This document shows positions 1-40,148 of a stretch of DNA of 40,148 nt, piece after piece. The notes beneath the pieces are model-generated. The model was not told the origin of the DNA, searched no databases, and saw only the letters and a list, made by a program, of their open reading frames with translations. The stretch comes from Lysobacteraceae bacterium (GTDB taxonomy: Bacteria; Pseudomonadota; Gammaproteobacteria; Xanthomonadales; Xanthomonadaceae), in the NCBI GenBank assembly GCA_024508915.1, contig JANINR010000060.1, forward strand, positions 1 to 40,148. The letters are read 5' to 3'. A program made the translations under genes and the position numbers. Position 1 is the first letter of the stretch. Each line of letters starts with the position of its first letter.

Positions 1-1015
1 GCAGCAAGTCCGCCTTGTTGTGCAGCCACAGCCGGCGCGGCGCGGCGGCCACCGCCGCGGCCACGGCCGACGCGCCCGCGGCGGGGTCGCCGGCGTCGAG
101 GACCACGATGGCGAGGTCGGCGCGCTCGAGTTCGGCGCGCGCGCGACGCATGCCTTCGCGCTCGATCGCATCGCCACCCTCGCGCAGGCCCGCGGTATCC
201 ACCAGCGTCAGTTCGACGCCGTCGGTGCGGATGGATTCCACCAGCAGGTCGCGCGTGGTGCCGGCGATGTCGGTGACGATGGCGCGCTCGCTGCCTGCGA
301 GCGCATTGAGCAGCGAGCTCTTGCCGGCGTTCGGCGGCCCCACGATCACCGCGTGCAGGCCGTCCCGCAGGCGCCGCCCGCGCTCGGCGGCGGCGAGCAG
401 CGCGTCGAGGTCCGCGTCCAATGCCGCGAGCCGCGCGGCGACCGCGTCGAGGCCGAGCGCTTCGATCGGTTCGTCGCTGAAATCGATCGCCGCTTCCACG
501 TGCACGCGCAGCGCGACCAGGCCTGCGGCCATCGCGTCCACCCGGCGCGAGAACGCACCGTCGAGCGAACGGCGCGCGGCACGCGCCGCGGCAAGGTCGC
601 CGGCGGCGATGAGGTCGGCGACCGCTTCGGCCTGGGCGAGGTCGAGGCGGCCGTTGCGGAAGGCGCGCTCGCTGAATTCGCCCGGCCGCGCCAGGCGCGC
701 CCCGAGCCCGCAGCAACGCTCGACCAGGCGCTGCAGCAGCACGCGGCTGCCGTGGGCCTGGAGCTCGACGACGTCCTCGCCGGTGAAGCTGCGCGGCGCA
801 TCGAAGCGCAGCGCGATGCCGTCGTCGATGGTCGAACCGTCCGAGTCGGCGAAACGTACGTGGTGCGCGTGGCGCGGCCGCAGCGCGCGGCCGCAGACCG
901 CCTCGGCGATCGCGCGGCTGCGCGGGCCGGACAGGCGCACGATACCCACGCCGCCCGCGCCGGCGGCGGTCGCGATGGCGACGATGGTGTCGTCGGCGCC
1001 GCCCGCCTCGTTCAT
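1..1015 (-). CDS. mnmE: tRNA uridine-5-carboxymethylaminomethyl(34) synthesis GTPase MnmE, C-terminus beyond window
   Basis: Works with MnmG to place the carboxymethylaminomethyl group on wobble uridine 34 of certain tRNAs. The reading frame runs leftward from ATG at 1015 ([19 protein letters not shown]) and leaves the window after 338 codons, so the C-terminal cysteine that ends the family is not visible. The N-terminal tetrahydrofolate-binding domain and the start of the helical domain are present. The inserted GTPase domain shows the P-loop GPPNAGKS at residues 226-233, a GTTRD switch, DTAGLREG and the G4 motif NKAD near residue 333; these positions match the E. coli protein. It lies 28 bp after the yidC stop on the same strand, the usual rpmH-rnpA-yidC-mnmE order. 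Identification is secure; only the end is missing. Confidence 0.96.
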
Positions 1016-1043
1016 GCGTTCCGCCGTCCCGCTGCCCGCGGCG

Positions 1044-2753
1044 TCAGGCCGGCTTCGCCGGACCGCCGTACTTGCGCGTCATCCACCACTGCTGCAGCAG
1101 GCCGAGGCTCCCGTTCGTGACCCAGTACAGCACCAGGCCCGCGGGGAAGAACGCGAACATCACGCCCATCGCCACCGGCATGTACTGCATCATCCGGCGC
1201 TGCATCGGGTCGGCGATCGTCGCCGGCGTCAGCTTCTGCGTCGCGAACATCACCGCGATGTTGATCGCCGGCAGGATGAAATACGGGTCCGGCGCGGTGA
1301 GGTTGTGGATCCAGCCGATCCACGGCGCCTGGCGCAGTTCCACCGCCTCGAGCAGCGTCCAGTACAGGGCGAGGAAGACCGGCATCTGCACCAGCAGCGG
1401 CAGGCAGCCGCCGACCGGGTTGATCTTCTCCTTCTTGTACAGCTCCATCATCGCCATCTGGAACTTCTGCTTGTCGTCGCCGTAGCGCTCCTTGAGCTGC
1501 TCGATGCGCGGCTGGAAGCGGCGCATCTTGGCCATCGACTTGTACTGCGCCGCGGACAGCGGATACATCAGCAGCTTCACGATCAGCACCAGGCCGATGA
1601 TCGCCCAGCCCCAGTTGCCGACCAGGCCATGCACGAAGGCGAGCACGGCGAACAGCAGCTCGGCGATCCACGCGAGCCACGCATAGCTGCTGAAGTCGAC
1701 CGCGCGCTCGAGGCCCGGCACCTGCTGCGCCTGGATCTGCTTGACGAGCTTCGGGCCGACCCACAGCCGCGCCGTGGTTTCCGCGCTCGCACCCGGCGCG
1801 ACGTTGACGCCCGGCCCGACTTCGCGGATCAGCGCATGCGTTCCGGCGCCGACGCGCGGCGACGCCAGCGAGAACGTGGCCTGGTCCTTCGCCTCCGGGA
1901 TCCATGCCGAGAAGAAATGGTGCTGCAGCATCGCGATCCAGCCGCCGGTCACCTGCTTGTCCAGGCTGCCGCCTTCGCCGTACTTGGCGAACTTGCGCTT
2001 GTCGAAGCTGTCGCCCGCGAACCATGCCGAACCGTGGAAGCTGTACGACTCGGGATGCGTGAACCCGCTCTGCACCACCGGCGGCACGCGCTGCAGCTGG
2101 CGGTACACGAAGCCCTGCCACGGCTTGCCGCCGGCGTTGGCGATGTCGTCGCGCACCTGCACGGCGTAGCTGCCGCGCGAGAACACGTAGGTGCGGCGGA
2201 TGGTCACGCCGTCGGGGCCGGTCCACTGGAATGGCACCTCGACGCGGTCGGCGCCGGCCGGCAGCACGTACGCGCGCTGGCCGCCGACCGGGACGAATCC
2301 GGATTCGTGGCTCGGCGCGGGATTCGCCGCGCTGACCCAACCGCTCTGCGCCTGGTAGAAGTGCGCGGCGTCGGACGCGAACAGGCGCACGGGCGGCGCG
2401 CCCGGCGTCGGCGTCTGCGGGTAGCCGAGCAGGTCGGCTTCGCGCACCGTGCCGCCGTCGAGGACGACGCGCAGCACGTCGGTGGTGACGGTGATTGCGG
2501 GCGCACCCGGCGCGGTCGTGCCGGCGGTCGCCGGCGCCGGCGCGGACATCGCCGGCGCCGTGCCCGGCTGGGGCACCGTCCCGGCGGCGGCCGCCGACGG
2601 CACGGTGCTGTCTCCGGCCGCGGTCGGCGCCGTCGCCGCGGTGGCGGCCGTCGCGTCTGCGGCGGGCGTCGCCTTGTCGCGGCCCCAGGCCATGAACAGC
2701 AGCGTCGCCACGACGAGCCAGGCGAAGATCAGGAAAGTGCGGGTCTGGTTCAT
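1044..2753 (-). CDS. yidC: membrane protein insertase YidC
   Basis: Inner-membrane insertase acting alone or with SecYEG to insert and fold membrane proteins. The 569-residue product begins [19 protein letters not shown] (first membrane segment), followed by an Ala/Pro-rich linker (about 28-85), the large periplasmic P1 domain (about 85-340) typical of Gram-negative YidC, and the conserved five-helix core. Core signatures visible are [11 protein letters not shown] before the cytoplasmic loop, [16 protein letters not shown] and a C-terminal [13 protein letters not shown]. Length is near the E. coli protein (548). The start codon shares four bases (ATGA) with the rnpA stop, so the two are probably translationally coupled. 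The small yidD gene that often separates rnpA and yidC is absent. Confidence 0.97.
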
Positions 2754-3163
2754 TCTGGGATCGTCGTGGGGGACTGCGAAGGACAGCCGGGCATTGTGCC
2801 GGCCGGGTCCGTGGGGGGCAACGCGCCTGCGCGCTGCAGCAGCGCGAGGAATGCGGCGCGGAGCGCGGGATTCGGCAGGTTCGCCGCGGCCGGCCGGGCG
2901 ACGACGACGTAGGCGCCGGGCGGCAACGTTGCGCGCAGGTGCCGGAAGGCGTCGCGCAACTGGCGCTTGATGCGGTTGCGGCCGACCGCGTTCGGATCGA
3001 CCTTGCGCGATACGGCCAGGCCCAGGCGCGCCGGCTGCGCGTCGCGCAGCCAGTGCAGGCTCATGGCGGGACTGGAATGGCGGCGGCCGCCGTCGAACAC
3101 GCGGCCGAACTCGGCCGACGCGCGGACGCGCGCGGCGGGCGGGAAACCGGACTGGGAAGGCAT
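2750..3163 (-). CDS. rnpA: ribonuclease P protein component
   Basis: Protein subunit of RNase P, which trims the 5' leader of pre-tRNAs together with the RNA subunit (not in this window). I place the start at ATG 3163 ([19 protein letters not shown]), 137 residues; the frame stays open upstream to 3220, but that extension is low-complexity Arg/Ala and would run almost to the rpmH stop. The family RNR signature is present as [14 protein letters not shown], preceded by [11 protein letters not shown]-terminal tail of about 20 residues (ending SPTTIPE) extends past the usual fold. The gene starts 25 bp after the rpmH stop and its TGA overlaps the yidC ATG by four bases. Confidence 0.94.
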
Positions 3164-3188
3164 CGGCCGGCGGCTGCGGCCGCGCGGG

Positions 3189-3329
3189 TTACGCGCAGAG
3201 GCGCTTGCGGCCCTTGGCACGACGACGAGCGAGGACCTTCCGGCCGTCGGCGGTCTTCATGCGGGCACGGAAGCCGTGGTCGCGCTTGCGCTTGAGGTTG
3301 CTGGGCTGGTAGGTGCGCTTGGTGGCCAT
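3189..3329 (-). CDS. rpmH: 50S ribosomal protein L34
   Basis: Forty-six-residue basic protein of the large ribosomal subunit. It starts [20 protein letters not shown] and ends GRKRLCA, matching the family almost end to end including the TYQPS and HGFRARM motifs, with a TAA stop. It is the first gene of the leftward rpmH-rnpA-yidC-mnmE cluster and is served by a near-consensus promoter about 40-70 bp upstream. No strong Shine-Dalgarno sequence is visible in front of the ATG. Confidence 0.97.
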
Positions 3330-3368
3330 GGCGGGTTCGGGTGATTCAACCGACGGAAAAGACTGGAA

Positions 3369-3398
3369 ATTTTAGCGGGCCGCCGGCGCAGGTGTCAA
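3369..3398 (-). promoter_or_regulatory. Sigma-70-type promoter for rpmH
   Basis: On the minus strand a perfect -35 TTGACA (3393-3398) is followed after 18 bp by TAAAAT (3369-3374; 5/6 match to TATAAT). Transcription would begin near 3362, giving a leader of about 33 nt before the rpmH ATG at 3329. This is the strongest sigma-70 match I found in the window, fitting a highly expressed ribosomal protein operon. Confidence 0.8.
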
Positions 3399-3580
3399 CC
3401 GAGGGTGCAATCGCGTCGAATCCGGCGCGGCGCGGCGACGGGCGCGCCCCCGCCCGGAGGCCGCGATGATACGCTGGCCGTCTTCCGACGATGCCGCAGC
3501 GCGCCGCCCCTGGCGGTGCGCCGCAGGCTTCGGCCGGCCTTCCGACCTGCACGACCGGATCGAGTCCCGTACCACCTCCC
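3399..3580 (+). promoter_or_regulatory. dnaA upstream region with a tentative -10
   Basis: This 182-bp stretch separates the rpmH promoter from the dnaA start. A possible -10, TACGCT at 3470-3475 in the context gatacgctgg, resembles hexamers seen before other genes here, but no good -35 accompanies it. I see no DnaA box matching TTATCCACA with one mismatch or fewer, so autoregulation by DnaA is not supported from this stretch. An in-frame ATG at 3491 exists but the conserved protein begins at 3581. Confidence 0.35.
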
Positions 3581-4933
3581 ATGGATGCCTGGCCCCGCTG
3601 TCTCGAGCGCCTCGAAGCCGAACTCCCGGCGGAGGACGTCCACACCTGGCTGAAGCCGCTGCAGGCCAGCCCGCGCGACGACGGGTACGTGCTGTACGCG
3701 CCGAACGCCTTCGTCCGCGACGAAGTCCGGGATCGTTACCTGGACCGGATCCGCGAACTGCTGGCCCACTTCGCGGGCAGCGGGGAGGTGAGCCTGGAGA
3801 TCGGCTCGCTGCGCCGGGCCGCGCCGGCCCCGACCGGGTCGGGCAACGCCGGGGCCCCCTCCGCCCCGGCCGCGGGCGCCGCCGGAACGGCCGACGATTT
3901 CCAGGGCCACCTCGACAGCCATTACACCTTCGACAACTTCGTCGAGGGCCGCAGCAACCAGCTCGGCCGCGCCGCCGCCTGGCAGGCGGCGCAGAAGCCG
4001 GGCGACCGCGCGCACAACCCGCTGCTGCTGTACGGCGGCACCGGCCTGGGCAAGACCCACCTCATGTTCGCCGCCGGCAACGCGATGCGCGCCGCGCGGC
4101 CCGGCATGCGCGTGATGTACATGCGCTCCGAGCAGTTCATGAGCGCCTTCACCAAGGCGCTGTACGACAAGACCAGCGGCGGCATGGAAGCGTTCAAGCG
4201 CCAGTTCCAGGGCATCGACGCGCTGCTGATCGACGACATCCAGTTCTTCGCCGGCAAGGACCGCACGCAGGAGGAGTTCTTCCACACCTTCAACGCGCTG
4301 TTCGACGGCAAGCAGCAGATCATCCTGACCTGCGACCGCTACCCGCGCGAGGTGGAGGGCCTGGAACCGCGGCTGAAATCGCGGCTCGGCTGGGGCCTGT
4401 CGGTCGCGATCGATCCGCCGGACTTCGAGACGCGCGCGCAGATCGTGCTGTCGAAGGCGAGCGAGCGCGGCACCGTGATCCCGGAGGACGTCGCCAACCT
4501 GATCGCGAAGAAGATGCGCTCGAACGTGCGCGACCTCGAGGGCGCGCTCAACACGCTCGCCGCGCGCGCCAACTTCACCGGCCGGCCGATCACCGCGGAG
4601 TTCGCGCAGGAGACGCTGCGCGACCTGTTGCGGGCGCAGCAGCAGGCGATCGGCATCGCCAATATCCAGAAGGTCGTGGCAGACTACTACGGCCTGCAGA
4701 TCAAGGACTTGTTGTCGAAACGGCGGACGCGTTCGCTGGCCCGCCCGCGCCAGGTGGCGATGGCGCTGGCCAAGGAGCTGACCGAGCACAGCCTGCCGGA
4801 GATCGGCGATGCCTTCGCCGGCCGCGACCACACGACCGTGCTCCACGCCTGCCGCCAGGTGAAAAACCTGCTGCAGACGGACGGCAAGCTGCGCGAAGAT
4901 TGGGACAAGCTGGTCCGCAAGCTCAGCGAGTGA
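3581..4933 (+). CDS. dnaA: chromosomal replication initiator protein DnaA
   Basis: AAA+ ATPase that binds DnaA boxes at oriC, melts the origin and loads DnaB. The 450-residue protein starts [23 protein letters not shown], the beginning known from Xanthomonas DnaA; an upstream in-frame ATG (3491) would add 30 non-conserved residues. Domain I occupies roughly 1-80, a Gly/Ala/Pro linker 85-110, and the AAA+ domain carries Walker A GGTGLGKT at 152-159 and Walker B LLIDD at 215-219. The C-terminal DNA-binding domain has the signature [11 protein letters not shown] at about 414-424. It heads the rightward dnaA-dnaN-recF-gyrB series. Confidence 0.98.
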
Positions 4934-4982
4934 GCGCGCGCGGCCGGGGCGGGACAAAGGGTGGGACGACGCGGGGACAATC

Positions 4983-4991
4983 TGTGGACAA
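4983..4991 (-). promoter_or_regulatory. DnaA box
   Basis: Reads TTGTCCACA on the minus strand, one mismatch from TTATCCACA and within TTNTNCACA. It mirrors the box at 5020-5028, 28 bp away. GGGACAA words at 4951-4957 and 4974-4980 repeat part of the same sequence and may be weak sites. Confidence 0.7.
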
Positions 4992-5019
4992 ACCGGACCG
5001 GCCGGCCAGGCCCCGAAAC

Positions 5020-5028
5020 TTGTCCACA
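5020..5028 (+). promoter_or_regulatory. DnaA box
   Basis: Reads TTGTCCACA on the plus strand, identical to the inverted box at 4983-4991. It lies on the dnaA side of the AT-rich segment, the arrangement expected for a box that nucleates DnaA next to an unwinding element. Confidence 0.7.
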
Positions 5029-5180
5029 GCTTGCACAGGGCTTGCAGCGGCCTCCGCACACAGCCTGGCCTTCGCTTAAAGTCGAATCAGATCAAAGAGT
5101 TAGTGGGCTTATCACCGGATTTCAGCGACACCAGCTCCACCAATGTTCTTGATTTATCCATCCGTTCAAAGCTTGGGCAC

Positions 5181-5206
5181 GCTCGCCAAAGCGCGCTCGC
5201 CAAAGC
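5181..5206 (+). repeat. Short direct repeat upstream of dnaN
   Basis: The 12-mer gctcgccaaagc occurs at 5181-5192 and again at 5195-5206, a 14-bp period. It sits immediately before the dnaN ribosome binding site (AAGGGG, 5210-5215). It may be no more than a small tandem duplication. Confidence 0.6.
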
Positions 5207-5220
5207 CTTAAGGGGTCCGC

Positions 5221-6321
5221 ATGCGCTTCAGCCTGCAACGCGAAGTCTTCCTGAAACCGTTGGCCCAGGTCGTCAACGTCGTCGAGCGCCGGCAGGCGCT
5301 GCCCGTGCTCGCCAACCTGCTGGTGCAGGTCCAGGGCGGCCAGCTCTCGCTGACCGGCACCGACCTCGAGGTCGAGATGGTCGCGCGACAGGCCGTGGAC
5401 GACGCGCAGGACGGGGAAACCACGATCCCGGCCCGCAAGCTCTTCGACATCGTCCGTGCCCTGCCCGACGGCAGCAAGGTCACGGTGTCGCAGGCGGGCG
5501 ACAAGATCACGGTGCAGGCCGGGCGCAGCCGCTTCACCCTGGCCAGCCTGCCCGCGCGCGACTTCCCCTCCGTGGATGAAGTCGAGGCGACCGAGCGCGT
5601 GCGCGTGCCGGAGGCGGCGCTGAAGGAATTGATCGAGCGCACCGCCTTCGCGATGGCGCAGCAGGACGTGCGCTACTACCTCAACGGCCTGCTGTTCGAC
5701 CTGCGCGACAAGGGCCTGCGCTGCGTCGCGACCGACGGCCACCGCCTGGCGCTGTGCGAAGCCGCGCTCGACGGGGACGCCAATGCGAAGCGCCAGATCA
5801 TCGTGCCGCGCAAGGGCGTGACCGAGCTGCAGCGACTGCTGGAAGGCAGCGACCGCGAGCTGGAGCTGGAGGTCGGCCGCAGCCACATCCGCATCAAGCG
5901 CGACGATGTCACCTTCACCAGCAAGCTGATCGACGGCCGCTTCCCGGACTACGAGGCGGTGATCCCGATCGGCGCCGACCGGGAGGTCAAGATCGACCGC
6001 GAAGTCCTGCGGGCCGCCCTGCAGCGCGCGGCGATCCTCTCGAACGAGAAGTACCGCGGCGTCCGCGTCGAGGTGTCGCCGGGCCAGCTGAAGATCAGCG
6101 CGCACAACCCGGAGCAGGAAGAGGCGCAGGAAGAGGTCGAGGCCGAGACCCGCGTCGACGGCCTGGCGATCGGCTTCAACGTCAACTACCTGCTGGATGC
6201 CCTGACGGCCCTGCGCGAGGAATTCGTGGTCCTGCAGCTGCGCGACGCTAATTCGTCCGCCCTCGTCCGCGAGGCGGGGAGCGAGCGCTGCCGGCACGTG
6301 GTGATGCCGCTGCGCCTGTGA
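5221..6321 (+). CDS. dnaN: DNA polymerase III subunit beta (sliding clamp)
   Basis: Ring-shaped processivity clamp for DNA polymerase III and a docking platform for repair proteins. The 366-residue length equals the E. coli protein and contains the three repeated clamp domains. It begins MRFSLQREVFLKPLAQVVNVVERRQALPVLANLLV and ends with the conserved VVMPLRL, the C-terminal segment that contributes to the ligand-binding pocket. The ATG at 5221 is preceded by a good Shine-Dalgarno AAGGGG (5210-5215) at 5-nt spacing. A parS-like site lies 6 bp after the stop codon. Confidence 0.98.
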   Translation: MRFSLQREVFLKPLAQVVNVVERRQALPVLANLLVQVQGGQLSLTGTDLEVEMVARQAVDDAQDGETTIPARKLFDIVRALPDGSKVTVSQAGDKITVQAGRSRFTLASLPARDFPSVDEVEATERVRVPEAALKELIERTAFAMAQQDVRYYLNGLLFDLRDKGLRCVATDGHRLALCEAALDGDANAKRQIIVPRKGVTELQRLLEGSDRELELEVGRSHIRIKRDDVTFTSKLIDGRFPDYEAVIPIGADREVKIDREVLRAALQRAAILSNEKYRGVRVEVSPGQLKISAHNPEQEEAQEEVEAETRVDGLAIGFNVNYLLDALTALREEFVVLQLRDANSSALVREAGSERCRHVVMPLRL

Positions 6322-6327
6322 CCGCCC

Positions 6328-6343
6328 GGTTCCACGTGGAACA
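6328..6343. other. parS-like centromere site 1
   Basis: GGTTCCACGTGGAACA matches the palindromic ParB-binding consensus TGTTCCACGTGGAACA at 15 of 16 positions. It is in the dnaN-recF gap. Two more sites follow within 1.15 kb. ParB binding to such sites near oriC organises origin segregation; parA and parB themselves are not in the window. Confidence 0.85.
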
Positions 6344-6412
6344 GCATGGACGCCCGGTCAACGCCGGGCGTCGTGCTTTGTGCCGTCATGAATGGGGTGG
6401 CGGGGAGGGATC

Positions 6413-7519
6413 GTGCGCGTAATCCGCCTCGACTTCTCCGGCGTGCGCTGCTTCGAGCACGGTGAGCTGGCCCCCGCGCCCGGGCTGAACCTGGTCCACG
6501 GCGCGAACGGCAGCGGCAAGTCGAGCCTGCTGGAAGCCCTGCACCTGATGGCCTATGCCCGGAGCTTCCGCGGCCGGGTGCGGGATGGCCTGGTCCGCGC
6601 CGGGGCGCCCGCCCTCGAAGTGTTCGTTGAGTGGCAGGAAGCCTCCGGCCGCCTGCGTCGGGCGGGTCTGCGCCACTCCGGGCAGCAGTGGGAGGGCCGG
6701 CTGGATGGTGCGCCGCTCGCGCAGCTCGGTGACCTGTGCGCGGCGCTGGCCGTGGTGACCTTCGAACCGGGCAGCCACGCGCTGGTCATGGGTGGAGGCG
6801 AGGCGCGTCGCCGCTACGTGGACTGGGGCTTGTTCCACGTGGAACCACAGTTCCCCGGCCTGTGGCGCCGTTACGCGCGGGCGCTGAAGCAGCGCAACGC
6901 GCTCCTCAAGGCCCGCCAGCGCGACGGCCAGCTCGATGCCTGGGAGCATGAGCTGCACCAGGCCGGAACGCCGCTCGGGCAGGCGCGGGAACGCTACCTG
7001 CAGGCGCTCCAGCCCTTCCTGCAGCGGGTCTCCGATGCCGTCTTCCCAGAAGGGCGGGGTGCGCAGCTGCGCTATCTGCCCGGGTGGCGGCAGGACGACC
7101 TCTCGCTGGCCGATGCCCTGCTGCTGGCCAGGGACCGGGACCTGGCCGCGGGTTTCACGTCCGTTGGGCCGCATCGAGCCGACTGGCGGATCGAGCACGA
7201 GGCCATTCCGGGCCGCGAGGCCCTGTCGCGCGGCCAGGCCAAGCTCACGGCGCTTGCGGCGCTTCTCGCGCAGGCCGAACACCAGGCTGCGGTCCGCGGC
7301 GACTGGCCGGTGGTGGCGCTGGACGACCTGGCGTCCGAACTCGACCGGAACCACCAGGCCCTCGTGCTGGACCGCCTGGCCGCCACCGGCGCCCAGGTGA
7401 TCGTGACCGGGACCGAGCCGCCCCATCTCCCGCCGGGCCTGGGCTGGTCCACGGTGTTCCACGTGGAACACGGCCGGATCGGCAGGGACACGGCGCCCGA
7501 GGGCGCCCCCGCGAGCTGA
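6413..7519 (+). CDS. recF: DNA replication and repair protein RecF
   Basis: SMC-like ATPase that works with RecO and RecR to load RecA at gaps. I prefer the GTG start at 6413 because GGGGAGGG (6402-6409) lies just before it and the product then begins MRVIRLDFSGVRCF, the usual RecF beginning; an ATG at 6392 would add seven residues. The 368-residue protein shows Walker A GANGSGKSS near residue 30, the MAYARSFRGRVRDGLVR segment, GPHRADW, the signature REALSRGQAKL and Walker B VVALDDLASELD. Two parS-like palindromes lie inside the gene and encode FHVE at residues 141-144 and 349-352, positions where RecF sequence conservation is low as far as I can judge. Confidence 0.95.
   Translation: MRVIRLDFSGVRCFEHGELAPAPGLNLVHGANGSGKSSLLEALHLMAYARSFRGRVRDGLVRAGAPALEVFVEWQEASGRLRRAGLRHSGQQWEGRLDGAPLAQLGDLCAALAVVTFEPGSHALVMGGGEARRRYVDWGLFHVEPQFPGLWRRYARALKQRNALLKARQRDGQLDAWEHELHQAGTPLGQARERYLQALQPFLQRVSDAVFPEGRGAQLRYLPGWRQDDLSLADALLLARDRDLAAGFTSVGPHRADWRIEHEAIPGREALSRGQAKLTALAALLAQAEHQAAVRGDWPVVALDDLASELDRNHQALVLDRLAATGAQVIVTGTEPPHLPPGLGWSTVFHVEHGRIGRDTAPEGAPAS
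6831..6846. other. parS-like centromere site 2, inside recF
   Basis: TGTTCCACGTGGAACC matches the parS consensus at 15 of 16 positions. It is read within recF as part of codons for F-H-V-E (residues 141-144). It is 503 bp from site 1. Confidence 0.85.
7455..7470. other. parS-like centromere site 3, inside recF (perfect match)
   Basis: TGTTCCACGTGGAACA is a perfect 16-bp palindrome and a full match to the gammaproteobacterial parS consensus. It lies near the 3' end of recF in the same codon phase as site 2, again giving F-H-V-E (residues 349-352). It is 624 bp from site 2. Confidence 0.92.
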
Positions 7520-10108
<2,589 letters not shown>

Positions 10109-10114
10109 CCCGGG

Positions 10115-10153
10115 CGCGGGAAGGCGGCGCGGGAAGACGGCGCGAGAAGACGG
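10115..10153 (+). repeat. Three tandem 13-bp repeats after gyrB
   Basis: Three adjacent 13-mers, cgcgggaaggcgg (10115-10127), cgcgggaagacgg (10128-10140) and cgcgagaagacgg (10141-10153), follow 6 bp after the gyrB stop. Successive copies differ at one position each. They end inside the left arm of a hairpin at 10146-10172. Confidence 0.8.
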
Positions 10154-10172
10154 CGTGATTGACGCCGCCTTC
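10146..10172 (+). terminator. Hairpin between gyrB and the M48 gene, possible terminator without U-tract
   Basis: GAAG-a-CGGCGT pairs with ACGCCG-c-CTTC around the 5-nt loop GATTG, with one A-C mismatch. No run of T follows, so intrinsic termination is doubtful; it may instead act as a 3' stabiliser. The right arm overlaps a possible -35 for the next gene (TTGACG, 10159-10164). Confidence 0.4.
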
Positions 10173-10189
10173 AGGGGCGCCCCGATAAA
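10159..10189 (+). promoter_or_regulatory. Possible promoter for the M48 peptidase gene
   Basis: TTGACG (10159-10164, 5/6) and GATAAA (10184-10189) are separated by 19 bp, longer than ideal. Initiation near 10197 would give a leader of about 27 nt with GGAG shortly before the ATG at 10224. Confidence 0.4.
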
Positions 10190-10223
10190 ACGGCCGCATT
10201 CACCCAGCCGGCCGGAGCCCCCA

Positions 10224-11030
10224 ATGCGCAAGTTGCTGCTGTCCATCGCCATCGCCACGACCGTGGCCGCATGCGCCACCACCACGTCGCCGACCGGCCG
10301 CAAGCAGTACGTCGGCGCCGTCTCCGAGGCGGAACTCGCGCAGCTCGGCGCGCAGGCCTTCGCCGAAATGAAGGCCAAGACCCCGCAGACGAACGACGCG
10401 CGGCAGGCCGCCTACGTGCGCTGCGTGGTGAACGACATCGTCGCGGTGCTGCCCGCCGACTGGCGCAGGACCGGTTGGGAGACCGCGGTATTCGCCGACG
10501 ACCAGGCCAACGCCTTCGCGCTCCCCGGCGGCAAGGTCGGTGTCTACACCGGCATCTTCAAGGTCGCGCGCAACCAGGACCAGCTCGCGGCGGTCGTCGC
10601 GCACGAGATCGGCCACGTCGTGTCGCACCACCACGACGAGCGCATCACCCGCCAGGCCGGCGCGCAGGGCGCGCTGCAGATGATCGGCGCGCTGCTCGGC
10701 TCGCGCTACGGCCAGGGCGCGGCGAACGCGGCGGTGCAGGGCGGGAGCATCCTCGCGCAGACCGGCTTCCTGCTGCCGGGCTCGCGGACCCAGGAAAGCG
10801 AGGCGGACGTGGTCGGGCAGCAGCTCATGGCGCAGGCGGGATTCGACCCCCGCGCCGCCGTGAACCTGTGGCAGAACATGGCCGCCGCGGGCGGCAGCCG
10901 CCCGCCGGAATGGCTCTCGACGCACCCGGATCCGCAGAGCCGCCTGTCGGAACTCCGCGCGCGCGCCGACGGCCTGCTGCCGACCTACGAGCAGGCCCGC
11001 GCCGCCGGGCGCCGCCCGAACTGTGGCTGA
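10224..11030 (+). CDS. M48 family metallopeptidase, outer-membrane lipoprotein (LoiP/YcaL-like)
   Basis: Zinc metalloprotease predicted to sit in the periplasm attached to the outer membrane, probably in envelope protein quality control. With the start at ATG 10224 the product has 268 residues and a lipoprotein signal MRKLLLSIAIATTVAAC, lipobox VAAC with Cys17 and Ala at +2, which favours outer-membrane sorting. The catalytic HEIGH (HExxH) appears in VVAHEIGHVVSHHHDER and the third zinc ligand in ESEADVVG, the M48 pattern. The frame extends upstream to 10155, but that would bury the signal peptide. A GGAG about 7 nt upstream supports this start. It stands alone between gyrB and the TPR gene. 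The exact subfamily cannot be fixed by eye. Confidence 0.9.
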   Translation: MRKLLLSIAIATTVAACATTTSPTGRKQYVGAVSEAELAQLGAQAFAEMKAKTPQTNDARQAAYVRCVVNDIVAVLPADWRRTGWETAVFADDQANAFALPGGKVGVYTGIFKVARNQDQLAAVVAHEIGHVVSHHHDERITRQAGAQGALQMIGALLGSRYGQGAANAAVQGGSILAQTGFLLPGSRTQESEADVVGQQLMAQAGFDPRAAVNLWQNMAAAGGSRPPEWLSTHPDPQSRLSELRARADGLLPTYEQARAAGRRPNCG

Positions 11031-11087
11031 GCGCACATTCCCGGCAGATGCGAAGGCCCGGGGCTTTCTGCTAGCGTGATCGGCTCA

Positions 11088-11110
11088 CCGGCCGCCGGGC
11101 AGGCGGCCGG
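11088..11110 (+). other. Strong hairpin upstream of the TPR gene
   Basis: CCGGCCGCC (11088-11096) and GGCGGCCGG (11102-11110) form a perfect 9-bp stem with loop GGGCA. It lies 57 bp after the M48 stop and 27 bp before the TPR start. There is no T-run, so it may be a terminator-like stop for the M48 transcript or a leader structure of the TPR gene. Confidence 0.5.
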
Positions 11111-11137
11111 GCCCCCAATGCACGAGAGGTCCCGCCC

Positions 11138-12274
11138 ATGAACAGCCCGCTTTCCTTCCGTCGCACCGCCGCCGTGGCGCTGGTGCTGGCCTTCGCGCTG
11201 CCGGTCGCGGCGCCGGCGTGGGCGCAGCAGGACTACGGCAATGTCGGCTCGCAGAGCATGCGCGCCAAGCGCGATGCCGCGCGCAAGGCGCAGAAGGCCG
11301 AGAAGGGCGAGGAAGCCGCGGCGCCGGCGCTGTATCCGCAGGCGGACCGCCAGGAGCCGGAGGCCCAGCCCTCCCGCAACGGGCTGAAGAAGCTGCAGAA
11401 GCTGCAGGAGGCCTACGGCAAGCAGGACGACGCGGCGACGCTCGCCCTGGCGAAGGAAATCGCCGAGGACGCCGCCTCGAACCCCTACGAGAAGGGCTTC
11501 GCCTACCAGGTGGCGGGCAACGCCGCCTCCGGCCTCGGCGACGAGGCCGCGGCCGCCGATTACTTCGGCAAGGCGCTGGCCACGAACGGCCTGGCGAACA
11601 ACGACCACTTCACCGTCATGTACAACCTCGCCGTGATCCAGTACGGCATGGAGCAGTACCCGCAGGCGCTGGCGACGATCGACCGCTTCCTGGCGGAGAC
11701 CAAGTCCGACAAGCTCGAGGCGCAGAACCTGCGCGGCGGGATCCTGATCGCGATGGAGAAGTTCGGCGAGGCCGCCGACCTCTACGGCAAGCTGCTCGCC
11801 GCCCACCCGGACGACAAGACGCTGCGCATGAACGCCGTGGCCGCCTACCAGCAGGCCGAGCAGCCCGAGAAGGCGGTGGCGCTGCTCGCCGACGCGCAGG
11901 CCAAGGGCCAGCTGTCGACGCCCAACGAGTACCGCGCGCTGTACGTGAGCTACATCAACGCCGACCGCGACAAGGACGCGGCGGCGGTGATCGAGGACGG
12001 CCTGGCCAAGGGCGTCATCAAGCCGGGCCCGGAACTGGCCCGCGACTACATGGTCCTCGCCCAGAAGGCCTACTACGTCGACGACACCGCGACGGCGATC
12101 CAGCTGTACCAGAAGGCCGCCCCGATCGCCGCCGACGGCGAGGCCGCGCTGAACCTCGCGAAGGTCTACGCGGAGCTCGGGAAGAACGCCGAGGCCAAGG
12201 CGGCCGCGCAGCAGGCCCTGGAGAAGGGCGTCAAGGACACGGCGGGCGCGAAGAAGCTCGCCGGGGGGAAGTAA
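11138..12274 (+). CDS. Periplasmic tetratricopeptide-repeat protein upstream of tonB
   Basis: The 378-residue product starts with a Sec signal peptide (MNSPLSFRRTAAVALVLAFALPVAAPAWAQQ, here split as residues 1-29 with a likely AxA cleavage after AWA), then a charged Lys/Ala/Glu segment (about 38-80) and a series of helical TPR-type repeats to the end, for example ADYFGKALATNG, ALATIDRFLAET, AADLYGKLLAAHPDD and AIQLYQKAAPIAADG. No catalytic motif is seen, so a scaffold or binding role is likely. GAGAGGT at about 11124-11130 is a good ribosome binding site. The position just before tonB recurs in this family and suggests an envelope role, but a function in TonB-dependent uptake is inference. 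Confidence 0.85.
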   Translation: MNSPLSFRRTAAVALVLAFALPVAAPAWAQQDYGNVGSQSMRAKRDAARKAQKAEKGEEAAAPALYPQADRQEPEAQPSRNGLKKLQKLQEAYGKQDDAATLALAKEIAEDAASNPYEKGFAYQVAGNAASGLGDEAAAADYFGKALATNGLANNDHFTVMYNLAVIQYGMEQYPQALATIDRFLAETKSDKLEAQNLRGGILIAMEKFGEAADLYGKLLAAHPDDKTLRMNAVAAYQQAEQPEKAVALLADAQAKGQLSTPNEYRALYVSYINADRDKDAAAVIEDGLAKGVIKPGPELARDYMVLAQKAYYVDDTATAIQLYQKAAPIAADGEAALNLAKVYAELGKNAEAKAAAQQALEKGVKDTAGAKKLAGGK

Positions 12275-12290
12275 CCGGTTCAATCCCCGT

Positions 12291-12315
12291 GGAACCCGGT
12301 TGGTACCGGGGTTCC
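12291..12315 (+). other. Hairpin overlapping the tonB -35
   Basis: GGAACCCGGT pairs with ACCGG-g-GTTCC around loop TGGT, a 10-bp stem with one bulged G. It starts 16 bp after the TPR stop and its loop overlaps the tonB -35 at 12300-12305. It could end the TPR transcript or be an operator; no T-run follows. Confidence 0.4.
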
Positions 12316-12328
12316 GGATTGGTATAAG
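12300..12328 (+). promoter_or_regulatory. Promoter for tonB
   Basis: TTGGTA (12300-12305, 4/6) lies 17 bp before TATAAG (12323-12328, 5/6), and TG at 12320-12321 makes it an extended -10. Initiation near 12336 gives a leader of about 80 nt before the ATG at 12415. I see no Fur-box-like 19-bp palindrome overlapping it. Confidence 0.65.
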
Positions 12329-12340
12329 CTTAGAGATTCC

Positions 12341-12381
12341 CGCGGCCGGAAACGGCCGCGGATCGACATTTCCGGGTGCGA
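12341..12381 (+). other. Structured tonB leader with two small hairpins
   Basis: CGCGGCCG (12341-12348) and CGGCCGCG (12353-12360) form a perfect 8-bp stem closed by a GAAA tetraloop. A second smaller stem, CCGGG/CCCGG, follows at about 12372-12389 around a loop that also contains GAAA. Both lie in the predicted 5' leader of tonB. They may stabilise or regulate the mRNA; no known riboswitch is recognised. Confidence 0.45.
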
Positions 12382-12414
12382 AAGCCCGGCCCAATAGACC
12401 CGAGCTTCCCCCGC

Positions 12415-13077
12415 ATGACGCAAGAGCTGCCGAGCGAAAAGAACGATGGCGATCCCGGCCTGAACTGGCCGCGTATCGCCGGCCTCTCCTTCGTGATCGC
12501 GATCCACGCTGCGGCGCTCCTGCTGCTGCTGGCCCCGGTCGCGCCTCCCGGCCAGGAAAAGGCCGAGGACGACGTGACCCGCGTGGTGATCATCGAGCCG
12601 CCGCCGCCGCCGCCCCCGCCGCCGCCGCCGCCGCCCGAGCAGCCGAAGCCGCAGGAGATCAAGCAGCTGGCGCCGCCGCAGCCGAGCCCGATCCCGCCGC
12701 CGCCGGAAGAGCCGCCGGTCGTGTTCGACGAGCCGTCGCCGGTCGACGTGCAGGCGCCGCCGCCGGCACCGCCGGCGCCGCCCGCCCCGGTGGCCGACAT
12801 CGGCGCGAGCGTGGACATCTCGTCCAAGAACATGAATCCCCCGCGCTACCCGCCGGAGGAAAACCGTCGCCGCATCGGCGGCACCGTGGTCCTGATCATC
12901 ACCGTCGACGCCAGCGGCAACGCCACCAACGTCGAGATCGAGAGCTCCAGCGGCAACCGCAACCTCGACCGCGAGGCCAAGAAGGCGGCCGAGCGCTGGC
13001 GCTTCACCCCGGGCATGAGCGGCGGCAGGAAGGTGGGCGGTCGCGTCCGCGTCCCGGTCGTCTTCACTCCATCCTGA
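12415..13077 (+). CDS. tonB: Energy transducer TonB
   Basis: Couples the ExbB/ExbD proton-driven motor to outer-membrane TonB-dependent receptors. The 220-residue product from ATG 12415 (MTQELPSEKNDGDPGLNWPR) has a single N-terminal membrane segment (about 21-42, with His31 in the place of the conserved transmembrane histidine), a long periplasmic Pro-rich spacer including 13 consecutive prolines (62-74), and the C-terminal TonB domain (about 135-220) with YPPEENRRRIGGTVVL and ERWRFTPG. A GTG at 12376 in frame would add 13 residues and lies inside the leader hairpin, so I prefer the ATG. It is followed by exbB after 85 bp, as in xanthomonads. Confidence 0.95.
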   Translation: MTQELPSEKNDGDPGLNWPRIAGLSFVIAIHAAALLLLLAPVAPPGQEKAEDDVTRVVIIEPPPPPPPPPPPPPEQPKPQEIKQLAPPQPSPIPPPPEEPPVVFDEPSPVDVQAPPPAPPAPPAPVADIGASVDISSKNMNPPRYPPEENRRRIGGTVVLIITVDASGNATNVEIESSSGNRNLDREAKKAAERWRFTPGMSGGRKVGGRVRVPVVFTPS

Positions 13078-13094
13078 CCGCGGCCACCGCGGTC
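13076..13094 (+). other. Hairpin at the tonB stop codon
   Basis: GACCGCGG (13076-13083) and CCGCGGTC (13087-13094) form a perfect 8-bp inverted repeat with a 3-nt spacer, beginning within the tonB TGA. The sequence after it is A-rich, not T-rich, so it is unlikely to be an intrinsic terminator. It could be a processing or stability element between tonB and exbB. Confidence 0.45.
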
Positions 13095-13162
13095 AACGCA
13101 GGAAAACGTTTCAGCACCACCCGCTCCACCCTCACTACCACTAAAACCCAAAGGTAAGCGTC

Positions 13163-13936
13163 ATGCTGCAGGAAACCACCCAAGCCGCCGCTGCGACCGG
13201 AGGCAACGCTGCTTCCGCCCTGACGCAGATGGGCGTCGACCATCTGCTCACCGAAATGATGAACGATCCGGGCGCCTATGCGGTGTCCTGGGCCGTGCTC
13301 ATCACACTGACCGTGATGTCGGCGATGTCGATCTACTGGATCGTCATCAACTTCTTCAAGAACATGTCCCTGCGCCGCGGTGCCGACCGCGTCGTCAGCA
13401 CGTTCTGGGAAACCCCGAACGCGCAGGACGCGATCCGCTACATGGAAGAACAGCCGCGCAGCGAGCCGTTCTCCAAGATCGCGCTCGACGCCGCCCAGGC
13501 GGCCGCGCACCACCAGCGCCACGAGGGCTCGCGCCTGGTCGAGTCGCTGAACCGCTCCGAGTTCGTGGACCGCGCGCTGCGCCAGGGCGTGACCCGCGAG
13601 TCGATGCGCCTGGAGTCGGGCCTCACCGTGCTCGCCACCGTCGGTTCGACCGCGCCGTTCGTCGGCCTGCTCGGTACCGTGTGGGGCATCTACGGCGCCC
13701 TGATCCGCATCGGTGCCACCGGCCAGGCGTCGATCGACGCGGTCGCGGGCCCGGTCGGCGAGGCGCTGATCATGACCGCCCTCGGCCTGTTCACTGCGAT
13801 CCCGGCGGTGCTGGCGTACAACTTCTTCGTCCGCCTGAACCGCGTCACCTACAACAAGTTCGACACCTTCGCGCACGACCTGCACGACTTCTTCGCGACC
13901 GGCGCCCGCGTCGGCGAGATGCAGATCAAGCGCTAA
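13163..13936 (+). CDS. exbB: TonB-system proton channel subunit ExbB (MotA/TolQ/ExbB family)
   Basis: Forms the pentameric inner-membrane channel that, with ExbD, harvests the proton gradient for TonB. The 257-residue protein has an N-terminal Ala-rich periplasmic part, a first membrane helix (about 43-64, AVSWAVLITLTVMSAMSIYW), a cytoplasmic domain, and two C-terminal helices with the family signature GSTAPFVGLLGTVWGIYGA and EALIMTALGLFTAIPAVLAYN. Ribosome binding site AAAGG lies about 10 nt before the ATG. It precedes exbD1 by 30 bp in the same transcription direction. Confidence 0.96.
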   Translation: MLQETTQAAAATGGNAASALTQMGVDHLLTEMMNDPGAYAVSWAVLITLTVMSAMSIYWIVINFFKNMSLRRGADRVVSTFWETPNAQDAIRYMEEQPRSEPFSKIALDAAQAAAHHQRHEGSRLVESLNRSEFVDRALRQGVTRESMRLESGLTVLATVGSTAPFVGLLGTVWGIYGALIRIGATGQASIDAVAGPVGEALIMTALGLFTAIPAVLAYNFFVRLNRVTYNKFDTFAHDLHDFFATGARVGEMQIKR

Positions 13937-13966
13937 ACCGTCGAACAGCCCCACGGAGTCCGGCCA

Positions 13967-14392
13967 ATGGCCTTCAGTACAGGTAGCCAGAGCGGCGCCC
14001 CGATGTCGGAGATCAACGTCACGCCCCTCGTGGACGTGATGCTGGTCCTGCTGATCATCTTCATGATCACGGCGCCCCTGATGTCGCACAAGATCAAGGT
14101 CGAGCTGCCGCAGGCGAACCTCGACAAGCGCGACGAGAAGATCCCGCCGGCGCCGCCGATCACGGTCACGGTGACCGAGAACGGCAGCCTGTACTGGAAC
14201 GACCAGCCGGTGACGGCGCAGCTGCTCGAGAGCCAGCTCTCGGTCGAGGCGCAGAAGACCCCGCAGCCCGCGGTCAACATCCGTGGCGACGAGACGACCA
14301 AGTACCGGACCATCGCCGAGGTGGTGAATACCGCCCAGGCGCAGGGCATCCGCAAGGTCGGCTTCGTGGCCACCAAAGAACGGCCGCGCTGA
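13967..14392 (+). CDS. exbD1: Biopolymer transporter ExbD, first copy
   Basis: Motor subunit with one membrane helix and a periplasmic domain. The 141-residue protein has the family core [20 protein letters not shown], with Asp23 in the place of the proton-carrying Asp25 of E. coli ExbD, followed by a periplasmic domain of about 95 residues ending KVGFVATKERPR. A CGGAG about 9 nt upstream supports the start. It is the first of two tandem exbD genes; in Xanthomonas both copies are known, with exbD1 being the one needed for iron uptake and exbD2 not. Confidence 0.95.
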   Translation: MAFSTGSQSGAPMSEINVTPLVDVMLVLLIIFMITAPLMSHKIKVELPQANLDKRDEKIPPAPPITVTVTENGSLYWNDQPVTAQLLESQLSVEAQKTPQPAVNIRGDETTKYRTIAEVVNTAQAQGIRKVGFVATKERPR

Positions 14393-14404
14393 GGAGCTAA
14401 GACA

Positions 14405-14821
14405 ATGGCAATGAGTACTGGTGGTTCGGGCGGCGGCCCGATGTGCGACATCAACGTCACGCCCCTCGTGGACGTGATGCTGGTGCTGCTCATCATCTTC
14501 ATGGTGACCGCGCCGATCCTGTCCTACCCGATCGACATCGACCTGCCGCAGAAGTCGCTGACGCCTCCGCCGGAGCAGAAGAACCCGCCGGAGCCGATCG
14601 ACCTGCGCATCGACGGCGCCAACCAGGTCTTCTGGAACAACAGCCCGGTGCCGCTGTCGGCCCTGCGCAACATGATGGAAGCCGAGGTCGAGCGCGACCC
14701 CAACAACCAGCCGACGCTGCAGATCGACACCGCGGAAGACGCGGACTACGGCGTGCTGGCCCGGGTGCTCGCGACGGCGCGCAACGCGCAGATGCAGAAG
14801 ATCGGTTTCGTCAAGAAGTAA
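14405..14821 (+). CDS. exbD2: Biopolymer transporter ExbD, second copy
   Basis: The 138-residue paralogue of the upstream gene, starting 12 bp after it with a strong GAGGAG ribosome binding site. It keeps the [18 protein letters not shown] core with Asp23 and a single membrane helix, but the periplasmic domain differs ([19 protein letters not shown]). A 35-bp stretch around this core is identical to exbD1 at the nucleotide level (14012-14046 and 14450-14484). It is the last gene of the block before the terminator. In Xanthomonas the homologue is dispensable for iron uptake but tied to plant responses; its role here is unknown. Confidence 0.94.
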
Positions 14822-14876
14822 ACGCACGACGCCGGCGCGCCGCGCGCGCCACGACGCTTACCCAGTTCCAACTTTC

Positions 14877-14904
14877 AGGCCGCCCTCCGGGGCGGCCTTT
14901 TTTT
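14877..14904 (+). terminator. Intrinsic terminator of the tonB-exb block
   Basis: A perfect 9-bp stem AGGCCGCCC / GGGCGGCCT with loop TCCG is followed by an uninterrupted T-run (14898-14904). It lies 55 bp after the exbD2 stop and directly against the pdxJ stop on the other strand. On the minus strand the hairpin is not followed by T, so it serves mainly the rightward transcript. Confidence 0.9.
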
Positions 14905-14906
14905 GC

Positions 14907-15662
14907 CTACGCGGCAAGGATCGCGAGGTAGGCGCGGACGGTGGCGTCGAGGCCGGCGTAGAGGGCCTCGTCGACGAGGGCGTGGCCGATCGAGACTTCG
15001 AGGACGTTCGGCACGTTCGCGACGAAGGCGCCGAGGTTGGACTGGCTGAGGTCGTGGCCGGCATTGACGCCGAGTCCGGCGGCGGCGGCGCGCCGTGCGG
15101 TCTCCGCGCACGCGGCCAGCGCGCCGGTGGCGTCGCCCGCCGCGTACGCTTCGGCGAACGGGCCGGTGTAGAGCTCGATGCGGTCGGCGCCCACGGCGGC
15201 GGCGGCGGCCACGTCCGTGCCTGCGCCCGCATCGGCGAACAGGCTCACGCGGCAGCCGAGCGTCTTCAGCGCCGCGACATGCGGGCGCAGCCGGTCGGCG
15301 TCCGCGGCGAAGTCGAATCCGTGGTCGGACGTGAGTTGCGCGTCGCCGTCCGGCACCAGCGTGGCCTGCGCCGGGCGCGCCTGCGCGCAGAGCGCATGGA
15401 AGCCCGGGTAGCCCTCGCGCGGCGGCGCGAAGGGATTGCCTTCGAGGTTGAACTCGACCCCGCGCGCATGGCACAGCGCCGCGAGCGCGAGCACGTCGTC
15501 GGCGCGGATGTGGCGCGCGTCGGGCCGCGGATGGACGGTGATGCCGTGCGCGCCCGCGTCGAGGCAGGCGGTGGCGGCGCGCACCACGTCCGGTGCCGTG
15601 CCGCCGCGCGAGTTGCGCAGCACCGCGATCTTGTTGACGTTGACGCTGAGGACGGTGCTCAC
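14907..15662 (-). CDS. pdxJ: Pyridoxine 5'-phosphate synthase
   Basis: Condenses 1-deoxyxylulose 5-phosphate with 3-amino-2-oxopropyl phosphate to give pyridoxine 5'-phosphate in vitamin B6 synthesis. The 251-residue TIM-barrel protein starts [17 protein letters not shown] after the initiator and shows [22 protein letters not shown], a [17 protein letters not shown] segment where many PdxJ have LVPE, and [13 protein letters not shown] near the end. The start codon is GTG at 15662, sharing four bases (GTGA) with the stop of the small upstream gene; no independent Shine-Dalgarno is visible, so translation is probably coupled. pdxJ next to exbD2 is a known xanthomonad arrangement. Confidence 0.95.
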
Positions 15663-15814
15663 GGTCGCCGCGCCCGCTGCGCCAGCCAGGCGAGCATCGC
15701 GCTGACGCCCAGCAGCAGCGAGGCGAGGAGGGCGGCGCCGATCGCCGGCGTGGACGCGCTGCGCCAGGCCACGGCGAGCGCGGCGACGGCGAGGACGAGC
15801 AGGATCCAGGGCAT
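15659..15814 (-). CDS. Small two-helix membrane protein coupled to pdxJ
   Basis: A 51-codon frame, [17 protein letters not shown] then a short hydrophilic turn (RSASTPAIG) and a second hydrophobic stretch ([19 protein letters not shown]) ending in a positively charged QRARRP. It is preceded by a strong ribosome binding site AAGGAGG about 5 nt before ATG 15814, and its TGA overlaps the pdxJ GTG by four bases, both strong signs of a real gene. The positive C-terminus suggests both ends face the cytoplasm. I do not recognise a family. Its likely effect on pdxJ is translational coupling; any direct role is unknown. Confidence 0.72.
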
Positions 15815-15848
15815 GGGGGCCTCCTTGCCGCGCAAGTCTAGCGCGGGC

Positions 15849-17288
15849 TCAGAGCACCGGCGACAGCAGCCTTGCCAGCGCTTCGGGCAGGCGCGCGGAC
15901 CAGAGCGGCCGCGCGCGGTCGGCGCGCACGCGCGGGGCGCTGGCCAGGTCCACCTCGAAGTGGCGCGCGAGTTCCGCCGCGATGCCCGCGTCGCGGAACA
16001 GCACCGCCACCTCGAAGTTCAGGCTGAAACTGCGCGAATCGAAGTTGGCGCTGCCCACCATCGCCAGCGACTCGTCGACCAGCAGCGCCTTGGAATGCAG
16101 CATGCGCGGCCCGTATTCGTAGACGCGCACGCCGGCCTCCATCAGTTCGTCGTAGTAGGAGCGCGCGGCGAGGGTGACCGTGAGCGAATCGCTGCGCCGC
16201 GGCACCATGACGCGCACGTCGAGGCCGCCGAGCGCCGCCGAGGTCAGCGCCATCATCGCCGCCTCGCCCGGCACGAAGTAGGGCGTCGCCAGCCACACGC
16301 GCTGCTTCGCCTCGTGGATCGCGGCCACGTGCAGGCGATGGATCGACTCCCACGGCGAGTCCGGCCCCGAACCCAGCACCTGCGCGGCGATCGGCCCCGG
16401 CGCCGGCGGCGGCATCGCCTGCGCCACCGAGGAAATGAAATCGCGCTGCCCGGTGGCGTAGGACCAGTCCTCGACGAACAGCAGCTGCAGGCCGCGCACC
16501 GCGTCGCCCTCGACGCGCAGATGCAGGTCGCGGTAGGCATCGTCGCGGAGCCGCTCGTTCTCCTCGTCGGTGATGTTGATGCCGCCGGTGAAGCCGATGC
16601 GGCCGTCGACCACGACGATCTTGCGGTGCGAGCGCAGGTTGATCCAGGTGCGGCGCCAGATCCGGCCGAAGTGCATCGGGTGGAACCAGGCCAGTTCGCC
16701 GCCCGCGTCCAGCAGCGGCTGGAAGAAGCCGCGCGGGCAGGCGCCCGAGCCGACGGCGTCCAGCAGCACGCGCACCGCCACGCCGGCGCGCGCGCGCTCC
16801 GCCAACGCGTCGCGCAGCGCGGTGCCGGTGCGGTCGGCCGCGAAGATGTAGTACTCCAGGTGCACGTGGTGCCGCGCCCCGCGCACGGCCTCCAGCAGCG
16901 CCTCGTACTTCGCGCCGCCGTCGACCAGCAGGCGGACGTCGGTCGCCGTGCTGGCGGGCAGGCCGCTGGTGGCCTGCGCGAGCGTCGCCAGCTCCATCGA
17001 ACCCTCGCCGGCGCCGGCGGCTTCGGGAAGCGACACGTGCGAGCGCGCGCGGCGCAGCCGGTGGCGGCGGATGCGCTGCGGCCCGAGCACGAGGTAGACG
17101 AGGAAGCCCACGTACGGCAACGCCGCCAGGCCCAGCAGCCAGCTCAGCGTCGCGACGGGCGTGCGCTTCTGCAGCACGATCCAGCCGCCGAGGCAGACCA
17201 GGTACAACGCCCAGCCGAGCGCCAGGTACAGGCCGATGTGCGGGATCGAGGCCAGCCATTCCCAGAGGTCGCGCAGCGGGTTCTGCAT
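15849..17288 (-). CDS. cls: Cardiolipin synthase (phospholipase D family)
   Basis: Inner-membrane enzyme that joins two phosphatidylglycerols (or a related pair) into cardiolipin. The 479-residue protein has two N-terminal membrane helices (about 18-39 and 46-68) and two phospholipase-D HKD motifs: H221-x-K223-x4-D228 followed by GFTGGIN, and H398-x-K400-x4-D405 followed by GSANFDSRSF. Length and layout match bacterial ClsA-type enzymes. It is divergent from the radical SAM gene across 56 bp with a symmetric -10-like palindrome between them. Which Cls subtype it is cannot be told by eye. Confidence 0.93.
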   Translation of the reverse strand: MQNPLRDLWEWLASIPHIGLYLALGWALYLVCLGGWIVLQKRTPVATLSWLLGLAALPYVGFLVYLVLGPQRIRRHRLRRARSHVSLPEAAGAGEGSMELATLAQATSGLPASTATDVRLLVDGGAKYEALLEAVRGARHHVHLEYYIFAADRTGTALRDALAERARAGVAVRVLLDAVGSGACPRGFFQPLLDAGGELAWFHPMHFGRIWRRTWINLRSHRKIVVVDGRIGFTGGINITDEENERLRDDAYRDLHLRVEGDAVRGLQLLFVEDWSYATGQRDFISSVAQAMPPPAPGPIAAQVLGSGPDSPWESIHRLHVAAIHEAKQRVWLATPYFVPGEAAMMALTSAALGGLDVRVMVPRRSDSLTVTLAARSYYDELMEAGVRVYEYGPRMLHSKALLVDESLAMVGSANFDSRSFSLNFEVAVLFRDAGIAAELARHFEVDLASAPRVRADRARPLWSARLPEALARLLSPVL

Positions 17289-17327
17289 GAACGCTTCATC
17301 GTCCGGTCGCGGGCATTGCGACGGTAG

Positions 17328-17339
17328 CAGCGTACGCTG
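17328..17339. promoter_or_regulatory. Palindromic double -10 between cls and the radical SAM gene
   Basis: CAGCGTACGCTG is a perfect 12-bp palindrome carrying TACGCT on both strands (17333-17338 plus; 17329-17334 minus). Rightward initiation about 7 nt on would start at the ATG of the radical SAM gene (17345); leftward initiation would leave a leader of about 33 nt before cls. It may be a bidirectional promoter core or an operator. Confidence 0.4.
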
Positions 17340-17344
17340 GGCCC

Positions 17345-18514
17345 ATGGAAGACGGCTCGATCGAGGGCGGCTCGACCGACGGCCGCCAGGCCGACGGCGA
17401 CGTGGCCGCCCACGCGGATGCGCGCGCCCCGCAGGCCCCGATCAGGGGCCGCGGCGCCGCCTCGCGCGTGGCCGGGCGCTTCGAGAAGACGATCGCGCGC
17501 GGCGAGGACGACGGCTGGGGCTCGGTCTACGCCGACGCCTTCGACGCCGCGGGCGAACCGCTCGGGCCGCCGCGCACCGTCGTCGTGGAGGAGCGCGCGC
17601 GCAGCATCATCAGCCGCAACCAGTCGCCGGACGTCGGCTTCAGCCAGTCGATCAATCCCTACCGCGGCTGCGAGCACGGCTGCGTCTACTGCTTCGCGCG
17701 GCCCTCGCACGCCTACCTCGACCTGTCGCCCGGCCTCGATTTCGAAACGCGCCTGTTCGCCAAGGCCAACGCCGCCGAGCGCCTGCGCGAGGAGCTGGCC
17801 AAGCCCGGCTACGTGCCGTCCACCATCGCGCTCGGCATCAACACCGATGCGTACCAGCCCGTCGAGCGCCGCCATCGCATCACCCGGCAGGTGCTCGAGG
17901 TCCTCGCGGAGACGAAGCATCCGGTCGAGTTCGTCACCAAGAGCGCGCTGATCGAGCGCGACCTCGACCTGCTGGCGCCGATGGCGCGCGAGGGCCTGGT
18001 CGCGGTGCACTTCTCGATCACCACGCTCGACAACCGCGTCGCCGCGCGCATGGAGCCGCGCGCGACCGCGCCGCACGGCAAGCTGCGGGCGATGCGCGCC
18101 CTGCACGAGGCCGGCGTGCCGGTCGGGGTGATGGTGGCGCCGGTGGTGCCGATGGTCACCGACCACGAAATGGAACACATCCTGGAGGCCGCGCGCGGGC
18201 ACGGCGCGCAATCCGCGGGCTACGTGCTGCTGCGCCTGCCCCACGAGCTCAAGCAGATCTGGCGCGAGTGGCTGCAGCTGCACTACCCCGACCGTGCGGC
18301 GCACGTGATGAGCCTGGTGCAGCAGATGCGCGGCGGCAAGGACTACGACAGCGCCTTCGGCTCGCGCATGCGCGGCGAGGGTCCGTTCGCGCAACTGCTG
18401 CAGCAGCGCTTCCGCAAGGCCCGCGCCCGACTCGGCTTCACCCGGCTGCCCACCCCGACCGCCGCGAAGTTCGTCGCCCCCCGCAAGCCCTCGCCGCAAC
18501 ACGAACTCTTCTAG
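17345..18514 (+). CDS. PA0069-family radical SAM protein
   Basis: Predicted iron-sulfur enzyme using S-adenosylmethionine to make a radical; the substrate of this widespread SplB-like family is not established. The 389-residue protein has the cluster-binding triad C109-x3-C113-x2-C116 in RGCEHGCVYCFARPSH, a TLDNRVAARMEPRA segment and a barrel of the usual length. An N-terminal stretch of about 35 acidic and Ala-rich residues precedes the conserved RGRGAASRVAGRFE. A -10-like TACGCT ends 6 bp before the ATG, so the message may be leaderless. It is divergent from cls. Confidence 0.92.
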   Translation: MEDGSIEGGSTDGRQADGDVAAHADARAPQAPIRGRGAASRVAGRFEKTIARGEDDGWGSVYADAFDAAGEPLGPPRTVVVEERARSIISRNQSPDVGFSQSINPYRGCEHGCVYCFARPSHAYLDLSPGLDFETRLFAKANAAERLREELAKPGYVPSTIALGINTDAYQPVERRHRITRQVLEVLAETKHPVEFVTKSALIERDLDLLAPMAREGLVAVHFSITTLDNRVAARMEPRATAPHGKLRAMRALHEAGVPVGVMVAPVVPMVTDHEMEHILEAARGHGAQSAGYVLLRLPHELKQIWREWLQLHYPDRAAHVMSLVQQMRGGKDYDSAFGSRMRGEGPFAQLLQQRFRKARARLGFTRLPTPTAAKFVAPRKPSPQHELF

Positions 18515-18529
18515 CAGGCTTTTCGCGGA

Positions 18530-20350
18530 TCAGTGGCCGAAGGTCGGGAGCAGCGGGCCGGCGAGCCAGAGCCAGCGCGCGAGCCAGGCGCTGACGAGCG
18601 CGACGAGCGCGGTGAGGGGCAGGCCGACGAGCAGGAAGTCGCCGAAGCGGTACTGTCCAGGCCGCAGGATCAGCAGGTTGCCGTGGTGGCCGATCGGCGT
18701 CAGGAACGCGACGACCGCGCCGAGCGCCGTGCACACCACGAAGGGCGTCGGCGGCAGCCCCAGCGAACCGGCGAGCGAGATCGCGACCGGCGCGAGCAGC
18801 ACCGTCGTCGCCGAATCGGACAGGATCTGGGTGAGCAGCGCGGCCGCGCCGAAGAGCACCAGCAGCACGCCCAGCGTCGGCCAGTCGGCGACGACGCGCA
18901 GCAGGCCGCGCGCGAGCAGGTCGGCGGTGCCCGTCTGTTCCATCGCGATGCCGAGCGGGATGACGCCGGCGATCATCACGAAGATGCGCACGTCGATCTC
19001 GCGGTAGGCGCGGCCGATGTCCACGCAGCCCGTCGCGACCATCGCCACCGCGCCGAGCAGGAAGGCGAGCGGCGCGGGCAGCCACTCGGTGGTGGCGGCG
19101 ACCACGGTCGCGGCCAGGATGCCCAGCGCCAGCGGCGCACGCAGCCGGCGCTTGGCCTCGCCGGCGAAGGGCACCAGCATCAGGAAGCCGTGGTGCGCGG
19201 AGAGGTCGCTGAAGTGCGCGGCCTTGCCCCACAGCACGAGCACGTCGCCTTCGCGCAGGCGCGCGTCGGACAGGCGCTGGGCGACGTCGCCGTCGCGGCG
19301 CCACAGGCCGAGCACGAGCGCGTCGAACTGGCGCGAGAAATCCAGCTCCCGGATCGAGCGCCCGATGAACTCCGAGCCCGGCGCCACCACCGCCTGCACC
19401 AGCTGCAGCTCGCCTTCCCCGAGCTTGCTGCCGTAGCGCGAGATCGCGTTGAGGTCGAGCCCCGGATCGTCGTGCAGCGACAGCAGCTCGTCGGCGGCGG
19501 CCTCGACCAGCAACAGGTCGCCGGCCAGCAGCGGGCTGGTGGGCCCGAGGTCGTCGCGGCGCTTGCCGTCGCGAAGCCAGCCGCGCAGGCGGAACTTGTC
19601 GCCGAGCGACTTCTGCAGTTCCTCCAGCGGGCGCGTGTTCCAGCGCGAACCTTCCGGCACCAGCAGTTCCGTGCGGTAGCGTTCCAGCCGCAGGTAGTCG
19701 TCGTCGCCGCCGGCGCCGCTGCGACGCGGCAGGAGCCAGCGCGCGATCTGCATGTAGCCGACGCCGACGACGACCAGGGCGATGCCGATCGGCGTGACCG
19801 AGAAGATACCGAGGCCTTCGGCACCCGGCGTGCGCTCGAGCATGTCGCTGGCGAGCAGGAAGGCCGGCGCGCTGACGAGGGTGAGCGTGGTGCCGAGCGA
19901 GGCCGCCAGCGACATCGGCATCAGCAACCGCGACGCGGGCAGCTGCCGCTCCCGCGCGTAGCGCTGCAGGATCGGCAGCATCATCGCGGTGACCATGACG
20001 TGGTGGGTGAACGCGGAGAGCGCCGCCACCGCGGGCATCACCACCGCGACCGCGCGTGCTTCGCTGCGGCCGGCGGCGCGGCCGATCCACTGGCCGATGC
20101 GCTCGGTGATGCCGGTCGCGGCCAGGCCGCCGGAGATGACGAAGACCGCGGCCACGATGATCGCCGGCTCGCTCGCGAATCCGGACAGCGCCTGGTGCGG
20201 GTCGAGCACGCCGGTCAGCACCATCGCCAGCAACAGCACCATGGCGGTCACGTCGACCCGCAGCCGTTCGCTGACGAACAGGTACAGGCCGACGGCCAGG
20301 ATCAGCAGGAAGAGGGTCTGGTCGAAGGACACGGCTGCATTGTGCGGCAT
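18530..20350 (-). CDS. SLC13-type permease with two RCK_C/TrkA_C domains
   Basis: Predicted sodium- or proton-coupled anion transporter of the ion-transporter superfamily. The 606-residue protein has hydrophobic N-terminal (about 8-205) and C-terminal (about 395-600) halves separated by a soluble stretch (about 210-385) with two TrkA_C-like segments, as in many bacterial SLC13-family permeases. Repeated substrate-site regions appear as SLAASLGTTLTLVSAPAF and ILSDSATTVLLAP, with FLTPIGHHGNLLILRPGQYRFGDF in the second half. Substrate (dicarboxylate, sulfate or other) cannot be inferred. It ends 15 bp from the radical SAM stop (convergent). Confidence 0.88.
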   Translation of the reverse strand: MPHNAAVSFDQTLFLLILAVGLYLFVSERLRVDVTAMVLLLAMVLTGVLDPHQALSGFASEPAIIVAAVFVISGGLAATGITERIGQWIGRAAGRSEARAVAVVMPAVAALSAFTHHVMVTAMMLPILQRYARERQLPASRLLMPMSLAASLGTTLTLVSAPAFLLASDMLERTPGAEGLGIFSVTPIGIALVVVGVGYMQIARWLLPRRSGAGGDDDYLRLERYRTELLVPEGSRWNTRPLEELQKSLGDKFRLRGWLRDGKRRDDLGPTSPLLAGDLLLVEAAADELLSLHDDPGLDLNAISRYGSKLGEGELQLVQAVVAPGSEFIGRSIRELDFSRQFDALVLGLWRRDGDVAQRLSDARLREGDVLVLWGKAAHFSDLSAHHGFLMLVPFAGEAKRRLRAPLALGILAATVVAATTEWLPAPLAFLLGAVAMVATGCVDIGRAYREIDVRIFVMIAGVIPLGIAMEQTGTADLLARGLLRVVADWPTLGVLLVLFGAAALLTQILSDSATTVLLAPVAISLAGSLGLPPTPFVVCTALGAVVAFLTPIGHHGNLLILRPGQYRFGDFLLVGLPLTALVALVSAWLARWLWLAGPLLPTFGH

Positions 20351-20415
20351 GGCCGCGCCGACCGTTCATGCAGCCTGCACGTCGGGGGCGGATGGCGGGC
20401 GCATACTCCCCGCCG

Positions 20416-21240
20416 ATGCCGGACGAGCTCGGACAATCGATGGATGCGGGCGCAGCCGCGGGCTCCGGCGCCGCCGACGTGGCGGCCCTCCGTGCCGCGC
20501 TCGAGGCGAGCGAGGCGCAGGTCCGCGCATTGCTGGCCCAGCAGGAAGCGCTGGCCTACGGCCTGTCCCACGACCTGCGCGCCCCGCTCCGCGCCATCGA
20601 CGCGTACTCGGCGTTGCTCGCCCGCGGCACGTCGGCGGCGCTCGATGACAACGCCCTCGACCACCTCGCCCGGATCCGCGCCGCCGCCGCGCGGATGGGC
20701 GCCGTGCTGGAAGCGTTGCTCGACTACTCGCGCGCGGAACGCGGCCCGCTCGCGCCGGTGCCCGCCGACCTCGGCCTGCTCGCCGAGCTCGCCCTCGCCG
20801 AACTGCAGGAAGCCGGGCCGCCGAAGCGGGTCACGGCCAGCATCGCGCCGGGCCTCACCGCCCTCGGCGACGAGCGCCTGCTGCGCATGCTCATGACCCA
20901 GCTGGTGCGCAACGCCTGGCAGTTCTCCGGGGACGAGGTGGCGATCGACATCGCGGGCGCCCGCGACGGAGACGTCCTCCGCGTCGACGTGCGCGACGCC
21001 GGCAGCGGCTTCGACCCGGCCTACGCGCAGCGGATCTTCGAACCCTTCCAGCGCCTGCACCTGCCCGAGCAGGGCGCCGGCACCGGGCTCGGCCTGGCGA
21101 TCGCCGCGCGCATCGTCGAGCGCCACGGCGGCACGTTGCGGGCCGAGTCGACGCCGGGCGCGGGCAGCGTGTTCCGCCTCGAGCTGCCGGCGGCGAACGC
21201 CGCGGCCGCGCCGGGCAGCGTCGCGGGAGCCGCCGCATGA
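20416..21240 (+). CDS. Soluble sensor histidine kinase without recognisable input domain
   Basis: Two-component kinase of 274 residues. A short coiled-coil-like lead (DVAALRAALEASEAQVRALLAQQEALAYG, about 21-49, split here) passes straight into the phosphoacceptor helix LSHDLRAPLRAIDAYSALL with His52, then the N box LVRNAWQFS, G1 VRDAGSGFD, F box FEPFQRLH and G2 GTGLGLAIAARIVERHGG. No membrane helix or PAS/GAF domain is seen, so the signal is probably delivered by another protein. I chose ATG 20416 because a -10-like CATACT (20402-20407) sits just upstream; ATGs at 20368 and 20440 are alternatives. Its stop overlaps the response regulator start by four bases. Confidence 0.9.
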   Translation: MPDELGQSMDAGAAAGSGAADVAALRAALEASEAQVRALLAQQEALAYGLSHDLRAPLRAIDAYSALLARGTSAALDDNALDHLARIRAAAARMGAVLEALLDYSRAERGPLAPVPADLGLLAELALAELQEAGPPKRVTASIAPGLTALGDERLLRMLMTQLVRNAWQFSGDEVAIDIAGARDGDVLRVDVRDAGSGFDPAYAQRIFEPFQRLHLPEQGAGTGLGLAIAARIVERHGGTLRAESTPGAGSVFRLELPAANAAAAPGSVAGAAA

Positions 21241-21674
21241 CCGACAAAGACATCCTGCTGGTCGAGGACAATCCCGACGACGTCGAGCTGACCCGCATCG
21301 CCTTCGACGAAGCCAAGGTCGCGAACAACCTGGTGGTGGTGCGCGACGGCGCCGAGGCGCTCGATTACCTGTTCGCGCGCGGGGCCCATGCGGACCGCGA
21401 CCCCGCGGACCTGCCGTCCATCGTCCTGCTCGACCTCAACTTGCCGCGCGTGGACGGGCGCGAAGTGCTGCAGGCGATCCGCGAGGATCCGCGCACCCGC
21501 AGCCTGCCGGTGGTGGTGCTGACGACCAGCACCGAGCCCTTCGACCTGGAGTCGGCGTACGCGCTCGGCGTCAACAGCTACATCCAGAAGCCCGTCGACT
21601 TCGAGCGCTTCGTCTGGGCCGTCAAGCAGGTCGGCCTCTACTGGCTCGTCCTCAACCAGCCCCGCGACGGCTGA
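21237..21674 (+). CDS. Single-domain response regulator (Rcp1-like receiver)
   Basis: A 145-residue receiver with no output domain. Acidic pocket ED(10-11), phosphorylation site Asp66 in VLLDLNLPRVDG, the conserved Thr in VVVLTTS and Lys in QKPVDFE are all present. The sequence is closest in style to the Rcp1-type receivers paired with phytochrome-like kinases. ATGA overlap with the kinase gene means the two are made together; the pair likely passes phosphate to a further, unlinked partner. Confidence 0.93.
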   Translation: MTDKDILLVEDNPDDVELTRIAFDEAKVANNLVVVRDGAEALDYLFARGAHADRDPADLPSIVLLDLNLPRVDGREVLQAIREDPRTRSLPVVVLTTSTEPFDLESAYALGVNSYIQKPVDFERFVWAVKQVGLYWLVLNQPRDG

Positions 21675-21677
21675 GCG

Positions 21678-21695
21678 ACGCCCGTGGCAGGGCGT
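21678..21695 (+). terminator. Hairpin between the convergent response regulator and fbp
   Basis: ACGCCC (21678-21683) pairs with GGGCGT (21690-21695) around GTGGCA, followed by TTC. The stem fills the 22-bp gap between the two convergent stop codons. The short T-run makes it a modest terminator candidate. Confidence 0.45.
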
Positions 21696-21696
21696 T

Positions 21697-22746
21697 TCAG
21701 CCCGCGTCGTGGCGCGCGTGGTAGGCGACGGCGGTTTCGACTTCGCGGCGCGAGCCGAGGAAGACCGGGACGCGCTGGTGCAGGCCGGTGGGCTGCACGT
21801 CCATCATCCGCTGGCGGCCGGTGCTCGCCGCGCCCCCGGCCTGCTCGACGAGGAAGCTCATCGGGTTCGCTTCGTACATCAGCCGCAGCTTGCCGCCCTT
21901 CGGCGCGCACTTGCTGTCGAGCGGATAGCTGAAGATGCCGCCGCGGGTGAGGATGCGGTGCACGTCCGCGACCATCGAGGCGACCCAGCGCATGTTGAAG
22001 TCCTTGCCGCGCGGGCCCTGCGTGCCCGCGAGCAGGTCGCCGACGTAGGCTTGCATCGGCGGCTCCCAGAAGCGCTGGTTCGACATGTTGACCGCGAATT
22101 CCTTCGTCTCCTCCGGGATGCGCATGCCGCGCACGGTGAGCACGAAGCCGCCGACCTCGCGGTCGAGCGTGAACGCGTGCGTGCCGTTGCCGACGGTCAG
22201 CACCAGCGTGGTCTGCGGGCCGTACACGCAGTAGCCCGCCGCGACCTGGGCGGTGCCGGGCTGCAGGTAGTGCTCGTCGCCGGGCGAAGTCACGCCCTCG
22301 GGGCAGCGCAGCACCGAGAAGATGGTGCCGACCGAGACGTTGACGTCGATGTTGGACGAGCCGTCGAGCGGATCGAACAGCAGCAGGTAGTTGCCGCGCG
22401 GATACACGTCCGGGATCGGCTGCGAGTGGTCCATCTCCTCCGACGCGAGGCCGGCGAGGTGGCCGCCCCAGGCGTTGGCTTCGAGCAGGATCTCGTTGCT
22501 CAGCACGTCGAGCTTCTTCTGCGCCTCGCCCTGCACGTTGATGCTGGCCTCGCCGGCCGTGCCGGCGTCGCCGAGCACGCCGCCGAGCGCGCCCTTGCCC
22601 ACGGCGATCGAGATGCGCTTGCACGCGCGCGCGACCACTTCGATCAGCAGGCGCAGGTCCGGGCCGATGCGGCCGGCGCGCTGCTCCTCGATCAGGAAGC
22701 GGGTCAGGGAAGCGTGCTGGGGCGCGGTCGTGCGGGCGTCGGTCAT
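21697..22746 (-). CDS. fbp: Class 1 fructose-1,6-bisphosphatase
   Basis: Gluconeogenic enzyme removing the 1-phosphate of fructose 1,6-bisphosphate. I place the start at ATG 22746 ([21 protein letters not shown]), giving 349 residues, normal for the family; the frame is open a further 160 codons upstream but that part overlaps another gene and lacks conservation. Signatures are the metal-binding [25 protein letters not shown] (split here as [10 protein letters not shown]), [11 protein letters not shown] and a C-terminal region with [19 protein letters not shown]. No partner gene overlaps it, so it is probably transcribed alone. Confidence 0.95.
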
Positions 22747-22841
22747 GGCAATCGGCGGTCGTGGCGACCGCCCATTGTCGCATTCACGCGCGGGGATGTC
22801 CGGGCGCGCGCCGCGCCGGGGGCGCGGCCGGCCTGCGCGGC

Positions 22842-23153
22842 TCAGGCCGCGGGGCGCAGGCGTCCGTTCGCGACGCGCCGGCAGAGCGCGGCGAGGCGCT
22901 GGCGCGCCATCGCGAGCATCGCCAGCGGCGCCTCCGGCTCGGCGGCGTTCATCGCGCGCTCCGCCGCCTCCAGCGCGTCCTCGGCGACGCTGAGGTCGTC
23001 GGGCCCCAGCATCGTGCGCAGGCTGCGCAGGTGCGCGCCGAGGCGGCGTTCGAAGTCCGGCGCGCAGCCCTGGCCGGCGCGGCGCGCGGCTTCGTCGAAG
23101 GTGGCTTCGATGCGGTCGAGTTCGAGCAGCAGTTCGTCGGGGGCGATGTCCAT
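22842..23153 (-). CDS. Small uncharacterised helical protein between phhA and fbp
   Basis: A 103-residue frame from ATG 23153 ([21 protein letters not shown]) that looks all-helical, with heptad-like Leu/Ala spacing and a second half rich in Ala, Glu and Met ([22 protein letters not shown] split across helices). No signal peptide, membrane helix or catalytic motif is visible and I do not recognise the family. It is in the same direction as phhA and fbp but separated by 181 and 95 bp. Codon use looks like the neighbours. The frame stays open upstream to 23285 without added plausibility. Confidence 0.65.
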
Positions 23154-23194
23154 GCAGGCACTCTGGAGCGAACGGGTCGCACGGGCTGAGAGGG

Positions 23195-23222
23195 CGGACC
23201 GGAGGTGCGGGCCTCCGGTCCG
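23195..23222 (-). terminator. Long hairpin downstream of phhA
   Basis: CGGACCGGAGG (23195-23205) and CCTCCGGTCCG (23212-23222) form a perfect 11-bp stem with a 6-nt loop, 113 bp beyond the phhA stop and 42 bp before the next start on the minus strand. No T-run follows on either strand, so termination, if any, is not of the classical type. Confidence 0.5.
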
Positions 23223-23334
23223 GCACCGTTGCCGACGCGGGTCGGCTTTGCGGGCGGTGGGATGATCCGTTGGGGATCGTGACAACCGGGTGTACGCGGG
23301 CGAATGCGATGAACGGGGCGGCCGCGGGCCGTGT

Positions 23335-24222
23335 TCAGATATCGCCTTCCGTCGCCCAGCCTTCGCCGCTGCCGCGGCTGTACACGCGGTCGCCGTCGAG
23401 GAGCGCGCGCGCGGGCAGCGAATCGCCTTCCGCGAGGCGCGCGTAGATCGGCGCGAAGTCGCGCTGCGTGTCTTCCATCAACTGCTCGAAGCTGTCGATG
23501 ACGAAATACGTCTGCTGGTAGGTGTCGATGCGGTAGCGCGTGCGCATCACCCGCTCGAGGTCGAAGCCGATGCGGTTCGGCGCCGCGCTCTCCAGGCTGT
23601 GCACGCTCTCGCCGCTCGAGGACACGATGCCGCTGCCGTAGATGCGCAGGCCGCCCGGTTCGCGGATCAGGCCGAACTCCACCGTGTACCAGTACAGGCG
23701 CGCGAGGTGCTGCATCGCCGCCGCGCCGAGGCCGTGCGCCTTGATGCCGCCGCGGCCGTACGCCTCCATGTAGTCGGCGAACACCGGGTTCATCAGCAGC
23801 GGCACGTGGCCGAACAGGTCGTGGAAGAGGTCGGGCTCTTCGATGTACTCGAACTGGTCCGGGCGCCGGATCCACCAAGTGACCGGGAAGCGGCGGTTGG
23901 CCAGGTGGGTGAAGAAGTCGAGTTCGGGCAGCAGGCCCTCGACGCCGACCAGCTGCCAGCCGGTCGCCTCGCCAAGGACGCGGTTGAGGTCGTCGAAGCG
24001 CGGGATGCGGTCGGGGGTGAGCCCCATCGCCTCCTGCGCGCGCAGGAAGGCGTCGCTGGCGCGGCCGACCAGGAGTTCGCGCTGGCGGGCGTACAGGCGC
24101 GCCCAGACGTCGTGGTCGGTCGCGGTGTAGCCGTCCCACGGCTGCTCGATCACGCCGGTCGCGTAGACAGGGATCCGGCCGCGGTCGGTCTGGAGGTTCT
24201 CTAGGCGGCGCGGCGTGCTCAT
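23335..24222 (-). CDS. phhA: Phenylalanine 4-monooxygenase
   Basis: Iron- and tetrahydrobiopterin-dependent enzyme converting phenylalanine to tyrosine, used in aromatic amino acid breakdown and tyrosine supply. The 295-residue protein carries the metal ligands His134 and His139 in FHDLFGHVPLLMNPVF and Glu182 in YWYTVEFGLI, and the PVTWWIRRPDQFEYIEEPD segment of bacterial monodomain PhhA. I start it at ATG 24222 (MSTPRRLENLQTDRGRIPVY), with GAGG just before; a start at 24252 would extend into the control region. A -10-like TAAAGT ends 7 bp before the ATG. It is divergent from an Lrp/AsnC gene, its probable regulator. Confidence 0.95.
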   Translation of the reverse strand: MSTPRRLENLQTDRGRIPVYATGVIEQPWDGYTATDHDVWARLYARQRELLVGRASDAFLRAQEAMGLTPDRIPRFDDLNRVLGEATGWQLVGVEGLLPELDFFTHLANRRFPVTWWIRRPDQFEYIEEPDLFHDLFGHVPLLMNPVFADYMEAYGRGGIKAHGLGAAAMQHLARLYWYTVEFGLIREPGGLRIYGSGIVSSSGESVHSLESAAPNRIGFDLERVMRTRYRIDTYQQTYFVIDSFEQLMEDTQRDFAPIYARLAEGDSLPARALLDGDRVYSRGSGEGWATEGDI

Positions 24223-24248
24223 GTCCTCGACTTTAGTCCGCCGGCGGC

Positions 24249-24307
24249 GCAACGGGGTTGCAAAATTGCGGGACGAGGCGCCATATACGCAACTATATTG
24301 CGCATAT
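24249..24307. promoter_or_regulatory. Palindromic control region between phhA and lrp
   Basis: Two inverted repeats lie in the 104-bp divergent gap. GCAAC-GGG-GTTGC occupies 24249-24261. ATATACGCAA-CTATA-TTGCGCATAT, arms matching at 9 of 10 positions, occupies 24283-24307 and is strikingly AT-rich for this genome. A further TTGCG lies between them (24266-24270). GCAA/TTGC half-sites thus recur across the region. This is the layout expected for an Lrp/AsnC-family octamer acting on both genes, but the binding protein is inferred from position only. Confidence 0.65.
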
Positions 24308-24326
24308 CATCGGGAGAATGCACAAA

Positions 24327-24803
24327 ATGAACGGTTCGACGCTCGATCGCATCGATCTGTTGCTGCTGGCCGAACTCCAGCGCGACGGCCGCGTCCCCAA
24401 TGCCGAACTGGCCGAGCGCGTGCACCTGTCCGCCTCGGCCTGCCTGCGGCGGGTGCAGCGGCTGGAGCGCGACGGCGTGATCGCCGGCTACCGGGCCGAA
24501 CTCGACCCCGAGAAGCTCGGCCTGGGCCTGCAGGCCTTCGTGCGCGTGCAGCTGCGCCAGCACGACCCGCAAACCGTCGAGGCCTTCGCGCGCAGCGTCA
24601 ACGCCTGGGACGAGGTGGTGGCGTGCAATGCGCTTACCGGCGACATGGACTACCTGCTGCAGGTGGTGGTGCGCGACCTCGACCACTTCTCGCGCTTCCT
24701 GCTCGACCGCCTGCTCGGGCAGGCAGGGGTGGAGGACGTGAACTCGAGCTTCGTGCTGCGCATGGTGAAACCGATGCGCGGGTTGCCGCTGCCGTCCGCC
24801 TAG
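24327..24803 (+). CDS. Lrp/AsnC family transcriptional regulator
   Basis: DNA-binding regulator of 158 residues, the normal family size. The N-terminal AsnC-type helix-turn-helix (about 1-60: LDRIDLLLLAELQRDGRVPNAELAERVHLSASACLRRVQRLERDGVI, quoted in part) is followed by the RAM ligand-binding domain (about 70-150) with VVACNALTGDMDYLLQVVV. I choose ATG 24327 because GGGAG (24312-24316) lies 10 nt upstream; ATG 24318 is only 1 nt from that sequence. Divergent placement suggests it controls phhA, probably in response to an aromatic amino acid. Its stop shares the four bases CTAG with the rhomboid stop. Confidence 0.93.
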   Translation: MNGSTLDRIDLLLLAELQRDGRVPNAELAERVHLSASACLRRVQRLERDGVIAGYRAELDPEKLGLGLQAFVRVQLRQHDPQTVEAFARSVNAWDEVVACNALTGDMDYLLQVVVRDLDHFSRFLLDRLLGQAGVEDVNSSFVLRMVKPMRGLPLPSA

Positions 24804-25456
24804 GGCGCTTCGGCCTCTTCCTCGAGCTCCCAGCTGTAGCGCTTGCGCGGCGGCAGCGGATCGGCGCGCCGGAACAGCCAGGCCGCGACCAGGCCCGCGA
24901 CGGCGCCGCCGAGGTGCGCCTGCCAGGAAATGCCCGGCTCGCGCGGCAGCACCGTGAGCAGCATGCCGCCGTAGAACATGAAGGCGATCATGCCGGCCGC
25001 CACCGCGGCGCGGTCGCGGCGCAGCACGCCGAGCGAGAACAGCAGGAAGCCGAGCCCGTGGGTGACGCCGCTGGCGCCCAGGTGCAGGCTGCCGGGCTCG
25101 CCGAGCAGCCACGCGCCCAGGCCGGAGCCCAGCCACAGCAGCGGCAGCGCGCGCCACGTCGCGCGCGGGTAGACGGTGCCGGCGAGGGTGCCGAGCAGCA
25201 GCAGCGAGACCGCGTTCGCGCCGACGTGCGCCGGCGAGCCGTGCAGCAGCGGCGCGGCGAGGATGCCCCACAGGCCGTGCAGGGTGTGCGGCGCGACCGC
25301 GAACGGCCGCCAGTCGAAGGACTGCTGGGCCCAGAACGCGAGCAGGACCAGCAGCACCGCGGCCAGGCTGGCGTTGAGCGCGCGCTGGATGCGCGCGGCG
25401 TCGGCGCGCCGCTGGCCGGGGGTATCGGGCGGCGATTCGTGGACGGGCAGCTGCAT
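24800..25456 (-). CDS. Rhomboid family intramembrane serine protease
   Basis: Membrane protease of 218 residues predicted to cut within or next to transmembrane segments. It has about six hydrophobic segments. The catalytic dyad is Ser129 in HLGASGVTHGLGF and His181 in WQAHLGGAVAGL, and the oxyanion pair His77/Asn81 in AHVGANAVSLL matches H150/N154 of E. coli GlpG. The start is taken at ATG 25456 (MQLPVHESPPDTPGQ); the open frame continues upstream across rlmI but without family similarity. A C-terminal cytoplasmic tail rich in Glu (SWELEEEAEAP) ends the protein. Substrates are unknown. Confidence 0.92.
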   Translation of the reverse strand: MQLPVHESPPDTPGQRRADAARIQRALNASLAAVLLVLLAFWAQQSFDWRPFAVAPHTLHGLWGILAAPLLHGSPAHVGANAVSLLLLGTLAGTVYPRATWRALPLLWLGSGLGAWLLGEPGSLHLGASGVTHGLGFLLFSLGVLRRDRAAVAAGMIAFMFYGGMLLTVLPREPGISWQAHLGGAVAGLVAAWLFRRADPLPPRKRYSWELEEEAEAP

Positions 25457-25522
25457 GCCTCCGAGATGGCGCCGCGGCCCGGCTTTGCAAGGCCGGCACC
25501 GCGCGGAGGCGATAATGGCGGG

Positions 25523-26722
25523 ATGAACGCCCCCGCCAACCCCGTCGTCCGCCTGCGCAATCCCTGGCGCTCCACCCATCCGTGGGTCTTCCAGAAGGTG
25601 GTGGAAAAGCCCGCGCAGAAGCCGAAGCCCGGCAGCCTGGTGGACATCGTCGGCGTCGACGGCGAGTGGATCGGCCGCGGCTTCTACAACGGCCACTCGC
25701 GGATCGCGCTGCGCATCCTGGAAACGCATCCGGACGTGGACGTCGATGCCGCCTGGTTCGCGCGCCGGATCGCCGAGGCGGTGGCGCTGCGCCGCGAGGT
25801 GCTGCGGCTCGATGCGGTGAGCGACGCCTGGCGCGTCGTGCATTCGGAGGGCGACGGGCTGTCGGGCCTCGTCGTCGACCGCTACGCCGACCTGCTCGTG
25901 GTCGAATTCTTCAGCGCCGGCATGTTCCGCCACCGCGAGTGGATCTACGACGCGCTGCGCGCGCAGTTCCCCGGCTGCCGCTTCCATGCGTTCGCCGACG
26001 AGCACGTGCAGAAGCAGGAGTCGTTCGACTTCAAGCCCTGGAACAGCAGCGGCGGCGGACCGTCGGCGCCGGCGATCGTCACCGAGCACGGCATCCGCTT
26101 CCGCGCCGATCCGGCCGGCGCGCACAAGACGGGTTTCTTCGCCGACCAGCGCGACAACCGGCAGTGGCTGTCGGAACACGTCGCGGGCAAGCGCGTGCTC
26201 GACCTGTGCTGCAACACCGGCGGATTCGGCGTGTACGCGGCGGTGCGCGGCGCGGCCGAGGTCGTCGGCATCGACATCGACGAGGACGTGCTGGAGATCG
26301 CGCGCGGCAACGCGAAGCTCAATTCCGCGGCGGGCGGGGTGAAGCCGCGCTTCGTGCAGGCGGACATCTTCCCGTGGCTGCGCGACGCCGCCGCGCGCGG
26401 CGACCGCTACGACGTGGTCGTGCTCGATCCGGCGAAGATGACCCGCGACCGCGACCAGGTCATTCCGGCGCTGAAGAAGTACCTCGACATGAACAAGCTC
26501 GCGCTCGGCGTGGTCGCGCCCGGCGGCCTGTTCGCCACGTTCTCGTGCACGGGCCTGGTGAGCGAGGACGAGTTCCTCGGCATGCTGCGGCGCGCGGCGT
26601 TCTATTCCGGGCGCACGATCCAGGTGCTGAAGGTGGCGGGCGCGGGGCCGGACCACCCGTTCCTCGCGAGCGTGCCCGAATCGCGCTACCTCAAGGCGGT
26701 GTTCTGCCGCGTGCTCGACTGA
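25523..26722 (+). CDS. rlmI: 23S rRNA cytosine-5 methyltransferase, RlmI-like
   Basis: SAM-dependent methyltransferase with an N-terminal PUA RNA-binding domain (about 1-85; LRNPWRSTHPWVFQKVV) and a C-terminal Rossmann domain with the SAM motif VLDLCCNTGGFGVYAA (about 224-239), DPAKM and the catalytic-region FSCTGLVSEDEF. The 399-residue length is close to E. coli RlmI (396), which methylates C1962 of 23S rRNA. Start at ATG 25523; a -10-like GATAAT at 25511-25516 ends 6 bp before it, so the message may lack a leader. Divergent from the rhomboid gene. Its last 37 bp overlap the end of the next, convergent gene. Confidence 0.93.
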   Translation: MNAPANPVVRLRNPWRSTHPWVFQKVVEKPAQKPKPGSLVDIVGVDGEWIGRGFYNGHSRIALRILETHPDVDVDAAWFARRIAEAVALRREVLRLDAVSDAWRVVHSEGDGLSGLVVDRYADLLVVEFFSAGMFRHREWIYDALRAQFPGCRFHAFADEHVQKQESFDFKPWNSSGGGPSAPAIVTEHGIRFRADPAGAHKTGFFADQRDNRQWLSEHVAGKRVLDLCCNTGGFGVYAAVRGAAEVVGIDIDEDVLEIARGNAKLNSAAGGVKPRFVQADIFPWLRDAAARGDRYDVVVLDPAKMTRDRDQVIPALKKYLDMNKLALGVVAPGGLFATFSCTGLVSEDEFLGMLRRAAFYSGRTIQVLKVAGAGPDHPFLASVPESRYLKAVFCRVLD

Positions 26723-27036
26723 GGCGCGTCCGGCCGCGCGTGCGAGCGCGCACGGCGCGGGTGCTCGACGGCGCCCTCCAGCCTTCGCGCGTAGCGCTGC
26801 CCGACGCGGCGCGAGATGTACGTGGCCAGGCCTTCGCCCTCGCGCGCGAGCTGCTTCATCCGCGCCACGTGCATGCGCCCCGGGCACGTGCGGTCGTAGA
26901 GGTAGATCGCGCCGTTGGAGAACCGCACCGCGATGCCGTCGTCCACCAGCGCGTAGCCGGCCACCCCGGACTGCCCGCTGCGGTTGCCGTAGCGGTGGAA
27001 CAGCGGCCTGGCCTCCTGGCGCGTCGCGGTGCCCAT
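26686..27036 (-). CDS. Small uncharacterised protein, possibly KTSC-like
   Basis: A 116-residue frame from ATG 27036 (MGTATRQEARPLFHRYGNRSGQ). The central part, GVAGYALVDDGIAVRFSNGAIYLYDRTCPGRMHVARMKQLAREGEGLATYI (given in part), has the beta-turn-beta look of a short domain in which the chain reads a hydrophobic strand, FSNGAIYLY, then a helix; this recalls KTSC domains but key residues cannot be aligned with confidence. The Arg-rich C-terminus runs 37 bp into the end of rlmI on the other strand. A -10-like TAGGCT lies 8 bp before the ATG. Function unknown. Confidence 0.65.
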   Translation of the reverse strand: MGTATRQEARPLFHRYGNRSGQSGVAGYALVDDGIAVRFSNGAIYLYDRTCPGRMHVARMKQLAREGEGLATYISRRVGQRYARRLEGAVEHPRRARSHARPDAPQSSTRQNTALR

Positions 27037-27154
27037 GGCCGCGGAGCCTAGCCGGGGCGCGGTATGCGCAGGATGATGGCCCGCGGACGGGCCGGCGCCG
27101 CGCCGCGCGTCGCCGGTCTCATCACGCGCGACCCGCGCGTTTACACTGGCTCCC

Positions 27155-28579
27155 ATGACCGAATCGCTGCTCACGGGGTTGCTGCTGGTCGCGGTCGTGG
27201 CCGCGGTCGTGCTCGGCATGCTGGCCGCGCGCTGGCACCGTGACGCGGCCGCGCTTGCGGCTGAACGCGCGGCACGGCAGGCGGAAACCGCCGAGGCCGG
27301 GCAGCTGCGCGGCCGCCTCGGCGCGATCGAGCGCGAACTCGCCGATGCCCAGGCGGCGCGCGCGAGCCTCGAGGCGCAGCTCGCGCAGGCGCGCGAGGCC
27401 CAGGTCCAGGCCACCGCGAACGCCGAACACCTGAAGGCGGCGCAGCTGCAGATGCAGCGCTTCGTGGACGAGGCGCAGGCGAAGCTGACCGATGCGTTCG
27501 CGCTGAAGGCCGCCGAAGTGCTCGAAGCGAAGGGCAAGACCTTCGAGGACGGCGTGCGCAAGGCGACCGAGCGCGGCCGCACCGACCTCGACGCGCTGCT
27601 GAAGCCCTTCGCCGAGCATCTCGGCCGGTTCCAGGCGCAGGTGGCCGGCTTCTACGGCGACGAGGCGAAGGAACGCGCCTCGCTGACCGGCGCGGTCAAC
27701 GAGCTGAAGACGCTCAACCAGGACATGGCCTCGAAGGCCGCCGAGCTTGCGCGCGCGCTGCGCGGCAACGCCAAGGTGCGCGGCGACTGGGGCGAGCTGA
27801 TGCTGGAGAGCGTGCTGCGCGGCTCCGGCCTCGAGGAAGGCGTGCACTACGAGCGCCAGCAGTCGAGCACCGACGAGGATGGCCGGCGCCTGCGGCCCGA
27901 CGTCGTCGTGAACCTGCCGGGCGAGCGCCAGGTGGTCGTCGACAGCAAGGTGAACCTGGTCGCGTGGCAGGACGCGATGAACGCGATGGACGACCCGGAC
28001 CTGCACTCGGTCTCGCTGCAGCGCCACGTCGAGGGGCTGCGCCGGCACGTGAAGGACCTGGCCGACCGGGACTATCCGAAGGCGCAGGGCGACGGCGCGC
28101 TCGACGTGACCATCGCGTTCGTGCCGATCGAGGGCGCGCTGTCCGCCGCGCTCGGGGCGGACCCGTCGCTGCAGAACTATGCGTTCGACCGGCGCGTGGT
28201 GTTCGCGTCGCCGAACACGCTGATGGCGATGCTGCGCGTGGTCGACCGGCTGTGGGTGCGCGACACGATGCAGAAGCGCGCGCTGGAGATCGGCGAAGCC
28301 GGCGGCAAGGTGCTCGACGCGCTGCAGGGCTTCCTCGCCGACTTCGACATGATCGAGAAGCGGCTCGGCGACGCGGGCGCGGCCTTCAGGTCGGCGCGCA
28401 ACCGCCTGGTCGAGTCGAACCAGAGCGCGATCTCGCGCGCGCAGCGGCTGGTCGAGCTTGGCGTGAAGGGCAAGAAGACCCTGCACGCGAGCATGAAGAT
28501 CGAAGCGATGCTGCCGTCGCCCGGCGATGTCGTGCCCGCGGCGTCGGGCGCCGAAGCCGCGGCGGGCGAGGACGCCTGA
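27155..28579 (+). CDS. rmuC: DNA recombination protein RmuC
   Basis: Predicted membrane-anchored nuclease-like protein, first known as limiting inversions at short inverted repeats. The 474-residue protein has an N-terminal membrane helix (about 4-25), a long Ala/Glu/Gln coiled coil (about 28-115), and the RmuC domain with GNAKVRGDWGELMLE, RLRPDVVVNLPGERQVVVDSKVNL (quoted in part) and FVPIEGAL, the last containing the PD-(D/E)xK-like core. A -10-like TACACT (27142-27147) lies 7 bp before the ATG. It converges on mlaA across 15 bp. Confidence 0.94.
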   Translation: MTESLLTGLLLVAVVAAVVLGMLAARWHRDAAALAAERAARQAETAEAGQLRGRLGAIERELADAQAARASLEAQLAQAREAQVQATANAEHLKAAQLQMQRFVDEAQAKLTDAFALKAAEVLEAKGKTFEDGVRKATERGRTDLDALLKPFAEHLGRFQAQVAGFYGDEAKERASLTGAVNELKTLNQDMASKAAELARALRGNAKVRGDWGELMLESVLRGSGLEEGVHYERQQSSTDEDGRRLRPDVVVNLPGERQVVVDSKVNLVAWQDAMNAMDDPDLHSVSLQRHVEGLRRHVKDLADRDYPKAQGDGALDVTIAFVPIEGALSAALGADPSLQNYAFDRRVVFASPNTLMAMLRVVDRLWVRDTMQKRALEIGEAGGKVLDALQGFLADFDMIEKRLGDAGAAFRSARNRLVESNQSAISRAQRLVELGVKGKKTLHASMKIEAMLPSPGDVVPAASGAEAAAGEDA

Positions 28580-28594
28580 TCGGTCGCGGCGCGG

Positions 28595-29602
28595 TCAGTT
28601 CCCGCTGGGCGGGATGACCGGCATCGCGTCGGCCGGCACGCTCGGGTTCGCGACGTCTTCCTTCAGGTAATCCGGCAGCGAGTCGTCCTGCTGCGCCTTG
28701 GCGTCGCCCGAGATCTGGTACCTGCGGCGCTGCAGCCATGCATCGCGGACCAGCGTGTAGTCGTCGGTCGCGCCCTCGCGCATGCTGTCGACGGCGAACA
28801 GCTGCGTGCGCACGTCGACCAGCTGGAGGCCCTGCAGGAACACGCGCGTCGGGTCGTCCTCGACCTGGCGGATCGGCGACAGCGGCGCGTCGCCGACGAG
28901 GCCGAACACGTCTCGCATCGTGCGCGGCCCGAACAGCGGCAGCTCGACGTAGCGCGAACGCTTCCAGCCCCAGGTGCCGAGCGTCTGCCCGAAGTCCTCG
29001 TTGTGGTACGGCAGGTGCGCATCGCTCGCGGGATCGAGGATGCCGCCGAGGCCGAGCGTCGAGTTGATCGCGAAGCGCGCGAGCGACTTGCCCGCTTCGG
29101 CGGGACGGCCCTGCAGCAGCGAGTTCAAGGCGTTGACCGGCTGGCCGAGGTTGAGGAAGAAGTTGCTGACGCCCAGCCGCACCGGGCGCGGCACCACCGC
29201 CACGTAGGCGTGCGCCAGCGGCAGCGCGATGTGCCTGTCGACCACGTTGTTGAAGCGGTGCACCTTGCGGTTGAGCTTCTCCCACGGATCGTAGATGTCG
29301 GGCTGCTCGGCCGGCGCGGGGAGCGTGGGGTCGGCGATCGGGTCGTAGACCTGGCCGCCGTAGAGCGCCTGGTAGTCGAGTTCTTCCTGCGTCGGCGCGG
29401 CCTTGGCGGGGTCGGCGGCCTGCACGTCGGCCTGCGCGTCAGTTTGCGCGTCGGACGCAGCGGGCTGCGCCGCAGCGTCGGGCACGGTCTGCACGGGCGC
29501 GGGTTGCACGGGCGCGGGTGGCGCGGGCACGGTCTGCGCGGGCACGGGCAACGGGGCCAGTGCCAGGCCGAGGACCAGGGGGAGGAGGCGGGCGGGACGC
29601 AT
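28595..29602 (-). CDS. mlaA: Outer-membrane phospholipid retrieval protein MlaA (VacJ), without lipobox
   Basis: Removes mislocalised phospholipid from the outer leaflet of the outer membrane and hands it to MlaC. The 335-residue protein from ATG 29602 starts with MRPARLLPLVLGLALAPLPVPAQ, an ordinary signal peptide; there is no Cys in the whole protein, so it cannot be the lipoprotein that E. coli MlaA is. A Pro/Ala/Gln/Asp-rich linker (about 23-80) leads to the MlaA fold: YDPWEKLNRKVHRFNNVVD, FFLNLGQPVNALNSLLQG, FAINSTLGLGGILDPA and YVELPLFGPRT. It is the last gene of mlaFEDCBA, 38 bp after mlaB, and a TAAAAT at 29614-29619 may give it its own start. Confidence 0.93.
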   Translation of the reverse strand: MRPARLLPLVLGLALAPLPVPAQTVPAPPAPVQPAPVQTVPDAAAQPAASDAQTDAQADVQAADPAKAAPTQEELDYQALYGGQVYDPIADPTLPAPAEQPDIYDPWEKLNRKVHRFNNVVDRHIALPLAHAYVAVVPRPVRLGVSNFFLNLGQPVNALNSLLQGRPAEAGKSLARFAINSTLGLGGILDPASDAHLPYHNEDFGQTLGTWGWKRSRYVELPLFGPRTMRDVFGLVGDAPLSPIRQVEDDPTRVFLQGLQLVDVRTQLFAVDSMREGATDDYTLVRDAWLQRRRYQISGDAKAQQDDSLPDYLKEDVANPSVPADAMPVIPPSGN

Positions 29603-29640
29603 GGGGGACCGGAATTTTACCCCGCGCCGGGCGGTGCGGG

Positions 29641-29934
29641 TCAGGCGAAGGACAGGTCCGCATTCAAACGGTAGGCAGCCCGCAGTTCGGCCAGGCCCGG
29701 CGGGTCGCCCGCGATGGCGATGTCGCCGCCCGCGCGCGCCGACAGCTCGGCGAGCAGCGCCACGCCGGCGCTGTCCACGCGGCTGGCGCCGGACACGTCG
29801 AATCGCGTCGCGCCGGCGAGCAGCGGGAGCGCCGCCTGCCACAGCGCCGGCACCTGTCCGCGCGCCAGGGCGCCGGCGAAGCGCAGGGCGTCGCCGGCGC
29901 GGGTCACGCCGGCCGCGGCATCAGCGGCCGGCAT
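29641..29934 (-). CDS. mlaB: STAS-domain protein MlaB
   Basis: Cytoplasmic regulatory subunit that binds the ATPase MlaF in the MlaFEDB complex. The 97-residue product is a single STAS domain with the core FDVSGASRVDSAGVALLAEL, where the Ser of DSAG takes the place of the usual Thr/Ser. It starts at ATG 29934, overlapping the mlaC stop by 14 bp, and ends 38 bp before mlaA. Weakly conserved family, but context makes the call firm. Confidence 0.9.
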   Translation of the reverse strand: MPAADAAAGVTRAGDALRFAGALARGQVPALWQAALPLLAGATRFDVSGASRVDSAGVALLAELSARAGGDIAIAGDPPGLAELRAAYRLNADLSFA

Positions 29935-30598
29935 CCGCCTGGACCTTGCCGCTGGCGAGGTCGGCCGCGACCTGGCGGATCGACTTGCGGGTCAGCTCGT
30001 TGTCGAACTGCTGGCGAAAGGTCTGCACGAAGGACACGCCCTCCACCATCACGTCGAACACCTTCCAGCCGGTGCCCGACTTGCGCATCAGGTAATCGAC
30101 CGGGATCGGCTCGCCGCCCTGGCGCAGCATCTCGCTCGACACCTTCACGCCGAGGCCGCGCGGCAGCGCCGTTTCCGACTTGATCCGCACCTTCAGGCGC
30201 GTGTTGAAGTCGAGCAGCGAGGAACCGTAGCGACGCATCAGGCTGTCGGCGAGCGCGTCGGCGAACACCTTCACGTCGGCGTCGGACGCGCCGCGCGCAT
30301 GCCGGCCCAGCACCTGGCGGGCGGCGTAGTCGCGGTCGAACATCGCGTTGAATTCGCCGGAGACGAACTGCTCCAGCGCGCCGCGATCCCTGGTGAATTC
30401 GGCGCGGCGCTTCTCCAGCGTGGAGAGGATGCGCTCGCTGTTGTCGAGCACGAGCTTGCTCGGCGAGCCCTGCATGTTCGCCGCGGCGGTGGACGCCTGC
30501 GCGGACGCGGTGCCGACGGGCGCGAGCAGCAGCGCCGGGGCGGCGAGCAGGGAGGTGGCGAGCAGCAGGGAGGGGAGGGACGTCTTCATGGGCTTCAT
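29921..30598 (-). CDS. mlaC: Periplasmic phospholipid-binding protein MlaC
   Basis: Shuttles phospholipid between outer-membrane MlaA and inner-membrane MlaFEDB. The 225-residue protein has a signal peptide (MKPMKTSLPSLLLATSLLAAP, cleavage probably after ASA near residue 33) and the Ttg2D/MlaC fold with FVSGEFNAMFDRDYAARQVLG, LMRRYGSSLLDF, PVDYLMRKSGTGWKVFDVMVEG and a closing FRQQFDNELTRKSI. Its ATG shares four bases (ATGA) with the mlaD stop, supporting this start over Met4. Confidence 0.94.
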   Translation of the reverse strand: MKPMKTSLPSLLLATSLLAAPALLLAPVGTASAQASTAAANMQGSPSKLVLDNSERILSTLEKRRAEFTRDRGALEQFVSGEFNAMFDRDYAARQVLGRHARGASDADVKVFADALADSLMRRYGSSLLDFNTRLKVRIKSETALPRGLGVKVSSEMLRQGGEPIPVDYLMRKSGTGWKVFDVMVEGVSFVQTFRQQFDNELTRKSIRQVAADLASGKVQADAGR

Positions 30599-31116
30599 TC
30601 CGTGGGCGCGGGGGCCGTGGGGGACGGTTCCGTGGCGGGGGCGGCGTCGGCGGGCTTGCCGCCACCGCTGAACATGTACTTGCCGACCATCTGGATCAGG
30701 TCGACGGCGGGGGTGGTGAATGCGATCTCGTCGCCGGGTTTCAAGGGCTCGACATCGCCGCCGGGCTGCAGGCCCACGTAGCTCTCGCCGAGCAGGCCGC
30801 CGGTGAGGATGCCTGCGGACGTGTCCGCGGGCAGGTCCTTGTAGCGCGAGTCGATCGCCAGGGTCACGACGGCATCGAGTTTGACCGGGTCAAGCTGAAT
30901 GTCCGCCACGGTGCCGATGTTCACGCCCCCGATCTTGACCGGGGCGTTCGGGCGCAGCTGGCCCAGGTTGGTGAAGCGCGCCTTGAGCGGATAGGTGTCC
31001 TGGCCGAAGCCGAACTTGCCGTTGCTCGAGGCGAGCGCCAGCACCAGCAGCGAGGCCAGCGCCAGCAGCAGGAAGGCGCCGACCGCGAATTCGAGACGGG
31101 GACCGCGAACGCTCAT
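30595..31116 (-). CDS. mlaD: MCE-domain protein MlaD
   Basis: Inner-membrane-anchored periplasmic hexamer that forms the lipid channel of MlaFEDB. The 173-residue protein has one membrane helix (about 9-29) and an MCE domain with YPLKARFTNLGQLRPNAPVKIGGVNIGTV (in part), followed by GILTGGLLGESYVGLQPGG. A Pro/Ala/Thr-rich tail (about 155-173) ends it. It lies 31 bp after mlaE and overlaps mlaC by four bases. Confidence 0.95.
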   Translation of the reverse strand: MSVRGPRLEFAVGAFLLLALASLLVLALASSNGKFGFGQDTYPLKARFTNLGQLRPNAPVKIGGVNIGTVADIQLDPVKLDAVVTLAIDSRYKDLPADTSAGILTGGLLGESYVGLQPGGDVEPLKPGDEIAFTTPAVDLIQMVGKYMFSGGGKPADAAPATEPSPTAPAPTE

Positions 31117-31147
31117 GGGAATTTCCTTTGCACCGTGCCGGCCCTGC

Positions 31148-31900
31148 TCAGTTCTGGAACAGGAAGGCGGACAAGACGAAGTTGAACATCAGCACCAGTA
31201 GCGACGCATTCACCACCGCGCGCGTCGTCGCCACCGAGGTGCCTTCGATGGTGGGCTCGGCGTGGTAGCCGACGTAGGACGCGACCAGCGCCGCGGTCCC
31301 GCCGAACACCGCGGCCTTGATGAAGGCCACGACGAAGTCGTCACGGAAGTCGACGGCGTCCTTCAACACCTGCCAGAACGAGCCGCCGTCGATGCCGATC
31401 ACGTGCACCGCCTCGAACCAGCTCGCGCTGATCGCCAGCGAGCAGAAGAACGCGGTGAGCAGCGGCACGCAGATGAGCGCGGCCCAGAAGCGCGGCGCAA
31501 CCGCCTTCGCGACCGGATCGATGCCCATCAGGCCGAGCGCGGTGATCTGGTCGGTGGCGCGCATCAGGCCGAGCTCGGCGGCGATCGACGAACCGGCGCG
31601 GCCGATGAACAGCAGCGCGGTCAGCACCGGCGCGAGCTCGCGGTACAGGCCGAGCCCGACGAGCGCGCTGATCTGGTTGGCGGCGCCGTAGGTCTCCAGC
31701 GCGCGGTAGCCGAGCAGCGTCACCGACAGGCCGACGAAGGCGCCGCCGACGGCGATGATCGGCAGCGAGCGCGCGCCGATCTTGTAGATCTCGCGCACGA
31801 GTTCGGCGAAGAAATCGCGCGTCGGCGCGGACGCGCGGATCACCGAGAGCGAGAACAGGCCGGCGCGGCCGAGCGAGCGGGTGGCGGCGACGAAGGGCAT
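31148..31900 (-). CDS. mlaE: Lipid ABC transporter permease MlaE
   Basis: Permease of the MlaFEDB complex, 250 residues with about five hydrophobic segments. It begins MPFVAATRSLGRAGLF and shows the MlaE signatures FVGLSVTLLGYRALETYGA, LVGLGLYRELAPVLTALLFIGRAGSSIAAELG (in part), ATDQITALGLMGIDP and YVGYHAEPTIEGTSVATTRAVV (in part). Start and mlaF stop overlap as TGATG. Amino-terminal extension of the open frame upstream is mlaF read in another frame. Confidence 0.95.
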   Translation of the reverse strand: MPFVAATRSLGRAGLFSLSVIRASAPTRDFFAELVREIYKIGARSLPIIAVGGAFVGLSVTLLGYRALETYGAANQISALVGLGLYRELAPVLTALLFIGRAGSSIAAELGLMRATDQITALGLMGIDPVAKAVAPRFWAALICVPLLTAFFCSLAISASWFEAVHVIGIDGGSFWQVLKDAVDFRDDFVVAFIKAAVFGGTAALVASYVGYHAEPTIEGTSVATTRAVVNASLLVLMFNFVLSAFLFQN

Positions 31901-32688
31901 CAGGCGGCCTCCACCCGGCGCGCGGTGGTGTCGAAGGGAATGGGACCGTCGGGCTCGCCGCGCAGGAACTGCAGCACCAGCGGATCGGTCGAGGCCTGCA
32001 GCTGCGCCGGCGTGCCGCTGAAGACGATGCGGCCGTCGGCGATCATCACCGCGTGGTCGGCGATCGGCAGCGTCTCGTGCACGTGGTGGGTGACGACGAC
32101 GCTGGTGAGGCCGAGCGTGCGGTTGAGTTCCGAGACCAGGTTCATGATCACGCCGCTGGCGATCGGGTCGAGGCCGGTCAGCGGCTCGTCGTACAGCATC
32201 AGCGGCGGATCCAGGGCGAGCGCGCGCGCCAGCGCGACGCGGCGCGCCATGCCGCCCGACAGCTCGCGCGGGAAAAGGTCGGCGGCGGCGCGCAGGCCGA
32301 CCGCGTGCAGCTTCATCTCGACGAGGCGGCGGATCACCGCGTCCGGCAGCCTGGTGTGCGCGCGCAGCGGCAGCGCGACGTTCTCGGCCGCGGTGAGGTC
32401 GGTGAGCAGGCCATTGCCCTGCAGCAGCACGCCGATCGACTTGCGGCGTTCCAGCAGCGCCCGCTTGCCGGCGGGCAAGGGCGCGCCGAGCACCTCGACG
32501 GTGCCGGCCGCGGGCTGCAGTTCGCCGGTCAGCGCCGAGAGCAGCGTGGACTTGCCGCAGCCCGACGGACCGAGCACCGCCACGACGCTGCCGCGCGGGA
32601 CCTCGAGGTCGATGCCGTCGAGGATCGTGCGGCCGCCGCGGTCCAGGCGCAGGCCGGAGAGACGGACGGTGGGGGTGGCGTCGGTCAT
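31900..32688 (-). CDS. mlaF: Lipid ABC transporter ATP-binding protein MlaF
   Basis: ATPase that powers the Mla complex, first gene of the operon. The 262-residue protein from ATG 32688 (MTDATPTVRLSGLRLDRGGR) contains Walker A GPSGCGKST (40-48), Q-loop region LLQGNGLLTDLT, the ABC signature LSGGMARRVALARALA, Walker B LMLYDEP and the switch His in VVVTHHVHE. The open frame upstream is only a shadow of recC. The gene is divergent from recC across 75 bp. Confidence 0.95.
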   Translation of the reverse strand: MTDATPTVRLSGLRLDRGGRTILDGIDLEVPRGSVVAVLGPSGCGKSTLLSALTGELQPAAGTVEVLGAPLPAGKRALLERRKSIGVLLQGNGLLTDLTAAENVALPLRAHTRLPDAVIRRLVEMKLHAVGLRAAADLFPRELSGGMARRVALARALALDPPLMLYDEPLTGLDPIASGVIMNLVSELNRTLGLTSVVVTHHVHETLPIADHAVMIADGRIVFSGTPAQLQASTDPLVLQFLRGEPDGPIPFDTTARRVEAA

Positions 32689-32763
32689 GGGGCGGCATTG
32701 TCGCATCAGAGGGCGGTGCGGCGGTCCCAACGCGTGCGACGGGGCTGCGGCATCATTCAGGGG

Positions 32764-35700
32764 ATGCCCAGCGCGCCCGACTTCCGCCTGTACCACTCGA
32801 ACGCGCTGGAAGTGCTGGCCGGGCTGCTGGCGGACGAGTTGCGCACGCCGGCGCCGGGGCAGCCCCTGCTGGCGCCCGACACCGTCCTGATCCCGCAGGT
32901 GGCGATGCGGCGCTGGCTGCAGGCGACCATGGCCGAGCGCCACGGCATCGCCGCCAACCTGGAGTTCCTGACGCCGGGCGAGTTCGTCGCGCGCGCGCTG
33001 GCGGCCAATGCCACGGCAGGTGCCGGCGACACGGGCGAGGCGCTGGATGCCGCGAGCCTGCGCTGGCACCTGTACGCCGCGCTGGGCGACCCGGGCCTGC
33101 GTGCGCGGACGGCGCTGGCGCAGCTGGCGGGATATCTCGACGAAGACGATGGCGGGCTCAAGGCCTGGACGCTCGCCGGCGAACTGGCGGGCGTGTTCGA
33201 GAAGTACCAGGCTTGGCGCCGCGACTGGCTGCTGCGCTGGGAGGGCGGCGCCGATCCGGACGATCCGCAGGCGATCCTGTGGCGCGCCGTCGCCGCGGGC
33301 CGCGACCATCGCGCGCGGCGCATCCAGGACTACCTCGCACGGTTCGGCGGCGATGCGGCTGCGCTGCCCGCCGGGCTGCCGCCGCGGCTGTTCGCGTTCG
33401 CCACGCTCAACGTGTCGCCCGACGTGCTGCGGGTGATGGCTACGCAGGCGCGCGCGGGCACGCTGCATTTCTACCTGCCGACGCCGACGAGGGAATACTG
33501 GGGCGACCTGCAATCGCTCGGCGCGCACCTGCGTGCGGGCACCGACCCCTTCGGCGAGCCGTCGGCCGAGAATCCGCTGCTGCGCGACTGGGGCGCGGCC
33601 GGCCGCGACTTCATGGCGCTGCTGGGCAGCTACGAGGTCGTGCATCCGTCGGGCGAGATCGCCGCCTATGCCGACCCCGAAGCCGCGCCTGGCAAGACGC
33701 TCGCGGAAGGCGGCCTGCGCGACAGCCTGCTGCGGCGGATGCAGGGCGACCTGTTCCATCGGCGCGCCGCGCCGTCCGGCGCGCTGCGCGCCGGGGTCGA
33801 CGCGACCGACCCGAGCCTGCAGTTCCACGCCTGCCACACGCGGCTGCGCGAACTCGAAGTGCTGCACGACCGGCTGCGCGCGCTGCTCGAGCCGGATTCC
33901 CCTGAGGGCCGGCGCTTCGATCCGCCGCTGCAGCCGCGCGAGATCGCGGTGCTCGCGCCGGACATCGATCCCTACGTGCCCTACCTCGATGCGGTGTTCG
34001 GCGGCGCCGGCCGCGGCGATGGTGGCGCCCGCCAGGCGATCCCGTGGGCGATGGCCGACGCCAGCCCGCTCGCCGGCGAGCCGCTGGCCGCTGCCTTCCT
34101 GCAGCTGCTTGCCCTGCCGGTGTCGCGCTTCGGCCTGGAGGAGATCCTCGATCTGCTGGCGAGCCCCCCGCTGGCGGATGCCGCCGGACTGGACGCGGGC
34201 GCGTTCGAGCGCCTGCACGGCTGGCTGCGCGCGGCCGGCGCGCGCTGGGGCATCGATGCGGCGCATCGCGCGCGCCTGGGCGCGCCACAGGACGACGCCT
34301 ACACCTGGCAGTTCGCGCTTGACCGGCTGCTGCTCGGCCACGCCAGCGGCGCCGAGGCCGCGATCGAAGGCGACGACGCGCTGGTGGTGCCGTGGACCGA
34401 ACTCGAGGGCAGCGCGCTCGACGCGCTGGGTGCGTTGCTGCGGTTGCTGCGCGTACTCGCGCGCCACCAGCGCATGCTGGGCGAAGCGATGCCGCCGGCG
34501 CGCTGGCGCGAACGCCTGCTGGAACTGCTCGACGCGCTGCTGCCGCGCCCGCCGGCGACGAAAAGCGCCGAACGCGCGCTCGAGCGCCTGCGCGTGCTGG
34601 TCGACGCCTTCGCCGCGGACGCCGCACGCGCCGGCTTCGACGCGCCGGTGCCGGCCGAAGTGGTGCGCGCGCACTTCGCGCAGGTGCTGGGCGAGGCCGA
34701 CACGCGCGCGCCGCTGCTCACCGGCGGCGTCAGCTTCGCGCGCATGGTGCCGATGCGGCTGCTGCCGTTCCGCGCGATCTGCCTGCTCGGCATGAACGAC
34801 GGCGAATTCCCGCGCCGCGATCCGGCCGCCGGCCTCAACCGCCTCACCGCCGAGCTCGGCACGGACAAGCGCCGGCACGGCGACCGCTCGACGCGCGAGG
34901 ACGACCGTTACCTGTTCCTGCAGCTGTTCTCCTCGGCGCAGGACGTGTTCCATGTGAGCTGGATCGGCGCCGACCCGCGCGACGGCAGTGCGCGCGAGCC
35001 GTCGGCCGTGGTGTCGGAGCTGCTGGCGGCGGCCGCGGCCTACCACGCGGAGCCGAAGGCGGAGGCGCCCGACCCCGCCACGCTCGTCCTGCGGCATCCG
35101 CTGCAGCCGTTCGCGCCGGCCGCGTTCGGCAGCGGGGATCCGCGCCACTTCAGCTATCGCGCGCACTGGCATCCGGCGGCCGGCCGCCTGGCGGGTGCAC
35201 GTACGCCGCTGCCGCCGTGGATCGAGGCCGCGACGGCGCTGGCGCCGCCGCCGGAAGCGGAAACCGAACTGTCGCTCGACGCGCTGCGGCGCTTCCTGCT
35301 GGCCCCGGCGGAGCAATTCCTGCGCCAGCGGCTGGGGTTGCGCCTGCCCGAGGTGGACGAGGTCGGAGACGACATCGAACCGCTGCAGGCGCCCGGCCGC
35401 GGCCTGGCGCGCAGCCAGCTGCAGCGCGCGGTGTTCGAAGCGCTGCTCGCTGGCCGCGGCGCCGACGCGATGCTGCCGGAGCTGCGCGCGCGCGGCTTGC
35501 TGCCATCGGGCGCGCTCGGCCGGCGCGCGCTGGCCCAGGTGGTCCAGGAAGTGCGGCCGTACGCGGACGGCTTCGCCGCCTGGCGAGGCGAGGCCGATGC
35601 ATCGCCACGCACGATTCCGCTCGAGGTCGACATCGACGGCCTGCGCCTGCACGGCCGCATCGCCGATGCGTGGCCGGCCGGCGTCGCGCGGCTGCGCTTC

Positions 35701-36207
35701 GGCGCGCCGAACGGGCCGTCGGTGCTGCGCAGCGGCCTCGACTGGCTGTTCGCGAGCGCGGCCGGGGAGTCGCTGCCGTTCTTCGACTTCCACGAGATCA
35801 AGGGGCATGGCGTCGGGCCGCACGCGCGGCCGCCGCTCGACGCGGGGCAGGCGCGCGATGCGCTGCGCGTGCTGCTCGCGTTGCGGGCGAAGGGGTTGCG
35901 CGAGCCGCTGCCGTTCGCGCCGCGCAGCGCGTGGCTGTACTACAGCGCGGCGACGCCGGACGCCGGGCTCAAGGCAGCGCGCCAGCAGTGGCAGGGCGGC
36001 GATCGCGGGTGGGCGGAAGGCGGCGAGCCCGCGTGGGCGCTGGCGTTGCGCGCGCGCGATCCGTTCGCTTCCCGCGAGGCCTTGCGCGAGTTCGCCGCGA
36101 CGGCGACGGCCGTGTTCGGCGCCGTCGCGGCCGGACAGTCGCTCGTGCCGGAAACGGATGACGCCGCCATCGCGGCCGCGCCGTTGTCGGGGGACGAGGA
36201 CGAATGA
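32764..36207 (+). CDS. recC: Exodeoxyribonuclease V subunit gamma (RecC)
   Basis: Chi-recognising scaffold subunit of RecBCD. The 1147-residue protein (E. coli 1122) from ATG 32764 starts MPSAPDFRLYHSNALEVLAGLLADEL and carries family segments such as VAMRRWLQATMAERHGIAANLEF (in part), SVDVLRVMATQ-like NVSPDVLRVMATQ, FHACHTRLRELEVLHDRLRALL, IPWAMAD, and LLPFRAICLLGMNDGEFPRRDPAAGLN. It has no Walker motifs of its own, as expected. A -10-like CATCAT ends 7 bp before the ATG and no Shine-Dalgarno sequence is seen. The stop overlaps recB by four bases. Confidence 0.95.
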   Translation: MPSAPDFRLYHSNALEVLAGLLADELRTPAPGQPLLAPDTVLIPQVAMRRWLQATMAERHGIAANLEFLTPGEFVARALAANATAGAGDTGEALDAASLRWHLYAALGDPGLRARTALAQLAGYLDEDDGGLKAWTLAGELAGVFEKYQAWRRDWLLRWEGGADPDDPQAILWRAVAAGRDHRARRIQDYLARFGGDAAALPAGLPPRLFAFATLNVSPDVLRVMATQARAGTLHFYLPTPTREYWGDLQSLGAHLRAGTDPFGEPSAENPLLRDWGAAGRDFMALLGSYEVVHPSGEIAAYADPEAAPGKTLAEGGLRDSLLRRMQGDLFHRRAAPSGALRAGVDATDPSLQFHACHTRLRELEVLHDRLRALLEPDSPEGRRFDPPLQPREIAVLAPDIDPYVPYLDAVFGGAGRGDGGARQAIPWAMADASPLAGEPLAAAFLQLLALPVSRFGLEEILDLLASPPLADAAGLDAGAFERLHGWLRAAGARWGIDAAHRARLGAPQDDAYTWQFALDRLLLGHASGAEAAIEGDDALVVPWTELEGSALDALGALLRLLRVLARHQRMLGEAMPPARWRERLLELLDALLPRPPATKSAERALERLRVLVDAFAADAARAGFDAPVPAEVVRAHFAQVLGEADTRAPLLTGGVSFARMVPMRLLPFRAICLLGMNDGEFPRRDPAAGLNRLTAELGTDKRRHGDRSTREDDRYLFLQLFSSAQDVFHVSWIGADPRDGSAREPSAVVSELLAAAAAYHAEPKAEAPDPATLVLRHPLQPFAPAAFGSGDPRHFSYRAHWHPAAGRLAGARTPLPPWIEAATALAPPPEAETELSLDALRRFLLAPAEQFLRQRLGLRLPEVDEVGDDIEPLQAPGRGLARSQLQRAVFEALLAGRGADAMLPELRARGLLPSGALGRRALAQVVQEVRPYADGFAAWRGEADASPRTIPLEVDIDGLRLHGRIADAWPAGVARLRFGAPNGPSVLRSGLDWLFASAAGESLPFFDFHEIKGHGVGPHARPPLDAGQARDALRVLLALRAKGLREPLPFAPRSAWLYYSAATPDAGLKAARQQWQGGDRGWAEGGEPAWALALRARDPFASREALREFAATATAVFGAVAAGQSLVPETDDAAIAAAPLSGDEDE

Positions 36208-39200
36208 GCGCCGCCGCCGCCCGCGATCCCTACCTGGCACTGCCGCTCGACGGCGTGCGCCTGATCGAGGCCTCCGCCGGCACCGGCAAGACCTTCACCC
36301 TCGCCACGCTGGTGACGCGGCTGGTGGTCGAGCGCGGCCTGCGCGTTGGCCAGGTGCTGGCGGTGACGTTCACCGAAGCGGCGACGCAGGAGCTGCGCAA
36401 GCGCGTCCGCGAGCGCCTGCTGCTCGCGCTCGAGTTGCTCGACGCGCCCGAAGCCGACGGCGAGGACGCGGAGCGCGCCCTCACCCGCGAGATCCTGCGC
36501 GCGCACCGCGACCGCAGCGGCGAAAGCGACACCGCGCTGCGGCGGCGGCTGCGACAGGCGGCGATGGACGTCGACATCGCCGCGATCTTCACCATCCACG
36601 GCTTCTGCGCGCGCGTGCTGCGCGAGCACGCGCTGGAGAGCGGGCAGGGCTTCGATCCGCCGGAACTGCTGGCGAACGATCGCGACCTGCGCGCGGAACT
36701 GGCCGCCGACCTGTGGCGCGCGCACGCCACCGACGATACCGGCGCCGAGGACCTGGCCGCGCTGTGGAGCGGCGGGCCCGATGCGCTCGCCGCCGACCTG
36801 CGCGCGCTGCTGCGCGAGCCCGAATTGGTGCCGGCGGCGGCCGCGCCGCTGCCGCCCGATCCGGTGCCGCAGCTGCTCGCCGCGGGCCACGCGCTGGCCG
36901 AGGGCTTCCGCGCGCATGGCAACGACTTCCTCGCCGCGCTGCTCGACGCACTGGAACGCAAGGTCCTGCACGGCGGCAGCTACAAGGCCGACTGGCTGCA
37001 GGCGCTGTGGACGCAGCTGTCGCACTGGTGCGACGCCGGCGACTATCGCGCGGCGCTGGACGAGCGCCTGGCGAAGCTGACCGGCCAGGTTCTGCGCGAA
37101 AAGACCAACAAGGCGCATGCCGGCAAGACGCCCGAGTCGCCGCTGTGCGACCTGATCGAGGCCTGGCTCGATGCGATGCGGGCCTGCGATGCGTTCCGGG
37201 CGCAGCGCCGCATCGCCCTGCTGCACCACGTGCGCGACGACGCGCGCGCGCGGCTCGCCGAGCTCAAGCGCACGCGGCGCGTGCAGACCTACGACGACCT
37301 GATCGACGACGTCGCCGCCGCGCTCGAGGGGCCGCGCGGCGACGCGCTGGCGCGCGACCTGCGCGCGCAGTACGCGGTCGCGCTGGTCGACGAGTTCCAG
37401 GACACGGACGCGCGGCAGTGGAAGATCTTCGACCGTGTGTTCGGCAACGGCAGCGACGCCCCGGCGCTGTTCCTCATCGGCGATCCCAAGCAGGCGATCT
37501 ACGGCTTCCGCGGCGGCGACGTGCACACGTACCTCGCGGCGCAGGAGACTGCAGACAAGGCGCCAACGCTGGGGCACAACTTCCGCTCGCGGCCGTCGCT
37601 GCTCGCCGCGATCGGGGCGCTGTATGCGCAGGCCGGCGACGAGGCCTTCGGCGATCCACGCATCCGGTTTTTCACGGTCGAGCCCGGTGGCCACCGCAAC
37701 GACGATGATTTCCTGCGCGACGGCCGCGCCGCGCCCGCGCTCGTGGCCTGGCAGGCGCCCGCGCCGCCGCCGAACGACAAGGGCGAACGGAAGCCCTGGA
37801 GCGCCGAGGAGTCGCGCGCGCTGTGCACCCGCGCCTGCGTCGCCGCGATCCACGCGGTGCTGTCCGCGGGGCGCGCCGGCACCGCGACCATCGACGGGGC
37901 GACGGTGCAGCCGGGCGACATCGCGGTGCTGGTACGCACGCACCGCGAGGCGACGCGCATGCAGCAGGCGCTGGCCGCGGTCGGCATCCCTGCCGTCGCG
38001 GCCGGCAAGCAGAGCCTGTTCGCGACGGCCGAAGCGCGCGAGCTGCACGCCGTGCTGCTGGCGCTGCTGCAGAGCGGCGACGACGGCCGCCTGCGCGCGG
38101 CGCTGTCCACGGTGCTGGTCGGCGAAGACGCCGCCGCCATCGATGCGCTCGATGACGGCGCCCACGACTGGCAGCACCGCGCGCTGGCCTGGCGCGAGCG
38201 CCTGCTGCGCGGCGGCCCGCTGGCCCTGGTCGGCGAACTGTGCGCCGCGAGCGGCCCGCGCCTGCTCGGGCTGCTCGACGGCGAGCGTCGCGTCGGCAAC
38301 TACCTGCAGCTCGCCGAAGCGCTGCAGGAAGCGCAGGCGAACGCGCTCGGCCTGCAGGGCCTGGTCGACTGGCTCGGCCAGCGCATCGCGCGCGCCGATC
38401 CGGATGACGAGACGCAACTGCTCCGACTCGAGTCCGACGCGCATCGCGTGCAGATCGTCACCCTGCACAAGAGCAAGGGCCTCGAGTACCCGCTCGTGTT
38501 CCTGCCGTTCGCCGGCATCGGCGCGAAGGAGCCGACGCCCGGCCGCCTGTGCATCGCCCACGGCGAAGGCGGCGGACGGCGCCTGCACTGGCAGGTCGCC
38601 CGCGACGACGCGGAATGGAAGGACGCCCGGGACGGCTGGAAGGTCGAGCAGCGCGCCGAGGACGCACGCCTGCTGTACGTCGGCATGACCCGCGCGCGGC
38701 ACGCGCTGTGGACCGCGACCGGCCCGTTCTTTCGCCACGAGCACGCCGCGCTGTGGCCGATGCTGCGCGACCCGGATGCGCTCGCGGGCACGCCGGGCAT
38801 CGTGCTCGACGCCGCCGAGCCGCCGGCGTCGCTGCCGCGGCTGCCGCCCGAAACCGATGCCGAAGTGCCGCCGCCGCGGGTCGCGAAGCGCGTGCTGTCG
38901 AGCGACTGGTGGGTGCACAGCTTTTCCGGGCTCTCGCGCGCGGAGCCGGGCACCGACGCCTCGACCGCGGCCACGCTGCCGGTGCCGGGCGGGCGCGACG
39001 AGCCCGCCGCGACGGACACGGAGGCTGTCGCCGCCGATGCCGGTACCGACGCCGGCGGCGGCGACTTCGACCGGCGCTTCGCCGGAACCCGCTTCGGCGT
39101 CGCCCTGCACGCCGCGCTCGAGCACGCCGACTTCGCCGCGTGGCGCGACTGGCTACCCGGCGATGCCGCGCCCGCCGGCGAAGCGGACACCATCGCGAAG

Positions 39201-39854
39201 GCGCTGTGCGCCGAAGGCTTCCCCGCCGACGCGCTCGACGACGGCATCGCGCTGGTCACGCGCCTGGTCGGGAACACCCTGCGCGTCGTCCTGCCCGAAG
39301 GCGTGCCGCTCTGCCGCGTACCCGCCGACGAGCGCCGCCCCGAAATCGAATTCCAGTTCGCGCTGCGCCCGACGCGCATCGACGCCCTGCTCGAGCTGCT
39401 GCACCGCCACGACATCGTGCGCGAGCGCCACGGCTTCGGTTTCATCCAGCGCCTCGAAGGCCTGATGACCGGCCTCATCGACCTCACCTACCGCCACGAC
39501 GGTCGCTGGTACGTGCTCGACTACAAGTCCAACCGCCTGCCGCGCTACGACGCCGGCGCGCTGCAGGACGCGATGCGCCACAGCGAGTACGACCTGCAGG
39601 CGCTGATCTACACGCTCGCGCTGCACCGCTGGCTGCGCTTCCGGCTGGGCGATGCCGCGACCGGCGGCGGCTACGACGGGCGCGGTTACGACTACGGGCG
39701 CGACTTCGGCGGCATCCGCTACGTGTTCAGCCGCGGCATCGCGCTCGACGCGCCCGCGGATCCGGGTGGCGCGGCGCAAGGTGTGTACGCGCAGCGGTTC
39801 GAGCCCGAGCTGGTTTACGCGCTCGATGCGCTGTTCGCGGGGGAGGGCGCATGA
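36204..39854 (+). CDS. recB: Exodeoxyribonuclease V subunit beta (RecB)
   Basis: Superfamily-1 3'-5' helicase and nuclease subunit of RecBCD, which resects double-strand breaks and loads RecA. The 1216-residue protein (E. coli 1180) has Walker A ASAGTGKT (23-30), VTFTEAATQELRKRVR, ALVDEFQDTD (motif II), IGDPKQAIYGFRGGD (motif III), VTLHKSKGLEYPLVF (motif V) and LLYVGMTRARHAL (motif VI). The C-terminal nuclease domain shows GLIDLTYRHDGRWYVLDYKSN at about 1090-1110 with the active-site D and DYK. It starts as ATGA with recC and ends as ATGA with recD. Confidence 0.96.
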   Translation: MSAAAARDPYLALPLDGVRLIEASAGTGKTFTLATLVTRLVVERGLRVGQVLAVTFTEAATQELRKRVRERLLLALELLDAPEADGEDAERALTREILRAHRDRSGESDTALRRRLRQAAMDVDIAAIFTIHGFCARVLREHALESGQGFDPPELLANDRDLRAELAADLWRAHATDDTGAEDLAALWSGGPDALAADLRALLREPELVPAAAAPLPPDPVPQLLAAGHALAEGFRAHGNDFLAALLDALERKVLHGGSYKADWLQALWTQLSHWCDAGDYRAALDERLAKLTGQVLREKTNKAHAGKTPESPLCDLIEAWLDAMRACDAFRAQRRIALLHHVRDDARARLAELKRTRRVQTYDDLIDDVAAALEGPRGDALARDLRAQYAVALVDEFQDTDARQWKIFDRVFGNGSDAPALFLIGDPKQAIYGFRGGDVHTYLAAQETADKAPTLGHNFRSRPSLLAAIGALYAQAGDEAFGDPRIRFFTVEPGGHRNDDDFLRDGRAAPALVAWQAPAPPPNDKGERKPWSAEESRALCTRACVAAIHAVLSAGRAGTATIDGATVQPGDIAVLVRTHREATRMQQALAAVGIPAVAAGKQSLFATAEARELHAVLLALLQSGDDGRLRAALSTVLVGEDAAAIDALDDGAHDWQHRALAWRERLLRGGPLALVGELCAASGPRLLGLLDGERRVGNYLQLAEALQEAQANALGLQGLVDWLGQRIARADPDDETQLLRLESDAHRVQIVTLHKSKGLEYPLVFLPFAGIGAKEPTPGRLCIAHGEGGGRRLHWQVARDDAEWKDARDGWKVEQRAEDARLLYVGMTRARHALWTATGPFFRHEHAALWPMLRDPDALAGTPGIVLDAAEPPASLPRLPPETDAEVPPPRVAKRVLSSDWWVHSFSGLSRAEPGTDASTAATLPVPGGRDEPAATDTEAVAADAGTDAGGGDFDRRFAGTRFGVALHAALEHADFAAWRDWLPGDAAPAGEADTIAKALCAEGFPADALDDGIALVTRLVGNTLRVVLPEGVPLCRVPADERRPEIEFQFALRPTRIDALLELLHRHDIVRERHGFGFIQRLEGLMTGLIDLTYRHDGRWYVLDYKSNRLPRYDAGALQDAMRHSEYDLQALIYTLALHRWLRFRLGDAATGGGYDGRGYDYGRDFGGIRYVFSRGIALDAPADPGGAAQGVYAQRFEPELVYALDALFAGEGA

Positions 39855-40148
39855 GCGACGGACCGATCGCCAGCATGCCGATCGGCGCGAGCGCCCCGCC
39901 GTCGCTGCTCGACGCGCTGTGGCGCAGCGGCGCATTGTGCACGATCGACCACGCGCTGGCGCAGAGCCTCAAGCGGCTGGACCCGGCCACGCCCGACGCC
40001 GTGCTCGCCGCCGCCGCGCTGGCTTCGCTCGCGGTCGCGCGCGGACACGCCGGCTTCGATCTCGCCGCGCCGCGCACGCTGGTCGACGACGCCGGCGACA
40101 TCGCCTGGCCGGACGCCGAAGCCTGGCAACGCGCGCTCGCCGACTCGC
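39851..40148 (+). CDS. recD: Exodeoxyribonuclease V subunit alpha (RecD), 5' part only
   Basis: The first 99 codons of the third RecBCD subunit, running off the right edge. It begins MSDGPIASMPIGASAPPSLLDAL and continues WRSGALCTIDHALAQSLKRLDPATPDAVLAAAALASLAVARGHAGFDL (in part), the usual RecD N-terminal domain. The helicase domain is outside the window. The ATG overlaps the recB stop by four bases, and the recCBD order is standard. Confidence 0.9.
   Translation, partial: MSDGPIASMPIGASAPPSLLDALWRSGALCTIDHALAQSLKRLDPATPDAVLAAAALASLAVARGHAGFDLAAPRTLVDDAGDIAWPDAEAWQRALADS

Follow-up and report, generated by a model that had tools for sequence, protein, structure and literature searches.

The window (the whole stretch of DNA that was analysed, 40,148 nucleotides of a Lysobacteraceae bacterium) holds three copies of a parS-like 16-bp word within 1.15 kb, two of them inside the coding sequence of recF. 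This raises the question of whether the word is kept for its own sake, with RecF following, or whether RecF keeps the residues that the word encodes and the palindrome comes with them. Based on codon use and on comparison across the class Gammaproteobacteria, we consider it highly probable that the three words serve the chromosomal ParABS system as parS centromeres, that the class has long carried the recF pair and that selection is on the DNA word.

Three parS-like words in the dnaA-dnaN-recF-gyrB operon

The words and their neighbours in the window are as follows.

3491..4933, + strand: dnaA, an origin-proximal marker (Pfam Bac_DnaA, Bac_DnaA_C, DnaA_N)
5221..6321, + strand: dnaN, sliding clamp (Pfam DNA_pol3_beta, three domains)
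6328..6343, no strand: parS-like intergenic word GGTTCCACGTGGAACA in the dnaN-recF gap, 1 mismatch to TGTTCCACGTGGAACA
6349..6372, + strand: weak candidate for a terminator-like hairpin with a T-rich tail, directly 3' of the intergenic word and between dnaN and recF (1 found versus a shuffle mean of 0.4)
6413..7519, + strand: recF (Pfam SMC_N/AAA; RecF chains in PDB), with a likely GTG start at 6413 and a mechanical ORF from the ATG at 6392
6831..6846, no strand: putative parS site 1 within recF, TGTTCCACGTGGAACC, 1 mismatch, codons L-F-H-V-E-P
7455..7470, no strand: putative parS site 2 within recF, TGTTCCACGTGGAACA, 0 mismatches, codons V-F-H-V-E-H
7655..10108, + strand: gyrB (Pfam gyrase B domains)

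All three copies, the palindrome or a one-base variant of it, lie where the first-pass annotation had placed them (6328, 6831 and 7455), the first outside recF, as its count implied, and the other two within the gene in identical codon phase. FHVE accordingly appears twice in the protein, as residues 141-144 (site 1) and 349-352 (site 2) counted from the likely GTG start at 6413, or beginning at residues 148 and 356 in the ORF from ATG 6392. The glutamate codon at both sites is GAA, in a genome whose own dnaA, dnaN, recF and gyrB use GAG 106 times versus GAA 42 times.

A chance origin, which the annotation had called negligible, is ruled out by shuffling together with a whole-genome scan. Across 100 shuffles of the window the number of matches averaged 0.07 and no shuffle yielded three, and the genome (G000; 2.39 Mb, 99.81% complete) holds four places within 2 mismatches, namely the three words and one on contig C152 with 2 mismatches, where a reversed-pattern control in the same scan gave 1 match. 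Beyond the three words, no position in the window came within 3 mismatches of the palindrome, and the genome-wide scan for the 16-mer that had been proposed as a check returned no further copy with ≤1 mismatch. Compared with the 16-bp parS palindrome TGTTYCACGTGRAACA the words have 0, 1 and 1 mismatches, and they are both rare in this assembly of 157 contigs and placed in the dnaA-dnaN-recF-gyrB operon, probably close to the replication origin.

The proteins that a chromosomal parS calls for are encoded in the same genome. A single ParB match (187.6 bits on TIGR00180, above the family cut-off), with ParB_N, HTH_ParB and ParB_C domains and alignable to solved ParB, Spo0J and Noc chains, lies on another contig in an rsmG-parA-parB group, together with a ParA-type ATPase and with GidB/RsmG upstream. 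The highest-identity named RecF in the scan of named loci is that of Luteimonas sp. 8-5 (74%, best segment), and in a structure model of RecF (mean pLDDT 80) site 1 falls between two helices, adjoining a stretch with pLDDT <50, and site 2 within the C-terminal strand pair.

The closest known system is that of P. aeruginosa, in which parS1 and parS2 are located near oriC in the same gene, recF (PMC5521831, PMC3909081), and have the sequences TGTTCCACGTGGAACC and TGTTCCACGTGGAACA, identical to the two words here (PMC4368675 Table 1). There, ChIP-seq found ParB on four sites TGTTCCACGTGGAACM with in vivo enrichment across >20 kb (PMC5098823), and the intragenic sites have been mutated without altering amino acids (PMC4368675). 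P. aeruginosa has two more strong intergenic sites, parS3 and parS4, near PA0010-PA0015, whereas the genome studied here has one more, in the dnaN-recF gap. As parS1 and parS2 were already published in that position, parS in recF is not new, and what the first-pass annotation saw as the notable part, tight clustering in recF, is partly known; what is added below is the breadth. The parS survey by Livny et al. (2007) may already mention recF. Within the portion of the literature that our search reached, a search that is weak for subscription journals, no account of the breadth of parS in recF was found, and that breadth across the class may be undescribed even though single cases are known.

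Distribution of the recF pair

Within the family, both recF words (≤2 mismatches) were found in 30/30 loci, own included, which were fetched from 30 of the 36 family genomes in the sample. Both words were also present with ≤1 mismatch in 23/23 named loci, a set biased toward FHVE because the search patterns held the peptides YVDWGLFH and WSTVFHVE that span both sites. An extra word upstream of recF (≤2 mismatches, within 1.5 kb) accompanied the pair in 26/30 family loci and 22/23 named loci at positions varying from -52 to about -1150 bases relative to the RecF match start, and the four family loci lacking it all belong to one genus code (g7). The intergenic site is a movable addition that is usual in the family. 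In the wider order sample, a word with ≤1 mismatch occurred in 195/200 genomes.

The class sample comprised 140 genomes, about one per family and ≥90% complete (as in the phylum sample), of which 117 gave a RecF match; 114 loci were used, omitting G000, whose family is represented by G001, and the weak matches G289 and G295. Alignment-free counting with ≤2 mismatches revealed two sites in 89 of these recF genes, one in 20 and none in 5, with two of the one-site genes (L072, L135) being assembly breaks whose second word was detected in other scans. Among the 198 sites, 114 had 0 mismatches, 72 had 1 and 12 had 2, and 196 were in the FHV phase (FHVE 152, FHVK 37, FHMK 3, FHME 2, FRVE 1, FYVE 1). 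The spacing from first to second word had a median of 621 bases, with extremes of 31 and 702, and was a multiple of 3 in 90/94 cases. When the count took in words as far as 90 bases beyond the match and flanks of 400 bp, the 85 recF genes flanked by both dnaN and gyrB had at least two words in 78 cases, one in 7 and none in 0, while the six with neither neighbour had two words in 2 cases, one in 1 and none in 3; the remaining 23 had one neighbour in view. The commonest genome-wide count was exactly 2 (84/140 genomes), as would be expected if those genomes had no sites besides the recF pair.

This distribution bears on whether the palindromes could be operators in place of centromeres, bound by some other regulator of the dnaN-recF-gyrB operon. 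They do sit in an operon, and ParB excess in P. aeruginosa lowers the expression of genes around parS1-4 (PMC5521831). Two of the words, however, lie deep within coding sequence, ChIP-seq in P. aeruginosa shows these words to be the principal sites of ParB (PMC5098823), and a ParB relative is present in 135/140 class genomes, with a word (≤1 mismatch) in 125/140. We therefore regard an operator role as extremely unlikely and continue with the words as putative centromere sites.

Outside the class, 20 recF genes were compared, one per family, drawn from 66 matched genomes in other classes of the phylum, and none of the 20 carried a word with ≤3 mismatches. The chromosomal ParABS systems of Bacillus and Caulobacter share with the present one a 16-bp palindrome in the origin region and a cognate ParB, but parS of this type, outside the class, was not in recF in our sample. 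In a Caulobacter screen, recF-gyrB proved a hot spot for the insertion of parS (PMC5815017). Inside the class, E. coli K-12 has a homologous recF in the same dnaA-dnaN-recF-gyrB order, yet its recF holds no word with ≤2 mismatches and its RecF has FHNE and FTVE in place of the FHVE pair; the Enterobacteriaceae are reported to be without par genes (PMC3909081, PMC4368675).

Codon constraint and RecF residues

If FHVE were kept for a need of the RecF protein, the palindrome would be a by-product of codon use. Class-wide codon choice points the other way: TTY-CAC-GTG-RAA was found in 181/186 aligned FHV[EK] sites, where the codon usage of the same genes leads one to expect CAC-GTG-RAA in 21/186. 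The product probability of this match was given no weight because the genomes are related. In this alignment-based count, L036, which does hold both words, shows up as gapped at the two sites owing to a fault in frame extraction, and L130 and L148 are scored as having other residues although they carry the word in another frame. The first-pass annotation had asked whether FHVE is conserved through other codons, and FHV[EK] in other codons amounted to 5/186 aligned sites in the class, each of them differing from the parS core by a single base (GTA in place of GTG, or CAT in place of CAC), and to 1/20 outside it. That last case, L253, writes FHVE as TTT CAT GTT GAA, indicating that the residues can occur without parS.

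A scan of codon excess across recF, restricted to the 187 columns with a modal residue in ≥40/113 rows, ranked parS codons in all of the top seven places (V150, V358, H149, H357, E151, V147 and E359 in ORF numbering), such that among the columns tested the FHVE codons are more constrained than elsewhere in the gene. The lead over the eighth column, S128, is large for V and H and small for the weakest of the seven (z of 7.7 for E359 versus 7.5). As expected of a chromosomal parS, the word is conserved as DNA.

Residues at sites that have lost the word, excluding variant and one-base-off words, show which parts of the motif depend on it. At site 1 (n=14), V as third residue occurred in 0/14, F as first residue in 13/14 and E in 4/14; at site 2 (n=17), H as second residue occurred in 1/17, F as first in 10/17, V in 4/17 and E in 6/17. 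The persistence of F and of some E, along with V at site 2, favours a protein need, as does the V read by eye in the site 2 column of 16/20 RecFs from other classes, and parts of the motif are probably easy for RecF to accept, judging from how frequent F is without the word and how common V is at site 2 elsewhere. RecFs that lack the word can likewise have F at either place and V at site 2, so the cost of each site to RecF is limited to a few residues. The absence of V at site 1 and near absence of H at site 2 once the word is gone tie FHVE in relatives to the palindrome, the comparison that the first-pass annotation had asked for, and these residue changes together with the codon scan support the earlier suggestion that the centromere sequence is imposed on RecF or tolerated by it.

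The same columns speak to the idea that, of the three, the intergenic site at 6328 alone still functions as parS and the recF pair are relics or back-ups. In its favour, one parS is enough in P. aeruginosa (PMC4368675, PMC5098823). But the recF words are the gene's most codon-constrained columns across families, the commonest genome-wide count in the class is exactly two, and in the organism's own family the upstream word is the mobile or missing one, and we give this reading a small chance of being right. The reading in which the recF pair is itself under selection as DNA is the one followed below.

Sites without recF, displaced sites and matched variants

Twenty-five class genomes had no credible match to the window's RecF, a definition that a strongly diverged recF could escape; 21 of them gave DnaN and 15 had dnaN and gyrB together. 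The dnaN-gyrB gap retained a word (≤1 mismatch) in 11 of these 15, one word in 4 and two in 7, within gaps of 69-277 bases, and the paired gap words lay 26-43 bp apart (L159, L160, L161, L165, L168, L171, L172). No word with ≤1 mismatch was found in the gap of the other four (L170, L173, L174, L176), among which L173 is from a 0.4 Mb genome with no ParB and L174 has a 980-base gap, possibly with a diverged recF, and one 2-mismatch word. Six loci with dnaN and with gyrB out of view held no word with ≤3 mismatches. A quick tree built from DnaN+GyrB (65 rows) requires at least 8 changes in the presence of recF, which makes several losses likely, their number being unsure; a test placing the 15 recF-less rows in one clade gave p-AU 0.028 on this quick tree, of which 29/62 inner branches are open. 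A genome of this kind without detectable recF (G298, dnaN locus L164) holds 12 parS-like words versus the usual 2.

Two recF genes carry the word in another frame. In L130 it lies at about 824-839, some 23 bases downstream from where site 1 normally stands, the residues of that site are gone, and on either side of the word RecF keeps its homology in a single frame; in L148 it is out of phase in the last codons of a shifted C-terminus, where a sequencing error is possible. Five recF genes have no site (L043, L101, L136, L145, L146). The genomes of the first three hold two words elsewhere, with stretches L152 and L155 having no adjoining dnaN, recF or gyrB match; L145 lacks the word and its ParB match is weak; and the genome of L146 (G241) has a ParB relative, but with the patterns tried neither its recF nor the rest of the genome yielded a word. 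Word pairs 47 bp apart (G258:C8, L152) and 29 bp apart (G222:C5, L153) were seen on stretches without a dnaA, dnaN, recF or gyrB match, and in G222 recF also retains one site.

With these cases, the protein-need explanation meets words that encode other residues in another frame (L130, L148) and words retained in genomes without detectable recF, and we regard it as very unlikely. Protein-level conservation as the cause was rejected on these two grounds along with the codon excess and the loss of V and H. Codon constraint, retention without recF, loss of V and H with the word and its absence from the 20 recF genes sampled in other classes all indicate that the DNA is constrained and that RecF follows.

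Where the word differs, both sites can be altered alike within one gene: L113 has CACATG twice, L141 has CATATG twice and L147 has GTA in both. A widened pattern located variant words in G220, G282 and G227 solely at the recF sites, two in each. Aligning 28 ParBs revealed odd helix-turn-helix residues in these variant genomes, GLSR (G220), VSRSR (G282) and GKPR (G227); we do not link the parS variants to ParB specificity because the variant genomes are too few and some are fast-evolving. The variant recF cores of L113, L141, L147 and L124, with ParB loci L297, L298, L306 and L303, are a possible natural series of ParB-parS code change.

The simplest account is an old parS pair fixed in recF, with the DNA word selected and RecF adapting to it. 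By analogy with P. aeruginosa (PMC5098823, PMC4368675) we infer ParB binding and a function in segregation, and the age of the pair is likewise inferred. It is likely, though less so than the identity of the sites as parS, that the pair took up its two fixed recF codon positions early in the history of the class and has held them since, that it writes RecF residues, that both sites change together when the ParB-parS code drifts, that a word can return in a different frame when the protein changes, and that the words stay, 26-43 bp apart, where recF was lost, probably several times. ParB from the rsmG-parA-parB group would most likely load as a dimer on the words and would then spread over the dnaA-dnaN-recF-gyrB region, whereby ParA would move sister origins apart; ParB probably also helps load SMC, as in other bacteria. 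Selection would act on the DNA word, and the codons CAC GTG RAA, together with the V of site 1 and the H of site 2, would follow.

The recF pair would be a clear natural example of amino acids in a core repair gene being fixed by a DNA element that acts at the level of the chromosome, and not by what the protein does. Why two sites some 620 bp apart persist though one suffices in the laboratory becomes a testable question, and the matched parS variants (CACATG, CATATG and TACGTA cores) with their ParBs may serve as material for studying how a centromere code changes.
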